A program made the position numbers and the translations under genes. DNA of 64,000 nt from Geitlerinema sp. PCC 7407 (lineage in GTDB: Bacteria > Cyanobacteriota > Cyanobacteriia > PCC-7407): assembly GCF_000317045.1 (NCBI RefSeq), contig NC_019703.1, forward strand, positions 4,410,934 through 4,474,933, in the 5' to 3' direction. Positions within the stretch are counted from its first letter, which is position 1. Each line of letters opens with the position of its first letter. Below the pieces are notes generated by a model that worked only from the letters and a program-made list of their open reading frames with translations, ran no database searches and was not told the origin of the DNA. Of the stretch, positions 1 through 64,000 are shown in pieces.

Positions 1-2478
<2,478 letters not shown>

Positions 2479-2565
2479 ATCAGCCTTAATCAAGGCGTCT
2501 TCTGCCCGCTAGAAGTGCTCGGCTGAGTGAGCCTTCGAACCCCGGCCGTTAGGACTTAGGGGCGC

Positions 2566-4503
2566 CTAGGACTCAGCGACCAGGATGATCGCATCACCGG
2601 GCTGAAACGTAATGGGCTGATCCTTCGGCGGATTGATCACCACCCCATAGGACTGGGCAAGGCTGCTGGCGTCGGCTTTGCGCCGATACCCGATCGCCGA
2701 TTCTCCCCGCTGTCTGGCGGCTTCGACCACGGTGTAAAAATTGACGGGGCGATCGCCGGTGACGTAGCGACTGGCCGGTTTCAGGTAGATCTCTGAGCCT
2801 TCAGGACTAAACAGCTCCGTCAGCACTGCGTTGATGCTCTTCTGCTCAGCAACCTGGGCCAGCATGAGACTAATTAGCTGCTCGCTGATCACGAAGTCAT
2901 CGGGGCGGGCGACCTGGGCCAGGGCCTGATTGCGCACATCCAAGATTTCGGTGACGATCTGGCAATTGTGGTGATGGCGATCGCACATATCCCGCAAATG
3001 CAGGAGCGTCACCAGCGTATGGGCGTCTGCTTCTTCGGCCTCCAGGGTCGAGTTGCACAGCACAACCGCATGGTCATAATGGGTCAGATCGAGGCTTTCT
3101 AGAGTGTCGCGATCCGTGGGGTCTCCCTGCCGGTAGGACACAGCTTGTCTCTCCAGCTGGAGGCTTTCCGCAGACAGGTCCACCTCGGCGGCGGGCAGCT
3201 CGGCCACGACCATCACGCTCGAGCCCGGAGCCACGTACTGATCCAGCAGCTGAATAATGGTGGCGACCCGGTCATTCCAGCCCAAGATGAGGGTGTGCTC
3301 GGCGATCGCAGGGGACGCTTCGACCAGCTGAATGGCTTGATGATCGATGGGTGCCTGGTCTGCTGGGTTTAGCTGGGTCGTGTCGTCATCTTCGCTAATC
3401 ACGATCAGGCGATCGCCAGCTTGTAAGCAGGTCTCACTCCCAGGGTTCAGCTGAAGGGTGCCATCGGCCTTTTGAATGCCGATCACGGCCGAGTGATGGT
3501 AGGCCAAGAGCGCCTGACCGTAGGTTTTGCCCTGGAGAGCAGGCTCCTCTCGAAAGTAGATTTCATCGCCGCTAAAGTTGAGCAGATCAATATAGACCGT
3601 AGACAGCCCTGATTGCCGACAGGTTTGCACCACGATCCGCGAAATCAAATCGTGGATCAGCAGCGGCTCCACATCGTTGTGGGCAATCAGCTTGAGCACA
3701 TCCAGGGTCTTGGGAGTCTGAACCTGGGCGACCAAGTGATAGGGCTGGGGGTGCGATCGCGGAATGCTTTTGATCGCCAAGAGCGTTTTGACCAGTTGCG
3801 TATCTCTGTGATCCTCGCTGGAGTTCAAGAGGATGACGGAGCGGGCCGTTTGAATGCTGACAATGCCCAAGTCTGCCATGCTGCTGGGGCTGCCCGTGCG
3901 GCAGACTAGGCGAATGCGGGGCAGTTTGCCCAGCGTACTGGCGAGGGCCGTTTCCATCTCCACCTTGTCCTCGGTGCTGAGGATGGTAATGCAGGTGTCT
4001 GGGCAGTTTGCGTTGGCCAGGGCTAGCTCCGAAATGAGGGTGAAAATTTGCAGCGACCAGCCCAAAATCACGATGTGGTCGGTTTCGATGACGCGCGATC
4101 GCCCTTTGCGCAGGTCCTCCAGCTTGGCGTCGATGCCACTGCTCAGCAGGCCGATGAGCGTGCTCACCACAAAGATGCCGCCAAAGGTGACAAACAGCAT
4201 GGTCAGGCGAAACCCCCAGCCGGTGTCGCCGCCGACTGCGCCGGAGTCGAGGGTCCGCATCAGCACGCCCCACAGGGCTTCGGGAAGATTGAGGCGATCG
4301 CCCCCCTCAGGCGCAATCCCCAAGAGGTTTACCAGGGCCGCCATCAGCACAATAAACGCTAGGGACACCAGCGCCAGGCCACTGACCAGAGCCACGGTTC
4401 CCCGGGCCATAAAGTTGTCGAACTGGTAGCGCAGATGACCAGCCAGCGTGCTGCTATGGTCTTTGTCGCGAAATACGGAGCGGCTGCGAAGGGATTGTGG
4501 CAT
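2566..4503 (-). CDS. CASTOR/POLLUX-like RCK-domain ion channel
   Basis: This is a predicted membrane cation channel with cytoplasmic nucleotide- or ion-sensing domains, 645 aa from ATG 4503. A GTG at 4521 would add six residues; neither start has a clear ribosome site. Two hydrophobic segments lie near residues 40-63 and 98-122. Between them, the stretch ALWGVLMRTLDSGAVGGDTG resembles the pore-helix region of CASTOR/POLLUX channels. Two TrkA-N-like (RCK) domains follow, the first starting at DHIVILGWSLQIFTLISEL and the second at HTLILGWNDRVATIIQLLD. Each is followed by a TrkA-C-like segment ending in a phrase such as GDRLIVISED or GDAIILVAES. The family assignment is confident. Ion selectivity is not readable from the sequence. 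Two tandem palindromes lie just upstream (4534-4564). Confidence 0.85.
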   Translation of the reverse strand: MPQSLRSRSVFRDKDHSSTLAGHLRYQFDNFMARGTVALVSGLALVSLAFIVLMAALVNLLGIAPEGGDRLNLPEALWGVLMRTLDSGAVGGDTGWGFRLTMLFVTFGGIFVVSTLIGLLSSGIDAKLEDLRKGRSRVIETDHIVILGWSLQIFTLISELALANANCPDTCITILSTEDKVEMETALASTLGKLPRIRLVCRTGSPSSMADLGIVSIQTARSVILLNSSEDHRDTQLVKTLLAIKSIPRSHPQPYHLVAQVQTPKTLDVLKLIAHNDVEPLLIHDLISRIVVQTCRQSGLSTVYIDLLNFSGDEIYFREEPALQGKTYGQALLAYHHSAVIGIQKADGTLQLNPGSETCLQAGDRLIVISEDDDTTQLNPADQAPIDHQAIQLVEASPAIAEHTLILGWNDRVATIIQLLDQYVAPGSSVMVVAELPAAEVDLSAESLQLERQAVSYRQGDPTDRDTLESLDLTHYDHAVVLCNSTLEAEEADAHTLVTLLHLRDMCDRHHHNCQIVTEILDVRNQALAQVARPDDFVISEQLISLMLAQVAEQKSINAVLTELFSPEGSEIYLKPASRYVTGDRPVNFYTVVEAARQRGESAIGYRRKADASSLAQSYGVVINPPKDQPITFQPGDAIILVAES

Positions 4504-4533
4504 GGGAAAACCAGGGAACACATGAATTCAGGG

Positions 4534-4564
4534 TGTTCGCGGACATTCAGTGTGTTCGCGAACA
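4534..4564 (-). promoter_or_regulatory. tandem operator-like palindromes upstream of the channel gene
   Basis: TGTTCGCGAACA (4553-4564) is a perfect 12-bp palindrome. A one-mismatch copy, TGTTCGCGGACA, lies at 4534-4545. The start-to-start spacing is 19 bp, close to two helical turns. Both sit 31-61 bp upstream of the ATG at 4503 on the minus strand. The layout fits binding of two repressor or activator dimers. No regulator gene is adjacent, so the identity of the factor is unknown. Confidence 0.45.
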
Positions 4565-4636
4565 TTCGAGGTATCCAATAGTTTTCCCAGTTTCGAAAAA
4601 ACAGCGCTAACGCCGATAGACAGCCCCCCAATCGCA

Positions 4637-4677
4637 AAAATCTCCACCGAACCCAAAAAAGGCTAGGTGGAGATTTT
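4637..4677 (-). terminator. 12-bp perfect inverted repeat after the DUF1517 gene
   Basis: AAAATCTCCACC (4637-4648) pairs perfectly with GGTGGAGATTTT (4666-4677) across a 17-nt loop. On the minus strand the hairpin lies about 60 nt beyond the stop codon of the DUF1517 gene and ends in a short T run, so it can act as its terminator. The A/T ends are symmetrical, so it could work in both directions. The loop is longer than usual. Confidence 0.55.
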
Positions 4678-4736
4678 CCATGGAAGTATTCGCCAGACAA
4701 CGACGGCCCACCAAGCAACGGGGCCGCAGGTCTTGT

Positions 4737-5744
4737 CTAGACCAGCTTCAGGTCAGGGTACTCAGCCAGCAGATCGTCCGTCGTCAGGACGTCGCCGTCT
4801 GCCTGGGGCGTCCAGAGCACCTCGACCGCCAGCAGCTGGTCGCTGCCCACGGCCCCGATCTTTCGGAGGGCCTGGCGCAGGTCGTCGGCGCCGTTGATGG
4901 TGGGCAGGTCCAGCTTGCCCTGGGTGCCGACCAGCAGCGTGACCACGATGTACTCGCCGGGGCCTTCGGGGTTGAGGTCGGCGCGAACAAAGATTTCGCC
5001 ATCGCGCTCAACCACGGGCAGGGCTGCTCGGCGCTCGGCCTGACGCAGCTGGTTGTTGACGTTGGAGAGGGTCTCTTCGCTGAACTTGCTGCGCTCCGCT
5101 AGGGACAGGCGATTGAATTGGGCTTCGGCCGTTTCGAGGCGAGCTTGCTGAGACTCGGAGGCGCCGTACACCCAGTACTCGGGGTGACGCAGCAGCGCTA
5201 GGGAGGTCTCTTGCAGCACCTGGGTCAGCCCTTCGCTCGTGGAAGTGTTGGCGGTGCGGCTGACGCGATCGAGGTCGGCTTGCAGATCGCGGGCCTGGGC
5301 CAGCAGACCCACTTGCAGCTTGGCCACAGACACAGACGGGTTGCTGCTGTAGCCCATGGTCTCGCCGCCCTCGGAGAAGTTCCGGAAGCTGCGCATCAGG
5401 AAATTGGCGATCGCAATCACGATCAAGATAGTGAAGAGGCCGCCAAACCCACCCCCAATGCCGAAGAAGGGCATGGGGAAGAAGAAGGGAAAGCCAAAGC
5501 CACCGCCAAAGCCGCCACCGGGATAGGCCGAGGGAGGATTGTAGGTGCGGGTCGGCGCTGAGTAGGAGCTCGGCGCGCGGAAGGAGCCGCCGCCCATGCG
5601 GCCACCCGTGCGGGCCGCCCAAGCATCCCCTGCGCTGCCCAGCACCAAGGTGGCGACGAGGCCCAGCATCACCAGGGATTTCAAAAAGGGTTTTATCGTA
5701 GCCATCAGTTTTTTGCGCATCAGCTTTGACCTATCTATGCTCAT
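4737..5744 (-). CDS. DUF1517 family exported/membrane protein
   Basis: This is a 335-aa protein of the DUF1517 family, which is shared by cyanobacteria and plastids and has no settled biochemical role. The N-terminus has a basic, hydrophobic signal segment ending near AGDAWA (residues 17-43). A Gly/Phe/Pro-rich stretch with repeated GGGFGGG follows at about residues 50-102, then a hydrophobic helix FTILIVIAIANFLMRSF at about 104-120. The soluble C-terminal half begins at VSVAKLQVGLLAQARDLQAD and contains LVGTQGKLDLP and LWTPQADGDVLTTDDLLAEY, which are typical of the family. An ATG at 5720 (MRKKLMATIK) is an alternative start and keeps the signal sequence. The gene stands alone. Confidence 0.88.
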   Translation of the reverse strand: MSIDRSKLMRKKLMATIKPFLKSLVMLGLVATLVLGSAGDAWAARTGGRMGGGSFRAPSSYSAPTRTYNPPSAYPGGGFGGGFGFPFFFPMPFFGIGGGFGGLFTILIVIAIANFLMRSFRNFSEGGETMGYSSNPSVSVAKLQVGLLAQARDLQADLDRVSRTANTSTSEGLTQVLQETSLALLRHPEYWVYGASESQQARLETAEAQFNRLSLAERSKFSEETLSNVNNQLRQAERRAALPVVERDGEIFVRADLNPEGPGEYIVVTLLVGTQGKLDLPTINGADDLRQALRKIGAVGSDQLLAVEVLWTPQADGDVLTTDDLLAEYPDLKLV

Positions 5745-5971
5745 TCAAAGTATCGGGATTCTGGTTGATCCCCACCCTTTTTCCAAAAGCTTTTGCATCT
5801 TGTTATGCGTCTAGGGGTGTCGTGGTTGCGATCGCCCAGAAATTGGGTCGAGCCAGCCCACGGAGTCTGGCTTCACACCCTTTAATCTATCGCCTTCTCG
5901 GGAGCGATCGCAGCGCGCCCCTGGCAGATTTCGCGGGCAATAACCGGCCAAAACCAAGCGGATTGCCAACC

Positions 5972-6211
5972 CTAGGCAACGCTACCGCCACCCACAATGG
6001 TCACAATTTCCAGGCGATCGCCCGTTTGCATCTGGGTTTGCTCCCAGAACTGGCGATGGAGAATCTCGCCGTTGTACTCCACCGCCACCAGGCGCGGATT
6101 GAGGCCGAGCTGCTCGAGAAACGTCGGCAGCGACGTCTGGGGCGGACAAGCCTTCGGCTCGCCGTTGACTTGCAGCGTGACGGAGTTTTGGAAAAACGAT
6201 AGCTCAGCCAT
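5972..6211 (-). CDS. thiS: sulfur carrier protein ThiS
   Basis: ThiS carries sulfur as a C-terminal thiocarboxylate for building the thiazole ring of thiamine. The 79-aa protein has the ubiquitin-like pattern VTLQVNGEP near residues 11-19 and RLEIVTIVGGG near the end. Its start lies inside thiE (8-bp overlap), so the two genes are probably translated together. The chain continues after the glycines with Ser-Val-Ala before the TAG stop. Canonical ThiS ends directly in Gly-Gly because ThiF adenylates that terminus, so removal of the three extra residues would be needed for activity. The short length and thi context make the assignment secure. Confidence 0.92.
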   Translation of the reverse strand: MAELSFFQNSVTLQVNGEPKACPPQTSLPTFLEQLGLNPRLVAVEYNGEILHRQFWEQTQMQTGDRLEIVTIVGGGSVA

Positions 6212-7292
6212 GGGTCTGGGAAACTTTTGCGTCGTGGGCCTTCAGGGTTTGTCCCCGCTGGAGCTGGGACAGGAAAAACTGGGTGTTGAGGGTCGGCTGC
6301 TCGGCCTCCATGATGGAGCGCACCACCGCCACCCGATCCGCTCCCGCCGCGATCACCTCGTTCACGTTCTCGGTGTCGATGCCGCCGATGGCAAACCAGG
6401 GCACAGGGGAGTTTTCGGCAGCGTAGCGGACATAGTCGAAACCAGCGGCAGCCTTGCCGGGCTTGGTGGGCGTCTCAAAGACTGGGCCAACCCCAATGTA
6501 GTCGGCTCCCTCAGCCAGGGCGCGGCGCATTTCCTCGGGGCTGGTGGTGGAGCGGCCAATGATCCGCTGGGGGCCCAGGAGCTGCCGCGCAAAGGCGATG
6601 GGCACATCTTGCTGGCCCAGATGAACCCCGTCTGCCTCCACGGCCACGGCCAGGTCCACCCGGTCATTCATCAAAAAGAGGGCGCCGTACTCGTGGCACA
6701 GGGCCTTGAGCTTGCGGGCATTTTGCAGCCGCACGACATCGTCGGTGTTTTTGTCGCGGTACTGCACCAGGGTCAGGCCGCCCTGGAGCGCGGCCTCTAC
6801 GACGCCAAACAGGTTCTCGCTCGGGGAGGTGACCAAGTACAGCAAGGCCTGCTGGAGCCGCTGGTGACGGTGGTGGGCCAGCAGCGTGGATTCGAGGGTG
6901 TACACCTCGTAGCGCATCTGCTTGCAGGCCGCGCCGAACTTGGGGTCATAAATCTTGCCGTACTCTTCGAGGACGCGCAGGGCCTCCTGGACGCGGCAGC
7001 AGTTGACGAGCAGGACCTGCTCAATGCTGGTGCGCTGCTCTTCTTGGGGGTGGGATAGGCCCGTGCCGGGGTCGCCGGGGGTGTCGCGCGCTTCTCGCAG
7101 CTCGGCATGGTGCCAGCTGGCGAGCTCTTGGCGCAGGGTTTTGCAGACTTGGGTCAGAGATGGGTTGTTGAGGCCAAAGCGGCACCACTCCTCGATGATG
7201 CGCAGTCCTTCGCGCGCTCGGTCGAGGTTGGCGTCCAAAATTCGATAAAGCGCAGGCTGCGCTCCGAAACTCCAGCCCTGGGTATCGCGCAT
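6204..7292 (-). CDS. thiE: thiamine phosphate synthase with N-terminal extension
   Basis: ThiE joins the pyrimidine pyrophosphate and thiazole phosphate to form thiamine phosphate. The 362-aa protein is longer than the roughly 210-aa bacterial enzyme. Residues 1-145 form an extra helical domain (RILDANLDRAREGLRIIEEW near residue 14), which I associate with the long cyanobacterial ThiE form. The catalytic barrel starts at about residue 148 with LLYLVTSPSENLFGVVEAAL. It contains LVQYRDKNTDD, LFLMNDRVDLAVAVEADGVHLGQQD and GADYIGVGPVFETPTKPG, the usual phosphate- and Mg-binding motifs. The sequence AGAGGAAA precedes the ATG at 7292 and supports this start. It is first in a two-gene operon with thiS. 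I saw no TPP riboswitch boxes upstream. Confidence 0.95.
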   Translation of the reverse strand: MRDTQGWSFGAQPALYRILDANLDRAREGLRIIEEWCRFGLNNPSLTQVCKTLRQELASWHHAELREARDTPGDPGTGLSHPQEEQRTSIEQVLLVNCCRVQEALRVLEEYGKIYDPKFGAACKQMRYEVYTLESTLLAHHRHQRLQQALLYLVTSPSENLFGVVEAALQGGLTLVQYRDKNTDDVVRLQNARKLKALCHEYGALFLMNDRVDLAVAVEADGVHLGQQDVPIAFARQLLGPQRIIGRSTTSPEEMRRALAEGADYIGVGPVFETPTKPGKAAAGFDYVRYAAENSPVPWFAIGGIDTENVNEVIAAGADRVAVVRSIMEAEQPTLNTQFFLSQLQRGQTLKAHDAKVSQTHG

Positions 7293-7702
7293 CGGAACTT
7301 TCCTCTTGGTTTTTTAATCCTAGCAGCCAGTTTCCAAGATTCTATGGTTCTCGTTGGGCTTGGCGGGAGAGTCCCAAAGCCTAGCTAGCGGGCGATCGCC
7401 TCGGATGGCGATCGCCCAAAGATGCGGATTTCTGGCGCGCCCTGCGAAAGAAAGAGCCAGAAGCCATTAAGCTTGATGCATCTTGACCTTTTGTGCTGCG
7501 TAAGTTTGGGGGGCGCGATCGCCCAGGATCTAGACGCTGCCAGCCTGGAGCGGCTCTAAGCCTCCCTAAATTTTCGCGATTTTTAGGACTGACCTGCGGG
7601 TCAGCCGCCATGGGTGCGGGTGCCAGAACCCGACGGCGGGGTGTTGATAGCCCTTTGGGGTTCTCACGAGAAATGCACGCGCTGTAGAGCGGAGGCTGTT
7701 CT
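7293..7702. other. 410-bp divergent intergenic region
   Basis: No credible gene is visible between the divergent starts of thiE and the beta-helix protein. Two HIP1 sites in inverted order form a hairpin at 7390-7417: GGGCGATCGCC, a 6-nt loop, then GGCGATCGCCC. A smaller stem, CTGACC-TGCG-GGTCAG, lies at 7589-7604. The segment presumably holds promoters for both flanking genes, but I cannot assign -35/-10 boxes with confidence. Confidence 0.5.
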
Positions 7703-9550
7703 ATGAGTCTGTTGAGTCGTTCGGTTCGAGTTTCGGCGATCGCCTCGCTGCTGCTGAGCAGTGGGGGAGTGGCGATCGCGGTCAGTAGTGTCGGGATTCC
7801 GGTGGTCTTGGGGAGTCTGCTGGCGGAGGGGGCGATCGCCCAAACTCAGGCGGCAACCGTTCTCTACGTGGATCCGGTCCGGGGCAGTGATGCCGGCGCA
7901 GGCACGGCCCAGGCTCCCCTCAAAACCATTACCCAGGCCCTGGCGATCGCCCCCACCAGCAGCGTGATTCAGCTCGCGCCGGGCACCTACAGCGCCGCCA
8001 GCGGCGAGACCTTTCCCCTGCGCCTCCAGCCCGGGGTCACCCTCCAGGGCAGCGCCGAGAGCCAGGGTCAAGGTATCGTGATTCGCGGGGGCGGGCGGTT
8101 TCTCAGTCCGACCTCGGCGGGCCAGGACATCGCAATTTTGGGGGCCAATCAGGCGGCCCTGATCGGCGTGACGGTGACCAATCCCAACCCCCGGGGCTAC
8201 GGCCTGTGGATCGAGTCGAGCAACCCGACGGTGGCCAGCAACACCTTCACCGGCAACACCCACGACGGCATTTCGGTGGTGGGCCGCAGCGCGCCGCTGA
8301 TTCGCGGCAACCACTTTGTGGCCAACGGGGCCAACGGCATCACCCTCTACGGCCTGTCCCAGGCCCAGGTCCAAGAAAATCTGTTTGAGCGGACAGGCTT
8401 TGGCGTCAATGTGGGCCAGAAAGCAGCGCCGACGCTGCTGAAAAATCGCATTGTGGGCAACGAGGACGGCGTGGTGGTCCAGGCCAGCAGTCGGCCGATT
8501 TTGCGGGAAAACGTGATCGAGGGCAATCAGCGGGATGGTCTGGTGGCGATCGCCGATTCCCAGCCCGACCTCGGCACCCAGGCCCAGCCCGGCAGCAACA
8601 CCTTCCGCAACAATGGCCGACTGGATGTGAACGTCAAAGCGTCCAGCCAGATCGTCCCGGCCTTTGGCAACCAGCTGGTGAGCAGCCGCGTGGAGGGCCG
8701 GGTGGACCTCGCGGGTACCACCCAGGTGACGCCCGTTCCGGCGATCGCGGCAGCCCCAGCGCCCATCGTGGCCCAGGCCGCAGACAAGTCTTCCCTTTCG
8801 GCGCGCTCCTTCCCGGTGCCCACCAGCTTGCAAAGCAGCCCGCCGGTGGCCCCGCCGCCGCAGGTTCCTGTGGCGGCGGGGCCAGCGCCCCGCGCGATTC
8901 CCATCCCTGTCGCAGCGCCCGAAACAGCGGCGCGGCCCGTGACGACCTCCGGGCGATCGCTGCCGGTGCCCACCGTCACGCCGAGCGTCCCGGTACCGGC
9001 CCCGGTCGTGCCGGCGCGGACTGTGCCGATTCAGACTGCACCCGCACCCACAGCAGCCATCGAGATTCCGGTGACGCCGCCCAGCCGCTCGGTGCCCGTG
9101 GTGGAGCGATCGCCCCAGCCGGTGCAGCCCGCTGCCGTCGAGATTCCCGTGCTGCCCCCGGAGAACGCGGATCCCACACCCCAGCCCGCAACCGTCGCCG
9201 CTCGTCCGCGATCGGGCGCCCTGCTGCCGGTGCCCAGCGCCCGCATTCCCGTTGGCAACGCTGGCAACCGAGCCCGCAATGTGGCGATCGGCGCCAGCAC
9301 GCCGGGCGGTCCACCGCCGCCACCGACCCAGGCCCAGGCCCTCGGGTTCCAGTATCGGGTGGTGGTGGCGACGCGCTCCGAAGCCGACCAGGCCCGCGTG
9401 CGATCGCTGGTGCCGGGCGCCTTTCGCGTGTTTCGCGGCAGCCAGATCTTCATGCAGGTAGGGGCCTACAAGACCCAGGCCGAGGCCGACGAAATGTATC
9501 AGCGCGTCAGCAGCCAGGGGTGGCAGGCCCGGATCGAGACCACCCAGTGA
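7703..9550 (+). CDS. exported DUF1565 beta-helix protein with Pro-rich linker and SPOR-like C-terminus
   Basis: This is a 615-aa exported protein. A signal peptide covers about residues 1-47 (hydrophobic, ending EGAIAQTQA). The DUF1565 motif LYVDPVRGSDAGAGTAQAPL lies at about residues 53-72. Right-handed beta-helix repeats of the NosD/pectate-lyase type follow to about residue 330 (NTFTGNTHDGISV, NHFVANGANGITLYG, NRIVGNEDGVVVQ). A Pro/Ala/Val-rich linker at about 340-540 repeats phrases such as SLPVPT and VEIPV. The last 70 residues (YRVVVATRSEADQARVRSL ... FMQVGAYKTQAEADEM) look like a SPOR peptidoglycan-binding domain. The sequence CGGAGG stands just before the ATG. I expect an envelope-anchored, possibly glycan-binding protein. 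Its substrate is unknown. Confidence 0.85.
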   Translation: MSLLSRSVRVSAIASLLLSSGGVAIAVSSVGIPVVLGSLLAEGAIAQTQAATVLYVDPVRGSDAGAGTAQAPLKTITQALAIAPTSSVIQLAPGTYSAASGETFPLRLQPGVTLQGSAESQGQGIVIRGGGRFLSPTSAGQDIAILGANQAALIGVTVTNPNPRGYGLWIESSNPTVASNTFTGNTHDGISVVGRSAPLIRGNHFVANGANGITLYGLSQAQVQENLFERTGFGVNVGQKAAPTLLKNRIVGNEDGVVVQASSRPILRENVIEGNQRDGLVAIADSQPDLGTQAQPGSNTFRNNGRLDVNVKASSQIVPAFGNQLVSSRVEGRVDLAGTTQVTPVPAIAAAPAPIVAQAADKSSLSARSFPVPTSLQSSPPVAPPPQVPVAAGPAPRAIPIPVAAPETAARPVTTSGRSLPVPTVTPSVPVPAPVVPARTVPIQTAPAPTAAIEIPVTPPSRSVPVVERSPQPVQPAAVEIPVLPPENADPTPQPATVAARPRSGALLPVPSARIPVGNAGNRARNVAIGASTPGGPPPPPTQAQALGFQYRVVVATRSEADQARVRSLVPGAFRVFRGSQIFMQVGAYKTQAEADEMYQRVSSQGWQARIETTQ

Positions 9551-9552
9551 TT

Positions 9553-9599
9553 GCGCGATCGCGGCCCTCATCGCAAGAGCGCGATCGCCCCTCATCGCA
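9553..9599. repeat. two-copy 26-bp tandem repeat containing HIP1
   Basis: GCGCGATCGC followed by CCCTCATCGCA occurs twice: 9553-9575 (with two inserted G residues) and 9579-9599. The period is about 26 bp. It starts two bases after the stop codon of the beta-helix gene. It looks like a local duplication and no function is apparent. Confidence 0.6.
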
Positions 9600-9810
9600 G
9601 TTGCCGCCGGGTGAGTATGTCAAAATCATGAAACGGCAGTGTGTGTGCCCTGGCTGTTCGGGAATGGTCCACGAAAGGGCGATCGGCGGGCTGGCAAGAT
9701 CCAAGGCGATCGCCGCCAGCAGGTCTCCAGAGCCAACCTGACGCTCTTTCTGGACATTTCCGAGAGCAGCCCATTTTTGTGCAGCATCATATCGGAAGGA
9801 ACCTTAGGCG

Positions 9811-11073
9811 ATGGCAGCGTCCTCGACGACTGAAATGCAATGGGTTAATGCCCTCTCAACCCGTCCCTCCCTCGAAGCAGCGGTGGATGAGGTGGTCACC
9901 CAGGTTCATCACAAGCTCCAAGGCCCGCCCGATCTTGCCATCCTTTTTATCTCCGCCACCTTCAGCAGCGACTTTCCGCGCCTGATGCCCCTGCTGCGCG
10001 AAAAGCTCGACGTTCCGCACCTGATCGGCTGCAGCGGCGGCGGCATCGTTGGCTGTGACGCCGCAGGCCAAACCCAAGAAATCGAAGAAACCCCGGCCTT
10101 GGCGCTGACGGTGGCGAAGCTGCCGGGCGTCTCGATCCGGGCCTTTCACCTCAGCGCCGACGAGATTCCCGACCTCGACAGCCCGCCCAGCGCCTGGATC
10201 GACCTGATTGGCGTCCCTCCAGAGGCCCAGCCCAAATTCGTGCTGCTGGCGGACCCCTTCTCCGCCAAGATCAACGATCTGTTGCAGGGGCTGGACTTCG
10301 CCTACGCAGGCTCGCCGACGGTGGGCGGCCTCGCCGGGGGCGGCTCCGGCACCAACAACGGCCTATTTTGCAACTATCAGCTCCATCGCGAGGGCTCCGT
10401 GGGGCTGGCCCTCAGCGGCAACATTGTCCTGGAAACCATCGTGGCCCAGGGCTGTCGCCCCATCGGCAAGCCCTACCGCGTGGCAGAGGTGGAGCGCCAC
10501 ATCATGCTCAAGCTGTCGGAGCAGGACGACGCGGACCTGCTCAGCTCGCCCAAGGAGCGGACGCCCCTAGAGGTGCTCCAAGAAATTATTCAAGATCTCA
10601 GTGATGAGGACCGGGCGCTAGCCCAGCACTCGCTGTTTGTGGGGCTGGCGCGCAACGAGTTCAAGCGAAATCTGGAGCAAGGGGACTTTTTGATTCGCAA
10701 TCTGCTGGGGGTAGATCCGCGGGTGGGGGCGATCGCCATCGGCGATCGCGTCCGGCCGGGGCAGCGCATCCAGTTCCATCTGCGTGACGCCAACACCTCC
10801 GCCGAAGATCTGGAAATCCTGCTCCAGCGCTACCAGTCCACCTTGGATGATCAGGCCACCCAGCCCGTCGGCGCGCTGATGTTCTCCTGCATGGGGCGCG
10901 GCGAAGGCCTCTACGAGCAGCCCAACTTTGATTCCCAGCTGGTGCACCGCTACCTCGGCCCTCTGGCTCTGAGCGGCTTCTTCTGTAACGGCGAAATCGG
11001 CCCCGTCGGCGGTGGCACCTTTTTGCACGGCTACACCTCGGTGTTGGGCATCTGCCGCCAGCCCTCTCCCTAG
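9811..11073 (+). CDS. FIST N/C domain protein
   Basis: This is a 420-aa soluble protein with FIST_N (about residues 35-240) and FIST_C (about 245-400) domains, a pair thought to sense small ligands, possibly amino acids, in signal transduction. Seen motifs are LAILFISATFSSDFPRLMPL, the glycine-rich LIGCSGGGIVG, AGSPTVGGLAGGG, and near the end FSCMGRGEGLY and LSGFFCNGEIGPVGGGTFLHGYTS. The last is the typical FIST_C ending. GGAAGGA lies about a dozen bases before the ATG. No kinase or cyclase gene is adjacent, so it may act alone or with a distant partner. It ends 15 bp before the convergent metallophosphoesterase gene. Confidence 0.9.
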   Translation: MAASSTTEMQWVNALSTRPSLEAAVDEVVTQVHHKLQGPPDLAILFISATFSSDFPRLMPLLREKLDVPHLIGCSGGGIVGCDAAGQTQEIEETPALALTVAKLPGVSIRAFHLSADEIPDLDSPPSAWIDLIGVPPEAQPKFVLLADPFSAKINDLLQGLDFAYAGSPTVGGLAGGGSGTNNGLFCNYQLHREGSVGLALSGNIVLETIVAQGCRPIGKPYRVAEVERHIMLKLSEQDDADLLSSPKERTPLEVLQEIIQDLSDEDRALAQHSLFVGLARNEFKRNLEQGDFLIRNLLGVDPRVGAIAIGDRVRPGQRIQFHLRDANTSAEDLEILLQRYQSTLDDQATQPVGALMFSCMGRGEGLYEQPNFDSQLVHRYLGPLALSGFFCNGEIGPVGGGTFLHGYTSVLGICRQPSP

Positions 11074-11088
11074 GCCCGAGCGGCGGGC

Positions 11089-12198
11089 CTAGTCCAGGCG
11101 CAGAGCGGTGTGATTGTCGATCAGGTGAGGGACGCCAGCGGCGTCGAGGGCGCTAAAGGACTCAAAAAATCGTCGCGCCGCGGGCGGGAAGTCTGGAAAC
11201 TCGAAAAGCGCATCGCCTCGGGAAATGTCGGCCCAGAAGTAGCTCAGTTCGGGAGCCAGACTCTCGGCGGCGTCCAGGGGCAGATTCAGCGGAGCTTCGG
11301 TAAGCAGGCGCACCATGAAGGGCTGGCTGCGATCGCCCATCCACTGGCGCGACACCTGGGTCAGCCTCGGCCAGTCGGGCACCGCCGTCACTCGCTCCGA
11401 GACCACCTCCAGCCAGCGCTGGCCCTGGGGGTCGCTGCGCACTGCCAGCACGCGGTAGGGATGGGGATAGCTGACCAAAGACCCCGTCGTAATGTCGTAG
11501 AGGCCGTGGGACCGCGCGATGTCCTGGATGTGCAGATGCCCCGTAAACACCAGCGGCACCCCGGCCGCTTGCAGCACTTCCAGCAGTTCTTGGTGGTTGC
11601 GCAGGATATAGCGGCGGCCCATGGCGTGGCGCGACTGATTGGGCAGGTGCTCGGCGACATTGTGGTGCACCATGACCATCACCAGCTCCTCTGAGGCCGC
11701 CGCCAGCACCTCTCGCAGCCAGCGCATCTGGGCTGCGTCGATCGCGCCCTGGCTCTGCTGCTGCCCCGTTTCGTCAAACTGATTTGAGTTCAGGCCGATC
11801 AGCCGCACCCCCGGCAGCACCTGGCGGCTGTAGTAGGGCTGGGCCGGATCGTCATAGCCGAAGGCCTGGTAGTAGTGGGCAAATTCCGCCAGGCCAATGG
11901 ACCGGCCGTCCGCCTCTCGGTTGGGGACGTCGTGGTTGCCGGGTACCACGTAGCAGGGAAAGGGAAGCTGGCTGAGGCGCTGGGCCAGCCAGGCGTGATT
12001 GGCCGGTTCTCCGTGCTGGGTTAGGTCCCCCGGCAGCAGCAAAAAGTCGAGATCCAGCGTCTCCAGGTGGGCAAAAACCTGTTCGAGGGCCGCAATGCTC
12101 ACCTCGACCATGTGAAATCGGCTGGGATTTTGCCAGATTGTCTCGGGGAGGGCGATGTGGGCATCGCTGATCACAGCAAAGCGAAACTCGGGGCTCAT
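11089..12198 (-). CDS. calcineurin-like metallophosphoesterase
   Basis: This is a 369-aa member of the dinuclear metallophosphoesterase superfamily. The five metal-binding blocks are present: FAVISDAHIALPE at residue 6, LLLPGDLTQHG near 53, PGNHDVPN near 85, MVMVHHNVAEHLP near 172 and FTGHLHIQD near 218. No signal peptide or membrane segment is seen, so it should be cytosolic. The layout resembles the cyclic-nucleotide phosphodiesterase/Icc-like branch. The C-terminal 130 residues are less conserved and the substrate cannot be deduced. It is a single gene, convergent with the FIST gene. Confidence 0.88.
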   Translation of the reverse strand: MSPEFRFAVISDAHIALPETIWQNPSRFHMVEVSIAALEQVFAHLETLDLDFLLLPGDLTQHGEPANHAWLAQRLSQLPFPCYVVPGNHDVPNREADGRSIGLAEFAHYYQAFGYDDPAQPYYSRQVLPGVRLIGLNSNQFDETGQQQSQGAIDAAQMRWLREVLAAASEELVMVMVHHNVAEHLPNQSRHAMGRRYILRNHQELLEVLQAAGVPLVFTGHLHIQDIARSHGLYDITTGSLVSYPHPYRVLAVRSDPQGQRWLEVVSERVTAVPDWPRLTQVSRQWMGDRSQPFMVRLLTEAPLNLPLDAAESLAPELSYFWADISRGDALFEFPDFPPAARRFFESFSALDAAGVPHLIDNHTALRLD

Positions 12199-12488
12199 GG
12201 GCGATCGCAGGAGTGACGGTCGTCAGCCTGGAGATCTGATCCAGGCACGTTCCAATCCTAGCGGACTGGGGAATTGGGGCGATCGCTCGATCGGGCAGTC
12301 CAGGGCTAAATTCAAGGGCCAGCGGGTCGGGCGATCGCCCCCAAAATCGCGAGCGCGGCTACCGCTGATTTGCCCTTGCACCCAGGGGCAAAACCGCCTT
12401 ATGATGCCTAGCTTGCAAACTATTGTGAGGCGCTCCCGGTCCCCAGCCCGATGATCGGGAGCCGCCGCGCCCCAAGGAAGGTAACTCA

Positions 12489-13118
12489 GTGGTTGTTCGC
12501 GTGCGTCAACACGTCAATCCCCTCAGCGACAAGTATCAAATCCCCACCCCGCCGCCCGACTGGCAAAAGATCTATGCCAGCCTCGATCGGCCTTTGCATC
12601 TAGATATTGGCTGCGCGCGGGGGCAGTTTGTGTGGGAGATGGCGGCTCAGTACCCCGACTGGAATTTCCTGGGGCTCGAAATTCGCCAGCCCCTGGTCGA
12701 TCGGGCCAACGAGATTTGCCAAGAGCTGGGCCTGACCAATGTGCATTTCCTTTTTTGCAACGCCAACAACTCCGTAGAGCCGATCTTGGCCTCCCTGCCG
12801 ACGGGCGCTTTTCAGCGGGTCAGCATCCAGTTCCCGGACCCCTGGTTCAAGAAGCGTCACCAAAAGCGGCGCGTGGTGCAGCCGGAGCTGGTGGCGGTGC
12901 TGGCGAAGTATTTGCCCGCTGAGGGGGTGGTGTTTTTGCAGTCGGACGTGCTGGCGGTGGCCCAGGAAATGGTCGATCGCTTTGCCGAATCTCCCAGCTT
13001 TCAGCGTCAGGGCCACGAGTGGCTGCCCGAAAATCCGCTGGGCGTGGCGACAGAGCGCGAAAAGCTGACTCTGGGCCGCCGAGACCCGGTTTATCGAGCG
13101 ATTTTCACGCGAAGCTAG
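12489..13118 (+). CDS. trmB: tRNA (guanine-N7-)-methyltransferase
   Basis: TrmB methylates G46 in the variable loop of tRNAs using S-adenosylmethionine. The 209-aa protein shows the SAM-binding block LHLDIGCARGQFVWEMA near residue 37, FLGLEIRQPLVDRA near 59, and the family signature VSIQFPDPWFKKRHQKRR near 111-128. The last block supplies the catalytic Asp and tRNA contacts. Its length matches bacterial TrmB. The start is a GTG at 12489, supported by AAGGAAGG eight bases upstream. It is a single gene with a 290-bp leader that holds a short hairpin (CTCCCG/CGGGAG around 12433-12461). Confidence 0.96.
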   Translation: MVVRVRQHVNPLSDKYQIPTPPPDWQKIYASLDRPLHLDIGCARGQFVWEMAAQYPDWNFLGLEIRQPLVDRANEICQELGLTNVHFLFCNANNSVEPILASLPTGAFQRVSIQFPDPWFKKRHQKRRVVQPELVAVLAKYLPAEGVVFLQSDVLAVAQEMVDRFAESPSFQRQGHEWLPENPLGVATEREKLTLGRRDPVYRAIFTRS

Positions 13119-13129
13119 CCCGAGGGCAG

Positions 13130-14656
13130 CTACCAGGTGGGCAGCCAGCGCCGCATTTGCAGGGCAGAGGGGGAGAGGGGCAGGCCCAGGTACACGGGCA
13201 GCCAAAACAGGAAGCTCAGGACAATTAAGGCGATCAGGGCGATCGCGCAGCGCTGGCGGAAGAGGCTGGGGCTGTGGAGCCAGCGATCGCCCATCCAGGC
13301 GATCGCCAGCAGGCTAAACACCGAGGACCCCATGTAGTGGTAGAGGAAGGTGCAGCGCTGCACCAGCATCCAGGGCAGCCAGTTAGCGGCCCAGTTGATC
13401 ACCAGGTACAGGGCCAGTCCGGGGGCGATCGCGGCTTGGGCTGCCTCGACGAAGACAGGCTGCTTTTGCCAGCGCTGCCACCCCCATAGCCCCACCTGCT
13501 GGATCACCAGAGCGCAGCACAGGGCGATCGCGCTGGACGAGAGCCACCACAAAAAGGGATTGCCCATGGCGTGGACGTCGAAGATATAGCGCCCTGCGCC
13601 GCTGGGCAGCGGCGGCCCGTAGATCGGCACGATTTCCTGGGGCGTTTGGCCGGTTTGATAGAAGTACAGGACGTGGCGTACCATGCCGGGCCAGGTGTAC
13701 CACGGCGAGCAGTAGGGGTGCGTTGCATTGTCGCCGACACGGCGGTGGTAGCTGAGCAGCTCTGCCTGGGCGCTCCAGAAGGTGCCGCCGAAGCTCTGTA
13801 GGTGGGGAATCCAGATCAGGCTGTAGGTCAGCAAGGGAGCCAGTCCCAAAAAGACGACAATCGCGATCGGGCTGAGGCTGGCAAAGCGCTCTAGGACGGG
13901 ACTGCTCCAGCGAAAAGGCGCAGCGGGCGCGGCAGAGTTGGCAGCAGCGCGCCGCGATCGCCCGTTTTCCCACGTCTTGCGGCCCCAGGCAATCAGCCAC
14001 ACGCCGTAAACCCCCAGCAAAAAGCCCAGGCCGTTCCACTTGACGCCCACCGAGGCCCCGAAGCACAGCCCCGCGATCGCCAGCCATCCGTAGCGCTGCC
14101 CGCCCCGCAGCCCCAGCGATCGCAGCAGACACCAGTGCCCCAGCAGCCCAAAAATCAGCAAATAGACATTGATCAGCGCATAGCGCGATTCCACCAGCAG
14201 CAGCCCATCCAAGGCCATCAGCAGCCCCGCCATCAGCCCATAGCTGCGGCGATCGCTCACCTGCCGCGCGATACCCGCCACCACCAGCGGCACCAGCGAC
14301 CCCGTCAGGGCATTGACCCAGCGGTAGCTCCAGGGCGCCAGCCACGACCCTGTCAGGTTGTTGCGGGGCACCTCCGCCAGCCAGGGCAGCCGCTCCCCGA
14401 TCCAAATCCCGATGGCGATCAGGTATTTCCCCAGGGGCGGGTGACCGTCGATGAAAAACGTCTGGGTCAGGTAGTGGTCGGCAAACTTAGCAAAATACAC
14501 CTCGTCAAAGACCAAGGTGTTGAACCGGCTCAGGCCCCAAAACCGCAGCCCTAGGGACAGTCCCCAAATCGCCAGCAAGCCCAGGGAATACCAGGGCAGT
14601 TTCTGGACAGCGGGCGGCAGGCGAGAAAACCAGGGGGACACAGCGCTAGATTGCAT
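13130..14656 (-). CDS. GT39-type phospholipid-mannose protein glycosyltransferase
   Basis: This is a 508-aa polytopic membrane protein of the PMT (GT39) family, which moves mannose from a lipid carrier to proteins on the outer face of the membrane. The first extracytoplasmic loop carries LVFDEVYFAKFADHYL (near residue 48), with the acidic pair needed for catalysis, and FIDGHPPLGKYLIAIG (near 68). Around ten further hydrophobic segments follow. LDGLLLVESRYALINVYLL is typical of the family. The C-terminal part (IYGPPLPSGAGRYIFDVHAMGNPFLWW) matches the conserved PMT C-terminal region. The acceptor protein is unknown. It stands alone, 11 bp from the end of trmB. It could conceivably serve the same surface glycoproteins as the 55-61 kb genes, but nothing links them directly. 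Confidence 0.9.
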   Translation of the reverse strand: MQSSAVSPWFSRLPPAVQKLPWYSLGLLAIWGLSLGLRFWGLSRFNTLVFDEVYFAKFADHYLTQTFFIDGHPPLGKYLIAIGIWIGERLPWLAEVPRNNLTGSWLAPWSYRWVNALTGSLVPLVVAGIARQVSDRRSYGLMAGLLMALDGLLLVESRYALINVYLLIFGLLGHWCLLRSLGLRGGQRYGWLAIAGLCFGASVGVKWNGLGFLLGVYGVWLIAWGRKTWENGRSRRAAANSAAPAAPFRWSSPVLERFASLSPIAIVVFLGLAPLLTYSLIWIPHLQSFGGTFWSAQAELLSYHRRVGDNATHPYCSPWYTWPGMVRHVLYFYQTGQTPQEIVPIYGPPLPSGAGRYIFDVHAMGNPFLWWLSSSAIALCCALVIQQVGLWGWQRWQKQPVFVEAAQAAIAPGLALYLVINWAANWLPWMLVQRCTFLYHYMGSSVFSLLAIAWMGDRWLHSPSLFRQRCAIALIALIVLSFLFWLPVYLGLPLSPSALQMRRWLPTW

Positions 14657-14780
14657 AGAGGCGGTTTGGGCGATCGCGGACGATTGTGTATCCCATCATA
14701 GGGATGTTTGGGCTTGCCAAAAGCGCGATCGCCTTGCACAGGATATTCTGAGAAATAGGGGCGCACAGGACAGAAAACCG

Positions 14781-15263
14781 ATGAAATTCAAGCGAATTTT
14801 GGCAGCACTCGATCGCTCCGGTCACTCCGACAGCGTCTTTCAGCGGGCCGTCAGCCTCGCCCAAAGCGATCAGGCCGAACTGCTGCTGTGTCACTGCCTC
14901 ACCGGCATCTCCAGCAACGCGATCGCCTACACCGACCTCTACGGCAAGCCCATGGTGAACTTTTCGGCGGCCCAGCAGCAGACCCAGCATCGCGCCGAGC
15001 AGGAGGCCCGTCAGTGGCTGCAAGCCTACCAGGCCCAGGCCCAAGCCCTCGGCGTCCACGCCGAGATCCGCTGCGAAGTCGGCTCACCCAGTGCATGGCT
15101 CTGCCAGAGCGCCGATCAATGGTCCGCAGACCTGATTGTGATTGGGCGGCGGGGGCGGCGCGGCCTGACCGAGGTCCTGCTCGGCAGCGTCAGCAGCGAC
15201 GTTGTGCACCAGGCAGCCCGCTCCGTGCTGGTGGTCCAGGGAGACGACCCAGAGACTGCTTAA
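14781..15263 (+). CDS. universal stress protein (UspA family)
   Basis: This is a 160-aa single-domain universal stress protein. It begins MKFKRILAALDRSGHSDSVF, the first strand with the Asp that contacts ATP. It ends with LIVIGRRGRRGLTEVLLGS followed by VSSDVVHQAARSVLVVQ. The spacing G-x2-G-x8-G-S fits the ATP-binding subgroup closely. The frame is open further upstream, but the ATG at 14781 matches the conserved Usp start. The stop overlaps that of the convergent Trp-rich gene by 4 bp. Confidence 0.93.
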   Translation: MKFKRILAALDRSGHSDSVFQRAVSLAQSDQAELLLCHCLTGISSNAIAYTDLYGKPMVNFSAAQQQTQHRAEQEARQWLQAYQAQAQALGVHAEIRCEVGSPSAWLCQSADQWSADLIVIGRRGRRGLTEVLLGSVSSDVVHQAARSVLVVQGDDPETA

Positions 15264-15538
15264 TCTTCCAAATCGCGATCGCTTCCCAGATCGCTCTCAG
15301 CCTGAAGCTCCAGATCGCGCAGGGGCGTCCAGCCCGGCTGCCACAGCGATCGGTCCTTCAGCAGGGTGGCATTGATCCAAAAGCGCACGTCGTCATCACA
15401 GGACGACACCATTTCTGCAAAGACCCACTCCCCTTGATTTTTGCGATTGAGCACCTGAAAGTGCCGCCAGCCAAAGGTCGCAGACTGAGCTGTCCACTTG
15501 GAACCGAGGAGATGGGGAAACTTTTGCTTTTTCGCCAT
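15260..15538 (-). CDS. small Trp-rich protein, TIGR02450-like
   Basis: This is a 92-aa basic-to-acidic protein with five tryptophans. The pattern MAKKQKFPHLLGSKWTAQ followed by GWRHFQVLNRKNQGEWVFAEMVSSCD matches what I recall of the Trp-rich conserved family TIGR02450, found in cyanobacteria and some proteobacteria, with no known function. The ATG at 15538 gives the conserved N-terminus. An upstream in-frame start at 15577 would add 13 unconvincing residues that overlap the TonB gene's 3' end. It has no signal peptide. Confidence 0.75.
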   Translation of the reverse strand: MAKKQKFPHLLGSKWTAQSATFGWRHFQVLNRKNQGEWVFAEMVSSCDDDVRFWINATLLKDRSLWQPGWTPLRDLELQAESDLGSDRDLED

Positions 15539-15548
15539 GCCAACTGTG

Positions 15549-16598
15549 CTAGGACCCGTCCCGCAGTTTGTAACCAAACTTCATATTAACCACGATGGAG
15601 GTGTCTTGGATCTCTGGCGGAAACGGGGGAAAGGGCGCAGCGGCCTGCACCGCCGCGATCGCCCCTTCGTCGGCATTCGCTAGGCCCGACGACTGGGCCA
15701 CCTCCGCCGAGAGCAGCCGCCCCGACGCATCAACGGCAAAGCGCACGACCACTTGACGAGAAATGTCGAGCTGGACCTGATCCCAGTGCTGATTGATTTG
15801 CTGATTGACCCGGTTGACGTAGCTCCCCACGGCTTGGTCTGCCATCGCGTCTACGCTGGGTTTTCCGGGCGCTTCCCGATCCGCGGACGGTGCGCCATCG
15901 AGCCCCTGCCCCCCAAAGGCCTGATCCGTCTGGCTGCTTTCATCGCCGTTCTCGGCGCCAGTTTGGGCTGGGCTGGGGGGTGCCTCTGAGCTGGGCGACG
16001 CTTCTGGGCTGGGGGGTGCTTCCGGGGACGCAGGGGTCGCTGGCGACGGGGAAAGGGCGGGCGATCGCGGGTCGGTAGCGGGATTGGCCTTCAGAGCAGG
16101 CACCTTGGGGCGGGGGGAGGATGGCTCTTTGGGGGCCTTCTTCGCGTTTGTGTCGAGGGATTTGAGGCTTTTATTTTGAAGGGAGCTGCTGGCGGAAGCC
16201 GCTTGGGGCGAAGGCTCTGGCGCTGGCGGGCTGGGAGCAGGCGGCGGTAGGTCTGGTAGGGGTGAGATGGCCTTGGGTGCGGGCGAGGGTGCGCCTTGGC
16301 GCGGCAGGTTCGGGGCGCCGGTGGTGACGGGCTGCTGGGGTCGGGGCGAACCGGCGGCGGTGGCATCGGCGATCGCCCGGCGTGCCGTAGGTTCCGGCGG
16401 CTTCTGGGGGGCCTCCTTGGGCTCCAGATACACCACCTCGATGGGCTCTGGTGGCTGCTCGGCCTGGCGACGGTGCCAGTAGACCCCGAAGCCCGCGATC
16501 GCCCCTGTGTGCAGCACCATCGCCATCGCCAAATAAAACATCAGGCGATCGCCCGAGCAGACCCCCTTTTGGGCGCGATAGGTGCGTGCTAGCTTCAT
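15549..16598 (-). CDS. TonB-family energy-transducer-like protein
   Basis: This is a 349-aa protein with a TonB layout. A short cytoplasmic basic start comes first, then one membrane anchor LMFYLAMAMVLHTGAIAGFGVYW at about residues 18-40. A very long Pro/Ser/Ala/Glu-rich periplasmic spacer runs to about residue 255. The C-terminal TonB domain is YVNRVNQQINQHWDQ ... VVVRFAVDASGRLLSAEVAQSSG ... AVQAAAPFPPFP, ending in KFGYKL. Families of this kind couple the proton gradient of the inner membrane to outer-membrane receptors. The ATG at 16598 is chosen because GAGGAAG lies 9 nt upstream; an ATG at 16622 lies before that site. No exbB, exbD or receptor gene is in the window, and it may instead be a structural TonB-domain protein. 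Confidence 0.87.
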   Translation of the reverse strand: MKLARTYRAQKGVCSGDRLMFYLAMAMVLHTGAIAGFGVYWHRRQAEQPPEPIEVVYLEPKEAPQKPPEPTARRAIADATAAGSPRPQQPVTTGAPNLPRQGAPSPAPKAISPLPDLPPPAPSPPAPEPSPQAASASSSLQNKSLKSLDTNAKKAPKEPSSPRPKVPALKANPATDPRSPALSPSPATPASPEAPPSPEASPSSEAPPSPAQTGAENGDESSQTDQAFGGQGLDGAPSADREAPGKPSVDAMADQAVGSYVNRVNQQINQHWDQVQLDISRQVVVRFAVDASGRLLSAEVAQSSGLANADEGAIAAVQAAAPFPPFPPEIQDTSIVVNMKFGYKLRDGS

Positions 16599-16929
16599 AT
16601 CCGCTGGCTTCCTCGCTGCCATTGCCTGTGCCAGTTCTGACCGCCTCGGGCTTGGGGCAATGGATGAATGCTCTATTATCCACGCATTTGGGAAAAGCGA
16701 ACCAGGGACAGCCCTCGCCCTGGGGGGACAAGGTTTGGTAAGATCGGCGAAGTCGCGGGCAGGCAACCCGAGACTCTAAACGGACGCCACCGATCGACCC
16801 TGCGATCGCCCTTGCGCATCATCTGGCCGATCAAGCGTCAACCCCCGAGGCTGTAGCCTGGATGCGCCTCGCTACGGGTGCCAAGAGGATTTCTGTCGTT
16901 TCACATTCGCCAGTCTTTACATAACTGCC
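16599..16929. other. 331-bp divergent region between tonB-like gene and petN
   Basis: No gene is apparent. The segment contains the upstream regions of the TonB-like gene (minus) and petN (plus). TTTACATAAC at about 16916-16925 could contribute a -10 element for petN but lies very close to the ATG. No good -35 box was identified. Confidence 0.35.
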
Positions 16930-17019
16930 ATGGATATCTTGACGCTGGGTTGGGTTGGGTTGTTGACCGTCTTTTCCTTCTCCATCTCGATGGTGGTTTG
17001 GGGCCACAACGGCATGTAA
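16930..17019 (+). CDS. petN: cytochrome b6f complex subunit PetN
   Basis: PetN is a 29-residue single-helix subunit needed for assembly and stability of the cytochrome b6f complex in the thylakoid membrane. It reads [20 protein letters not shown] followed by MVVWGHNGM. The start MDILTLGWV and the end MVVWG-x-NG are diagnostic and the length is exactly that of the family. It is followed after 6 nt by another small membrane-protein frame with which it probably shares a transcript that ends at the hairpin at 17192. Confidence 0.96.
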
Positions 17020-17025
17020 GGCACC

Positions 17026-17163
17026 GTGGAAATTTCGCCCTATATCGTTTTGGCTACCGCAGCGATCGCCCTTCTGGTCGTGGTCACCGGCGGCGTGAGC
17101 TATCTCACCTATGCCGAATGGCGCGATCGCCGTCGCCAAGACCGAGAGCGACGCGGACGCTAG
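17026..17163 (+). CDS. 45-codon single-helix membrane protein after petN
   Basis: This is a GTG-initiated frame of 45 codons starting 6 nt after the petN stop. It reads VEISPYIVLATAAIALLVVV then TGGVSYLTYAEWRDRRRQDR and a final short basic tail ERRGR. One membrane helix (about residues 6-26) is followed by a strongly basic, hydrophilic tail with a positive-inside pattern. It lies between petN and a strong terminator, so it should be on the petN mRNA. I do not recognise the family. It could be an assembly or stability factor for the b6f complex or just a small membrane protein. The layout, coding-like composition and HIP1 use argue that it is real. Confidence 0.6.
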   Translation: MEISPYIVLATAAIALLVVVTGGVSYLTYAEWRDRRRQDRERRGR

Positions 17164-17191
17164 CCAAAACTCACAAAACCAAAGACCTCTA

Positions 17192-17222
17192 CAAAGCAGC
17201 CCGCGCGGGCTGCTTTGTTTTT
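17192..17222 (+). terminator. rho-independent terminator of the petN transcript
   Basis: There is a perfect 26-nt palindrome at 17192-17217 (arms CAAAGCAGCCCGC and its complement) followed directly by TTTTT. It lies 28 nt after the stop of the 45-codon frame and fits a classical intrinsic terminator for plus-strand transcription. Confidence 0.9.
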
Positions 17223-17245
17223 GGAGAAACCCAGCGAAAAGCACC

Positions 17246-17272
17246 ACAAAAAAAGGAGCCCCGAGGGGCTCC
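17246..17272 (-). terminator. rho-independent terminator of the PEP-CTERM gene
   Basis: GGAGCCCC-GA-GGGGCTCC occupies 17255-17272 and is preceded on the plus strand by seven A residues (17248-17254). Read on the minus strand this is a GC-rich hairpin followed by a T run, 41 nt after the PEP-CTERM stop codon. It sits back-to-back with the petN terminator. Confidence 0.88.
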
Positions 17273-17313
17273 CGCGCTGGTATACGGAGGACTCAAGTTA
17301 CTCGTTTGATACC

Positions 17314-18240
17314 CTAGGCCGCGCCTTGGCCGCCTTGGCGCTTCAGCAAGAAAGCGCCGCCGAGACCCACAAGGCCCAGCAGCAGCGAGGGCTCAGGCAC
17401 GTCTTGGGGCGGTACATCGCCCTGGAAGGTCACTTCGTAGTTGCCCGTGTGAGAGAGCCGATCGCCCCGCTCCACCAGACCAGACTGGGTCGCATTGAAG
17501 CTATAGAGCAGCTGAGAGGGCCCGCCATTGTAGGCAACCTTGACCACTTCGCTGGCCTGGATCGTGCGGCCCGAAAGCTGCGACTTCAGGTTATTAGCGA
17601 GAAACTTAGCGTTGTTAGGCACGCTGCTGTCATTGAGGAAGCCATCAATGCTTTTCGTAATCAGCGAGGTGGCATTGAAATGGCCCGCCAAGCCGATGCG
17701 GACCAGGCCGCTGCTGTCTTGGTTGACGTAGGAAATGTTGGGGTCGCTAAAGCGCTGGAAGCCGCCGTAGTTCTTGAATACGTTGAACGCGAAACCCTTG
17801 ATGTCGTTGGACAGACCGCCCAAGCCGTTGTTGTTGAGCGCTGCATTGAACCACACCTGGCCGAAGGTGCTGCTGCCGACCGGCGAGAGCCAGTCACTGA
17901 GGGTCAGGTTGCTGAGGGTGATGCCCTTGCCGCCCAGGGTGCCGCTCAGGCTGGTGACCTGGTTGAAGTTAGCGCCGGGCTGCTCACTGCTGGCAAAAAG
18001 CTCGACGTTGCCGGTGGGGTTGCTGCTGTCGCCGGTGAGTGCCGACTGGACATTGGCAGACGTGTTGGGCACCAGGAAGGTGTTGGTGCCGTCGGAGCCG
18101 TAGGTGAGGTAGTCAGAGCCGCTGACCACTGGATTGGCCAGGGTGCCTGCGGTGGCGGGCGTCGCTGCGATCGCGGCAGTGCCCGCGAGAGCGATCGCCG
18201 AAAAACCCATCATGAGAGTCTGAAAAGATTTAGTGACCAT
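17314..18240 (-). CDS. PEP-CTERM sorted extracellular protein
   Basis: This is a 308-aa exported protein. The signal peptide (residues 1-31) ends near ATPATAG. The C-terminus carries the PEP-CTERM sorting signal VPEPSLLLGLVGLGG, a hydrophobic helix, then the basic KRQ. In exosortase-bearing bacteria such proteins are cleaved and placed on the surface or in exopolysaccharide. The middle is rich in Asn, Ser and Gly (NISYVNQDSSGLVRIGLAGHFNA). The whole looks like the NF038130-type cyanobacterial PEP-CTERM proteins, which is a recollection I cannot test here. The start at 18240 gives a proper signal peptide. It has its own terminator and is probably monocistronic. Confidence 0.88.
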   Translation of the reverse strand: MVTKSFQTLMMGFSAIALAGTAAIAATPATAGTLANPVVSGSDYLTYGSDGTNTFLVPNTSANVQSALTGDSSNPTGNVELFASSEQPGANFNQVTSLSGTLGGKGITLSNLTLSDWLSPVGSSTFGQVWFNAALNNNGLGGLSNDIKGFAFNVFKNYGGFQRFSDPNISYVNQDSSGLVRIGLAGHFNATSLITKSIDGFLNDSSVPNNAKFLANNLKSQLSGRTIQASEVVKVAYNGGPSQLLYSFNATQSGLVERGDRLSHTGNYEVTFQGDVPPQDVPEPSLLLGLVGLGGAFLLKRQGGQGAA

Positions 18241-18499
18241 GGTGGTAACGGAGAAAGTACCAAAGACAATCCGCGAACAGGGATCAGAGGCGCAGCGGTG
18301 TCTGTTCCCAGCGGAAATGACTACCGGACCTGGCCTATTATTGCTGCGATCTGAGGAAATATTTGTCTAGTTTACGAGGGACTTTGATGGACTTCGATAA
18401 AGCCAGGATAAATTTTGGCAGATCCGTTAAAGAGCTTCCGTAAAGTCCGGCCGCCGCAGTGAAACAGGCGATCGCCCAAGCGCTGAAAGGCCGATGGGC

Positions 18500-19669
18500 T
18501 CAGCCTTTGAGAAAAGCCGCCATCCGCTCGACCGCCACCTGAAGACGCGCCGGTGAATGCACCAGCGCAAAGCGAACGTAGCCCTCGCCCGCCGCCCCAA
18601 AGCCGACGCCGGGAGACGCCGCCACTCCAGTGGCCTGCACCAGCTCTCGGCAAAAACCAATGGAGTCCTGGTCCCAGGGCTCCGGCAGCTTGGCCCAGAT
18701 GTACATGGTGGCGGAGGGAGTGGGCACGCTCCAGCCAATGGCATTGAGGGCACTCACAAAGGCATCTCGGCGATCGCGGAAGGTATCGACCGCTTGCTGC
18801 ACCGTCTCTTGGGGACCGGTCAGCGCGGCGATCGCCCCGTTGAGAATGCCGCGATATTGGTTAAAGTCCACAACGGCCTTGATCTGGCGCAGCACCCGGA
18901 TCAGCTCGCGATTGCCGATGGCGTAGCCCACCCGGAAGCCGCCCATGTTATAGGACTTTGACAATGTGAAAAACTCAATGGACACCCGCTTTTGGGGGTC
19001 GGCCTGGAGCACCGAGGGCGCTCGGGAGCCGTCAAATACCAAGTCCGCGTAGGGAAAATCGTGCACCAAGGCCAAGTCATGGGCCTCACAAAAGGCCACC
19101 GCCTCGCGGAAAAAGTCCAGGCTCGCCGTCGCGCTGGTGGGATTGTGGGGATAGCTGAGCACCATCATGCGCGATCGCTCGATCACCGCCGCCGGCATCT
19201 CCGAGAAGACCGGCAAAAAGCCATTTTCGGCCCGCAGCGCCATGGGGTACATTTCGCCGCCCGCCAGCGCCACCCCGCCGATGTGGGAGGGATAGCCCGG
19301 ATCGAGCAGCAGCGCCACGTCGCCCGGATTGAGCAGGGCCAAGGGCAGGTGGGCCGTCCCTTCTTGGGAGCCGATCAGGGGCAGCACCTCGGTTTCTGGG
19401 TCGACGGCCACGCCAAAGCGCTGGGTGTACCACTGGGCCGCCGCGTCCCGAAAGGCCCGCGTCCCGTGAAACAGCAGGTAGCCGTGGGTGCTCGGGTCAG
19501 GCAGCGATCGCGCGATCGCCTCCAAAACATGGGGTGGCGTCGGCAGATCCGACGACCCTAAGGACAAATCAATCAAATCTCGGCCCGCCGCCAGCGCCTT
19601 GGACTTGGCTTCGTCCATGTCGGCAAAAACGTTCTTTTGCAAAGACTCAACTCGCTGGGCCAATCGCAT
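18500..19669 (-). CDS. class I/II PLP aminotransferase, LL-diaminopimelate-aminotransferase-like
   Basis: This is a 389-aa fold-type I PLP enzyme. Visible family motifs are LSLGSSDLPTPPHV, GYLLFHGTRAFRDAAAQWY, EVLPLIGSQEGTAHLP, LLDPGYPSHIGG, YPHNPTSA and HDFPYADLVFDG. The Schiff-base lysine lies in FFTLSKSYNMGGFRVGYAIG (near residue 235), and RFALVHSPARLQ supplies the C-terminal carboxylate-binding Arg. The wording SYPHNPTSA and the phenylalanine before YADL resemble DapL-like and succinyl-DAP aminotransferase-like proteins rather than aspartate aminotransferase, so lysine or peptidoglycan precursor synthesis is possible. Exact substrate specificity cannot be fixed from sequence. A strong hairpin separates it from thioredoxin. 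Confidence 0.85.
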   Translation of the reverse strand: MRLAQRVESLQKNVFADMDEAKSKALAAGRDLIDLSLGSSDLPTPPHVLEAIARSLPDPSTHGYLLFHGTRAFRDAAAQWYTQRFGVAVDPETEVLPLIGSQEGTAHLPLALLNPGDVALLLDPGYPSHIGGVALAGGEMYPMALRAENGFLPVFSEMPAAVIERSRMMVLSYPHNPTSATASLDFFREAVAFCEAHDLALVHDFPYADLVFDGSRAPSVLQADPQKRVSIEFFTLSKSYNMGGFRVGYAIGNRELIRVLRQIKAVVDFNQYRGILNGAIAALTGPQETVQQAVDTFRDRRDAFVSALNAIGWSVPTPSATMYIWAKLPEPWDQDSIGFCRELVQATGVAASPGVGFGAAGEGYVRFALVHSPARLQVAVERMAAFLKG

Positions 19670-19710
19670 AGCGTGCGCTTCCTGGAGGACGAGGGCGGGC
19701 GTTCGGAAAA

Positions 19711-19756
19711 TCCAGTATAGCAGCGGTTTTTGGGGTCCAAAAACCGCTGCTCTGGA
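19711..19756 (-). terminator. 15-bp hairpin between thioredoxin and aminotransferase
   Basis: AGCAGCGGTTTTTGG (19719-19733) is perfectly complementary to CCAAAAACCGCTGCT (19737-19751) across the loop GGT. TCCAG/CTGGA adds five outer pairs with a 3-nt bulge. On the minus strand it begins about 10 nt after the thioredoxin stop. It lacks a long T tail, so it may end transcripts inefficiently or mainly protect mRNA ends. Confidence 0.75.
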
Positions 19757-19765
19757 GCTCGATGC

Positions 19766-20110
19766 TTAGGCCTGCTGGAGCTCCGGCAGATTTTTGAGCA
19801 GCCAGTCTTCGAGGCGCTGCTTGCCGATGGCTCCCTCAATGGACTCTTTCACTTCGCCCCCCTGAAACAAAATCAGGGTCGGAATGCCCTGGACCTTGTA
19901 CTGGGCGACGGTTTCAGGATTGGGGTCGACTTCCATTTTGATCACCTTGAGGCGATCGCCATAGGTATTGGCCACATAGTCCATCAGCGGCGCAATCAGT
20001 CGACACGGGCCACACCATTCGGCCCAGAAATCCACCAACACCGGCTGCGTCGCCTGAAGCACTTCTGCCTCAAACTGCGCATCATTAATCGACAACACAC
20101 CGCTACTCAT
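19766..20110 (-). CDS. thioredoxin
   Basis: This is a 114-aa thioredoxin with the redox site FWAEWCGPCRLIAP near residue 30, followed by KMEVDPNPETVAQYKVQGIPTL (contains the cis-Pro) and LILFQGGEVKESIEGAIGK. It reduces disulfides in target enzymes and in cyanobacteria receives electrons from ferredoxin or NADPH reductases. The ATG at 20110 with GAGGG five bases upstream is preferred over a TTG at 20122. It is an m-type-like thioredoxin, but which paralogue cannot be decided. It is transcribed towards the aminotransferase with a hairpin between. Confidence 0.93.
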   Translation of the reverse strand: MSSGVLSINDAQFEAEVLQATQPVLVDFWAEWCGPCRLIAPLMDYVANTYGDRLKVIKMEVDPNPETVAQYKVQGIPTLILFQGGEVKESIEGAIGKQRLEDWLLKNLPELQQA

Positions 20111-20563
20111 ATCAACCCTCAAGCCTTAGCCATAAACTTCACGTCTGTTGTGTCGGAGAGCCGTCTCAGCACGATCGCCCCAAACCCCAAAGGCCGCACA
20201 AACTCAAAAAGGGCACCGGCCGGGACCCGCGAGCCCTCGACTCGGCGTTTACCCCTGCGGTGCGGCAAGCGATGGGTTGCCATGCTCCAGCATGCTGCTC
20301 CTGACGTCAACTGCGTCCCTGATCGGTCAAAAAGACCATTCGATCAAAGACGCAGCACTTTTGGCTCTCCACTGCAGCGCTGATGGAGCCCGTGGCAATG
20401 CCGACCAGGACAGGCACTTACTGTGTATTCATCAAATCTCGCACTCTGCATGGTAGCAAAGTCTGGACCGATTCGATCTTTGCCTGGAGCGGCGACGGGC
20501 GATCGCCTCGAAAAAGGTCCGGCATGCTATCAAAAAGTTGAAGCCCTTTCAGGAAACTAGGTC
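20111..20563. other. 453-bp divergent intergenic region
   Basis: This lies between the thioredoxin start (minus) and the methyltransferase start (plus). Reading frames present here have no family-like sequence. Small stems such as GGTCAAAAAGACC (around 20324) occur. I compared it by eye with SRP RNA, tmRNA, 6S RNA and RNase P motifs and saw no match. It is long for two promoters in this compact genome, so an unannotated RNA is possible. Confidence 0.35.
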
Positions 20564-21181
20564 ATGGGTTGGTACTCCCAGTTTGTGCTGCCGCGCTTGC
20601 TCGATCGCGTGATGTCCGGTCCGGCCCTCAGCCGCTATCGCCAAGAGATCCTCGCAGGCGTCGAAGGCGAAATCTTGGAGATCGGCTTTGGGACAGGGCT
20701 CAACCTGCCCCACTACCCGCCCCAGGTGCGCAAAATCACCACCATCGACGTGAACGAAGGCATGAACGCGATCGCCCAGCGCCGCATTGACGCCGCCGCG
20801 ATCGCCGTCGACAACCGCATTCTCAGCGGCGAGAACCTGCCCATGGCGGACAACACCTTTGACAGCGTCGTCAGCACCTGGACCCTGTGCAGCATTGCCA
20901 AAGTCGAGCAGGCCCTCGCCGAAATTCACCGCGTCCTCAAGCCGGGGGGCAAGTTCATCTTTATCGAGCATGGGCTGAGCGACGACCCCAAGATCCAGGT
21001 CTGGCAAAACCGCCTCACGCCGCTGCAAAAAGTCATCGGGGATGGCTGCCACCTCAACCGCAATATCCAGGCCTTGGTCGAGGCACAGTTCGAGCACGTC
21101 TCTCTAGAAACCTTCTACGGCGAAGACCTGCCCAAAATCGGCGGCTACCTCTACAAAGGGGTTGCAACCAAAGCTCCCTAG
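20564..21181 (+). CDS. class I SAM-dependent methyltransferase
   Basis: This is a 205-aa methyltransferase of the Methyltransf_11/UbiE-like type, with the SAM loop ILEIGFGTGLNLPHYPPQV near residue 37, the acidic strand end TTIDVNEGMNAIAQ, LPMADNTFDSVVSTWTLCSI (motif II) and EIHRVLKPGGKFIFIEHGLS (motif III). The overall pattern, with a short hydrophobic N-terminus (WYSQFVLPRLLDRVMSG), resembles METTL7-like membrane-associated or thiol/lipid methyltransferases, but the substrate is not known. AGGAAACTAG precedes the ATG. Its stop shares CTAG with the convergent EamA gene. Confidence 0.88.
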   Translation: MGWYSQFVLPRLLDRVMSGPALSRYRQEILAGVEGEILEIGFGTGLNLPHYPPQVRKITTIDVNEGMNAIAQRRIDAAAIAVDNRILSGENLPMADNTFDSVVSTWTLCSIAKVEQALAEIHRVLKPGGKFIFIEHGLSDDPKIQVWQNRLTPLQKVIGDGCHLNRNIQALVEAQFEHVSLETFYGEDLPKIGGYLYKGVATKAP

Positions 21182-22080
21182 CCAAACAGCAGCCAAATGC
21201 CGCCCAGGGCCAAACCAACCCCCAACACCGATCGCAGGGTCAGGGTTTCCCCCAGCAGAAGGCTCAGGGGCAGCATAAACAGAGGGCTCGTGGCGTTGAG
21301 GGCCTGAGCAACCCCGGTTTCGGCGAACTTGAGCGAAGTCTGCTGGAGCCAGATGCCCAAAAAGGTGCTGAAGAAGGCCGTGAGGGCGATCGCTCCCAGC
21401 AAGCGCCGCGACCGAAGGGGGTTGGTCAGGGGCACCCCGCGACTTCGCTGCCAGACCAGCATCGGCACAATGATGATCGTGCCGCCCACCAAGCGGACCA
21501 GCGTGCTCCACAGGGGATCGGCCACGCTGTCGCTGAGGGCGGTGCGCGAGAGCACCGCGCCGATGGCCTGGCTGATGTCGGCCAGCAGCGCAAACCCCAG
21601 GCCCCGCAGCGACAGGGCCGAGGCCTTGGGGTGAGCGGGCGATCGCTCGCTGATCACCCAAGCCACGCCCCCCACCGTCAGCAAAATGCCCAGCCAGTTG
21701 CGCAGGCTGAGCACTTCCTGGAGAAACACCATCGCCAGCAGCGCCGACAGCGGGGGCGACAGCATCTCGATCAGCAGGGTCCGCTGGGGACCGAGGTGAT
21801 TGAGAGCCTGAAAATAGCAGGTGTCCCCGAGGCCAATACCCACCAAACCGCTGAGCAGCAAAAAGCCTAGGGTCAGGCGATTGACATCCGGAAACAGGCC
21901 CCCCTGGAGCCCCAGCACCCCCAGCAGCAGCGCCATGGCCACGAGGCCCTTGCTGAGGTTGAGGACGAGCGGCGTGATGCGAGTCCCCAGACGGGTGTAG
22001 ATAATTGAGGCGATCGCCCACAGAAAGGACGCTCCCAGCGCCGCCAGCTCTCCTCGAAATTGGCCAACCCACGCTTCCAC
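21178..22080 (-). CDS. EamA/DMT-superfamily transporter
   Basis: This is a 300-aa inner membrane protein with ten predicted helices arranged as two EamA repeats (about residues 8-140 and 155-295). The first begins GELAALGASFLWAIASIIY and the second LRGLGFALLADISQAIGAVL. The motif GLGDTCYFQALNHLGPQRTLLIE and the C-terminal EPLFMLPLSLLLGE-like stretch (here SPLFMLPLSLLLGE) are typical of drug/metabolite exporters. The start is GTG with GGAG 13-17 bases upstream. The transported compound is not predictable. Confidence 0.9.
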   Translation of the reverse strand: MEAWVGQFRGELAALGASFLWAIASIIYTRLGTRITPLVLNLSKGLVAMALLLGVLGLQGGLFPDVNRLTLGFLLLSGLVGIGLGDTCYFQALNHLGPQRTLLIEMLSPPLSALLAMVFLQEVLSLRNWLGILLTVGGVAWVISERSPAHPKASALSLRGLGFALLADISQAIGAVLSRTALSDSVADPLWSTLVRLVGGTIIIVPMLVWQRSRGVPLTNPLRSRRLLGAIALTAFFSTFLGIWLQQTSLKFAETGVAQALNATSPLFMLPLSLLLGETLTLRSVLGVGLALGGIWLLFG

Positions 22081-22106
22081 AGGGCGATCTCGACTCCTTC
22101 GTGCGT

Positions 22107-23621
22107 CTACTCCGGCAGCAGCGCCAGCAGCTCAGCGGTCTGCTCCGGCTCCACCAACGTATTGGCGCACAAAATCCCCGAAGCCGCCACCGCTGGCACC
22201 CCGATGCCGGGGAGGGTGCTGTCCCCCACCCGGTAGAGCCCCTGAATCGGCGTGTAGCAGCTCGGAAAGGTGCCCTGGCCTGCGGCGATCGCTGGTCCGT
22301 AGGTGCCCTGATAGCGGCGCAGGTAGCGGGCGTGGGTCAAGGGCGTGCCGATCAGCTCCAGCTCAATGCGCGATCGCAGATCGGGAATCACTTTCTCGAG
22401 GGCACGAAACAGGGGCTGGGCGCGATCGCGTTTTCGCTGGTCGTACTGGGCGCTGCGTTCCCAGCCCGCCGCGTCTTCGAGGGTGTAGGCGTGGACCACG
22501 TGGTAGCCCGACGGAGCCAGATGGGGGTCCCACACCGACGGAATCGAGATCATGCAGGTGTTGCCGGGACGCGTTAGATCCCAGCTCTCGTCATGCATCA
22601 CCACGTGGTGGCCGGTTAGGGACTCGAGCCCCTCTGCCCGGATGCCCAAGTGCAGATGCATAAAGCTCTCCACCGCTGGCGTTTTCATCGCGGCGCGGCG
22701 GTAGGACTCCGGCAAGACGTCGGGGGCGAGCAGGTGGCTGTAGGTGTCCCACAGGGTGGCATTGGAAATCACCACCGGCGCCAGCAGATTTTCGCCGCTG
22801 CGCAGCTGGACCCCGGTCACCCGCTGATCTCGCACCAGGATGCGCTCGACGTGGACATTCAGCCGCAGCCTGCCGCCCCAGCGCTCGAGTCCCCGCACCA
22901 GAGCCCAGGCGATCGCCCCGCTGCCGCCCACCGGATAGTCAATGACCGAGCGCGATCGCTCCCCCAGCATGAAGGCCATCTCGGGCGCCACGGTCCCCTC
23001 TGCCTTCAGACCCGACAGCAAAAAACACTCCAGATCAATCAGGCGCTGCACCCACGGGTCTTGGACCAGCGGCTGCATCACAGCGCCCACCGAGGACTGC
23101 ACCATGGTGAGATAGGGCAGCAGCTTGAGCAGGGGCAGGCCGTAGCGGCCCAGCAGCACCGGGGCCAGCTTCCAGTCCGATCGCAGAGCCAGGGTCGGAA
23201 TGCCGCGCAGGGCTTCATAGAGGCCGAGGAGTTTTTTTTCGAGGTGGGCCAGCTGGCTGGCGCCCTCGGGGGTGATGTGGGCCACGGCGCGGCGGTAGCG
23301 CTGGGCGTCGCCGTAGATGGGCAGCGTCACATCAGGAAAATGGTAGTGGCCCAGCGGATCGTAGGCGATCGCCTCCAGAGACTCGCCCAGGACGTCGAGG
23401 ACCTGGCGCAGGGGATTGAGGGAGTGGGGGTCACTCAGGCCGCAATAAAAGGAGGGACCCGAATCAAAATGAAACCCCTCTCGCGAAAAGCCGTGGGCCG
23501 CACCGCCCGGCAGGCTGTGGCTTTCGCAGACCAAGACGGTTTTGCCGTAGCGGGCCAGCAGACTGCCGGCGACCAGGCCGCCAATGCCGCTCCCCACGAC
23601 GATGACATCAAAATCTTGCAT
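22107..23621 (-). CDS. CRTISO/phytoene-desaturase-like FAD oxidoreductase
   Basis: This is a 504-aa flavoprotein. Its N-terminal Rossmann motif is VIVVGSGIGGLVAGSLLARYG at residues 6-26, followed by VLVCESHSLPGGAAHGF. The C-terminal FAD motif is GLYRVGDSTLPGIGVPAVAASG near 463. This domain pairing is shared by carotenoid desaturases, the carotene isomerase CrtH/CRTISO and retinol saturases. HFDSGPSFYCGLSD and HGFSREGFHFD fit the isomerase-like branch better than CrtB/CrtI. It may act on carotenoids, and cruF-cruG in the same window show that this organism makes modified carotenoids. A paralogue with a different substrate is equally possible. GGGGAG lies upstream of the ATG. Confidence 0.8.
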   Translation of the reverse strand: MQDFDVIVVGSGIGGLVAGSLLARYGKTVLVCESHSLPGGAAHGFSREGFHFDSGPSFYCGLSDPHSLNPLRQVLDVLGESLEAIAYDPLGHYHFPDVTLPIYGDAQRYRRAVAHITPEGASQLAHLEKKLLGLYEALRGIPTLALRSDWKLAPVLLGRYGLPLLKLLPYLTMVQSSVGAVMQPLVQDPWVQRLIDLECFLLSGLKAEGTVAPEMAFMLGERSRSVIDYPVGGSGAIAWALVRGLERWGGRLRLNVHVERILVRDQRVTGVQLRSGENLLAPVVISNATLWDTYSHLLAPDVLPESYRRAAMKTPAVESFMHLHLGIRAEGLESLTGHHVVMHDESWDLTRPGNTCMISIPSVWDPHLAPSGYHVVHAYTLEDAAGWERSAQYDQRKRDRAQPLFRALEKVIPDLRSRIELELIGTPLTHARYLRRYQGTYGPAIAAGQGTFPSCYTPIQGLYRVGDSTLPGIGVPAVAASGILCANTLVEPEQTAELLALLPE

Positions 23622-24086
23622 GTATTTTCTGCTCCCCTAGGCCCCTTCGAATTCTAGCGAGAACCCCAGCTTTCTTAGCGTTGGGGCGGTTTGGCGCAGG
23701 AAAAAAATTCTGCCTTGGGAGGGATTCCAAGCAGCTGCGGGGGCACTTTTGCCGCGAAAAAGCCAGAGTTTGGCGGGCGATCGCCCAAAATTAAGCATTT
23801 CTTTGAAGTTCTTCCAACCGCCAGAAACTGAGCTTTTGCGACCGCTGCGAGGAAACGCTGGGCCTAGGGCACGGGCGATCGCCGCTTCCGGCCTCGAAAG
23901 GAGCCTTTAAACTGGCAAATAGCGATCGCTGTCTGCTCATTGAGCCTTGATGGCCGCTGGGGCGCCCCGGCGTTTCTCGGTCGGCAGCCTGCCAAAACGT
24001 CATTGCCCTCCGGAAGGCGATCGCGTTTGGTCAGTCCCCCATCACCCTCGAGACAGCATCGAGACCCAGCATTTAGGAGCAGAAGC
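23622..24086. other. 465-bp divergent intergenic region
   Basis: This lies between the CRTISO-like gene (minus) and the FKBP gene (plus). The base composition is mixed, with several HIP1 or HIP1-like sites. No gene-like frame, terminator or clear promoter boxes were seen. The FKBP frame is open through part of this region, but the sequence before the ATG at 24087 does not resemble the family. Confidence 0.35.
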
Positions 24087-24515
24087 ATGACACAGGCCAA
24101 AGTTGGGGATACCGTGCGAGTGCACTACACCGGCAAGCTCGTAGACGGCACGATCTTCGACTCGTCCAGCAACCGCGATCCCCTCGAATTTGCTATCGGT
24201 TCCGGCGGCATCATTCCCGGCTTCGAGCAAGCCGTGATTGGCATGAACCCCGGCGACTCCAAAACCACCCACATCCCGGCAGACCAGGCCTACGGCCCCC
24301 ATCGCCAGGAAATGGTGCTGGTGGTTGAGCGAGAGCAGATTCCCCCCGACATCGATCTCCAGGTGGGCCAGCAGCTGCAGCTCCGCCAAGAAAATGGCTA
24401 CGCCCTGCCGGTCATCGTGACGGAAGTGGAGGAGGCCCAGGTGACGCTGGATGCCAACCACCCCTTAGCTGGCGAAGATTTGATTTTTGATATTCAACTG
24501 GTCGAGATCGCCTAG
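24087..24515 (+). CDS. SlyD-type FKBP peptidyl-prolyl isomerase
   Basis: This 142-aa protein catalyses cis-trans isomerisation of peptidyl-proline bonds and chaperones folding. The FKBP domain is split by an inserted flap (IF domain): GDTVRVHYTGKLVDGTIFDSS near residue 7, then AIGSGGIIPGFEQAVIGMNPGD near 35, then the insert (about 65-125), then AGEDLIFDIQLVEI. This order defines the SlyD-like class. The His-rich metal-binding tail of E. coli SlyD is absent. The ATG at 24087 follows AGGAGC. It has no signal peptide and is cytosolic. Confidence 0.93.
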   Translation: MTQAKVGDTVRVHYTGKLVDGTIFDSSSNRDPLEFAIGSGGIIPGFEQAVIGMNPGDSKTTHIPADQAYGPHRQEMVLVVEREQIPPDIDLQVGQQLQLRQENGYALPVIVTEVEEAQVTLDANHPLAGEDLIFDIQLVEIA

Positions 24516-24630
24516 GGATTGGCGTTTGGGCGGGCGGCTTGTTGCGCAGACCGCGCGCCGCTCGGCCCGATGTCTCTCAATCTCAGCCGATTTCACCCAA
24601 AATTTCACCCAGACTGAATACTGAGATAAA

Positions 24631-24664
24631 GACAGCAAAGGGGGCGATCGCCCCCTTTGCTGTC
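24631..24664. terminator. 34-bp perfect palindrome centred on HIP1
   Basis: This is an uninterrupted 17+17 bp inverted repeat beginning GACAGCAAAGGGGGCGAT; the centre is GCGATCGC. It lies 115 nt after the FKBP stop and 40 nt before the next gene. As RNA it would fold into a long hairpin with a tight loop. Only a weak T-rich stretch follows, so transcription termination is plausible but not certain. Confidence 0.6.
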
Positions 24665-24703
24665 TGGAGTGTTTTGCCCCTTTTCACCGACTGATTTGAA
24701 TTT

Positions 24704-25123
24704 ATGACCTTCGTCCTGAGCCCCGCCGAAATCGAAGCGGCCCAAACCCAGTTTGCGGGCCAAGCCGCTGCCCAAGAGGCGATCGCCGCTCTCCAGGCCC
24801 ACAGCGGTCGCCTCGACACCAGCTTCAACCACCTGTGCGCCCAGAAAATCGGCGTAGCCGTCGTCTTTGAGCCGGACGACCCCCGCTCCTTTTGGCAGGC
24901 CACCCTCAACACCCTGGCCTCGACCCTGGGCCGCTCCAAGTCCTTCCAGCAGCAGCTCCAGGACTATCAGCGCAGCCCCGAGAACGTCGCCCAGCTGCCC
25001 CGCCTGCTCGACACCCTGCGGAGCACCGCTGCCCTGCCAATGGACCAAGCCATGGCCACCCTGGTGCTGCTCCACCTGCTGCGCGTCGACTGGGACCGCT
25101 TCTGCGCCTCGGCCCCAGGATGA
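24704..25123 (+). CDS. hypothetical 139-aa protein
   Basis: This is a 139-aa, mostly helical soluble protein rich in Ala, Leu and Gln, with no signal peptide or membrane segment. It begins MTFVLSPAEIEAAQTQFAG and contains FNHLCAQKIGVAVVFEPDDP and ALPMDQAMATLVLLHLLRVDWDRF. I do not recognise the family. Codon use and composition match its neighbours, and it fills the space before gatB on the same strand, so it is probably a genuine lineage-specific gene. gatB starts 77 nt downstream and might be co-transcribed. Confidence 0.65.
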   Translation: MTFVLSPAEIEAAQTQFAGQAAAQEAIAALQAHSGRLDTSFNHLCAQKIGVAVVFEPDDPRSFWQATLNTLASTLGRSKSFQQQLQDYQRSPENVAQLPRLLDTLRSTAALPMDQAMATLVLLHLLRVDWDRFCASAPG

Positions 25124-25200
25124 GCGAACTTTGCCCCTGTGCGGTCCAGCTACCCAGCTAAAATAAAACCATTCGTTGCTGAACCGCACTTGAGACGCCC

Positions 25201-26688
25201 ATGACGACCGCTGCGCCCGTAAAAACTCAGTACGAAGCGATCATCGGGTTAGAAACCCACTGTCAACTTCGCACCAACACCAAGATTTTCTGTAACTGCT
25301 CCACCACCTTCGGCGCACCCCCCAACACCAACGTATGCCCGGTCTGCTTGGGGATGCCAGGGGTGCTGCCCGTGCTCAACCAAACCGTGCTGGAGTACGG
25401 CGTGAAAGCGGGTCTGGCCCTCAACTGCGCGATCGCACCTTTCAGCAAATTCGATCGCAAGCAGTACTTCTATCCCGACCTGCCCAAAAACTACCAGATT
25501 TCTCAGTACGACCTGCCCATCGCTGAGCACGGCTGGCTCGAAATCGAGCTGACCGACGGCGAAGGCAACCCCGTACGCAAGAAAATCGGCATCACCCGCC
25601 TGCACATGGAAGAAGACGCAGGCAAGCTGGTCCACGGCGGCAGCGATCGCCTCTCCGGCTCCACCCACTCCCTCGTGGACTACAACCGCGCCGGCGTCCC
25701 CCTGCTCGAAATCGTCTCCGAGCCCGACATTCGCTCCGGCCAAGAAGCCGCCGAGTACGCCCAAGAGCTGCGCCGCACCATGCGCTACCTCGGCGTCAGC
25801 GACGGCAACATGCAAGAAGGCTCCCTGCGCTGCGACGTCAACATTTCGATCCGTCCCGTCGGCCAAGAAGCCTTCGGCACCAAGGTCGAAATCAAAAATA
25901 TGAACTCCTTCAACGCCATCCAGCGGGCGATCGAGTACGAAATCGAGCGTCAAATCGCCGCCGTTGAAGCAGGCGAGCCCATCCTCCAGGAGACGCGCCT
26001 GTGGGAAGAAGGCAGCCAGCGCACCATCAGCATGCGGATCAAAGAAGGCTCCAGCGACTACCGCTACTTCCCCGAGCCCGACCTCACCCCCATCGAGGTG
26101 TCCCCCGCCCAGCTAGAGCACTGGCGCTCCGAGCTGCCCGAGCTGCCTGCCCAAAAGCGCCATCGCTACGAGTCCGAGCTGGGTCTGTCGGCCTACGACA
26201 CCCGCGTCCTGACCGACGATCCTGACGTGGCCGCCTACTTTGAGGGGGCCGTCATCGCCGGTAGCCCCATCAAGCAGACCGCCAACTGGGTGATGGGCGA
26301 CATTGCCGCCTACCTCAACAGCAAGCCCGGTCTCTCCATCCGCGCGATCGCCCTCACCCCCGCCGTCCTCGCCGAAATGGTCAGCCTGATCGAAGACGGC
26401 ACCATCAGCGGCAAGATCGCCAAGGAAATCCTGCCGGATCTCCTGGAAAAAGGCGGCTCCGTCAAGGCCCTGATCGAGGAAAAGGGCCTGGTGCAGATTT
26501 CTGACCCGGCAGCCCTCGGGGCCATCATCGACGAAGTCCTCGCCGAGAACCCCACCGAGCTGGAGCAGTACCGCAACGGCAAAACCAAGCTGCAAGGCTT
26601 CTTTGTCGGTCAGGTAATGAAGAAAACCAGCGGCCGAGCAGACCCGAAGCTCACCAACCAGCTCCTCGGTCCCAAGCTCAAGGGCTAG
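25201..26688 (+). CDS. gatB: Asp/Glu-tRNA amidotransferase subunit B
   Basis: GatB is the kinase/tRNA-binding subunit of the GatCAB complex that turns misacylated Glu-tRNAGln or Asp-tRNAAsn into the correct amide forms. The 495-aa protein has the signature blocks [13 protein letters not shown] at residue 12, [15 protein letters not shown] (zinc Cys pair, with CNCS earlier), [19 protein letters not shown] and [42 protein letters not shown] and [12 protein letters not shown] follow. The C-terminal YqeY-like domain (about 350-495) ends with [20 protein letters not shown]. Its length is normal for the family. gatA and gatC are not in the window. Confidence 0.97.
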
Positions 26689-26918
26689 CGCCCGCCCTTG
26701 GGAACAGGCAGTCTGTCTGCGATCGCGCCGCAGCGCAACCCGTCGGGCCGGGGCCAAAGCCTGCGGCCCCGCTCATCCCCAGCTGGGGGCAGCGCGCGAT
26801 CGCTTTGAGGCGCCGTCGCCCGTGGGGCCGCTTTCGACCCCAGGAGCGAAATCCCATGTCTAGAATTCGTGGGAGTGCGTCACAATGAATGTCTCACGTT
26901 AATTGCATTTGCCGAGTT

Positions 26919-26944
26919 AGGAGGCGCGATCGCGCCTCCTGTTT
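26919..26944 (+). terminator. HIP1-cored hairpin plus T run between gatB and lysS
   Basis: AGGAGGCGCGA is followed directly by its reverse complement TCGCGCCTCCT (26919-26940), a perfect 22-nt palindrome with CGATCG in the centre, then GTTTT. It lies 230 nt after gatB and 29 nt before the lysS start, so it could terminate gatB transcripts or act as a leader hairpin in front of lysS. Confidence 0.65.
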
Positions 26945-26972
26945 TGGTGCGTTCATTCCTCATTGATTTCCT

Positions 26973-28535
26973 ATGGCAGCCGATCACTCCCAGCGCGAAC
27001 CCCAAGGTCATTCCACCCTCGATGAGATTCGGGCAACCCGACTCGAGAAAGTCGAGCAGCTCAAACAGCTAGGGTTTAATCCATACGCCTATCGTTGGGA
27101 ATCCACCCACCAGGCCGCAACGCTGCAAGAGAAGTACGCGGACCTGCCCAATGGGGAATCCGTCGAGGGCGTAGAAGTGGCGATCGCCGGTCGAATTATG
27201 GCGCGGCGCGTCTTCGGTAAGCTCGCCTTCTTTGGCCTGCAAGACGAAACCGGCAGCATCCAGCTCTACCTCGACAAGAAGGCCATCGAGGCCGGGATGC
27301 CCGACACCGAAAAAGCCTTCGACCACCTGAAAAACCTCACCGACGTCGGCGACATCATCGGCGTCCGGGGCGGCCTGCGACGCACCGACAAGGGCGAGCT
27401 TTCCGTCGCCGTCACCACCTACACCATCCTGACCAAGTCCCTCCAGCCCCTGCCCGACAAGTGGCACGGCCTGACGGACATCTCCAAGCGCTACCGCCAG
27501 CGCTATGTCGACTTGATCGTCAATCCCGAAGTGCGCGAAACCTTTCGTCGGCGCGCCCTGATCACCGCCGGGATTCGTCGCTACCTCGACCAGCAGGGCT
27601 TCATCGAAATCGAAACCCCCGTTCTCCAGGCCGAGGCGGGCGGCGCCGATGCGCGTCCCTTCATCACCTACCACAACACCCTGGAGATGGAGCTGTACCT
27701 GCGCATCGCCACCGAGCTGCACCTCAAGCGGCTGATCGTAGGCGGCTTCGAAAAGGTGTTTGAGATGGGGCGGATCTTCCGCAACGAGGGCATCTCGACG
27801 CGCCACAACCCGGAGTTTACCTCCATCGAGGTGTACCAGGCCTACGCCGATTACGACGACATGATGGCCCTGACCGAAAACCTGATTGCCACGGTGGCCC
27901 AGGAGGTGATCGGCACCCTCGAGATCACCTATCAGGGCCAGAGCGTCAACCTGACGCCGCCCTGGCGCCAGGTGACGATGCACGACATCGTCAAGGAGTT
28001 CACGGGGCTCGACTTTAGCCAGTTTACGGACCTCGACGAAGCCAAGGCGGCCGCCAAAGCGGCGGGGCTGACCCAGATCGACGACTGCCCGTCCCTCGGG
28101 AAGCTGCTCAACGAGGCCTTTGAGCAAAAGGTGGAAGAAAACCTGGTCCAGCCGACCTTTGTGATCGACTATCCGGTAGAAATTTCGCCCTTGGCCAAGC
28201 CCCACCGCTCCAAGCCCGGTCTGGTGGAGCGCTTCGAGCTCTTTATGGTGGGCCGGGAAACAGCGAATAGCTTCTCGGAGCTGACCGACCCCATCGACCA
28301 GCGCCAGCGCCTGGAGGAGCAGGCCGCCCGCAAGGCTGCCGGTGACCTAGAAGCTCAGGGCGTGGATGAGGACTTCTTGCTGGCCCTGGAGCACGGCATG
28401 CCGCCGACCGGCGGTCTGGGCATCGGCATCGATCGCCTGGTGATGCTGCTGACGGATTCGGCCAGTATCCGGGACGTGATCGCCTTCCCGCTGCTGAAGC
28501 CCGAAAAGAGCGACGCGGAGTCACCCGAAGGTTAA
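26973..28535 (+). CDS. lysS: lysyl-tRNA synthetase, class II
   Basis: This 520-aa enzyme charges tRNALys. The anticodon-binding OB domain spans about residues 60-170 ([23 protein letters not shown]). Class II motif 1 lies near [10 protein letters not shown]. Motif 2 is [20 protein letters not shown] (near 262), and motif 3 is [30 protein letters not shown] near the end. [20 protein letters not shown] is the usual lysine-site region. It ends in a short acidic tail. The stop codon overlaps the convergent aminopeptidase gene by 4 bp. Confidence 0.97.
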
Positions 28536-29917
28536 GTCCGGCGATCGCCCAGGGCTTCGAGGGCGGCGGCCTCGGTCGGCAGGGCCGCCGTCAGCACTTC
28601 GGGGCCGCTGGGGGTCACCCAGACATCGTCCTCAATGCGAATGCCGCGAACATCGGCAAAGTCCGCCAGACGGTCCCAGTTCACCAGGGACGCGTATTTT
28701 TCGCGGGTGACGGGGGACTGGAGCAGGGCGGGCACCTGGTAGAAGCCGGGCTCGATGGTGACGACCATGCCCGCCTGGAGGGGGCGATCGCAGCGCAAAA
28801 AGCCCAGTCCAAAGCAATCGCTGCGCTGGCGACCGGGCGCGTAGCCTGCCAGATCGCCGAGGTCCTCCATGTCGTGGACATCGAGCCCCAGCAAGTGGCC
28901 AATGCCGTGGGGAAAAAACAGGGCGTGGGCGTCTTGCTCGACCAGGCTGTCGGGATCGCCCCGCAAAATGCCCAAATCCACCAGGCCAGCGGCGATCGCC
29001 CGCGCCCCCAGCAGATGAATCTCCCGGTACTCCACACCCGGCGCGATCGCCGCGATGCAGGCATCGTGGGCCGCCAGCACCACGTCGTAGAGCGATCGCT
29101 GGGTGGGCGAAAATCGGCCTGACACCGGCCACGTGCGCGTCACGTCCGCCGCCCATCCCCCCGGCGTCTCCGCCCCCACATCCACCAGCAGCAGATCCCC
29201 CGCCCGCAAGGGATGGTGGTAGGCCTCGTTGTGCAGCACTTCGCCTTGGATCGTGACGATGCTGGGATAGGCCGGGGTCATCTGGTGGGCCAAGATTACG
29301 CTTTCCATGGCGGCCCGCACCACCGCCTCCGTGGCGGCCTGGGGCGTCGCCGCCATACCGACCTGGTGGGCCGCCACCGTCACCGCGACGGCTTGGCGAA
29401 TTTCGGCGATCGCCGCCTCGTCGTGGGCAAGCCGCAGCTGGACCACCGCCTCCGCCAGCGCGCGATCGCGTCCCGCCAGGTCTCGCGCCCCCGGCAGCGA
29501 TCGCCCCAAAATGGCCGCTTGGTGCTGCCGCGCCGTCACGCTCTGCACCGGAATCGTCGCCGCCTCCGCGCTCCAGTCCGCCAGCTTCTCCAGGGGAAAG
29601 GCCGCCTCCGCGCCGATCTGGGCCGCGATCGCCTCCCGAGACAGAGTCGGACCGTGCCACAGCTCGCTCTCCGGGGGCGGCTCATCGAGAAATAGCGTCA
29701 GGCGGCCTTCGGCCAAATGCACCACTGCCCCCGCCAGCGGCGCCCCGACAAAGTACAGAAAATGGCTGCTCGCTCGAAAGGGCAAGGGATTGGCCGGAAA
29801 ATTTCGCGAGGGGCGATCGCCCGCCCACAGCAGCACCGGAAACGGCACCAGACGCGCCAAACGCTGCCGGCGATCGCGCAGGGCCGCCAGCAGCGAACTT
29901 GAAATCACCCAGGACAT
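28532..29917 (-). CDS. Xaa-Pro aminopeptidase (M24B, aminopeptidase P-like)
   Basis: This is a 461-aa metallopeptidase that removes N-terminal residues preceding proline. The N-terminal creatinase-like domain spans about 1-165. The pita-bread catalytic domain contains [20 protein letters not shown] (two metal Asp), [17 protein letters not shown] (metal His), [13 protein letters not shown] (metal Glu) and [11 protein letters not shown] (second Glu). All five metal ligands are therefore present. It lies 4 nt after the end of a TetR-family gene and is almost certainly its operon partner, so expression may be under TetR control. It ends convergently inside the lysS stop. Confidence 0.92.
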
Positions 29918-29921
29918 GTGG

Positions 29922-30554
29922 CTAGGAATGCAGCTCAGTTTGATTGTTTGCTAACACACCATTGAGGAAAATGTCAGCCAACCCCTCCGCCATCGCCTGA
30001 ATCGCGGCCGGAGAAGCGTCGGGCTCCATGATCGTCTCCTGACTGAACCCGGCGATCGCAAACATGCCCAAAAACACCCGCGCAATCACTTTCGGGTCCA
30101 TGCGACGGTAAACCCCGCGGTCCATCGCCGTCTGGAAGAACGCCTCCGCCACATCCATCATCTTGTCCACCACTTCCTGCTGGATGCGCTCCCGCAGGTC
30201 CGTGTGAAACTGCGCCTCCATGAAGCACACCCGCATCATGTCGGCATTCTTGTGAAAATTCAGCATCCGCCGCCGCATCACCTGGGCTACGGCCTTGTAG
30301 CTGCCCATCTCACTAAGTTCTGTTAACAGATCCGTGAGCAGCTCCACCCAGCCCTGGGTCGCGACCTCCACCAAAATGGCCTTTTTATTCGCAAAGTGGC
30401 GAAATAACGTCCCTTCCGCCACGCCTGCTTCCTGGGCCAAATCCCGCGTCGTCGTACCGTCATAGCCCCGACGGGCAAAAAGCCGCTGAGCCGCCTGCAA
30501 AATCCGAGTGCGGGTCTCGGTTTCGGAGGGAGTTGATTGGGAGAAAAGTCTCAT
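29922..30554 (-). CDS. TetR/AcrR family transcriptional regulator
   Basis: This is a 210-aa repressor-type protein. The helix-turn-helix lies at about residues 15-60 (RILQAAQRLFARRGYDGTTT, then DLAQEAGVAEGTLFRHFANK). The C-terminal ligand/dimer domain is helical, with Met- and Phe-rich stretches (FHKNADMMRVCFMEAQFH), consistent with a hydrophobic ligand. It is the first gene of an operon with the aminopeptidase P gene 4 nt away. A weak dyad, TGAAA-AC-TTTCA (30607-30618), lies 53 bp upstream and might be its own operator. Confidence 0.93.
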   Translation of the reverse strand: MRLFSQSTPSETETRTRILQAAQRLFARRGYDGTTTRDLAQEAGVAEGTLFRHFANKKAILVEVATQGWVELLTDLLTELSEMGSYKAVAQVMRRRMLNFHKNADMMRVCFMEAQFHTDLRERIQQEVVDKMMDVAEAFFQTAMDRGVYRRMDPKVIARVFLGMFAIAGFSQETIMEPDASPAAIQAMAEGLADIFLNGVLANNQTELHS

Positions 30555-31321
30555 AAGGGTGCGGGGAATCCTTTGCGCTATTTTCTAACAGCAATCTCTG
30601 AATTGGTGAAAACTTTCATAGAACATTACAGAGTCGTCACCTAACAGGAATGCGCCGTCTAGTTCTCCATGTCAAAACTTGAAGCGATCGCCCATCAAGG
30701 CCTACTCAAAGCGTCGATTTATCGTTGCAAAAACCGAATTTTTTCTTAATTTCAGGCCATTTCTCCCCAATCAAATTTTTCATGGGGTACCCTTACCAAA
30801 CTCAAGCAGCCAGAGATTTTCGGCGCTCCTTGCTGACAGGCAGATTTTTCGCCAAATTCTCCCTTTGACAAGGATTTTGTATTCAAAAATCAAGCTTTTG
30901 TCGCGATTTAGTTCATGGTTGAGCAGAGAGCTTCACGTCGGTTCACAAATGTTCTAAAAGCTTCCCCAAAGCCCTTTAGCGCCACTTTCAAGGAGTCTGG
31001 GGAAACTATCTTCTCTGGTAGAGCCGCACCTGCGATCGCCCTTCGCCAGCACCCAGAAATTCACGGACAGACGCTCGAATTTAGCGCGCTTTTGACACAG
31101 CTCCCGAGGCCCAGATTGTCTCTGAAATTCTGCGTTGCGAGGGTATTTTGCGAGCGATCGCCCGTCTCTCCAGATCTTGAGCAGGTGCGGAAATTGCCCT
31201 CTCAACTGGACTCAAAACCGAACCACCCCAGCGGGGGGTCTTTGTTAGCGTGAAATCAGTTCAGACAGAGCTGATAGATCCCTATTTCCACGGTGACAAC
31301 AGACACAAGGAGGGCCTCTAT
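30555..31321. other. 767-bp AT-richer non-coding region before hsp20
   Basis: This is the longest gene-free stretch in the window. Small open frames here (for example at 30679-30957) have no family-like pattern, unusual residue composition and no ribosome site. The DNA is visibly more AT-rich than its neighbours, with T- and A-runs around 30740-30900. It separates the divergent TetR and hsp20 genes. I found no CIRCE-type inverted repeat. The last 110 bp form the hsp20 leader. A regulatory RNA or a decayed gene is possible but unsupported. Confidence 0.4.
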
Positions 31322-31765
31322 ATGACACTGATTCGGTGGGAACCGCTCCGGGAAATTGATAGCCTGCAGCGCGAGATGAATCGTCTATTCGAAAACCTGG
31401 CCGTGACCCGAGGTGATGGCTTGGGGAGCACAGACTTTGTGCCCGCTGCCGAGCTCCGAGAAACCGGCGATACGATTGATCTGCGCATCGAGCTCCCGGG
31501 GGTCGAGGCCAAAGATATTGACGTTCAGGTGACCGCAGACTCGGTCTCTATCCTGGGGGAGCGACGCGGCGAAGCCCTGGAGGAAAGCGAGGGTGTTCTG
31601 CGCTCGGAGTTCCATTACGGTTCATTCCAGCGGGTGATTCCCCTACCGAGCCGCGTGAAAAACACCCACGTCGAGGCCGAATACCGCCAGGGAATCCTGC
31701 GGCTGCGGCTGCCCAAGGAGGACGCCGAGAAAAACAGAGTCGTGAAGGTCGAAATCCGCTCTTAG
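31322..31765 (+). CDS. Hsp20/alpha-crystallin small heat shock protein
   Basis: This 147-aa ATP-independent chaperone binds unfolding proteins and membranes during heat stress. It starts MTLIRWEPLREIDSLQREMN, the typical N-terminal arm of cyanobacterial Hsp17-like proteins. The alpha-crystallin domain runs from about residue 40 (VPAAELRETGDTIDLRIELP) to YRQGILRLRLPKED and has the terminal strand pattern VVKVEIRS. The in-frame region upstream of 31322 is rejected because AAGGAGGG stands 5-12 bases before this ATG. It is transcribed alone, with a terminator at 31903. Confidence 0.95.
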   Translation: MTLIRWEPLREIDSLQREMNRLFENLAVTRGDGLGSTDFVPAAELRETGDTIDLRIELPGVEAKDIDVQVTADSVSILGERRGEALEESEGVLRSEFHYGSFQRVIPLPSRVKNTHVEAEYRQGILRLRLPKEDAEKNRVVKVEIRS

Positions 31766-31902
31766 GAGATTCTCGGAGTCAGCTAGCGAGATCGCGCGGG
31801 CTGCACTGGTGGAGAGCCTTGGGTTGAGCACTTGCGTCGCCAACTGAGGGCGATCGCCTCCTAGAGAAAGCTTTGCTCAAAGCTTGGTAAGTCTTGATTT
31901 TG

Positions 31903-31926
31903 GGGCGAGGGTTCTCGCCCTTTTTT
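31903..31926 (+). terminator. rho-independent terminator after hsp20
   Basis: GGGCGAG (31903-31909), loop GGTT, CTCGCCC (31914-31920), then TTTTTT. A second hairpin, AAGCTTTG-CT-CAAAGCTT, lies just upstream at 31868-31885. Together they form a strong end about 140 nt after the hsp20 stop. Confidence 0.88.
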
Positions 31927-31985
31927 GTTTGGCCTGCTGCCAACCCGCTTGCGAAACGAGTCGCGCCCTTGGGGCAGAAACTCCC

Positions 31986-32666
31986 TCAGAGCTCGGGTTG
32001 CCGAAACTCAAAATTTCCGCACCAGGAAATCTCTGGCAGCAGCTCCGGGAAGGGCGGCGCCGCCTCCAGAGGCGTGAGGCGAATGATGTAGCCAACCTCC
32101 GGATCGCCGGGCCGATGGTCCTCGTACCACTGGCGCAGGGCCTCATGTTCGATCAGGTTCCAGTGCTGGTCGTATTCGCTTAGGGACACTTGCACCGTCA
32201 TGCTTGCCAGGTAGGCGTACACCTCCACCTGGTACTCCCCGGGCGGCACTTCCATCACCTGAAAAATTCGGTAGGTGGGCTTGGGCGGGTTGCCCGACGT
32301 CGCGTCGATCCAGTCGCCTTCGTCGCCGCCCCCACACAAAATCAGCAGTTTGCCGCAGGGGACTTTGAGTTTCCAGACCAGCCGCGCGATCCAGTCGTTT
32401 TCTTCCTGGGCTGTCAGGTCACCCAGGACAAACAGCGTCTTGCCGTCCAGGGCGCAGTCGCCCTCAAAGCAGAGCGGCAGACAAATGCCGCGCTCCAGCA
32501 GGTCTCGGATGCCCGCTTCTTGGCCGTAGCCCAAGATGTCTGCGATCGCCCCTAGCGGCATGTCGCTGCCCCCCAGACTGACCGAGGTCAGCACATAGTA
32601 ATGCCCATCACAAAAGAAGTCCGGATGCAGAGGAATGACTTGGCGCGGCGATCGCTCTTCAGGCAT
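31986..32666 (-). CDS. conserved-looking hypothetical 226-aa protein
   Basis: This is a 226-aa soluble protein, acidic and rich in aromatic residues, with no signal peptide. It shows FFCDGHYYVLTSVSLGGSDM, GDCALDGKTLFVLGDLTAQE, LLILCGGGDEGDWIDATSG and FQVMEVPPGEYQVEVYAYLA. The beta-rich second half (PPGEYQVEVYAYLASMTVQV) resembles small beta-sandwich folds, but I cannot name a family. It uses standard codons with HIP1 and is probably a cyanobacterial conserved hypothetical. It is the only gene between the hsp20 terminator and the second TetR gene. Confidence 0.7.
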   Translation of the reverse strand: MPEERSPRQVIPLHPDFFCDGHYYVLTSVSLGGSDMPLGAIADILGYGQEAGIRDLLERGICLPLCFEGDCALDGKTLFVLGDLTAQEENDWIARLVWKLKVPCGKLLILCGGGDEGDWIDATSGNPPKPTYRIFQVMEVPPGEYQVEVYAYLASMTVQVSLSEYDQHWNLIEHEALRQWYEDHRPGDPEVGYIIRLTPLEAAPPFPELLPEISWCGNFEFRQPEL

Positions 32667-32828
32667 GTTTGGGGCGGAAAATGGCGACTTTTCTCCCCAT
32701 TATTCAAGGGATTTTTCGGCTCTGACTGATTCGCAATCAAAGTTTTAAGGGGAAACGCGTTCCCAACATTTCCTCAGATTTCCGTCGAGGCAAAAGCCAG
32801 TCGTGGCAGGCATTTTGGGCGATTTGGC

Positions 32829-33464
32829 CTAAGCGGCGGGCGATCGCCCCTCCACAATCATGGCAATCAAAGTCCCAATAATGCGATCGCGCTCCATGGG
32901 CAAAATGTCTTTGCCGTGGAGCATTTCCTGGACGATCATGAAGTGCACCAGCGAGCCCACAAAAATGCGGGCCGTCGCCTCCGGATCTGCCAGGTGGAGG
33001 TGGGGGCAATGGGTGAAATAGTGGCAGATTCGGCGGAAGGTCGTCTGCTCGATGTTGCGCACAAAGGCCCGCGCTAGCTGCGGAAACCGCCCCGATTCGC
33101 CGATGATCAGCCGCAGGAAATTGAGAAACTGGGGTTCGCTCTGGCCCACGTCCAGGATGCGATTGGCAAACTCCCGGAGAACGAGCTGCGGATCTCGGTG
33201 CAGCAGCTGCTCGTCCTCCGCACCGAAAATCGACTGAAATTTTTGGTTGACCAACTGCCGAATCAGGGCATTAAACAGACCTTCTTTGTCCTGAAAGTGG
33301 CTGTAGACCGTGGCTTTCGAGACTTTGGCGGCGATCGCCACGCGGTCCATGCTGGTCGCCGCATAGCCACGGGTCAAAAACTCCTGCATCCCCCCCTGCA
33401 AAATCGCTGCCGTTTTTTCGGGGGAAAGCTGCCTGTCCGAGCGTCCAGGTTTTGCCTGTGCCAT
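32829..33464 (-). CDS. TetR family regulator of the adjacent exporter
   Basis: This is a 211-aa TetR regulator. The helix-turn-helix lies at about residues 17-62 (AAILQGGMQEFLTRGYAATS, then VAIAAKVSKATVYSHFQDKE). The C-terminal half resembles TetR_C domains of the AcrR/YbiH type. It is divergent from the devBCA-type operon. The 140-bp gap carries two strong palindromes, so it is very likely a local repressor of the exporter and of itself. AAGGA lies about 11 bases before the ATG. Its inducer is unknown. Confidence 0.93.
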   Translation of the reverse strand: MAQAKPGRSDRQLSPEKTAAILQGGMQEFLTRGYAATSMDRVAIAAKVSKATVYSHFQDKEGLFNALIRQLVNQKFQSIFGAEDEQLLHRDPQLVLREFANRILDVGQSEPQFLNFLRLIIGESGRFPQLARAFVRNIEQTTFRRICHYFTHCPHLHLADPEATARIFVGSLVHFMIVQEMLHGKDILPMERDRIIGTLIAMIVEGRSPAA

Positions 33465-33502
33465 ACCGGGGCGTCCTTGGGTCTAAATCTGTGGAACCTT
33501 CA

Positions 33503-33562
33503 TTGACATCCTAAACTAAACTGGCTAGTTTATTGACATAAGACTAAACTAATCAGTTTAGT
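33503..33562. promoter_or_regulatory. duplicated promoter-operator between tetR and devBCA
   Basis: Two similar modules lie in tandem. Each starts with TTGACAT (33503 and 33533) and ends with an inverted repeat. Operator 1 is TAAACTGGCTAGTTTA (33517-33532). Operator 2 is ACTAAACTAATCAGTTTAGT (33543-33562). Both have a 4-bp centre flanked by TAAACT/AGTTTA arms, with centres 28 bp apart. Each TTGACA is a good -35 box, and the expected -10 position of each falls inside the operator (TAGTTT at 33526; TTTAGT near 33557). TetR binding would therefore block RNA polymerase directly. Confidence 0.8.
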
Positions 33563-33601
33563 TTTTAGGTCCAGTATCCGACGGTGCTGCAAGGGGGCCG
33601 A

Positions 33602-34795
33602 ATGTACGACTACAAGATGCCAGCCAAACACCCTCTCCTCAAGGCGATTCCCCAGCGCGGCGTGGCGATCGCGGGCGTGATTTTGCTGGGCGTCGGGGGC
33701 GCGATCGCCTACAGATGGCAGCAAAAAACTGCAATAGAGCAACTGGCAACCCTCCCCGTCGCAGCGCCCGAAATTCGCACAGTGACAGCCCTCGGACGAC
33801 TGGAGCCTCAGGGAACGGTGATCCAGCTCTCGGCCCCCTCCTCGGGCCAGGGCAATCGAGTCGAGCAGTTGCTGGTAGAAGCGGGCGATCGCGTCCAGGC
33901 CGGACAGGTCATCGCCATTTTGGACTCCTACCCCCAGCGCCAAGCCGCCCTCGTCGAAGCTGAGGCCCAAGTGAAGGTGGCCCAAGCCCGCTTGGAGGTG
34001 GTGCAAGCAGGTGCCAAACAAGGCGAGATTTCGGCCCAGCAGGCGGAAATGGAGCGGCTGCGGGCAGAGCGCCAGGGAAATCTGGCCGCCCAGGCGGCAA
34101 CGGTGGCGCGCCTCGAGTCAGAGGTGCGCAATGCCCAAACGGAATTCGATCGCTACGCCTCCCTGGCCACCGAAGGGGCGATCGCGGACTCAGATCTCGA
34201 CAGCAAGCGTCTGGCCTTGGAAACGCGACAGCAGTCCCTGCGCGAGGCCCAGGTCACCCTTGATCGGATTCGCTCGACCACGCCGCCAGAGCTGGAGCGG
34301 GCCCAGGCGACCCTCGAACAAATTGCGGAGGTCCGCCCCGTGGATGTCCGCTCGGCGCAGGCCGAAATCGATCGAGCGATCGCCGCTCGAGACCAAGCCC
34401 AGGCCAGCCTGGATCAGGCGATCGTGCGATCGCCCATCGACGGCGAAATTCTGGAAATTCACGCCCGAGCTGGAGAGGTCCCTGGCACCGACGGCATCGC
34501 TGAGATCGGCCAAACGCAGCAAATGCAGGCGATCGCAGAGGTGTACCAAAGCGACATTCAGCGCGTGCACCTAGGGCAGCCCGCCCGCGTCACCAGCGAC
34601 GCCCTCGACGGCGAGCTCACCGGCACCATCGATCGCATCGGCTCCCAGGTGCGCCGTCAGGCCGTCGTCAACACCGACCCGAGCGCCAACATCGACGCCC
34701 GCGTCATCGAGGTCTACGTCACCCTAGACCGCGCCTCCAGCCAAAAAGTCGCCAAGCTCACCAACTTGCAAGTGCGGGTGGTAATGGGTCCATGA
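33602..34795 (+). CDS. devB: DevB-type membrane fusion protein (HlyD family)
   Basis: This 397-aa periplasmic adaptor links a DevCA-type ABC exporter to a TolC-like outer membrane channel. An N-terminal anchor (GVAIAGVILLGVGGAIAYRW) is followed by the lipoyl half-motif VTALGRLEPQGTVIQLSAPS near residue 62. A coiled-coil hairpin rich in Ala, Glu and Arg spans about 110-270. The second lipoyl half is IVRSPIDGEILEIHARAGEV near 275. The ATG at 33602 follows AAGGGGG; a GTG at 33584 is less likely. It overlaps devC by 4 bp. In heterocyst-forming species such exporters move envelope glycolipids. Here the cargo is unknown and may be another lipid or toxic compound. Confidence 0.92.
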   Translation: MYDYKMPAKHPLLKAIPQRGVAIAGVILLGVGGAIAYRWQQKTAIEQLATLPVAAPEIRTVTALGRLEPQGTVIQLSAPSSGQGNRVEQLLVEAGDRVQAGQVIAILDSYPQRQAALVEAEAQVKVAQARLEVVQAGAKQGEISAQQAEMERLRAERQGNLAAQAATVARLESEVRNAQTEFDRYASLATEGAIADSDLDSKRLALETRQQSLREAQVTLDRIRSTTPPELERAQATLEQIAEVRPVDVRSAQAEIDRAIAARDQAQASLDQAIVRSPIDGEILEIHARAGEVPGTDGIAEIGQTQQMQAIAEVYQSDIQRVHLGQPARVTSDALDGELTGTIDRIGSQVRRQAVVNTDPSANIDARVIEVYVTLDRASSQKVAKLTNLQVRVVMGP

Positions 34796-35967
34796 TCAAA
34801 TTGTTTCGACAGCTTCAGCGTCGCACTCCCCTGGGCTGGCTCCAGCTCAAGCACGAAAAAAGCCGCCTGCTGGTGGCCCTCGCAGGGATTGCCTTTGCCG
34901 ATGTGCTGATGTTTATGCAGCTCGGCTTTCAGGCGTCGCTCTACGATAGCAACACCCGAGTCAGCCGTGCCATGGAGGGGGACATCGTTTTGATCAGCCC
35001 CAAAGCTCTCAACCTGCAAAACCTGTCGACCCTGCCCCGGCGGCGGCTGCTCCAGGCCCAGGATGTCCCGGGCGTCGAGGACGCCAGCGCTCTGTATGTC
35101 AGCAACCTGACCTGGAAAAATCCCCAAACTCGCCTCAACGCGACGGTTCAGGTTTTGGGCTTTGCGCCGGACGAGCCGGCCTTTGCCCTGCCGGAGGTCA
35201 ATCAGCAGCTCGACAAACTGAAGCTGCCGGACACCGTGCTCTTCGATCGCAAGGCCCGCGGCAAATACGCAGAGGCGATCGCCCAGCTCGAACAAGGCAA
35301 AACCCTCACCACCGAAGTCGATCGCCGTACCCTGACGCTGGCAGGCGTGTTCAGCCTGGGGGCCTCCTTCGGCGCTGACGCCAACCTCCTGACCAGCGAC
35401 CAAACCTTTCAGCGCCTGTTTCCCCGCCGCGATCCCGCCAGCATTAGCCTGGGGCTGCTGCACCTAGAGCCGGGCTACGACGCTCAGGAAGTCGCCGCCG
35501 CCTTGGAGCAGCACTTGCCCGAAGACGTGCGGGTGCTGACCCGAGCCGAATTTGTGCAGTTTGAAGAAAACTATTGGCGCGTTGCCAGCCCGATTGGCTT
35601 TGTCTTTGGGCTGGGCACCGTCATGGCCTTTGTGGTGGGGGTGGTGATCGTCTATCAGGTGCTCTCCACCGACGTGAACGCCCACCTCCAGGAGTACGCT
35701 ACCTTCAAAGCCATGGGCTACAGCAATGGCTATTTGCTGAGCATCGTGTTTGAAGAGGCGATCGTTTTGGCGTTTCTCGGCTTTGTGCCTGGCGTCATTT
35801 TGCCCCTGGGGCTGTACGCCGTTGCGGCAAAGGCGACGGCTTTGCCTATCTATATGACGGCTTCGCGGGCCATGCTGGTGCTGGGCCTGACGCTGATCAT
35901 GTGTGTGCTGTCGGGGGCGATCGCCACCCGCAAGCTGCAGTCCGCCGACCCAGCCGATATGTTTTAG
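34792..35967 (+). CDS. devC: DevC-type ABC exporter permease (MacB/FtsX-like)
   Basis: This is a 391-aa permease with four membrane helices. The first is LLVALAGIAFADVLMFMQLG near residue 23, then a large periplasmic domain spans about 50-265. Three C-terminal helices start at FVFGLGTVMAFVVGVVIVYQ, followed by the cytoplasmic EYATFKAMGYSNGYLL coupling helix. The domain order is that of the FtsX/MacB permease fold, and WLQLKHEKSRLL is typical of DevC. It starts with ATG inside the devB stop (ATGA) and ends 9 nt before devA. Confidence 0.93.
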   Translation: MIKLFRQLQRRTPLGWLQLKHEKSRLLVALAGIAFADVLMFMQLGFQASLYDSNTRVSRAMEGDIVLISPKALNLQNLSTLPRRRLLQAQDVPGVEDASALYVSNLTWKNPQTRLNATVQVLGFAPDEPAFALPEVNQQLDKLKLPDTVLFDRKARGKYAEAIAQLEQGKTLTTEVDRRTLTLAGVFSLGASFGADANLLTSDQTFQRLFPRRDPASISLGLLHLEPGYDAQEVAAALEQHLPEDVRVLTRAEFVQFEENYWRVASPIGFVFGLGTVMAFVVGVVIVYQVLSTDVNAHLQEYATFKAMGYSNGYLLSIVFEEAIVLAFLGFVPGVILPLGLYAVAAKATALPIYMTASRAMLVLGLTLIMCVLSGAIATRKLQSADPADMF

Positions 35968-35976
35968 GAGCTGACC

Positions 35977-36675
35977 ATGGCGATCGCAATTTCGGTGCGC
36001 AATCTGAACCACCACTTTGGTCACGGCCACCTGCGCAAGCAGGTGCTATTTGACATCAACCTCGAAATCAATGTCGGCGAAATCGTGATCATGACCGGGC
36101 CATCAGGCTCCGGCAAAACGACCTTGCTGACCCTGATTGGCGGCTTGCGATCGGCGCAGTCAGGCAGCCTCCAGATCCTGGGCGAAGAGCTCTTTCAGGC
36201 CAGCGCCCACGAGCTGACCCAGGCGCGCCGACACCACGGCTACATCTTTCAGGCCCACAACTTGCACAGCAGCCTGACCGCCCTCCAAAACGTCAAAATG
36301 GGCCTCGAACTGCACCAACACCTCTCGACAGCCGAGATGAAGGCGCGGGCGATCGCCATGCTCGAGCACGTCGGCTTGGGAGACCACGTCGACTACTACC
36401 CCGACGAACTGTCGGGGGGCCAAAAGCAGCGCGTAGCGATCGCCCGGGCGCTGGTCAGTCACCCCAAGCTGGTCCTGGCCGACGAGCCCACCGCCGCCCT
36501 CGACAGCAAGTCTGGCCGCGACGTAGTCACCCTCATGCAGCGCCTCGCCCAGGAGCAGGGCTGCACCATCTTGCTGGTCACCCACGACAATCGCATCCTG
36601 GACGTTGCCGATCGCATTCTGCACATGGAAGACGGCATGCTGACGCGCAACGCCGCTCCGTCAGCCCGAGCTTAG
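35977..36675 (+). CDS. devA: DevA-type ABC exporter ATPase
   Basis: This 232-aa ATP-binding subunit powers the DevBCA-type exporter. Motifs: Walker A GPSGSGKTT near residue 43, Q-loop FQAHNLHSSL, ABC signature LSGGQKQRVAIARAL near 146, Walker B KLVLADEPTAALDS, and H-loop ILLVTHDN. The LolD/MacB-like family matches the MacB-like permease. AGGAG from the end of devC is its ribosome site. It ends in a 4-bp overlap with the convergent ppx gene. Confidence 0.95.
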   Translation: MAIAISVRNLNHHFGHGHLRKQVLFDINLEINVGEIVIMTGPSGSGKTTLLTLIGGLRSAQSGSLQILGEELFQASAHELTQARRHHGYIFQAHNLHSSLTALQNVKMGLELHQHLSTAEMKARAIAMLEHVGLGDHVDYYPDELSGGQKQRVAIARALVSHPKLVLADEPTAALDSKSGRDVVTLMQRLAQEQGCTILLVTHDNRILDVADRILHMEDGMLTRNAAPSARA

Positions 36676-38303
36676 GACGGGGCAGCCGCCTCTAGCTTGA
36701 CCACCAGCTTGGCGTTGTACTCTGCCTCAAAGGCACCCTTCTTGTAGTCGAGGCTCCAGAGCTCTAGGGCGCACTCGTCTTCCGGCTGAGTGGCCCGCAG
36801 GTGCAGGGACAGCACGCGAGAGGCCGGGTCAAAGTGACAGGCGATCGCCTCGATCGCGCCGATCTGACGGCGATCGAGGGCTACGGCTAGGCGCAGCAGG
36901 GCGCTGAGCTGCTCCACCACGCGGCGATACTTCTTGCTGGCCAGATTGCGATAGTTCTCGTGCTTCTTTTTGGGCGAACTTTTGCGGTGATAGCGGGCTA
37001 GATTCGCCACCGTCTCGATCTCCGTTTCGGTGTAGCCCAGCAGGTCGCCGTTGCGAATCAGGTAGTAGGAGTGCTTGTGGTGGGCGTCGTGGCTGATGTG
37101 GTGCCCGCAGTTGTGCAAAATGGCGGCGGCCCAGAGCAGCTCTCGCTCCTCCGGTCCCCACTCGTGGAGCACATTGCGCGTCTGGTCAAACAGGCTGAGG
37201 GCAAAGCTCGCCACCCGCTTGCTGTGCTCAAGATTCACGTCGTACTTGCGAGCCGCCTTGAGCACGCTGCGCTGGCGCACCGAGCCCTGGTAGCGCAGGC
37301 GATCTTCGATCAGGCCGTGGGTGATCATCCAGTCGACAATCACGCCCTCCCGCAGCGATCGCTCGCACACCGTGATAGTTTCGAGCCCCAGCAAGCTCAT
37401 CGCCTCCTGGAGAATCAGCGCCCCCGCCACGATGATTTCAGCTCGCCGCTCCGACATGCCGGGAATGGCCTGACGCTGCTCATAGTTGAGCTTGCGCAGG
37501 CGGTTGAGCATTTCGCGCAGATCCCGCAGGCTGAACTGGTAGCCATTGAGGGGGTCGGGCACGACGCCCAGGGTATCGCGGGCGTGAATCATCGCCAGGG
37601 CTTCAATGGTGCCCGAGGTGCCCACCAGGCGGGGCTGCTCACCCAGCTTGATGTGGGCCAAAAGCTCGTCGGTGGGCCGCTCCAGCATCCCGCGAACGTA
37701 GGCCTGGAGATACTGAAACTCGGGGGCAGCGATCGGATCGGTGGTGACAAATTCGGTGGTGAGGCGCACCGCACCGATCTTGGTGCTGCTGAGGGTGCGG
37801 GACTCGTGGCCGTCCCCGAGGATCAGCTCCGTGGAGCCGCCGCCAATGTCGATCATGACGTGGGGCTGGTGATTGAACTCCATGCCCGACAGGACGCCCA
37901 GATAAATCCGGCGCGCTTCCTCAGGCCCCGAAATCAGGTTGATGGCCAAATCGAGCTCGGTCTTGATCTGGCGTAGAAAGTCTCGCCCGTTGGGCGCTTC
38001 TCGCACCGCGCTCGTGGCCACCGCGACGATCTGCTCTGCATTGAGGCTTTTGGCAATTTCTTGGCAGCGGCGCAGCGCGATCGTCGCCCGCTCCATGGCT
38101 TCGGGGGTGAGGTTGCCAGTGTCGGGGCAGCGATCGCCCAGGCGCACCGTGTCCTTGGCCCGCGTAATAATCGAAAAACTGGGCAAGTCCGGCAAAATCC
38201 GCACCACCACCATATGGATGGAGTTGGTGCCGACGTCGATGGCCGCGAGAATGCGATCGGACGGAGGCTGCTGATCCGCAGACTGAGAAACTGAGTGAAC
38301 CAT
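36672..38303 (-). CDS. ppx: Ppx/GppA phosphatase with C-terminal HD-like domain
   Basis: This 543-aa enzyme probably degrades polyphosphate or pppGpp. The actin-fold N-terminal half contains AAIDVGTNSIHMVVVRI (near residue 20), VATSAVREAPNG, HVMIDIGGGSTELILGD (catalytic region) and LVGTSGTIEALAMI. The C-terminal half resembles an HD domain, with LWAAAILHNCGHHISHDAHH (near 390) and LLRLAVALDRRQ. The size fits two-domain Ppx. The ATG at 38303 (MVHSVSQSADQQP) is chosen as the conserved start; one at 38369 adds 22 doubtful residues. Neither has a strong ribosome site. Confidence 0.93.
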   Translation of the reverse strand: MVHSVSQSADQQPPSDRILAAIDVGTNSIHMVVVRILPDLPSFSIITRAKDTVRLGDRCPDTGNLTPEAMERATIALRRCQEIAKSLNAEQIVAVATSAVREAPNGRDFLRQIKTELDLAINLISGPEEARRIYLGVLSGMEFNHQPHVMIDIGGGSTELILGDGHESRTLSSTKIGAVRLTTEFVTTDPIAAPEFQYLQAYVRGMLERPTDELLAHIKLGEQPRLVGTSGTIEALAMIHARDTLGVVPDPLNGYQFSLRDLREMLNRLRKLNYEQRQAIPGMSERRAEIIVAGALILQEAMSLLGLETITVCERSLREGVIVDWMITHGLIEDRLRYQGSVRQRSVLKAARKYDVNLEHSKRVASFALSLFDQTRNVLHEWGPEERELLWAAAILHNCGHHISHDAHHKHSYYLIRNGDLLGYTETEIETVANLARYHRKSSPKKKHENYRNLASKKYRRVVEQLSALLRLAVALDRRQIGAIEAIACHFDPASRVLSLHLRATQPEDECALELWSLDYKKGAFEAEYNAKLVVKLEAAAPS

Positions 38304-38597
38304 AAAACTTTTTTTGGCGCGCAATTGCTGTGGTGGCTTCCCACCGATGCGGCTTTGCAGCAGGGTCATCGCGATCGCGCAAAAGGCGACGGGCGATGCA
38401 GTTGCGGACTTCTAGCAGATCTACCGTATCCCCGGCTGACCTCTTCACCACCGCAGGGCAAGTTGCTCTCATCTTACCGCGAGGCCGCAGCCCTACCGGG
38501 TCACAGAGAACAATGTATTGCCAGATACACCATACCTGATGGTGAAATTCCTCTGGCAACCTGATCAAAGCCGCGAAGCCGCGATCGCCACCCCGGT

Positions 38598-39710
38598 CTA
38601 GCTCAGCAGCACCAAATTGTCCCGGTGGACGACCGTTTCGGGGCACTCAGCCCCCAAAATCGCCGAAATTTCCTCAGAGCGACGCCCCAGGATCTTTTGG
38701 AGATCGGTGCTGGCATAGTTGACGAGGCCGCGGGCGATTTCTTTGCCGGAGCGATCGCACAGCTGCACCGCATCCTGGGCCTGAAACTCCCCTTCGATTT
38801 CGACGATGCCCGCCGCCAGCAGCGACTTTCCGGCTTCGGCGATCGCCGCCACCGCGCCCCCGTCCAGGTACAGCTTGCCCGCCGAAATCAGGCCGTGGGC
38901 AATCCAGCGCTTGCGGGCGTTGACTGGCTGGGGCTGGGGCGCAAACTGGGTGCCCAGCGCCTCTCCCTGCAAAATTTTCACGATGTTTTGGGGCGTTTTG
39001 CCCTCGGTGATCACTGTGCGAATGCCCGCGCTGGTGGCGATCTGGGCCGCCGTAATCTTGGTGACCATGCCGCCCGTGCCCCAGGCCGAACCGCGATCGC
39101 CCGTCTGCACCTGCAGTTCGTGCAGCTCCTCCATCCGCGTCACCAGCGTGATGGGCTGCGCATCCGGAAAGCGCCGCGGATCCGCCGAATACAGCCGGTC
39201 CACATCCGTCAGCAAAAACAGCCAGTCCGCCTCGATCAGGCTCGCCACCAGGGCCGAGAGGGTGTCGTTGTCGCCAAACTTCAGCTCGTCGACCGCCACG
39301 GTGTCATTTTCATTCACCACCGGAATGACGCCCAGATTGAGCAGCTCCCGAAAGGTTTGGTAGGCGTTCACGTAGCGGCTGCGCTGGGCCAAGTCCCCCC
39401 GCGTCAGCAAGACCTGGGCAATGGGCTGCTGCAAGGTCGTAAAGAGGTCGTCATAGACGCGCATCAGGCGTCCCTGGCCCACCGCCGCCACCGCCTGCTT
39501 GAGGGCGATCGCCCGCGGCCGCTCCACCAGTCCCAGCCGCGCGCAGCCGACGCCCACTGCCCCCGACGACACCAGCACCACCCGGTGCCCCTCGCGCCGC
39601 AAAGCGCTCAGGACCTCAACCACGCCCGCGATGGTGGACAGGGCCAGCTCACCCGTTTCAGGGCGAGTGAGGCTAGACGTACCGATTTTGACGACAAGAG
39701 TTTGGGACAT
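38598..39710 (-). CDS. proB: glutamate 5-kinase
   Basis: ProB phosphorylates glutamate as the first, feedback-controlled step of proline synthesis. The 370-aa protein has the amino acid kinase domain: [20 protein letters not shown] at residue 4, [38 protein letters not shown] (glutamate site) and the ATP-site motifs [13 protein letters not shown] and [18 protein letters not shown]-terminal PUA domain (about 280-365) follows, typical of bacterial ProB. An upstream in-frame extension is ignored because [13 protein letters not shown] is the usual start. proA is not nearby. Confidence 0.96.
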
Positions 39711-40094
39711 AGAAAAACCACGCCAGGACCAACAAAAATCAGCGCAATGGCGTGCAAAAACGGCCACGCAGAGGAGATTTTAGCGGAATCAGCCGGACCC
39801 CTCACGCCCAAAATTTCGGATTTGGCGACTGACTCTAGCGCGTTCATTTTAGGGGCGATCGCGCAATGGGCGCCCAGCCCCAGTCCCAAAATGGCTGAAG
39901 CGGAGCAACTGGCTAAATAAAGCTGCCAGAGCTCCGCTCCAAATATAGTCAAAGATTTATGCTGTAGGCCTTTATAGTAGCTGGCCTTTATTGAACTTGA
40001 TTACGAGATTATCAGAAGTATTACGGAGAAGGGGTTAACGTAATTTTTTCTTTATAACTCGTGTCATCCCTTTACAATCGGCATTTCCAGCACT
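39711..40094. other. 384-bp intergenic region between yqeG and proB
   Basis: Both flanking genes are on the minus strand, so this holds the 3' end of yqeG and the promoter of proB. From about 39940 to 40080 the DNA is AT-rich (for example TAATTTTTTCTTTATAAC near 40040), unlike the surroundings. No hairpin with a T run was identified. No gene-like frame was seen. Confidence 0.35.
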
Positions 40095-40658
40095 TCAGGT
40101 CTCTGCTTCAGAGGCCTCGGAGGAAGGCGTGCGTTCGGGGTCAAGCTTTAGGGTCGCGCCCATCCTTTGGGACACCCACACCTCAAAGGAGCGCAGCGGA
40201 TACTTGCTGGCGACCTCGCCCGGCGACACCATGGGATCGACCAAAACGGTGAACATGCCCAGACGGTTGCCCGCCAGCACATCGGTAAAGAGGCGATCGC
40301 CCACCATGGCCACCCGCTCCGCCGGCAGTCCCATGGCGTTCACCGCCTGCCGCAGCTTGCGGCGCGACGGCTTCACAGCACCAATCAGGTAAGGCAAATC
40401 CAGCGCATGGGCAATGCCGCCAATGCGGCTATCGCTGACATTGTTGCTCACCAGCCAGATCGACACGACATCGCGCGTCTGCTGGACCCAGGTGTAGAGC
40501 GCATCGGAAACAGAGGTCGTTTTGATCGGCACCAGCGTCTCGTCGACATCCAGCACCAGCCCCTCAATGTGATGCTGTTTCAAGATGTCGGGTGTGAGGT
40601 GCAAGATCGGTCCCCCAAGCACTAAATCAGGCTGTAGAAGCGTCGCCCAAGACATCAT
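40095..40658 (-). CDS. YqeG-family HAD phosphatase
   Basis: This is a 187-aa haloacid-dehalogenase-like protein of the YqeG IIIA family. HAD motif I is LVLDVDETLVPI near residue 35, motif II is WLVSNNVSD, the lysine is in AVKPSRRKLRQA, and motif III/IV is VAMVGDRLFTDVLAGNRLGM. The nucleophile Asp and the following Asp are intact. The family is conserved in cyanobacteria and firmicutes. Its substrate is undefined, although related plant and yeast proteins act on phosphatidylglycerol phosphate. A long inverted repeat (40701-40739) lies just upstream. Confidence 0.92.
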   Translation of the reverse strand: MMSWATLLQPDLVLGGPILHLTPDILKQHHIEGLVLDVDETLVPIKTTSVSDALYTWVQQTRDVVSIWLVSNNVSDSRIGGIAHALDLPYLIGAVKPSRRKLRQAVNAMGLPAERVAMVGDRLFTDVLAGNRLGMFTVLVDPMVSPGEVASKYPLRSFEVWVSQRMGATLKLDPERTPSSEASEAET

Positions 40659-40700
40659 GATTGCAGCTCACAGAAAACATTAAGGTGGTCAGCTCATGTC

Positions 40701-40739
40701 AGAAACTACCATAATTCCCAGCGGTTAACGGTAGTTTCT
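40701..40739. repeat. 10-bp inverted repeat upstream of yqeG
   Basis: AGAAACTACC (40701-40710) and its exact reverse complement GGTAGTTTCT (40730-40739) are separated by 19 bp containing GGTTAAC. It lies 43 bp before the yqeG start and 165 bp past the mltG stop, both on the minus strand. It may be a protein-binding site for yqeG or a transcript hairpin for mltG. It has no T run. Confidence 0.5.
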
Positions 40740-40903
40740 AAACCCGACATCAGGAGCGATCGCCCCTCTGGAACGCTGGCTCAGCTTGCCCATGGTTCCT
40801 GGCTTTGGGGGCCGGGAAAGAGAGCGATCGCCCTCTTCCCACCGCAATTCTAGGCAGATCGCCGTTTTTTTCAGCAGGCCCCAGCCAGTTTTTTGGCGGA
40901 GAG

Positions 40904-42103
40904 TTAGAGGGCAGGGCTGGCGGCGGGAGAGGGGCTAACTGGGGACTCCGTCGCGGCGGGGGGACTCGCGGGGGTTGCCGTCGGCTCAGGACTAGGCGCA
41001 GCGGGCGATCGCAGGGCATCTTGCTGATCGCGAATCGTCGCCTGGGCCGCTTCGTGCTCCTCCAGGGTCTTGCTAAAAACATGGGTCCCATCATAGCGAG
41101 CCACGAAGTACAGATACTCCGTAGATTCCGGCCGCAAAACCGCCTCCAGACTCGCTTGGCCGGGACTGGCAATCGGCGTCGGCGGCAGGCCCACGTTGAT
41201 GTAGGTGTTGTAGGGCGTGGGGGTGTTCACCTGGGCCAGGGTCAAGGGCTGGTCCGGGGTTTGGGTCACGTTGAGGCCGTACTCCACCGTGGGGTCGGCC
41301 CCCAGGGGCATGTCCTGCTTGAGGCGCTGCACAAACACCCCGGCAATGGTGCCCCGCTCCGACGGGATGACCGCCTCTTTTTCGACAATGCTGCTGAGGG
41401 TCACCCACTCGAGCAGGCTAAATTCGGTTTGACCCCGGGACTGCTCATAGAGCGGCAGAGCCACCTGGGCAAAGCGATCGAGCATTTGTCGAACAATCTC
41501 CTCTGGCGTGGGGGTCTCGCTGGAGATTTCGTAGGTGTCGGGATACAAAAAGCCTTCTAGGTAGGGCAGGTCCGGGGGCAGCCATGGGTAAGCGTTGCGA
41601 TCGACCTGGCTGGCGGCCTGCAAAAATTCTTCGGCGGTGAACCAGTCCTGGGACTCGAAGTAGGCCGCCATCTGGCGCATCGACCAGCCCTCAGGCACCG
41701 TAAAGCGCCGCTGCACAACATCGCCCTGCAAAATCTGATCGGCGATCGCCTGGAGGGGCTGAGCTGGCGAGAGCTCGTAGGTCCCCGCCTGGAAATTGGG
41801 GCCTTGGACCGTCGGCAGCACCTTGCTCTGGAGAGTCAGCCAGCGCGTCCAGACATCCCAGGCATCGGCTGAGCGAATAATGCCGGCTGCCGCCAAATCT
41901 TGGCCAATTTGCTGAGCCGGGGTTCCCGGCGGAATCTTGATTTGCACGGCTGGCACTTTGTCCGCCATCTCCGGCGTCGTGGCCACCACGGGCGCACTGG
42001 CCCAGCTCCACCAGGACCAGCCTTGCCACCCCGCCACTCCCAGGGCCGCCGGCAAGATCGCCAGGTAGAAAAACCAGCGCGAAAAACGTTGAATTGGCTT
42101 CAT
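40904..42103 (-). CDS. mltG: endolytic murein transglycosylase MltG
   Basis: This 399-aa inner-membrane enzyme cuts nascent peptidoglycan glycan strands. An N-terminal anchor (FFYLAILPAALGVAGWQGW) is followed by a LysM-like region (VQIKIPPGTPAQQIGQDLAA) and then the YceG domain. Key features are YLEGFLYPDTYEI, LLEWVTLSSIVEKEA with the catalytic Glu, LGADPTVEYGL, and YNTYINVGLPPTPIASPG. YFVARYDGTHVFSKTLEEHE is the expected end. An extra Pro/Ala/Ser-rich tail of about 40 residues follows and is probably disordered. It lies upstream of yqeG on the same strand, 245 bp away. Confidence 0.95.
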   Translation of the reverse strand: MKPIQRFSRWFFYLAILPAALGVAGWQGWSWWSWASAPVVATTPEMADKVPAVQIKIPPGTPAQQIGQDLAAAGIIRSADAWDVWTRWLTLQSKVLPTVQGPNFQAGTYELSPAQPLQAIADQILQGDVVQRRFTVPEGWSMRQMAAYFESQDWFTAEEFLQAASQVDRNAYPWLPPDLPYLEGFLYPDTYEISSETPTPEEIVRQMLDRFAQVALPLYEQSRGQTEFSLLEWVTLSSIVEKEAVIPSERGTIAGVFVQRLKQDMPLGADPTVEYGLNVTQTPDQPLTLAQVNTPTPYNTYINVGLPPTPIASPGQASLEAVLRPESTEYLYFVARYDGTHVFSKTLEEHEAAQATIRDQQDALRSPAAPSPEPTATPASPPAATESPVSPSPAASPAL

Positions 42104-42258
42104 ACACGATGCAGCATAGCGCTTGCAGGAATGTCGTCAGCAGCCCAGCACCCCGGAGCCCGCCCAGGGACCTTTGCATTCCCCAGCCGCAGGGCACTGG
42201 AGGCATTCATCACTGTTTGGCGGGCTCTGATCAAAGATTTCTGATCAACTATTTCGGT

Positions 42259-42294
42259 GGGGATAGAGGGGGGCGATCGCCCCCCTCTATCCCC
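42259..42294. terminator. 36-bp perfect palindrome centred on HIP1
   Basis: The arms of 18 bp (GGGGATAGAGGGGGGCGA and its complement) meet without a spacer, with GCGATCGC at the centre. The element lies 9 nt past the stop codon of the minus-strand DUF3727 gene and 156 nt before mltG starts. It is a likely transcript end or processing hairpin. No T run follows on the minus strand. Confidence 0.65.
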
Positions 42295-42303
42295 AATCCG
42301 GGC

Positions 42304-42855
42304 CTAGTCTAATTCCTCGTAGAACAGCTCATCCTCTATCGCAGGGAGAATTGGCTCCAGTTTTTTCAGCTCTTCATCCGAAAGAAGCTGAGGCTCGCCA
42401 TTCTCGTCAAGGCGGGTCAAGATGAGGTAGGGATCGAGGGGCGCATAGATAGCGTACTCTTGCTCCTCGTGATAGAAAGTCGCCAGAAGCTGAAGCTCTT
42501 CGTAGCCTTCCTCTTCGTCGTCTTCGTCTACCAGGTCATCTTCTTCGTCGGTGTCTGGCAGTTCGCCCTCCACCGTCAGCGTCACAGCGCTCCGCTTGAG
42601 CGTGAGATTGAGCTCACCCAGCACGGCTTTGGCCGTCGCGAAAATGGCGTCGATTTCGTCATCTTCAGAGACGAGGGTCGGCTCGGACTCTTCCTCGTCT
42701 GCATCTTCATCCCACGCAAAGATTTCGACGGGCGAGTCTGCTGGCATCAAGAGTAGGTACTCTTCGCCTTCAACCTCAATCGTCCGCTCGATGTAGCAGA
42801 GAAGCGATCGCCCCGCTTCATCGTTCAGTGTAATCGTGGGGGCATCCATACCCAT
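42304..42855 (-). CDS. DUF3727-type acidic protein
   Basis: This is a 183-aa very acidic soluble protein. Residues 1-55 resemble a small beta domain (ITLNDEAGRSLLCYIERTIE, EEYLLLMPADSPVEIFAWDE). A run of Asp/Glu lies near 102-117 (DEEDDLVDEDDEEEG). The C-terminal part is YEELQLLATFYHEEQEYAIY ... LDPYLILTRLDENGEPQLLS, which I recognise as the DUF3727/DUF1292-like pattern of cyanobacteria and plastids. Its function is unknown. It starts 9 nt after ruvX and belongs to the same operon. Confidence 0.82.
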   Translation of the reverse strand: MGMDAPTITLNDEAGRSLLCYIERTIEVEGEEYLLLMPADSPVEIFAWDEDADEEESEPTLVSEDDEIDAIFATAKAVLGELNLTLKRSAVTLTVEGELPDTDEEDDLVDEDDEEEGYEELQLLATFYHEEQEYAIYAPLDPYLILTRLDENGEPQLLSDEELKKLEPILPAIEDELFYEELD

Positions 42856-42864
42856 AAGCTGTCT

Positions 42865-43353
42865 CTAGTATTCCTGTGCTGTTGCGTGAGTCGTAGGATC
42901 TGTTGGCGTAGTTTCCAAAAGAACACTACGACCTGACGACCGACGCTCGTCCAACCATTGTTGCAGAATTATTGCCGCTGCTTTGCGATCGATCAAGCCT
43001 TTATTGCGGGAGGGCGATCGATTTTCGGCCAGCAGGAGCTGCTCAGCCTGAAACGATGTCAGGCGCTCATCAACAAATTCCACCGGCAAATCGAGGGCCT
43101 GGGAGGCGCGCTGAGCAAATCTTTGCACCTGGCGGGCTTGGGAGCCGAGGCTGCCGTCCATAGAGTAGGGCAGGCCGACCACCAGGAGCTGGACTTGGCG
43201 CTCTTGGGCGATCGCCCGCAGCTGCTCCATGTCTTGGACAAAGGATTTGCGCTCCAGGGTCATCAGCCCCGTCGCAATCAGCCCCGTGCCGTCACAGCCC
43301 GCAATCCCAATCCGCTTGCGCCCCACATCCAGGCCCAACACCGAAATCCGCAT
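42865..43353 (-). CDS. ruvX: Holliday junction resolvase-like RuvX (YqgF)
   Basis: This 162-aa RNase H-fold nuclease is implicated in 16S rRNA 5' maturation and junction processing. It starts MRISVLGLDVGRKRIGIAGC, with the first catalytic Asp in GLDVG. LLVVGLPYSMDGSLGSQA, VEFVDERLTSFQAE (Glu) and LIDRKAAAIILQQWLD (last Asp) complete the site. The length fits the family, with a 20-residue polar tail. It is the middle gene of the GNAT-ruvX-DUF3727 operon (gaps of 9 nt on both sides). Confidence 0.95.
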   Translation of the reverse strand: MRISVLGLDVGRKRIGIAGCDGTGLIATGLMTLERKSFVQDMEQLRAIAQERQVQLLVVGLPYSMDGSLGSQARQVQRFAQRASQALDLPVEFVDERLTSFQAEQLLLAENRSPSRNKGLIDRKAAAIILQQWLDERRSSGRSVLLETTPTDPTTHATAQEY

Positions 43354-43362
43354 GCCTCTTGC

Positions 43363-44592
43363 CTAGGCCTCCGTCGCCGAATCATCGGACCGGCTGCCGT
43401 TGTTCTCGGGCGTCCCCGCACCGCCAGACTTCGGCGCTCCTTTCCCCTTTTGGCCGTTGGCTTCCAGGTAGTTGGGGCTCATGGGCGGAATCATGGAAAT
43501 GCGGCCCGGGACCGGCTTGCGGGCGGGCTGAAATCCCTGCAAAACCTCCGACAGCTGCAGCCCTTCGAGGGCCGAGGGCTTGAGCTCGCGCAGCTTGTGC
43601 CACACCGAGCGAGACATCATCAGGGTGTGCTCTTGGCGCGTCGCGCCGATCTGCTCGAGGTACTCTTCGCGCTCGGGCTGGTAGTCCGCCGAGGCCAGCC
43701 GCAGGGTCTGGGGCGGCAGCTCTTGGGCGATTCGGGCCATCTGAGCCAGCATCTCGGGGTAGAGCCAGGTGTAGGCCGGGTGCACCGTCAGCTGGGCAGA
43801 GTGGGGGCGAGAGCCGTCGCGGCACAGCTGCACTTGAAAGTAGCCGATGGCCGCCTTGCGCTGGGGCTCGAAAACATAGCCGCTGACCACTTCGACGCGG
43901 TTGAACCACTGGCGCAGGCCCTCGACTACGGCGCTAAACAGGCTGGTTTTGAAGTCGGTGATGTGGCGATCGAAGACTTGACGCACCAGGGGCGGCATGG
44001 CGACGGTATCTAGCTGATACAGCAGCTGGGCGTCGGCATTGCTGACGGGCAGCAGGTTGGGCAGGTCGGGCTCTCGCACCGCCAGATCCCGCAGCAGCTC
44101 TGGGGCGATCGCCCAGTAGGTGAGCTGAGCGAGGGGCTGGAAGCCGTTCTGGCGATAGAGGGCCAAAGACCCTTTGTCATTCACGTCCACCTCGAGCAGC
44201 CACGTGCGGGCTTCCCACACCGACTCCAGGCAAAAACGCAGCAGCTGCGACCCGACGCCCTGGGTCATCTCCCCGGGCTCGGTCGCCACCCGATCCACCC
44301 GCCACGTGCTGTGGGTGCGGTTGAAGGGCGAAATTTGAATCATGCCCAGCACCTTGCCAGCCTGCTCCGCCACGTGGGTGCAGAAGTAGTAGCGCAAGGG
44401 GTTGGGAAAAAGGCTCAAAAACTTCAGCAGCCCGTACCATTGGCGCACCTGAGCCAGCTGATGCGCAGTCCCCTGGGAACGGTGATTAGCATCCTGCTCA
44501 GCGTCCGTGAGGCAAAGCTGCTCGATCGCGTCCAAATCTCGATGCTGGAAGGCACGGATCACGAGGTTCGCGGTGCGGGTAAAAGCATTCAT
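43363..44592 (-). CDS. GNAT-family N-acetyltransferase, large form
   Basis: This is a 409-aa protein with an acetyltransferase domain near residues 10-190. It begins LVIRAFQHRDLDAIEQL. RVDRVATEPGEMTQGVGSQL is the acetyl-CoA pyrophosphate loop (here G-x-G-S), and WLLEVDVNDKGSLALYRQNG is the usual last strand. A second domain of about 200 residues (VEVVSGYVFEPQRKAAIGYF, HTLMMSRSVWHKLRELKPSAL) could be a degenerate second GNAT fold. The polar tail is low-complexity. The ATG at 44592 gives the family-like start. It leads the operon with ruvX. The substrate is unknown. Confidence 0.85.
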   Translation of the reverse strand: MNAFTRTANLVIRAFQHRDLDAIEQLCLTDAEQDANHRSQGTAHQLAQVRQWYGLLKFLSLFPNPLRYYFCTHVAEQAGKVLGMIQISPFNRTHSTWRVDRVATEPGEMTQGVGSQLLRFCLESVWEARTWLLEVDVNDKGSLALYRQNGFQPLAQLTYWAIAPELLRDLAVREPDLPNLLPVSNADAQLLYQLDTVAMPPLVRQVFDRHITDFKTSLFSAVVEGLRQWFNRVEVVSGYVFEPQRKAAIGYFQVQLCRDGSRPHSAQLTVHPAYTWLYPEMLAQMARIAQELPPQTLRLASADYQPEREEYLEQIGATRQEHTLMMSRSVWHKLRELKPSALEGLQLSEVLQGFQPARKPVPGRISMIPPMSPNYLEANGQKGKGAPKSGGAGTPENNGSRSDDSATEA

Positions 44593-44746
44593 GCTGGATA
44601 GGGCTGCAACAGCGCCAATGAAGAGAGGGCTTCGAAGGTCAGCCCCCAAGAAGGGACTACTAATGATGATAGCGCTTGCCCTGGAGAGGGGCTTGCATAG
44701 CTGGAAACCTTTGGTTTCTCAGAGCCTCAGGCCCCGCGGCGGGCAG

Positions 44747-44770
44747 CGCTAGGGGCGATCGCCCCTAGCG
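44747..44770. terminator. 24-bp HIP1-centred palindrome overlapping a stop codon
   Basis: CGCTAGGGGCGA is followed by its exact reverse complement. The minus-strand stop codon of the F420-ligase-like gene (44765-44767) lies inside the right arm. The hairpin would form at the mRNA end. It lacks a T run on the minus strand. Confidence 0.5.
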
Positions 44771-46003
44771 AGGGCGAATCAGCACCACCGGGGTCTGCTC
44801 GTCGGAGTTCCCCGCCGGGTTCGATCGCAGGGCCTCTTCGAGCAAGGCAATCGAGACGCCCTGACTGGCCGCCAGCACCTTAACGGCCTTGAGATCATTC
44901 ACGTCCACGATCGCCGCGCCCAGGCCCGTTTGCTGATAGATCTCGTCCACCACCTGCTGAGAGTCGTCAGGCCCCAGCACGATGAACTGGTCGTAGGGCG
45001 GCAAGGTGCCTGTAACGTCGTCGATCAGGCGAGCCTGCTCCCCTGCCAGCTGATAGAAAACGCCGGGTCGACCCAGAACTTTGGCGATCGAGCCGACTAG
45101 GAACGCAAACACCACGCGCCACGGCCCCACGATGTCCACCAGAGCCTGGAGTCCGCAGGCCGTCGCCAAGCTCGAGGTCGGCAAGAAGTAGTAGCACAGG
45201 CGGCGAGCCACCCAGCCCGGACGCACCTCCGTGGGGTGCCGCCAGCGCCCTTGCATGATCGCGATGGGCGTCTCGCCGATGGTGACGATGTCGCCGGGCT
45301 TGGCGTGGGGCGTGACGTAGCGGCGCACGATCTCGACGGGGGTGTCTAGGTGGGTGAGCAGGTGGGTCTTGATGGGCAGGACCTCCGATCGCTCGGTGGT
45401 GCGCCAGTTGCGCGAGTCCTCGACCTGGGGATAGCGCAGGGGCACGATGATGTGGCGATTTTTGGGGACGCGGCCCCCGGGGCCGTAGGTCACGTAGCGC
45501 ACCTGGACCCAGGCGGTTTGCAGGGCCTGGAGGTCGGGGCCGGTAATGTCAACGACGACCTTCAGGCGGGTCGTTTTTTGCACCTTGACGATGTAGGCAA
45601 ACCAGTAGCCATCCTCGCGAGCGGGGGCGTCTTCGTGGCAGGGCGTCACGGTCGTTTGGCAGGTGATGCCGTCCAGGCTGCCCTTGGACAGGAGCTGGGC
45701 TTGGGCCTCCAGCTCGGGCACCATGATTTCGAGGCGGCGGGTACGGTTTTGGAGCTCTAGCTCACCGACGAGGCGGTAGTGCTGCGGTTCGCAGATCTCC
45801 AAGTTCCAGGTTCCTGGGGTCAGCTCTAGGCGGTTGCCAGGCCGGCGTCGATATTGGGATTCGATCGCCAAGGCACCGCCGCCCACGATGAGGGCTGCCA
45901 CACCCAGGCCTATTCCGATACTCGCTGCAACCACTGCCTTCTCCACGGGATGACGTTCATTTTCTCTGTCTTTATACCAGGAGTCCTGCCCCCGAAGATG
46001 CAT
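44765..46003 (-). CDS. F420-0:gamma-glutamyl-ligase-like membrane protein
   Basis: This is a 412-aa protein with one N-terminal helix (AVVAASIGIGLGVAALIVGG, residues 24-43). A beta-rich domain follows (about 55-205), then a C-terminal region resembling the CofE/F420_ligase fold: VRRYVTPHAKPGDIVTIGET near residue 231, AIMQGRWRHPTEVRPGWVAR, and FIVLGPDDSQQVVDEIYQQT near 342. CofE adds glutamates to coenzyme F420, but most cyanobacteria are not known to use F420, so the activity may differ. The ATG at 46003 is tentative; a GTG at 45946 would still keep the helix. The gene is alone. Confidence 0.72.
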   Translation of the reverse strand: MHLRGQDSWYKDRENERHPVEKAVVAASIGIGLGVAALIVGGGALAIESQYRRRPGNRLELTPGTWNLEICEPQHYRLVGELELQNRTRRLEIMVPELEAQAQLLSKGSLDGITCQTTVTPCHEDAPAREDGYWFAYIVKVQKTTRLKVVVDITGPDLQALQTAWVQVRYVTYGPGGRVPKNRHIIVPLRYPQVEDSRNWRTTERSEVLPIKTHLLTHLDTPVEIVRRYVTPHAKPGDIVTIGETPIAIMQGRWRHPTEVRPGWVARRLCYYFLPTSSLATACGLQALVDIVGPWRVVFAFLVGSIAKVLGRPGVFYQLAGEQARLIDDVTGTLPPYDQFIVLGPDDSQQVVDEIYQQTGLGAAIVDVNDLKAVKVLAASQGVSIALLEEALRSNPAGNSDEQTPVVLIRPR

Positions 46004-46208
46004 CGGACACCGACGCGATCGAATTCAGCGGGCGATCGCCCTAGATGGGATAAGCTGCCTTGGGATAGCAATCCTTGGGCCAGGAATCTGAGCAGACCTA
46101 GGGAAAACCCAAAAGAACTGAGGAGAAAGCCGCTCAGGAAGGCGATCGCATTTATTGAATTTTTGTAAACTAGTGACAACTTATTGACCTTAAGGGTCCG
46201 AGGATTTC

Positions 46209-47138
46209 ATGAAGCATCTGGTATCTTCTGAGCGCTTCTGCTTGATCGGCCACGTGGCGGCTATGGCCTTTGGATTGGCTGGCTTGCTCCTCGTCCTTCC
46301 CAATGCCCAACTGATTGCGGCGCTGCCCAGCGCGGGCCAAACCTTTTTCGGCTGGAGCATGGCCGGTGGGGGAGTGGTCTACATTCTGCTGGGGACGGCA
46401 GCGGTGGCGCTGTACGCCTACCGAACCCTGGGGCTGCGCCCGTGGCTGAGTTTCATGGTGCCGGCGATCGCCCTGTCCCTGAGCAGTGAGCTGCTGGGCA
46501 CGAGCACGGGCTTTCCCTTTGGGGACTACCACTATCTGAACGGCCTGGGCTACAAGATCGCGGGGCTGGTTCCCTTCACGATTCCGCTGTCCTGGTTTTA
46601 TTTAGGGTTTGTGTCCTACGTGCTGGCGCGGGCGGCCCTGGACTACCGGCTGCGATCGCCCTGGCTCTCGCGTTTAGGGGCGATCGTCCTCGGCGCGATT
46701 TTGCTGACGTCTTGGGACTTCGTGCTAGACCCGGCGATGAGCCAGACGCTCTATCCTTTCTGGGAGTGGCGTCAGCCGGGAGCGTTTTTTGGCATGCCCT
46801 ACCAAAATTTTGTGGGCTGGTTTGGCACGGGCGCGCTGTTTATGAGCGTGGCGACGCTGCTGTGGCCCAGCAGACCCCTGGTTTTGGGGCGATCGCAGCT
46901 CAATTTCGCCCTGGCAATCTATCTGAGCAACTTTGCCTTCGCGATGGTGATGAGCCTAGCAGCGGGTTTCTGGATTCCGGTGGCCCTGGGCGTAGTGGTG
47001 GGAGCCGGACCGGCAATCGCGCTGTGGCGCGCCGCTTCCCCGATCAACTCGCCTGGGGAGCTTGAGGGCTTCTCTGCCCCGGCCGATGCAGCGCTCCCCC
47101 TGACCGCCGAAGCATCCGCGGGGGCTCAGCGTCTGTGA
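46209..47138 (+). CDS. cruF: gamma-carotene 1',2'-hydratase CruF
   Basis: CruF hydrates the psi end of gamma-carotene, an early step to myxol and myxoxanthophyll. The 309-aa polytopic membrane protein belongs to the DUF422 carotenoid family. It has conserved polar spots inside helices: ALSLSSELLGTSTGFPFGDY near residue 95, LGYKIAGLVPFTIPLSWFYL, LTSWDFVLDPAM near 174 and WRQPGAFFGMPYQNFVGW near 193. These are the signature blocks. GAGG stands 6-9 bases before the ATG. The stop overlaps the GTG start of cruG, so the two are translationally coupled. Confidence 0.93.
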   Translation: MKHLVSSERFCLIGHVAAMAFGLAGLLLVLPNAQLIAALPSAGQTFFGWSMAGGGVVYILLGTAAVALYAYRTLGLRPWLSFMVPAIALSLSSELLGTSTGFPFGDYHYLNGLGYKIAGLVPFTIPLSWFYLGFVSYVLARAALDYRLRSPWLSRLGAIVLGAILLTSWDFVLDPAMSQTLYPFWEWRQPGAFFGMPYQNFVGWFGTGALFMSVATLLWPSRPLVLGRSQLNFALAIYLSNFAFAMVMSLAAGFWIPVALGVVVGAGPAIALWRAASPINSPGELEGFSAPADAALPLTAEASAGAQRL

Positions 47139-48352
47139 CCATTTCGCTTGACTGGCTAGGGAATGACTTGGGGCTAGGGCTGGCGGGCCTGCTGGCCTTT
47201 GGGCTGCTGTTGCTCCAGGTGCCCGCTACGGCGATCTTGCTGTCGCGGCTGCTCCAGGGGCCGGGCCGACGGCCGCCCCTGGAGCCCCAGCGCTCTGATC
47301 CGACCCAGCTGGGCAGCGTCAGCGTTGTGGTGCCGACGCTCAACGAAGCCGATCGCCTCCAGCCCTGCCTCGACAGCCTGGCTCGCCAGAGCTACGAGGT
47401 GCGCGAGATTATCATCGTTGACAGCCGCTCCCAGGACGGCACGCCGGACTTGGTAGCGGCTGCTCAGCGAAAGGACCCCCGCTTTCGGCTGATTGAGGAT
47501 GATCCGCTGCCCGCAGGCTGGGTGGGTCGGCCCTGGGCGCTGCACACTGGCTTTTTGCACAGCGCCGAAGAGAGTCGCTGGGTGCTCGGCGTCGATGCGG
47601 ACACCCAGCTTCATCCGGGCCTGGTGTCCAGCTTGATCAAGACCGCCGAAACGGAGGGCTATGATCTAATTTCCCTCTCGCCCCAGTTTATTCTCAAGTT
47701 TCCTGGGGAGCTGTGGCTCCAGCCCGCGCTGCTGATGACCTTGGTGTATCGCTTTGGGCCAGCGGGTCTGGGGGACAATCCCCCGGAGCGGGTCATGGCC
47801 AATGGCCAGTGCTTTTTGTGCCGGCGATCGCTCCTGGCCCAGATCGACGGCTACAGCAGCGCTCGCAGCTCCTTTTGCGACGATGTGACCCTGGCCCGCC
47901 ATGCCGCTAGCCAAGGGGCTCGGGTGGGCTTTCTGGACGGGGCCAAGGTGCTCAAGGTGCGCATGTATGAGGGCGCGCTGGAAACCTGGCACGAGTGGGG
48001 GCGATCGCTCGATCTCAAGGACGCGGCGGAGCGGGGTCAAATTTGGGGCGATCTGTGGCTGCTGAGTGCGGTGCAGGGGCTGCCCCTGTCCATGACGGTG
48101 GTGCTCCTGTCCCTGGTGATCGCTGGCAACACCGCTGCGCCGGTCACCGCAGCCCTCGGCCTCAACCTGAGCTTGGTGGTGATTCGCTTTAGCCTGATGT
48201 GGGCGATCGCCCCTTCCTACGACCGGAGCCAAGCCCAGCACCGCTGGACCTTTTGGCTGTCGCCCTTCGCGGACCCCCTGGCGGTTTTGCGGATTTTGCT
48301 GTCCTCGCTGCGGACCCCCAAGCGCTGGCGCGGTCGCCAGTATAGTCTCTAG
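47135..48352 (+). CDS. cruG: carotenoid 2'-O-glycosyltransferase CruG
   Basis: CruG attaches a sugar to the 2'-hydroxyl of myxol in the membrane. The 405-aa protein has an N-terminal helix, then a GT2 domain: VSVVVPTLNEADRLQPCLDS near residue 63, IIIVDSRSQDGTPDLVAAAQ, and WVLGVDADTQLHPGLVSSLI (DxD near 150). Further motifs are ANGQCFLCRRSLL and FCDDVTLARHAA (ED-like catalytic base region). Two or three C-terminal helices follow. The start is GTG overlapping the cruF stop by 4 bp. Gene order cruF-cruG and the sequence together support the role. Confidence 0.92.
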   Translation: MTISLDWLGNDLGLGLAGLLAFGLLLLQVPATAILLSRLLQGPGRRPPLEPQRSDPTQLGSVSVVVPTLNEADRLQPCLDSLARQSYEVREIIIVDSRSQDGTPDLVAAAQRKDPRFRLIEDDPLPAGWVGRPWALHTGFLHSAEESRWVLGVDADTQLHPGLVSSLIKTAETEGYDLISLSPQFILKFPGELWLQPALLMTLVYRFGPAGLGDNPPERVMANGQCFLCRRSLLAQIDGYSSARSSFCDDVTLARHAASQGARVGFLDGAKVLKVRMYEGALETWHEWGRSLDLKDAAERGQIWGDLWLLSAVQGLPLSMTVVLLSLVIAGNTAAPVTAALGLNLSLVVIRFSLMWAIAPSYDRSQAQHRWTFWLSPFADPLAVLRILLSSLRTPKRWRGRQYSL

Positions 48353-48403
48353 CGATTCTCAACAACGACTGACGGACTGTTTACCCACGCCCCCAATCTC
48401 GCC

Positions 48404-49186
48404 ATGCTCCAAAACCTCTCTCCTGTCTATCTCGGGCTGCTGGGTAGCCTAGTGGCTGGCTTGGCGGCAGGCTTTGGGGCACTGCCCATTCTGTTTCTCG
48501 GCAAGATTACGAACCGGCTGCAAGGCATCTTGCTGGGCTTCGGGGCGGGGGTGATGCTGGCGGCTACGTCGTTTTCGCTGGTGGTGCCGGGCCTCGATGC
48601 GGCTAGTCGTGCCAACGGGACGCTGTACGCGGCGATCGCCGTCTCGACGGGCATCGCGCTGGGCGGCTGGTTTTTGTGGTTCAGCCACAACCACTTTCCC
48701 CACGAGCACTTCATCAAAGGCCCCGAGGGAGCCAGCCTCAATCGGATCAAGCGGATTTGGCTCTTTATCATTGCGATCGCCATCCACAACTTTCCCGAAG
48801 GGCTGGCCGTGGGGGTCGGCTTCGGCGGTGACGACATCGCCAACGGCCTCGCCCTCACCGCCGGTATCGGCCTCCAAAACCTGCCCGAAGGCTTCGTGGT
48901 TGCCCTTGCCCTCGTCAGCGAAGGGTATTCTCGCCGATACGCCCTCACCATCGCCTTTCTGACAGGCCTGGTCGAACCCATTGGCGGGTTGATCGGGGCC
49001 GCCGTCGTGTCCGTCGCCCAGCCCGTTTTGCCTTGGGGAATGGCCTTCGCGGCGGGCGCGATGCTCTTTGTGATCAGCGACGAAATTATTCCGGAGTCCC
49101 ATAGCCGGGGCTACGAAAAAGAAGGCACCATCGGCGTCATGGTGGGCTTCATTTTGATGATGTTTCTGGATGTCACCCTCGGCTAG
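48404..49186 (+). CDS. ZIP-family metal transporter
   Basis: This is a 260-aa membrane transporter with eight helices. The two metal-site helices are clear: IAIAIHNFPEGLAVGVGFG near residue 126 (HNFPEG) and GIGLQNLPEGFVVALALVSE near 153 (QNLPEG). The short His-bearing loop FSHNHFPHEHF (near 94) precedes them. The GufA-like branch usually carries Zn, Fe or Mn into the cytoplasm; selectivity is not defined here. It follows cruG with a 51-nt gap and could be read from the same transcript. Confidence 0.93.
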   Translation: MLQNLSPVYLGLLGSLVAGLAAGFGALPILFLGKITNRLQGILLGFGAGVMLAATSFSLVVPGLDAASRANGTLYAAIAVSTGIALGGWFLWFSHNHFPHEHFIKGPEGASLNRIKRIWLFIIAIAIHNFPEGLAVGVGFGGDDIANGLALTAGIGLQNLPEGFVVALALVSEGYSRRYALTIAFLTGLVEPIGGLIGAAVVSVAQPVLPWGMAFAAGAMLFVISDEIIPESHSRGYEKEGTIGVMVGFILMMFLDVTLG

Positions 49187-49197
49187 GGGGCGATCGC

Positions 49198-49815
49198 CTA
49201 TCGGGGCAGGCTCATCAGGCGCATCGACTCTTGCTCTTCCTCCTCGGGCGCAATGTCGCCATTGGGCAAGATCGCGCTGCTGAGGTTGACGCCCGACAGC
49301 TGCACGCTGCTGAGGTCCGTCAAAAACAAAAACGTCCCGCGCAAATCCGTATTTTGCATCACAGCCCCGGTCAGGGTCGCCCGAAAGAGGCTGGACCCGC
49401 GCATCGTCGTCGCGCTGAGATCGGCCCCGCTCAAATTGGCGTAGCGCAGATCCGACCCAAACACCGACGCTTCGCTCAGGTTGGCCCCCGACAGATTCGC
49501 ATAGCGCAGGAGCGCCGCGTCGATATCAGCGCTGCGCAGGTTGGCGCCGCTCAGGTTAGCGCCGCTCAGGTTAGCGCCGTTGAGATCGGCATTGGCTAGG
49601 TTGGCCTGGCTCAGATTGGCGCCTTGCAGGTTGGCGCTGAGCAGGCTCACGCCCGCCAAATCAGCCCCCTGAAAATTCGCCCCGCTGAGATCACAGCGAC
49701 GACAGCGCTTGGTCTTGCGGAGCTGCTCGACATGCTCTGGGTTTGCAGCCTCAGCTGCTGCACTGCCCACAAAGGTCATCAGGAGGGTGGCAGCCAAAAC
49801 AACCGTTGGTTTCAT
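49198..49815 (-). CDS. exported pentapeptide-repeat protein
   Basis: This 205-aa protein has a signal peptide (residues 1-24, ending SAAAEA). A Cys pair follows (KRCRRCDLSG near 37), then about 25 pentapeptide repeats of the A(D/N)LSG type (for example GADLAGVSLLSANLQGANLS). These fold into a right-handed quadrilateral beta-helix. A polar acidic tail (PEEEEQES) follows. The CRRC-DLSGANF start is seen in lumenal or periplasmic cyanobacterial repeats. The role is unknown. It is convergent with the ZIP gene (11-bp gap). The DNA around 49540-49590 shows the codon-level tandem repetition. Confidence 0.9.
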   Translation of the reverse strand: MKPTVVLAATLLMTFVGSAAAEAANPEHVEQLRKTKRCRRCDLSGANFQGADLAGVSLLSANLQGANLSQANLANADLNGANLSGANLSGANLRSADIDAALLRYANLSGANLSEASVFGSDLRYANLSGADLSATTMRGSSLFRATLTGAVMQNTDLRGTFLFLTDLSSVQLSGVNLSSAILPNGDIAPEEEEQESMRLMSLPR

Positions 49816-49996
49816 AAATTTGACAGGGTGGCAGAACAGGATCAGACAGACAAGGGAGAAGCAAAGGGTTCTGTCGCGAAAGGGTGAAAGGCCCAGCGTT
49901 CAAGGGCTTTTGTTACCGCGACAACCCCGCTTACTGGCCATTGTAGGGCGCATCGAGTTTGCTGTCGGATTGGGCTGACCTACGCCCTGCTCACTA

Positions 49997-51535
49997 CTAG
50001 GCTGGGTGCAGACAGCGAATGGCCTCGAGCAAGCCCCGCGCTTTGTTGAGGGTTTCTTCGTATTCCTTTTCGGGCTCGGAGTCGGCCACCAGGCCAGCAC
50101 CGGCCTGGACCCGGACGGTGTGGCTGCCATCGCCGTTGCTGCGCACGACCATGGTGCGGATGGCGATCGCCGTGTTGAGCTGCCCCTCAAAGTCATAGTA
50201 GCCGTAGGCCCCGGAGTACGGCCCGCGCCGACAGGGCTCGAGCTCATTGATAATCTGCATCGCCCGGATTTTGGGCGCGCCGCTGACCGTCCCGGCGGGG
50301 AAGCAGGCCTTGAGCAGGTCCCAGGCCGTTTTGCCCGGTGCTAGGGTGCCGACGACGTTGCTGACGATGTGCATGACGTGGGAGTAGCGCTCGATCACCA
50401 TCAGCTCGTCGACACGGACCGTGCCATTGACGCACACGCGCCCCAGGTCATTGCGCCCGAGGTCGACGAGCATGACGTGCTCCGCGATCTCCTTGGGGTC
50501 TTGCAGGAGGTCGGCGGCGAGGTCGGCATCTTCGGTCGGGGTGGCGCCGCGCTTGCGGGTACCGGCGATCGGCCGCACGATGGCCTGCATGATGTCGCTG
50601 GCTTCGTCGGCCCGGTCCGCCTTGACCATCACCTCGGGGCTAGAGCCGATGATCTGCCAGTCCCGGAAGTGGAAGTAGGCCATGTAGGGCGAGGGGTTGA
50701 TCAGGCGAATGGAGCGGTAGAGGGCAAAGGGATCGCCGGTGTACTGGGCCTCGAGGCGCTGGGACAGGACCACCTGGAAGATGTCGCCGGCCCGGATGTG
50801 GTCTTTGGCGGCCTGGACGTTGGCGCAGAACTGCTCTTTTTCGGTGTTGCTGCGGTAGCTGAGCGGGGGCAGTCCCTCGGTGGTGGGCGGCTGCCAAGAC
50901 AGCAGGGTGTCGCTGCCCGAAAGGGGGAGCTGTAGCTTGGCGACGAGCTGCCGTACGCGATCGCAGGCTTGGTCATAGGCCGATCGCAGATCGACGTTCG
51001 GATCGCGCAGGTCAGCATAGGCGATCGCCCAAATCTTGCGCTTCACCTGGTCAAACACCAGCAGGTTATCCACCTGCATCCACAGGCCATCGGGCAGGTC
51101 ACCCTCAGCGCTCGGATAGATCGGCACGCGCGGCTCGATCCAGTTGATCAGCTCGTAGCCCCAGAACCCAAACAGTCCGCCAATCCCTGGCGGTAGCTGG
51201 GGCAGCTTCACCGGATGAAAGGGGGCTAGGCAGTCTTTTAGGGCCGTGAAGGGATCGCCCTCAAAGACCTGCACAGAGCCATCCCGATAGGTTTGGGTGG
51301 TGCGATCGCCCCGTGCCTCCAGCACCCACAGCGGATCGCAGCCCAGCAGACTGTAGCGACCAATTTTTTCTCCCCCTTCCACCGACTCCAGCAAAAAGCT
51401 GTAGGGCTGCCCCGCACAGACTCGGTACCACGCCGACACCGGGGTATCGAGATCCGCCACCCATTCTTGATAAACCGGCACGAAATTACCCTGGTCAGCC
51501 ATGGCGGCGAATTGAGAAAAGTCGGGGAAGATCAT
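49997..51535 (-). CDS. trpE: anthranilate synthase component I
   Basis: TrpE converts chorismate to anthranilate using ammonia from TrpG. The 512-aa protein begins MIFPDFSQFAAMADQGNFVP. The N-terminal half contains SFLLESVEGGEKIGRYSLLG (the feedback tryptophan site LLES). The chorismate-binding half has DIFQVVLSQRLEAQYTGDPF, SPSPYMAYFHF-like wording (NPSPYMAYFHF), RPIAGTRKRGATPTED, HVMLVDLGRNDLGRVC, HIVSNVVGTL and FPAGTVSGAPKIRAMQIINE. The catalytic Glu/His/Arg residues appear intact. A TTG at 51556 would add seven residues. It lies downstream of psaD on the same strand, an order I also recall in Synechocystis. Confidence 0.95.
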   Translation of the reverse strand: MIFPDFSQFAAMADQGNFVPVYQEWVADLDTPVSAWYRVCAGQPYSFLLESVEGGEKIGRYSLLGCDPLWVLEARGDRTTQTYRDGSVQVFEGDPFTALKDCLAPFHPVKLPQLPPGIGGLFGFWGYELINWIEPRVPIYPSAEGDLPDGLWMQVDNLLVFDQVKRKIWAIAYADLRDPNVDLRSAYDQACDRVRQLVAKLQLPLSGSDTLLSWQPPTTEGLPPLSYRSNTEKEQFCANVQAAKDHIRAGDIFQVVLSQRLEAQYTGDPFALYRSIRLINPSPYMAYFHFRDWQIIGSSPEVMVKADRADEASDIMQAIVRPIAGTRKRGATPTEDADLAADLLQDPKEIAEHVMLVDLGRNDLGRVCVNGTVRVDELMVIERYSHVMHIVSNVVGTLAPGKTAWDLLKACFPAGTVSGAPKIRAMQIINELEPCRRGPYSGAYGYYDFEGQLNTAIAIRTMVVRSNGDGSHTVRVQAGAGLVADSEPEKEYEETLNKARGLLEAIRCLHPA

Positions 51536-51673
51536 GACGCTAGCGGTGTGGGTCAAAAACCGGAATAAAGGCCTTGCAAAAGTATCGGTCCCGGAAGTTT
51601 TACCCTCCGAGACCGATCGCTTTTCTATCTTACTGATTTGACAACCTGAGAAGATCCCTACGGCTTAGATTTC

Positions 51674-52102
51674 CTAAGCTTCGTAGGTCGGGGTGCCGCT
51701 GAACTTCACCTTGGCGGGCTGAGGGTTGTCGCCAATCTTGCGGGGGTTGTGGTTCACCGAGGTCCGGCCTTCGTTCACCTTCTCGGGGAAGACGCCGTCC
51801 TTGGGATGCAGATACTGGATTTCGCCGTTGGGGAAAACTCGGTAGATCTTATAGTCTTCCATTTTGGGCTTGAACTTGGTCCGCAGCTGAGCGCCCAGAG
51901 CCAGACACTGCTCTTTGCGAGCCAAGTACAGCAGGTTTTCGCCTTCGTTCATCACGGCAGCGCCGCCCGTCGGCATTTCGAAGACTTGTTGCTTCTTGCT
52001 GGTCCAGGTGATAGCGTACTTTTCTTCCACCTCGGCCTTGGTCAGAAGGCCGCCGGTGCTACCACCAAATATTGGAGTTTTTCCCGTCAGAGTTTCAGCC
52101 AT
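51674..52102 (-). CDS. psaD: photosystem I subunit II PsaD
   Basis: PsaD is the 142-aa stromal-side subunit that docks ferredoxin on photosystem I and holds PsaC in place. It starts [20 protein letters not shown]. It contains [80 protein letters not shown] and [14 protein letters not shown]. The basic ferredoxin-facing segment is complete and the length is standard. trpE starts 138 nt downstream on the same strand. There is no strong ribosome site, which is common for highly expressed photosystem genes. Confidence 0.98.
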
Positions 52103-52243
52103 GAACTTATTCTCTCAACGTTTTTAGGGCATCCTATCACCGACTGCCGGACAGCCTAACGACTTCGTGAGGAAGTGTTACAGAACTTCAGGGTTCCGGG
52201 GTAGCTACTCCTGATCGGCCCAAGGCGATCGCCTCTAATCCTC

Positions 52244-54277
52244 TCAGGAAGAAGACCGCAGCGTTGTGCGCCGTCCCCGCGATCGCCCGGGAGACTTGCG
52301 CGCTGGCTGGGCCGCGGGCGGGCGGACCTCAGCTTCTTGCTCCTCCGCGATCGGCACCGTGAAGTGGAAGCGGCTGCCCTGGCCCCGGCCCGCCGACTCT
52401 GCCCAGATCCGGCCCCCCAGCCCCGCGATGATCTGGCGGCAGATCGCTAAACCCAGGCCCGTACCGCCCGCCGTGCGCCGCAGCGCGCCCTCTTCTTGGT
52501 AGAAGCGATCAAAGATCGCCTCCAGGCGATTGGGCTCAATGCCCCGTCCCGTGTCCGTCACGATCACTTCCAGGGTCTGGCCATCTTTGGGATGGGCTTC
52601 GACGCTGACCTGGCCGTCGGTCTCCGTAAACTTGCAGGCATTGTCCAGCAGCTTGGAGAGGACCTCCACCAGCCACTCCCCGTCCGCCTGGACCAGGGGC
52701 AAATCCAGAGACACCTTGGTAACAATGGTGGGCAGATCCATCTCCCCTTGCCGACTGCCGACGCTGCTGAGGGCCAGGTCCACACATTCCGCCATGGGCA
52801 GCGATTCGAGATGCCACTCTACGCGGCCGCTCTCGAGACGCGACAGGGTCAAGAAGTCCTGGACCAGCTCCCGCATTCGCTCGGCGTCGGCCAAGGCAGA
52901 GTTGAGCATAACCTGCCGCAGTTCTAGGGGCATGTCGGGCTCGGTGGCCAAGCTCTCTAGACAGACCTGAATGGTGGACAAGGGCGTGCGCAGCTCGTGA
53001 CCGGTGATGGCGATCAGGTTGCTGCGGGTGCGCTCGAGGGCTTCGAGCTGCTGGTTGAGGTCTTCGAGGTTGGCGAAGGCCTCGGCCTGGATCAGGGCGA
53101 CGCCGAGCTGACCGGCGATCGCATCCACCAGGGACAAATCATCCTGGGTCCAGGCGTAGGCCGAAGAGCAGCCGTGCAGCTCCACCATGCCCACGAGGCG
53201 GCCCTGATAGGAAATCGGCACCAGCAGCCACGAGCCAATCTGCCACTGCTGGACCATCTCCTTGAGCAGGGAGTCTTCAGTGATGCGAGGGTCTGAGGCC
53301 GTCGATTCGAGGGGCAGCAGCTCCCGCTTGGCGAGCACCTCCTGAAAGAGCGCGTTTTCGGCGAGGGGCCAAGTTTGTCCCCGGGCCGACGGCACCTCTG
53401 CTCCCAGAAACTCGTACTGAATCTTGGCGGTGGCGTCCGTTGCCTTACACCGATAGATCAGGCAGCGGCAGACCTTGAGCGCCTGCCCTAGCTCCTCGGC
53501 GGCCACGGTAAAAATTTCGCTGGGATTGAGCGATCGCCGAATCGCCGTCGTGATGGAGTTCACCAGCCGCTCCTTGCGCTCCTGGGCCGCGATCGACCGG
53601 TAGGCCTTGAGCAGCTTGTACTGCCCCGCCTGAAGGTAGGTCACCAAGCGCTCCGCAAAGGGCCCCGGATTGGCAGAATCCTCCGGCACGCAGGCCATTT
53701 CTTCAAAGGACCGCAGGCCATAGCGATCGCGCGCCTGCTCGATCTTTTCGACCAGCTCGGGCCGGTAGAGCAAAATGCGATCGAGCAGCACCGCCGCCGC
53801 CTGCTGGCTCACGCAGCGATCGAAGGTCCAAATGCCTTCAAACTGGCGCGACTGGTCCACCGCCGCTGGCTCGAGCGCCCCCGGCACCGACACCACCGGC
53901 TCGCGCTCTCGGCAGATCAAGCAGGTGGCCTGCTGACTCCCCAAAACCACCAAGTGCCACTCGTGGCTGAGCTGATCTTCGGGCTCAAAGGCCACCGTCT
54001 CGTAGCGCCCCGACGCATTGGTGAAGTTCGTCTCTGGGGCCGCCAGCACGTAAACCTGGTCACTTTGCTCCGAAATCCGCTGGTAGCGGTGGGCTTCCTG
54101 ACGATAGAAACGCTCACGCTGAAAGCTAGCAATGATCAGCGGGCGATCGCCCCCCGCCAGCACCTGATCCTCCATGGCGTGGGAGAGCGCCGTCAGCGAA
54201 GACTTGAAATAGATTTGGGACCGCAGTTGGGGGAGGGCTTGGAGAAGGGCTTCCAGAATGGAAGTGGAAATGCTCAT
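52244..54277 (-). CDS. hybrid sensor: DICT-GAF-histidine kinase
   Basis: This is a 677-aa cytosolic sensor kinase. Residues 1-125 match the DICT sensory domain (MSISTSILEALLQALPQLRS, HAMEDQVLAGGDRPLIIASF). A variable region carrying the Cys-x2-Cys motif CLIC lies near 120. A GAF domain lies at about 237-400. The HisKA helix has the phospho-acceptor His in ITGHELRTPLSTIQVC near 427. The HATPase has LLDNACKFTETDGQ, VTDTGRGIEPNRLEAIFDRF and GGTGLGLAICRQI. The C-terminus has a basic tail (RKSPGRSRGRRTTLRSS). The ATG at 54277 is chosen because the DICT domain begins there; the frame runs much farther upstream without resemblance. No response regulator is adjacent. Confidence 0.92.
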   Translation of the reverse strand: MSISTSILEALLQALPQLRSQIYFKSSLTALSHAMEDQVLAGGDRPLIIASFQRERFYRQEAHRYQRISEQSDQVYVLAAPETNFTNASGRYETVAFEPEDQLSHEWHLVVLGSQQATCLICREREPVVSVPGALEPAAVDQSRQFEGIWTFDRCVSQQAAAVLLDRILLYRPELVEKIEQARDRYGLRSFEEMACVPEDSANPGPFAERLVTYLQAGQYKLLKAYRSIAAQERKERLVNSITTAIRRSLNPSEIFTVAAEELGQALKVCRCLIYRCKATDATAKIQYEFLGAEVPSARGQTWPLAENALFQEVLAKRELLPLESTASDPRITEDSLLKEMVQQWQIGSWLLVPISYQGRLVGMVELHGCSSAYAWTQDDLSLVDAIAGQLGVALIQAEAFANLEDLNQQLEALERTRSNLIAITGHELRTPLSTIQVCLESLATEPDMPLELRQVMLNSALADAERMRELVQDFLTLSRLESGRVEWHLESLPMAECVDLALSSVGSRQGEMDLPTIVTKVSLDLPLVQADGEWLVEVLSKLLDNACKFTETDGQVSVEAHPKDGQTLEVIVTDTGRGIEPNRLEAIFDRFYQEEGALRRTAGGTGLGLAICRQIIAGLGGRIWAESAGRGQGSRFHFTVPIAEEQEAEVRPPAAQPARKSPGRSRGRRTTLRSSS

Positions 54278-54555
54278 CGACAATCTCTTCGTTCGGCCTG
54301 AGGAAGTGAAATCCACGCCACAGCGACATGAGGCCCGAGCCTTATCCCATGCTACCGCCATCCCTCGGTTTACGGGCGATTTGCGGGCGATCGCGCCCCA
54401 CAACAACCCCGCCCGCGCCCCCGTGCCCCCCTCTCTTGACCAGCAATCAGAAAAATTTATGGATGTCCCTGATCGATCGCTGAATTCAGGTGGGTAAGTT
54501 AGCACCAAGGACTTACGAACCAGGCATCCTGAATCCTCCAAGGAGCAATCACCAC

Positions 54556-55131
54556 ATGAAAACCGAATTCCAGGCCAAGTTCCTCCAGCACCTCCTCAAG
54601 CGGGAAGAGAGTGAGAAAGGCTTCACCCTCATTGAGCTCCTCGTCGTTATCATCATCATCGGTATTCTGTCTGCGATCGCACTGCCTTCCTTCCTGAACC
54701 AAGCCAACAAGGCCAAGCAGTCCGAAGCGAAGCAGTACGTCGGTTCCATGAACCGCTCTCAACAGGCTTATTACCTTGAAAAAATTTCTTTCACTGACAG
54801 CATCGGTGATCTAGGTCTGGGTATCAAAACTCAAACCCAGAACTATATCTACAGCATCAACCGAGTTGCAGAAAACTCCTCTTTTGTCTCTAACCAAGCC
54901 CGTCTAAAAGAGGCTGATGCTCCTTTGAAGGCTTATGTTGGCGGGGTTTCTGTAGGTACTGTTGCCGTAACCAGTGAGGCTACGACACTGGCTGTTTTGT
55001 GCGAAGGGAAACAACCTGGCATTGCGGAGGGGCCTGATGGTACAGAAGCATTTGAAGCTGCAGACAGCGACTACGAAGCTGATGGCACCCCCATTTGTTC
55101 AGCGTTGGGTGCATATGACGTACTCAAGTAA
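54556..55131 (+). CDS. pilA: type IV pilin-like protein (PilA family)
   Basis: This 191-aa prepilin forms, or joins, type IV pili used for motility and DNA uptake. The 22-residue leader is charged (MKTEFQAKFLQHLLKREESE then KG). Cleavage is expected before FTLIELLVVIIIIGILSAIA, with Glu at mature position 5. The globular part is Asn/Ser/Ala-rich. Two cysteines near the end (LCEGKQPG and TPICSALG) bracket a likely D-loop. AGGAG lies 10 bases before the ATG at 54556. The next two genes on either strand are glycosyltransferases, and many candidate Ser/Thr sites exist. Confidence 0.93.
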   Translation: MKTEFQAKFLQHLLKREESEKGFTLIELLVVIIIIGILSAIALPSFLNQANKAKQSEAKQYVGSMNRSQQAYYLEKISFTDSIGDLGLGIKTQTQNYIYSINRVAENSSFVSNQARLKEADAPLKAYVGGVSVGTVAVTSEATTLAVLCEGKQPGIAEGPDGTEAFEAADSDYEADGTPICSALGAYDVLK

Positions 55132-55191
55132 CAGCAAACCAGCCCTTTAAAAGGCAATCAAAATTCAGAGAGCTATGCTTTGAATTTTTAG

Positions 55192-55220
55192 AGGTGGGTA
55201 GAACAGCTATCCACCTTTTT
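55192..55220 (+). terminator. terminator after pilA
   Basis: AGGTGG (55192-55197) and CCACCT (55211-55216), extended inward by a G-U pair and TAG/CTA, then TTTTT. A second AT-rich stem, AAAATTCA/TGAATTTT, lies just before it (55160-55188). It is a clear intrinsic terminator 60 nt after pilA, separating it from the glycosyltransferase gene. Confidence 0.85.
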
Positions 55221-55287
55221 CTATTTTCGTTGACAATATGTCTTCTTGCTGTTGGTGTTCTTTAAATAAGCAGGTGTAGACAACCAT

Positions 55288-57528
55288 ATGAGTAGTTTTC
55301 ATCAAGATAGCAAATGGAAAAAAACAGCCATTGATTATTTGGAAAGCCGACGCTATCTTCAAGCAGCTCAGCTTTACGAGCAAGCAATCGAGCTTAACCC
55401 CGCAGCAGATATCCAAAACTATTGGTGGCTCGGATTAGTGCAATTGCTACAGGGTCAAGAGGCAGATGCTCAGGCTACTTGGTTTTGCGGTCTTTCTGCT
55501 GCTGAGGATATAGATCTTGCTACTCTCGATTTAATCAATATCTTAGAGACCGAAGCAAGCCGTCAAGAAGCTAAAGAAGATATTCAGGCAGCTTGGCTAA
55601 TTCGACAGCATATTCGAGAGATAGCACCAAACATAGGTCGCAATCTTCTAAAGCTTATTCCTCTATCGATTCAGCAAAGAATCTTAACAGAAGACAGCCC
55701 TGAGCTAGAACAGCTAACTAACTTATTAGAGTCGAAGACCTTAGAACGCGTTGAAGCTCAACTTCTTCTAGGTGCTCTAGAATCTGTCCTAGATTTCATG
55801 CCTTTAGCAGGTTCCACACTCAAGTTTGCTGAAGCCTGCATCCCTTTCATAGAACCATCATCATCTTTTACAAATACGTTGATGATGGCCGCCATGAAGA
55901 TTGCGTACAAGCAGAAGCAACCTGCTCATGCCAGTCGTGTCGCTGAACTGTGCCTCAAAGTTGAGCCTGACAACGTCGAGGTCCTGAGAATATTGGCAGC
56001 TTTCTATCAAAACTCTGGGCAGTACGCCCTAGGCATTCAGACAGCCCGTCACTGCTGTGATCTAGTCGACAAAATTGAAGATAAAGCCTTTGCCAGCCAC
56101 CTTTTGTTGCGCGGTATTCTCAGTGCTGGCGGCTACTGGAATGAAGTTCAGACTGCTATCCAAGAACATAAACAAATCCTCAATCAGCTGATTCAAGAGC
56201 AGCCTCTCAACCTTCACCCCATCACCGTTGAGAGGCTATTTTCCACTACTTATTTCCTACCTTACTGTGAGGATTCTCCTGTAGAGAATCGCAGACTTCA
56301 CAATGAAGTTGCTAAGCTTTGCCAAACCAACACAGCCATTTATGCTGCCGAACAAGTAGCTAAATACCAACAAAGCCAAGCTCTGCGTCTCATTACCGCA
56401 ACCTCTGATCAAGAACTTAAGGTTGGTTATATTTCTCACTGCTTCAATAGCCATTCAGTTGGCTGGCTAGCTCGCTGGCTATTCCGCTATCACAATCCAG
56501 AACGAATCAAAACCTATGGTTATTTCGTAAATTTCTCAGATGCGGTTGAAGACTCCCTACGAGATTGGTATGTCGACAATATCAATCACGTTCGAAAAAT
56601 GTCATCAAACGCAGTTGAGATCGCCGATCAAATCAATGAAGACCAAATAGACATCTTAGTTGACTTAGACAGCCTTACTTTGGATATTACCTGTGAGGTC
56701 ATGAGTCTCAAGCCAGCACCAATTCAGGTTTCTTGGCTGGGGTGGGATGCATCAGGAATCCCGAGCATCGACTATTTTCTGGCAGACCCCTACATTCTGC
56801 CAACCGAGGCAGAAGACTACTATGCCGAGAAGATTTGGCGACTTCCCCAAACTTTCCTAGGGATTGATGGTTTTGAAGTGGCAGTTCCAACGCTAAAGCG
56901 GGAAGATCTAGGCATCAGTACAGACGCCGTTATTTATCTCTCCGCCCAAACTGGTATCAAGCGAAACCCAGACACTGTTCGCCTGCAAATGAAAGTCCTG
57001 GCTCAGGTGCCCAATAGCTATCTCCTCATCAAAGGCTGGGCTGACGAAAGTGCTCTCCAACAAAGCTTTAAGCAAATTGCTAGTGAAGAAGGCGTAGATA
57101 GCGAAAGGCTCCGATTCCTGCCAATCGTGCCCTCCGAAGCCACTCACCGAGCCAATATGGGCATAGCGGACGTCATCCTAGATACGTATCCCTACAATGG
57201 TGCAACAACCACCATGGAGGCCCTGTGGATGTGTGTTCCCATTGTCACCAAGGTAGGTCAGCAGTTCTCAGCTCGAAATAGCTACAGCATGATGATGAAT
57301 GCTGGCATTCAAGAGGGTATTGCCTGGTCTGACGAGGAATACATTCGTTGGGGTGTTACGCTGGGGCGAGATGCGAAGTTGAGACAAGAAATTTCTCATC
57401 GCCTCAAACTGTCACGCCAGACTTCTCCTTTGTGGAGTGGTAAGCGCTTTACGCAAAGCATAGAAGAGGCTTATCAGAAGATGTGGGAGATTTATCTAGA
57501 GGGGCGATCGCCTCAAGTGCAGGGTTAA
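55288..57528 (+). CDS. TPR/GT41 O-GlcNAc-transferase-like protein (SPINDLY type)
   Basis: This 746-aa soluble protein has helical repeats in the N-terminal half, including a TPR near residues 10-60 (YLESRRYLQAAQLYEQAIEL) and helical pairs to about 290. The C-terminal half is the OGT catalytic fold: LKVGYISHCFNSHSVGWL near 377 (His at the expected base position), ILVDLDSLTLDITCEV, LKPAPIQVSWLGWDASG near 473, FLGIDGFE, and DTYPYNGATTTMEALW near 631. Such enzymes transfer GlcNAc (or fucose in SPINDLY) to Ser/Thr of proteins. The DNA is AT-richer than the window, with one HIP1 octamer only at its 3' end. It lies 156 nt after pilA. Confidence 0.9.
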   Translation: MSSFHQDSKWKKTAIDYLESRRYLQAAQLYEQAIELNPAADIQNYWWLGLVQLLQGQEADAQATWFCGLSAAEDIDLATLDLINILETEASRQEAKEDIQAAWLIRQHIREIAPNIGRNLLKLIPLSIQQRILTEDSPELEQLTNLLESKTLERVEAQLLLGALESVLDFMPLAGSTLKFAEACIPFIEPSSSFTNTLMMAAMKIAYKQKQPAHASRVAELCLKVEPDNVEVLRILAAFYQNSGQYALGIQTARHCCDLVDKIEDKAFASHLLLRGILSAGGYWNEVQTAIQEHKQILNQLIQEQPLNLHPITVERLFSTTYFLPYCEDSPVENRRLHNEVAKLCQTNTAIYAAEQVAKYQQSQALRLITATSDQELKVGYISHCFNSHSVGWLARWLFRYHNPERIKTYGYFVNFSDAVEDSLRDWYVDNINHVRKMSSNAVEIADQINEDQIDILVDLDSLTLDITCEVMSLKPAPIQVSWLGWDASGIPSIDYFLADPYILPTEAEDYYAEKIWRLPQTFLGIDGFEVAVPTLKREDLGISTDAVIYLSAQTGIKRNPDTVRLQMKVLAQVPNSYLLIKGWADESALQQSFKQIASEEGVDSERLRFLPIVPSEATHRANMGIADVILDTYPYNGATTTMEALWMCVPIVTKVGQQFSARNSYSMMMNAGIQEGIAWSDEEYIRWGVTLGRDAKLRQEISHRLKLSRQTSPLWSGKRFTQSIEEAYQKMWEIYLEGRSPQVQG

Positions 57529-57529
57529 T

Positions 57530-60500
57530 TTAAATCGCCTCCAGCGATATAGATTTGCAATTTTCCTCGTAGGGCCTAAAGCCAACCTCTAGATTGTCAC
57601 AGGAAGTCTTAATGTAGGCATAAAGCTCAGAAGCCAAAATTTCCCACTCACTGTCTGACATAGGTTCCAGCAAAGAGATTTCTAGAGTATCACTCATATC
57701 AATCTCTTCTTCCATCATGAGATTCAGCAACACGCTTGAAATCGCTGCTTCTACTTCTTCAGGATCAATACCTGTTGTGTTAATTAAAAGCGTTACTTCC
57801 TGATTTTCAAACAAGCTTGTTATTGTTCTAAAAATCTCTGAAACCACAGCAAGCAGCGCATCCTCAGAAGACTGCCAGTCTAGAAATACCGCCAAATTAA
57901 TCTCTCGCAGCTTCAGACGAGTTGCTAATTGATCGCGTTGATAGCGTTGCCAGAGTTCTTTGAGTGCTTGCTCTATTTTCAGGGCGTAGCTTCGACTGTC
58001 TAAAACAGCAGGATTCGATCGCATTGCGCTTGCTATTTGCTGTCTACATTGCTGATTGAGAGAAGGATCAGTACCGAGGGCAATCGCCTTTCGCACATAC
58101 TCTGCCTCATCTGCCGCAACCATCTGTACAAGCCCTAAAGCACGCAAAATTCCTGCCCCCATTGCTCCACGAAAGTATTCCCCTACCCTTGTAACAATTG
58201 GGAGATTTACTTCTAAGGGCTCTATCAGAGAGGTAGTGCCAGCAAAAGGATAGGAGTCAAGATAAATATCTGCCAATTTAAAGTACTGCTTCACGTCAGC
58301 ACGATTCGGAACAGGATCGGGATCAAGCACTAAAAACTGATCTTTAGATAAGCCAGCTTCTACAAAAGCATTTTGCAAGTATTTTTGAAAGTAACCTTTG
58401 GGATACGCATTAGACCAATTTGGCCCAAAAGGCATTAATAGCAATAAAGAATTAGGAACGTTCTGCAAAATCTCAAGCCAGGATTGCAGAAGTGCAGGAG
58501 TAATTTTAAAGAAATTCGCGCCAGAGCAAAACACAACTTGCTCATCTTTAATTCCTAAATCTTGCCTAGTTACTACCAAGCTAGATGACGCGATTTCTGT
58601 CCCATAGCTAAAGCAGTGTACTGTTCCAGGAAGCTTGATTAGTATCTCACGATAGTGATCTTCAGCTGAAGGTGACGGATCAGTGAATTCACTAGATAGG
58701 TAATAGTCGATCGACTTCATACCAGTCGTGACGACTGAAGCTACACTTGTAAGCTGAATTCGTGCAAGGCGATGTAATGCCAATGATGTAACTTGGTTCG
58801 TTACTGCGGTGATATTAGAGGCAAACAATAGGAGGTCTAGATCATCATCTCGAATCATCTGTACTTGAGACTGTAAATCAGCAGGTAACTGCCGAGCCAA
58901 ATTAGCTGAAGCTTGACAGTATCCTTCTAGTGGGTGATTGGTCCACTGCAATGAATAAAGAATTACTTCAAAATCTCGACTAATGAATTCATAAAATGGC
59001 AAAACCGCAAAAGTTTCTGCTGAAGGCGTAAAGTGAGCAGCTAGAATCCCAAGGCGAATTTTCTGTCGGACTCTTTGTCGCTCAGGAAAGGTATATGCAA
59101 GCTCATGGCCACTGGCTTGCAAAGCATAAGCTAAAATTTCTGCACGTTTGACGTACAGATTTTTCAGATTTCTATCATTAAAATAGAAGTGGATAAAGTT
59201 TTCACATTGAAAAAAACTAAGAGCAACAATTTGAGAGTGCTCTTCAGTATTTTTCTCGAAGACGTTTTCATAAATTTCATCAATTAGATTTTTCTGAAAA
59301 TCATAAAATCTTTGTGATTCAGCTTCAGATTTAAAAAAGATAGGTGGCTGCAAGCTGTACTTCAAATAGGTATCTAGGAGCCAATTTGGTATCTGGCTAA
59401 TCTCTACAGGGCAGGACTGGGTATTAGGGCGCTCATAGAGCATTGAGATCAGCAACAGCTTGATCTTTTCTGAATCAGTCAAGCAATTATTCTCTTGATC
59501 CAGCATCTGAGCAGAAAGTATATTTTTCTCAGCTTCAGAGTCAGGGACTTGGAAAATTAGGATTTTTGATATGTCTCCCAATCCATTTTCGAATGCAGAT
59601 TCCAGTAAATGATCAGGAATACATTGCCAATTCTTTGCAACTTGAACTCGAATTTCCTCAATTTTTTTTAGAGAACTATCATTTCCTTGTCGAAACTTGT
59701 TGATAGCTGCTGCAAGACAGTTAGACAGTGAGGGCCACTGATTTAATAATTCTGTTGATTCTTGAATTAATAAATTATAGCTTTCAAGCTCTTTACGAGC
59801 TTTTTCAATAGCCTTTGGAGAGTAAAGCTTCTCATGAAAGCAAATTATCTTTGCCTTTTGCCTTCTTAAGAGAGACTGCCGGGAAAGTAAGTTTTGTAGG
59901 CGAGATCCTTGATGATGTTGACGATAGTATAAATAAGTGCGATCGAGATGATATCCCATCCAACCCTTATCGCACATGGATACCCAGAGTTCCCAATCCT
60001 CAAGGCCTTCCTCCATTGCATCTTTAAAACCACCAGCATCTTCGTAGGCTTGCCGCTTAAACAAAGAGGAAACTGTGGCTTGATTATTTTCCAGGAATTT
60101 CGTCAAGTCAAATGTCCCATAGTTTACGGAACCGACTTTAGCGCCAAAATACTCTAGATTTGTATAAACAAAGCCAATATCAGCATAAATAGATAACAGA
60201 AAGCTAGCATCTTCTAAAAATCGAGGATGAATTTTATCGTCTGAGTCCAAGAAAAGAATATATTCACCTCTAGCGCGTTGAATTCCATTACGCCTTGCTT
60301 GAACAACACCAGAATTTTTTTGGGTCAATAGTTGAATATTGCTAGAGCTGTAGTGATCTGTTAAGCGCTGGGCAATAAGCTGGGTACTATCAGTGCTTCC
60401 GTCATCGACGATGATACATTCCCAGTTTTGATAGGTTTGGCTAACCAGACTTTCGATTGCTTCGACTAGAAATGCTCCATGGTTATAGGATGGAACGACA

Positions 60501-61279
60501 ACCGAAATTAACGGAGTTTTAGGATGTCTTCTTGGTTGTAACCGTTGTCCAAGCAGCGCTTCTGCACGGAGAATGTCCCCCTGGGAGTATGCAAGATAAT
60601 TATTAAAAACGATTTGAGCCCACCGAATACTTTGATTAGCCAGAAAGTCTTGATACACACCTGAGGAATTATTGCGATATTCAAATAAAGGCTGCGGAAT
60701 TCGGCATCCACGATATCCGTGGAAGCCTGCGGCAATCCAGAAGTCCCAATATTCACACCCTTTGACGTTAGTTTTATAACCTTCTACTTGTAGCCAAATA
60801 TCGCGTCGAAACAGAGCACAGTAGGAGATTTGATTCACATACCGCAAAGCAAGAAAGTCATAATCTTGGGCAATGACTGTTTCAGAACAGTCCCCAAAGT
60901 CTTGTCGGTCTGTATAGACAATTCCAATATCAGATCGAGAGTCTAACAGCGCGACACACTCTTTTAGCATTTCGCTGGAGATGCGATCGTCGGCATCTAG
61001 CGGCAGGATATATTCACCGATCGCTTCTGAAATGCCTCGATTTCTCGCGATCGCTGGCTGCCCTGAGTTTGGTTGAGATATCAGTCTAATTTGAATTTCT
61101 GGGTTGACCTGGATTAAATAATTGGCCACCGCGACAGTTTCATCAGTACTGCCATCATCAACAATAATAATTTCAAAGTCTTGAAACGATTGGGTTATGA
61201 CACTCCCAACAGACTCTTCTAAGTATTGCGCGTGATTGAAGCATGGAATCACAACGGAAACACGAGCTGTTGAGTTCAT
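57530..61279 (-). CDS. trimodular glycosyltransferase: GT2-GT2-GT41-like fusion
   Basis: This is a 1249-aa protein. The first GT2 domain (about residues 6-220) has VSVVIPCFNHAQYLEESVGS, IIIVDDGSTD and YILPLDADD. The second (about 250-460) has ISVVVPSYNHGAFLVEAIES, CIIVDDGSTDSTQLIAQRLT and YILFLDSDD. A long helical linker follows. An OGT/SPINDLY-like domain (about 740-1110) contains IRLGILAAHFTPSAETFAVL, SIDYYLSSEFTDPSPSAEDH, FFKITPALLQSWLEILQNVP and DSYPFAGTTSLIEPL. The last 130 residues are acidic. ATG 61279 with AGGTG upstream is preferred over GTG 61288. The gene ends 1 bp from the convergent GT41 gene. I think it builds or elongates a protein-linked glycan, but the acceptor is unproven. 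Confidence 0.88.
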   Translation of the reverse strand: MNSTARVSVVIPCFNHAQYLEESVGSVITQSFQDFEIIIVDDGSTDETVAVANYLIQVNPEIQIRLISQPNSGQPAIARNRGISEAIGEYILPLDADDRISSEMLKECVALLDSRSDIGIVYTDRQDFGDCSETVIAQDYDFLALRYVNQISYCALFRRDIWLQVEGYKTNVKGCEYWDFWIAAGFHGYRGCRIPQPLFEYRNNSSGVYQDFLANQSIRWAQIVFNNYLAYSQGDILRAEALLGQRLQPRRHPKTPLISVVVPSYNHGAFLVEAIESLVSQTYQNWECIIVDDGSTDSTQLIAQRLTDHYSSSNIQLLTQKNSGVVQARRNGIQRARGEYILFLDSDDKIHPRFLEDASFLLSIYADIGFVYTNLEYFGAKVGSVNYGTFDLTKFLENNQATVSSLFKRQAYEDAGGFKDAMEEGLEDWELWVSMCDKGWMGYHLDRTYLYYRQHHQGSRLQNLLSRQSLLRRQKAKIICFHEKLYSPKAIEKARKELESYNLLIQESTELLNQWPSLSNCLAAAINKFRQGNDSSLKKIEEIRVQVAKNWQCIPDHLLESAFENGLGDISKILIFQVPDSEAEKNILSAQMLDQENNCLTDSEKIKLLLISMLYERPNTQSCPVEISQIPNWLLDTYLKYSLQPPIFFKSEAESQRFYDFQKNLIDEIYENVFEKNTEEHSQIVALSFFQCENFIHFYFNDRNLKNLYVKRAEILAYALQASGHELAYTFPERQRVRQKIRLGILAAHFTPSAETFAVLPFYEFISRDFEVILYSLQWTNHPLEGYCQASANLARQLPADLQSQVQMIRDDDLDLLLFASNITAVTNQVTSLALHRLARIQLTSVASVVTTGMKSIDYYLSSEFTDPSPSAEDHYREILIKLPGTVHCFSYGTEIASSSLVVTRQDLGIKDEQVVFCSGANFFKITPALLQSWLEILQNVPNSLLLLMPFGPNWSNAYPKGYFQKYLQNAFVEAGLSKDQFLVLDPDPVPNRADVKQYFKLADIYLDSYPFAGTTSLIEPLEVNLPIVTRVGEYFRGAMGAGILRALGLVQMVAADEAEYVRKAIALGTDPSLNQQCRQQIASAMRSNPAVLDSRSYALKIEQALKELWQRYQRDQLATRLKLREINLAVFLDWQSSEDALLAVVSEIFRTITSLFENQEVTLLINTTGIDPEEVEAAISSVLLNLMMEEEIDMSDTLEISLLEPMSDSEWEILASELYAYIKTSCDNLEVGFRPYEENCKSISLEAI

Positions 61280-61483
61280 TGATTGCACCTATCGTGAATT
61301 TTGTGAGAATTTCAAACAGGCTCTTTTGTACTCAAAAAATCTTGGTGAGTAGGCCCGTTGAAGAAAGAACAGAAAGTATAGTTTCACCTGCAATCAGCCT
61401 CTAGTTTCTTCGATCAAACGCCGCTGGCAGGTTAGGCTAGGGTGCGATCGCCCGATGCGCATGGAGAGGAGACGCAATCAAGG

Positions 61484-62893
61484 ATGGCTGTTGAAGAAGC
61501 GTTGCTCAAGGAAGCTTGGTTGGCTCTTGAGAAATCTATCATCTATTATCTCGGACGACCAGTCGGCACGGTAGCGGCCTACGACCCTGAGATGGACGCG
61601 CTGAACTATGACCAGTGCTTTATCAGAGACTTTGTATCGTCGGCCTTGGTCTTCTTGATCAAAGGGGAGACTGAGATTGTTCGCAATTTTCTAGAGAAGA
61701 CGCTGCGGCTCCAGGCTAAGGAGCGCCAGTGGGACTTCTTCCAGCCGGGGTTTGGCCTGATGCCAGCGAGCTTCAAGGTCGAGGGGCACGGGGTCACCCA
61801 GGATCTGCGGGCAGACTTTGGGGAACGGGCGATCGGGCGCGTGACACCGGTGGACTCTAGCCTGTGGTGGCTACTGCTGCTGCGGGCCTATGTGAAGGTG
61901 ACGGGCGATATCTCACTGGCTCACCAGCCGAGCTTCCAGAAAGGGATTCGGCTGATTTTGGATCTGTGCCTGGTGTCTCGGTTTGATATGTATCCGACGC
62001 TCCTGGTGCCGGATGGGGCCTGCATGATCGACCGGCGAATGGGCATTGCTGGACATCCCCTGGAGATCCAGGCGCTGTTTTATGGAGCGCTGCGGGCGGC
62101 TCAGGAGCTGCTGCTGGAGAATGAGGAAAATCAGTACTTTGTGCAGGCGGTCAACAATCGCATTGCGCCGCTGCAGCGGCATATTCGGGACGAGTACTGG
62201 CTGGATGCGGAGCGGCTAAATGTGATTTACCGCTATCAGGTGGAGGAGTACGGCGAGGAAAGTTTCAACAAATTTAATATTTATTCGGACTCGATTCCCT
62301 TTGACTGGCTGGTGAACTGGATACCCGAAAAAGGGGGCTATCTGGCGGGTAATCTGGGGCCGTCTCAACTAGATTGCCGATTTTTCGCGCTGGGGAATCT
62401 CATGGCGATCGCCACGTCTCTGGCCAGCGATCACCAGGCCCACGCGATCATGGAGCTGATTATTCAGCGGCAGGGCGATCTGATTAGTCAAATGCCAATG
62501 AAGATCTGCTTCCCGGCCCTCGAGAATTCGGAATGGCGGCTCTTGACGGGCTGCGACCCGAAGAATCGCCCGTGGTCCTATCACAATGGCGGCAGTTGGC
62601 CTGTGCTGCTGTGGATGCTGGCGGCGGCGGCCATCAAAACGGGGCGCAAGGAAATCGCCTATGAGGCGATCGCCATTGCGGCGAAGCGACTCAGCCAGGA
62701 TGGCTGGCCAGAATACTACGACGGCCAGAGCGGACGCTTGATTGGCAAGGAAGCCCGCAAATTCCAGACCTGGACGATCGCTGGTTTCCTATTGGCCGTT
62801 GAGCTGATGAATCGTCCCGAAGCCCTGAGTATGCTGAGCTTTGAGGATGTGATCGTACCCCCAAACGGGAACGGCAGCTCTCTTTCTGACTAG
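61484..62893 (+). CDS. GH100 alkaline/neutral invertase
   Basis: This 469-aa cytosolic enzyme splits sucrose into glucose and fructose. GH100 features visible are [20 protein letters not shown] near residue 28 (catalytic Asp region), [57 protein letters not shown] and [20 protein letters not shown]. The ATG at 61484 is preferred; an in-frame GTG at 61442 adds 14 residues without family character. High GC and HIP1 content return here, marking the end of the AT-rich island. It ends 2 bp from the convergent lspA stop. Confidence 0.94.
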
Positions 62894-62895
62894 CC

Positions 62896-63384
62896 CTAGG
62901 CATCGGGTGGCGGTGAATCTTGGGTGGAGCCAGACTGGCGGAAGTAGGTCCACAGCAAGCAGCACACTCCCAGGGTGATGGCTGAGTCGGCGATGTTGAA
63001 GACCGGAAAGTTGATGAAAGCCAGCTGAATAAAGTCCGTGACGCCGCCATCGTCAGAAAAGCGCTCGATGCCATTACCGACGGCGCCACCCAGGATGCAG
63101 CCCCAGCCGAGCTGCTCCCAGCGGTTGAGTTTGGAGCCGGAGAAGGCCAGGGCTACGAGCAGCAGGCTAGCGATCAGGGAGAGCCAGCGCAGCCAGCCGC
63201 CGTTGTTGCTCATGATGCCCCACGCTGCGCCGTAGTTGATGATGTAGGTGAGCTTGAAAATGCCGGGGAGGAGAGGCCGCACTTCTCTGAGTTCCAGGTT
63301 TTGGACGACCCAGGCCTTGGTGAGCAGGTCGAGGACCAGCGCCACGAGGGCGGCATTCCAGAACAAAAGGTTCTTTAGGCGCAT
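62896..63384 (-). CDS. lspA: lipoprotein signal peptidase (SPase II)
   Basis: This 162-aa membrane aspartyl protease removes signal peptides from prolipoproteins. It has four helices and the conserved blocks VLDLLTKAWVVQN near residue 17, NYGAAWGI (family N-x-G-x-A-x-G), GGAVGNGIERFSDDGGVTDF near 107 (first catalytic Asp), and NFPVFNIADSAITLGVCCLL near 129 (second Asp). Its length is standard. It follows bioY on the minus strand with a 108-bp gap, a neighbour pair I recall from other cyanobacteria. Confidence 0.96.
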   Translation of the reverse strand: MRLKNLLFWNAALVALVLDLLTKAWVVQNLELREVRPLLPGIFKLTYIINYGAAWGIMSNNGGWLRWLSLIASLLLVALAFSGSKLNRWEQLGWGCILGGAVGNGIERFSDDGGVTDFIQLAFINFPVFNIADSAITLGVCCLLWTYFRQSGSTQDSPPPDA

Positions 63385-63469
63385 GAACAGTGTAGGAGCA
63401 TAGGAGGGCGGGTAGGCGCAGCCAGAGTGGGCAGACCGCCAGACGGTCTATCCGTGGCTGTGTCTACAG

Positions 63470-63485
63470 GAGGGCGATCGCCCTC
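63470..63485. terminator. HIP1-centred palindrome after bioY
   Basis: GAGGGCGATCGCCCTC is a 16-bp perfect palindrome 7 nt past the bioY stop. On the plus strand it is followed by GCCTTTTTT, but no plus-strand gene ends here. On the minus strand it lacks a T run. It may mark the bioY-lspA boundary. Confidence 0.4.
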
Positions 63486-63492
63486 GCCTTTT

Positions 63493-64000
63493 TTAGTAAA
63501 ACATCAAACGGCGCAGCCCATAGGCAAGGACGGCGGCAGCACAGGCGATCGCCAGCTGCCCAGGCACCGGCTGGAGCGAATAGCGCCAAATCGCCTCCCA
63601 CAGCGGCATAGGCATCTCAACCCAGCCCGTCAGGTAGGTAATCAGCAAATAGCTGAACCCCGTCAGGTGAATCCCCAACAAGCCACACAAGCAGCTAAAG
63701 CCCAGCAATTCCAGACGCGGCGCCGCCTGAAAGGCCAGCCAGCCGCACACCCAGGCCCCCACCACAAAGCCAATCAGGTAGCCAAAGGTCGGCTCTCGCA
63801 CGTAGCCCAGGCCGCCACCCCGGGAAAAAACGGGAAACCAGGCCAGTCCCAGGGCCAGATAGGCGATTTGGGACAGAGCCGCCGCATTTCGGCCCCCGAG
63901 GCACCCAATGAGCAGCACCGCTCCGGTCTGGTAGGTGACTCCCAGGGAGTAGGTCAAAATGCCTTCCGCGCCCCAGCTCCAGGGAGGGCTGGCGATAAAG
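63493..64000 (-). CDS. bioY: biotin transporter BioY, 5' end outside window
   Basis: BioY is the substrate-binding S component of energy-coupling-factor biotin uptake. The frame is open to the last base of the window, so the TTG at 63957 is internal; residues seen start FIASPPWSWGAEGILTYSLG. It contains YLALGLAWFPVFSRGGGLGY and REPTFGYLIGFVVGAWVCGW, the usual BioY blocks, then GIHLTGFSYLLITYLTGW. At least five helices are visible. The C-terminus is complete (YGLRRLMFY). No ECF A or T components are in the window. Confidence 0.92.
   Translation of the reverse strand, partial: FIASPPWSWGAEGILTYSLGVTYQTGAVLLIGCLGGRNAAALSQIAYLALGLAWFPVFSRGGGLGYVREPTFGYLIGFVVGAWVCGWLAFQAAPRLELLGFSCLCGLLGIHLTGFSYLLITYLTGWVEMPMPLWEAIWRYSLQPVPGQLAIACAAAVLAYGLRRLMFY

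Follow-up and report, generated by a model that had tools for sequence, protein, structure and literature searches.

What is encoded by the 45-codon frame directly behind petN in the stretch of Geitlerinema sp. PCC 7407 DNA analysed here (the window, 64,000 nucleotides), and does its product belong with cytochrome b6f, the complex of its neighbour, or with another part of the photosynthetic apparatus? A sequence-only reading had proposed a small photosynthetic subunit or assembly factor, with an implied tie to cytochrome b6f. Two related questions are: (i) whether the frame is a gene at all; and (ii) in which genomes it has been lost, and together with what.

A one-helix protein encoded behind petN

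The petN gene, for cytochrome b6f subunit VIII (29 aa), lies at positions 16930-17019 of the forward strand and is recognised by Pfam PF03742 (E = 6e-17) and NCBIfam NF011331 (E = 3.4e-17). Six nucleotides separate its stop codon from the GTG that opens the frame, which runs on the same strand from 17026 to 17163 (TAG stop at 17161-17163), and a terminator-like hairpin of 12 pairs with a 4-nt loop follows at 17191-17218 (+), ahead of a short T run. The hairpin is absent from the output of a simple terminator scan; for a 42-nt piece the folding energy is -24 kcal/mol (z = -5.4). The layout is thus as the sequence-only reading had described it, and the 6-nt gap indicates that the gene very probably shares the petN transcript, as had also been claimed. 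The AAGG at 17018-17021 (+), which overlaps the petN stop codon and stands 4 nt before the GTG, may be a weak Shine-Dalgarno-like element. The end of petN and the nearest start of the gene overlap in one relative (L143), an arrangement suggestive of translational coupling.

The product (45 aa, MEISPYIVLATAAIALLVVVTGGVSYLTYAEWRDRRRQDRERRGR) has a single hydrophobic stretch with a basic tail after it. The stretch, residues 5-28 (17038-17109, +), is a predicted transmembrane helix that ends in the conserved TGG[VI]xYLT, and the tail opens with an EWRDRRR motif at the membrane edge (codons 31-37; 17116-17136, +). An AlphaFold2 model built from an alignment of 37 sequences is one continuous helix over residues 5-44 (mean pLDDT 95.1), in agreement with the single helix and basic tail that had been read from the sequence. 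Basic protein ends sit on the cytoplasmic side of the membrane (the positive-inside rule), and by this rule the short N-terminus would face the lumen or periplasm, with the Trp-Arg tail at the cytoplasmic membrane surface. The small Pet subunits have a topology similar to this predicted one.

For the window protein, no Pfam or NCBIfam family scored over its cut-off, and neither it, nor a sequence from genus g28 (presumably Thermosynechococcus), nor either of two profiles found a credible PDB chain. A match of the A2 profile to NADH-ubiquinone oxidoreductase chain 5 (E = 0.0021) was dismissed, its best stretch being hydrophobic residues 4-22, and receptor matches in the PDB search (E = 0.21 and worse) were dismissed likewise. 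On the opposite strand the petN unit is flanked by genes for a proline-rich TonB-like protein (15549-16766, -) and a 308-aa protein with a PEP-CTERM-like end (17314-18240, -), both as judged by eye from the translations.

Family distribution, coding constraint and linkage to petN

One member of the family is already on record. In Synechocystis, petN (sml0004) occupies 160004-160093 and sgl0002 occupies 159812-159961 on the same strand (PMC5126843, Table 2); sgl0002 encodes 49 aa, starts 42 nt behind petN and is entered as 'Hypothetical protein'; a homologue is given for strain 6714 but for neither Arabidopsis nor E. coli (PMC5126843). Among our genomes, G217 (genus g44) has a frame of exactly 49 aa, opened by GTG, after a gap of exactly 42 nt. 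Our guess is that g44 is Synechocystis, and sgl0002, matched by position and length, is very probably the form of the family in that organism. The window gene joins this family by position, length and core motif, TGG[VI]xYLTxxEWRDRRR, which is found across ORFs of about 45-50 codons behind petN. Norf4 (PMC5126843) is a different small protein.

In the accessible text of PMC4770689, Sgl0002 has one predicted hydrophobic domain, its gene adjoins petN, and it falls in an expression cluster of 43 genes, among them 15 for photosystem II, 8 for photosystem I, 3 for cytochrome b6f and 12 for phycobilisomes. Neither PMC5126843 nor PMC4770689, as far as their accessible text goes, gives Sgl0002 a function, and a literature search of the same reach found no functional study. 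Because PetG, PetL, PetM and PetN are likewise not among the proteins identified in the proteomics of PMC9958174 (accessible part), missing proteomic evidence says little. The hypothetical protein sgl0002 and its expression alongside photosystem genes were thus on record before this analysis; to these we add its conservation across the class, evidence that the frame is coding, the natural knockouts and the case of tail loss, all described below.

A search with the window protein matched all 59 class-level genomes, its own included, at E ≤ 1. With a profile of 12 sequences at E ≤ 0.01, 374 of 388 genomes of the cyanobacterial class matched, a count that takes in the weak match (E = 0.0018) of a decayed copy in G383; in the high-quality subset the figure was 326/334. 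A phylum-wide draw gave matches at E ≤ 0.001 in 180/386 genomes, every one of the 180 with the same class label, and none in the 14 listed genomes from other classes; the listed genomes without a match are these 14 and 6 of the same class, a further 186 being unlisted. Eleven of the 14 class genomes without a family match also lack a PetN match over cut-off, which makes assembly gaps likely. The other three have petN. G353 retains a remnant of the gene behind it; in G260, which is 78% complete, the PetN match covers positions 1-21 only; and in the draft G271, a member of a family in which the gene is detached in some genomes, a hairpin follows petN directly (by eye). In further searches the drafts G398 and G619 were each without either gene. 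The idea of a gene carried by cyanophages was rejected, as there was no relative among 65 pattern-matching stretches in viral_contigs.

The constraint was measured over a 31-codon block and 59 independent pairs, pooled from those of the 157 distinct sequences in which the Trp motif is present (144, divergent tails having been left out beforehand). In frame, dN/dS is 0.364; the two other forward frames give 0.885 and 1.579. The reverse-strand frames of the same block give 1.15, 0.465 and 1.63, the value of 0.465 being expected because third positions coincide there. Substitutions at codon positions 1, 2 and 3 number 374, 248 and 612 in the 59 pairs, and the dN/dS of petN itself is 0.114 (33 pairs having petN). 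Across the 157 distinct sequences, which take in one decayed remnant (L196) and both UCYN-A forms, Tyr26 is present in 157, Leu16 in 153, Gly23 in 149 and Thr28 in 153 and, within the tail, Trp32 in 151, Asp34 in 153 and Arg36 in 152. In one locus (L207:2046-2210, G396) the conserved tail motif bears an in-frame insertion (RDARARASHARRLRDQ), by eye a small palindromic repeat inside the coding region.

The weak Shine-Dalgarno and the GTG start would suit an untranslated ORF whose conservation reflects RNA or chance. Such a reading is scarcely credible against the in-frame constraint, the tyrosine present in every sequence, the largely conserved WRDRRR across the class and the retention of the gene after it has moved away from petN; judged on its sequence evolution, the ORF is near certain to be a real protein-coding gene. 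Among candidate starts, taken as the nearest in-frame start in each of the 157 sequences, GTG is commonest (GTG 82, ATG 67, TTG 8). That part of the expectation that the gene is easily overlooked holds, but sgl0002 had already been listed as a hypothetical protein.

Linkage to petN is strong. In all 30 petN-centred loci (the best 30 of 284 petN-bearing genomes), the frame is found no more than 200 nt downstream of petN and in the same orientation. A frame not conserved behind petN, or a lack of coding constraint, would have counted against the sequence-only reading by its own terms; neither was seen. Loci of genome_contigs fetched by the protein have petN at most 300 nt upstream in 62/80 cases (the best 80 of 213 confirmed relatives), and no petN was found within the locus in the other 18. 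In three further locus sets, which overlap in that they share genomes, the gene is within 500 nt of petN in 28/30, 24/26 and 15/20. It also sits directly behind petN in L150 and L151, which we take to be the two Gloeobacter chromosomes, and the pairing is therefore probably ancestral. In another locus (L212; G117:C4:528900-530700) petN is flanked by two identical copies of the gene within an exact direct repeat of 373 bp, a recent duplication or an assembly artefact.

Relocated copies are found in six contexts; the family of each neighbour was assigned from one or two representatives. A transglutaminase-like gene is upstream in 14 of the 18 detached genome_contigs loci (best 80 of 213 relatives); of the remaining four, two are flanked by psb27 and rpsO-PAM68, and the others follow a gene for a CpeS-type lyase and crcB, respectively. 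Other searches found the psb27/rpsO/PAM68 context again in L006 and L171, and rpsO-PAM68 only in L174. The plastocyanin gene petE is about 50 nt upstream of the detached copies L153 and L155, and likewise upstream of L154, with masked bases between. In L156 and L157 the copy is convergent with ribBA, with menB upstream in the former and a phosphatase gene in the latter; menB serves the quinone of photosystem I. By a tally made after the fact, three of the six contexts are photosynthetic (petE, psb27/PAM68, cpeS), that of ribBA is mixed, menB being present in one locus of the pair, and the other two contexts are not photosynthetic. The transglutaminase-core neighbour was noted in L066:1197-2888 and 13 further detached loci, mostly of filamentous cyanobacteria, some with an ion channel gene downstream.

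Genomes that have lost photosystem core genes

The genomes were searched for PetN and cytochrome f as markers of cytochrome b6f, and for PsaA/PsaB and CP43/CP47 as markers of the photosystems. In the family that holds G353, 45 of 50 genomes match at E ≤ 3.2e-5, and the exceptions are G353, G383, G423, G424 and the draft G398. By comparison with PMC11131595, we identified G353 as the Epithemia turgida spheroid body, G383 as the Rhopalodia gibberula spheroid body and G347 as Rippkaea orientalis PCC 8801; G423 and G424 are taken to be of the same kind as G353 and G383, given a common genus label and common gene losses.

G353, G383, G423 and G424 belong to one genus and have intact PetN and cytochrome f; their PsaA/PsaB and CP43/CP47 genes are missing or broken into fragments, and the gene behind the intact petN is decayed in every case. 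The lesions differ: in G383 a degenerate frame of 43 codons is still open, with VKWRSYYLTNVELHNRHRRDRDKK at the place expected for the end of the helix and the motif; in G423 the open stretch is 34 codons long and stops before YLT. Two other genomes of this genus, G347 and G421, have the gene intact. The gene therefore went with the photosystems and not with the b6f genes, and the pattern suggests that its loss tracks the former. A small b6f subunit would be kept wherever the b6f genes are kept, and this gene decayed beside intact petN and petA; an auxiliary factor of the photosystems would be kept with them and lost without them, which is what is seen, in one clade of loss and one of partial loss. 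The endosymbiont genomes thus act as natural knockouts, and they make a role with the photosystems more likely than one with cytochrome b6f.

The partial loss is found in two small genomes of UCYN-A type, G389 (1.49 Mb) and G390 (1.44 Mb, presumably UCYN-A). Each has two full-length PsaA/PsaB genes and intact cytochrome f and PetN, and in neither was a full-length CP43/CP47 gene found. In UCYN-A, according to the accessible text of PMC4804200, genes of the photosystem II complex are absent and those of cytochrome b6f and photosystem I are highly transcribed. The frame of our gene is intact in both genomes and its helix keeps YLT, with EWRDRRR replaced. Between the two, dN/dS is 0.15 (one pair, with 13 synonymous and 12 non-synonymous differences), and the altered protein is therefore still under selection. 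An ORF of 347 aa from the CP43/CP47 family (Pfam PSII) is still intact at G390:C1:1021868-1022812, and a broken fragment is all that remains at G389:C1:1419307-1419600.

The small genomes L143-L145 keep a basic tail (SWKDKKR, DFKDKRR and DWKDKRR), in forms of the protein that are shorter and Lys-rich. From their size and their form of PetN, we infer that these three are Prochlorococcus-like. Prochlorococcus is not known to have phycobilisomes, and if the three genomes lack them too, the tail follows the presence of photosystem II more closely than that of phycobilisomes, within one clade. The endosymbiont genomes also give a separable prediction for the helix and for the tail.

Possible roles of the protein

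We consider it somewhat more probable than not that the window gene encodes an unnamed protein of one helix that assists the photosystems, as an assembly or auxiliary factor, rather than a subunit of cytochrome b6f. The protein would be made from the petN bicistron, starting at the GTG near the petN stop, and would act on the chlorophyll-binding photosystems while present transiently or below stoichiometry. Its helix would serve a step that is still needed with photosystem I alone, and the WRDRRR tail one that only the making of photosystem II requires. Co-translation and the division between helix and tail are, like the topology and the assembly role, what we infer from observations that are themselves direct: the gene, its conservation and constraint, its linkage to petN, the pattern of loss and the loss of the tail. 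In favour of a photosystem role are the near-universal presence in the class, the loss pattern, the tail loss in the UCYN-A type, the co-expression of sgl0002, some of the relocated copies and the absence from the PDB. There are also points against it. Each loss pattern is probably a single evolutionary event (one genus and one UCYN-A clade), and the decay, which is incomplete in G383 and G423, could reflect a general loss of photosynthetic electron flow. The co-expression cluster includes b6f genes, the linkage to petN would be explained at least equally well by a b6f role, the transglutaminase-like context (14 of 18 detached loci among the best 80 of 213 relatives) has no known photosynthetic role, and absence from the PDB is compatible with a loosely bound subunit.

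The general guess of a small photosynthetic subunit or assembly factor fits the tie to photosynthesis; the b6f membership that it implied does not fare as well. A b6f subunit or assembly factor co-expressed with PetN would explain the position behind petN in 30/30 petN-centred loci, the size class shared with the small Pet subunits and, in one family, a place behind petE, whose plastocyanin accepts electrons from cytochrome b6f. We nevertheless regard it as quite unlikely, because the gene has decayed in 4/4 genomes with intact petN and petA but without intact PsaA/PsaB or CP43/CP47, the UCYN-A type has lost the tail with both b6f genes intact, no PDB match is credible, and petN was not found near the gene in 18 of 80 loci (best 80 of 213). 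A structural tie to the complex is thus not borne out by the decay or by the structures. A tuner of electron flow from b6f to photosystem I, through cyclic flow or b6f-PSI contact, would be needed only where photosystem I works beside b6f; it accounts for retention in the UCYN-A type (PsaA/PsaB and b6f genes, no CP43/CP47), for decay where PsaA/PsaB are gone and for the petN and petE neighbourhoods. It is still an unlikely explanation, as it accounts neither for the disappearance of the conserved tail along with photosystem II nor for the psb27/PAM68 neighbourhood.

As a tether that holds the insertion machinery (ribosome, Sec/YidC or chlorophyll synthase) at the membrane, the protein would help to make chlorophyll proteins and be lost when they are lost. 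This role would be in keeping with a basic Trp-Arg tail at the predicted cytoplasmic face, with rpsO and PAM68 as neighbours in one clade and with decay only where the searched chlorophyll proteins are gone. The putative interaction overlaps with the role as a photosystem assembly factor and is inseparable from it here; as an explanation of its own we judge it improbable.

Known small proteins offer likenesses to the factor that we favour and several differences. PsbN, Psb34 and other one-helix photosystem proteins act in assembly and are not stable subunits. They are small one-helix membrane proteins like that of the window, for which we propose a similar role, but the window protein has no significant match to their families. 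Models of PsbN and PsbZ are not listed for it at E ≤ 1, and the best values among 12 family members are 0.38 for PsbN and 0.0022 and 0.0024 for PsbZ/Ycf9; kinship with either was rejected, the similarity being weak, at the level of transmembrane segments and confined to some members. PetG, PetL, PetM and PetN resemble the window protein in having one helix and fewer than 50 aa, and its gene adjoins petN; however, there is no significant sequence match to any of them, no chain of a solved structure corresponds to it, and its gene has decayed where petN and petA are kept.

NdhP and NdhQ are small one-helix cyanobacterial proteins of similar length, but in Synechocystis they are encoded by separate genes, sml0013 and norf6 (PMC5126843). 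The profiles match no small NDH-1 subunit in the PDB at E ≤ 10, and an identity with NdhP or NdhQ was rejected on the basis of PDB chains. The plant b6f assembly factor DEIP1 likewise has a single membrane span and acts in the assembly of a photosynthetic complex, but it has 201 aa and a DUF1279 domain; it was rejected as a relative, since its authors, in the accessible part of their report, find no homologue in cyanobacteria.

More speculatively, and with rather low probability, the protein might be a two-part assembly adaptor that goes back to the ancestor of living cyanobacteria, with a helix for photosystem I biogenesis and a WRDRRR tail that docks photosystem II or the machinery of the ribosome and chlorophyll insertion; UCYN-A, having lost photosystem II, would have shed the tail only. 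If so, the gene would be among the last unnamed core genes of oxygenic photosynthesis. It is near-universal in the photosynthetic cyanobacteria examined, with one Tyr that never varies and a Trp-Arg motif that hardly does, yet it matched none of the curated family models searched.
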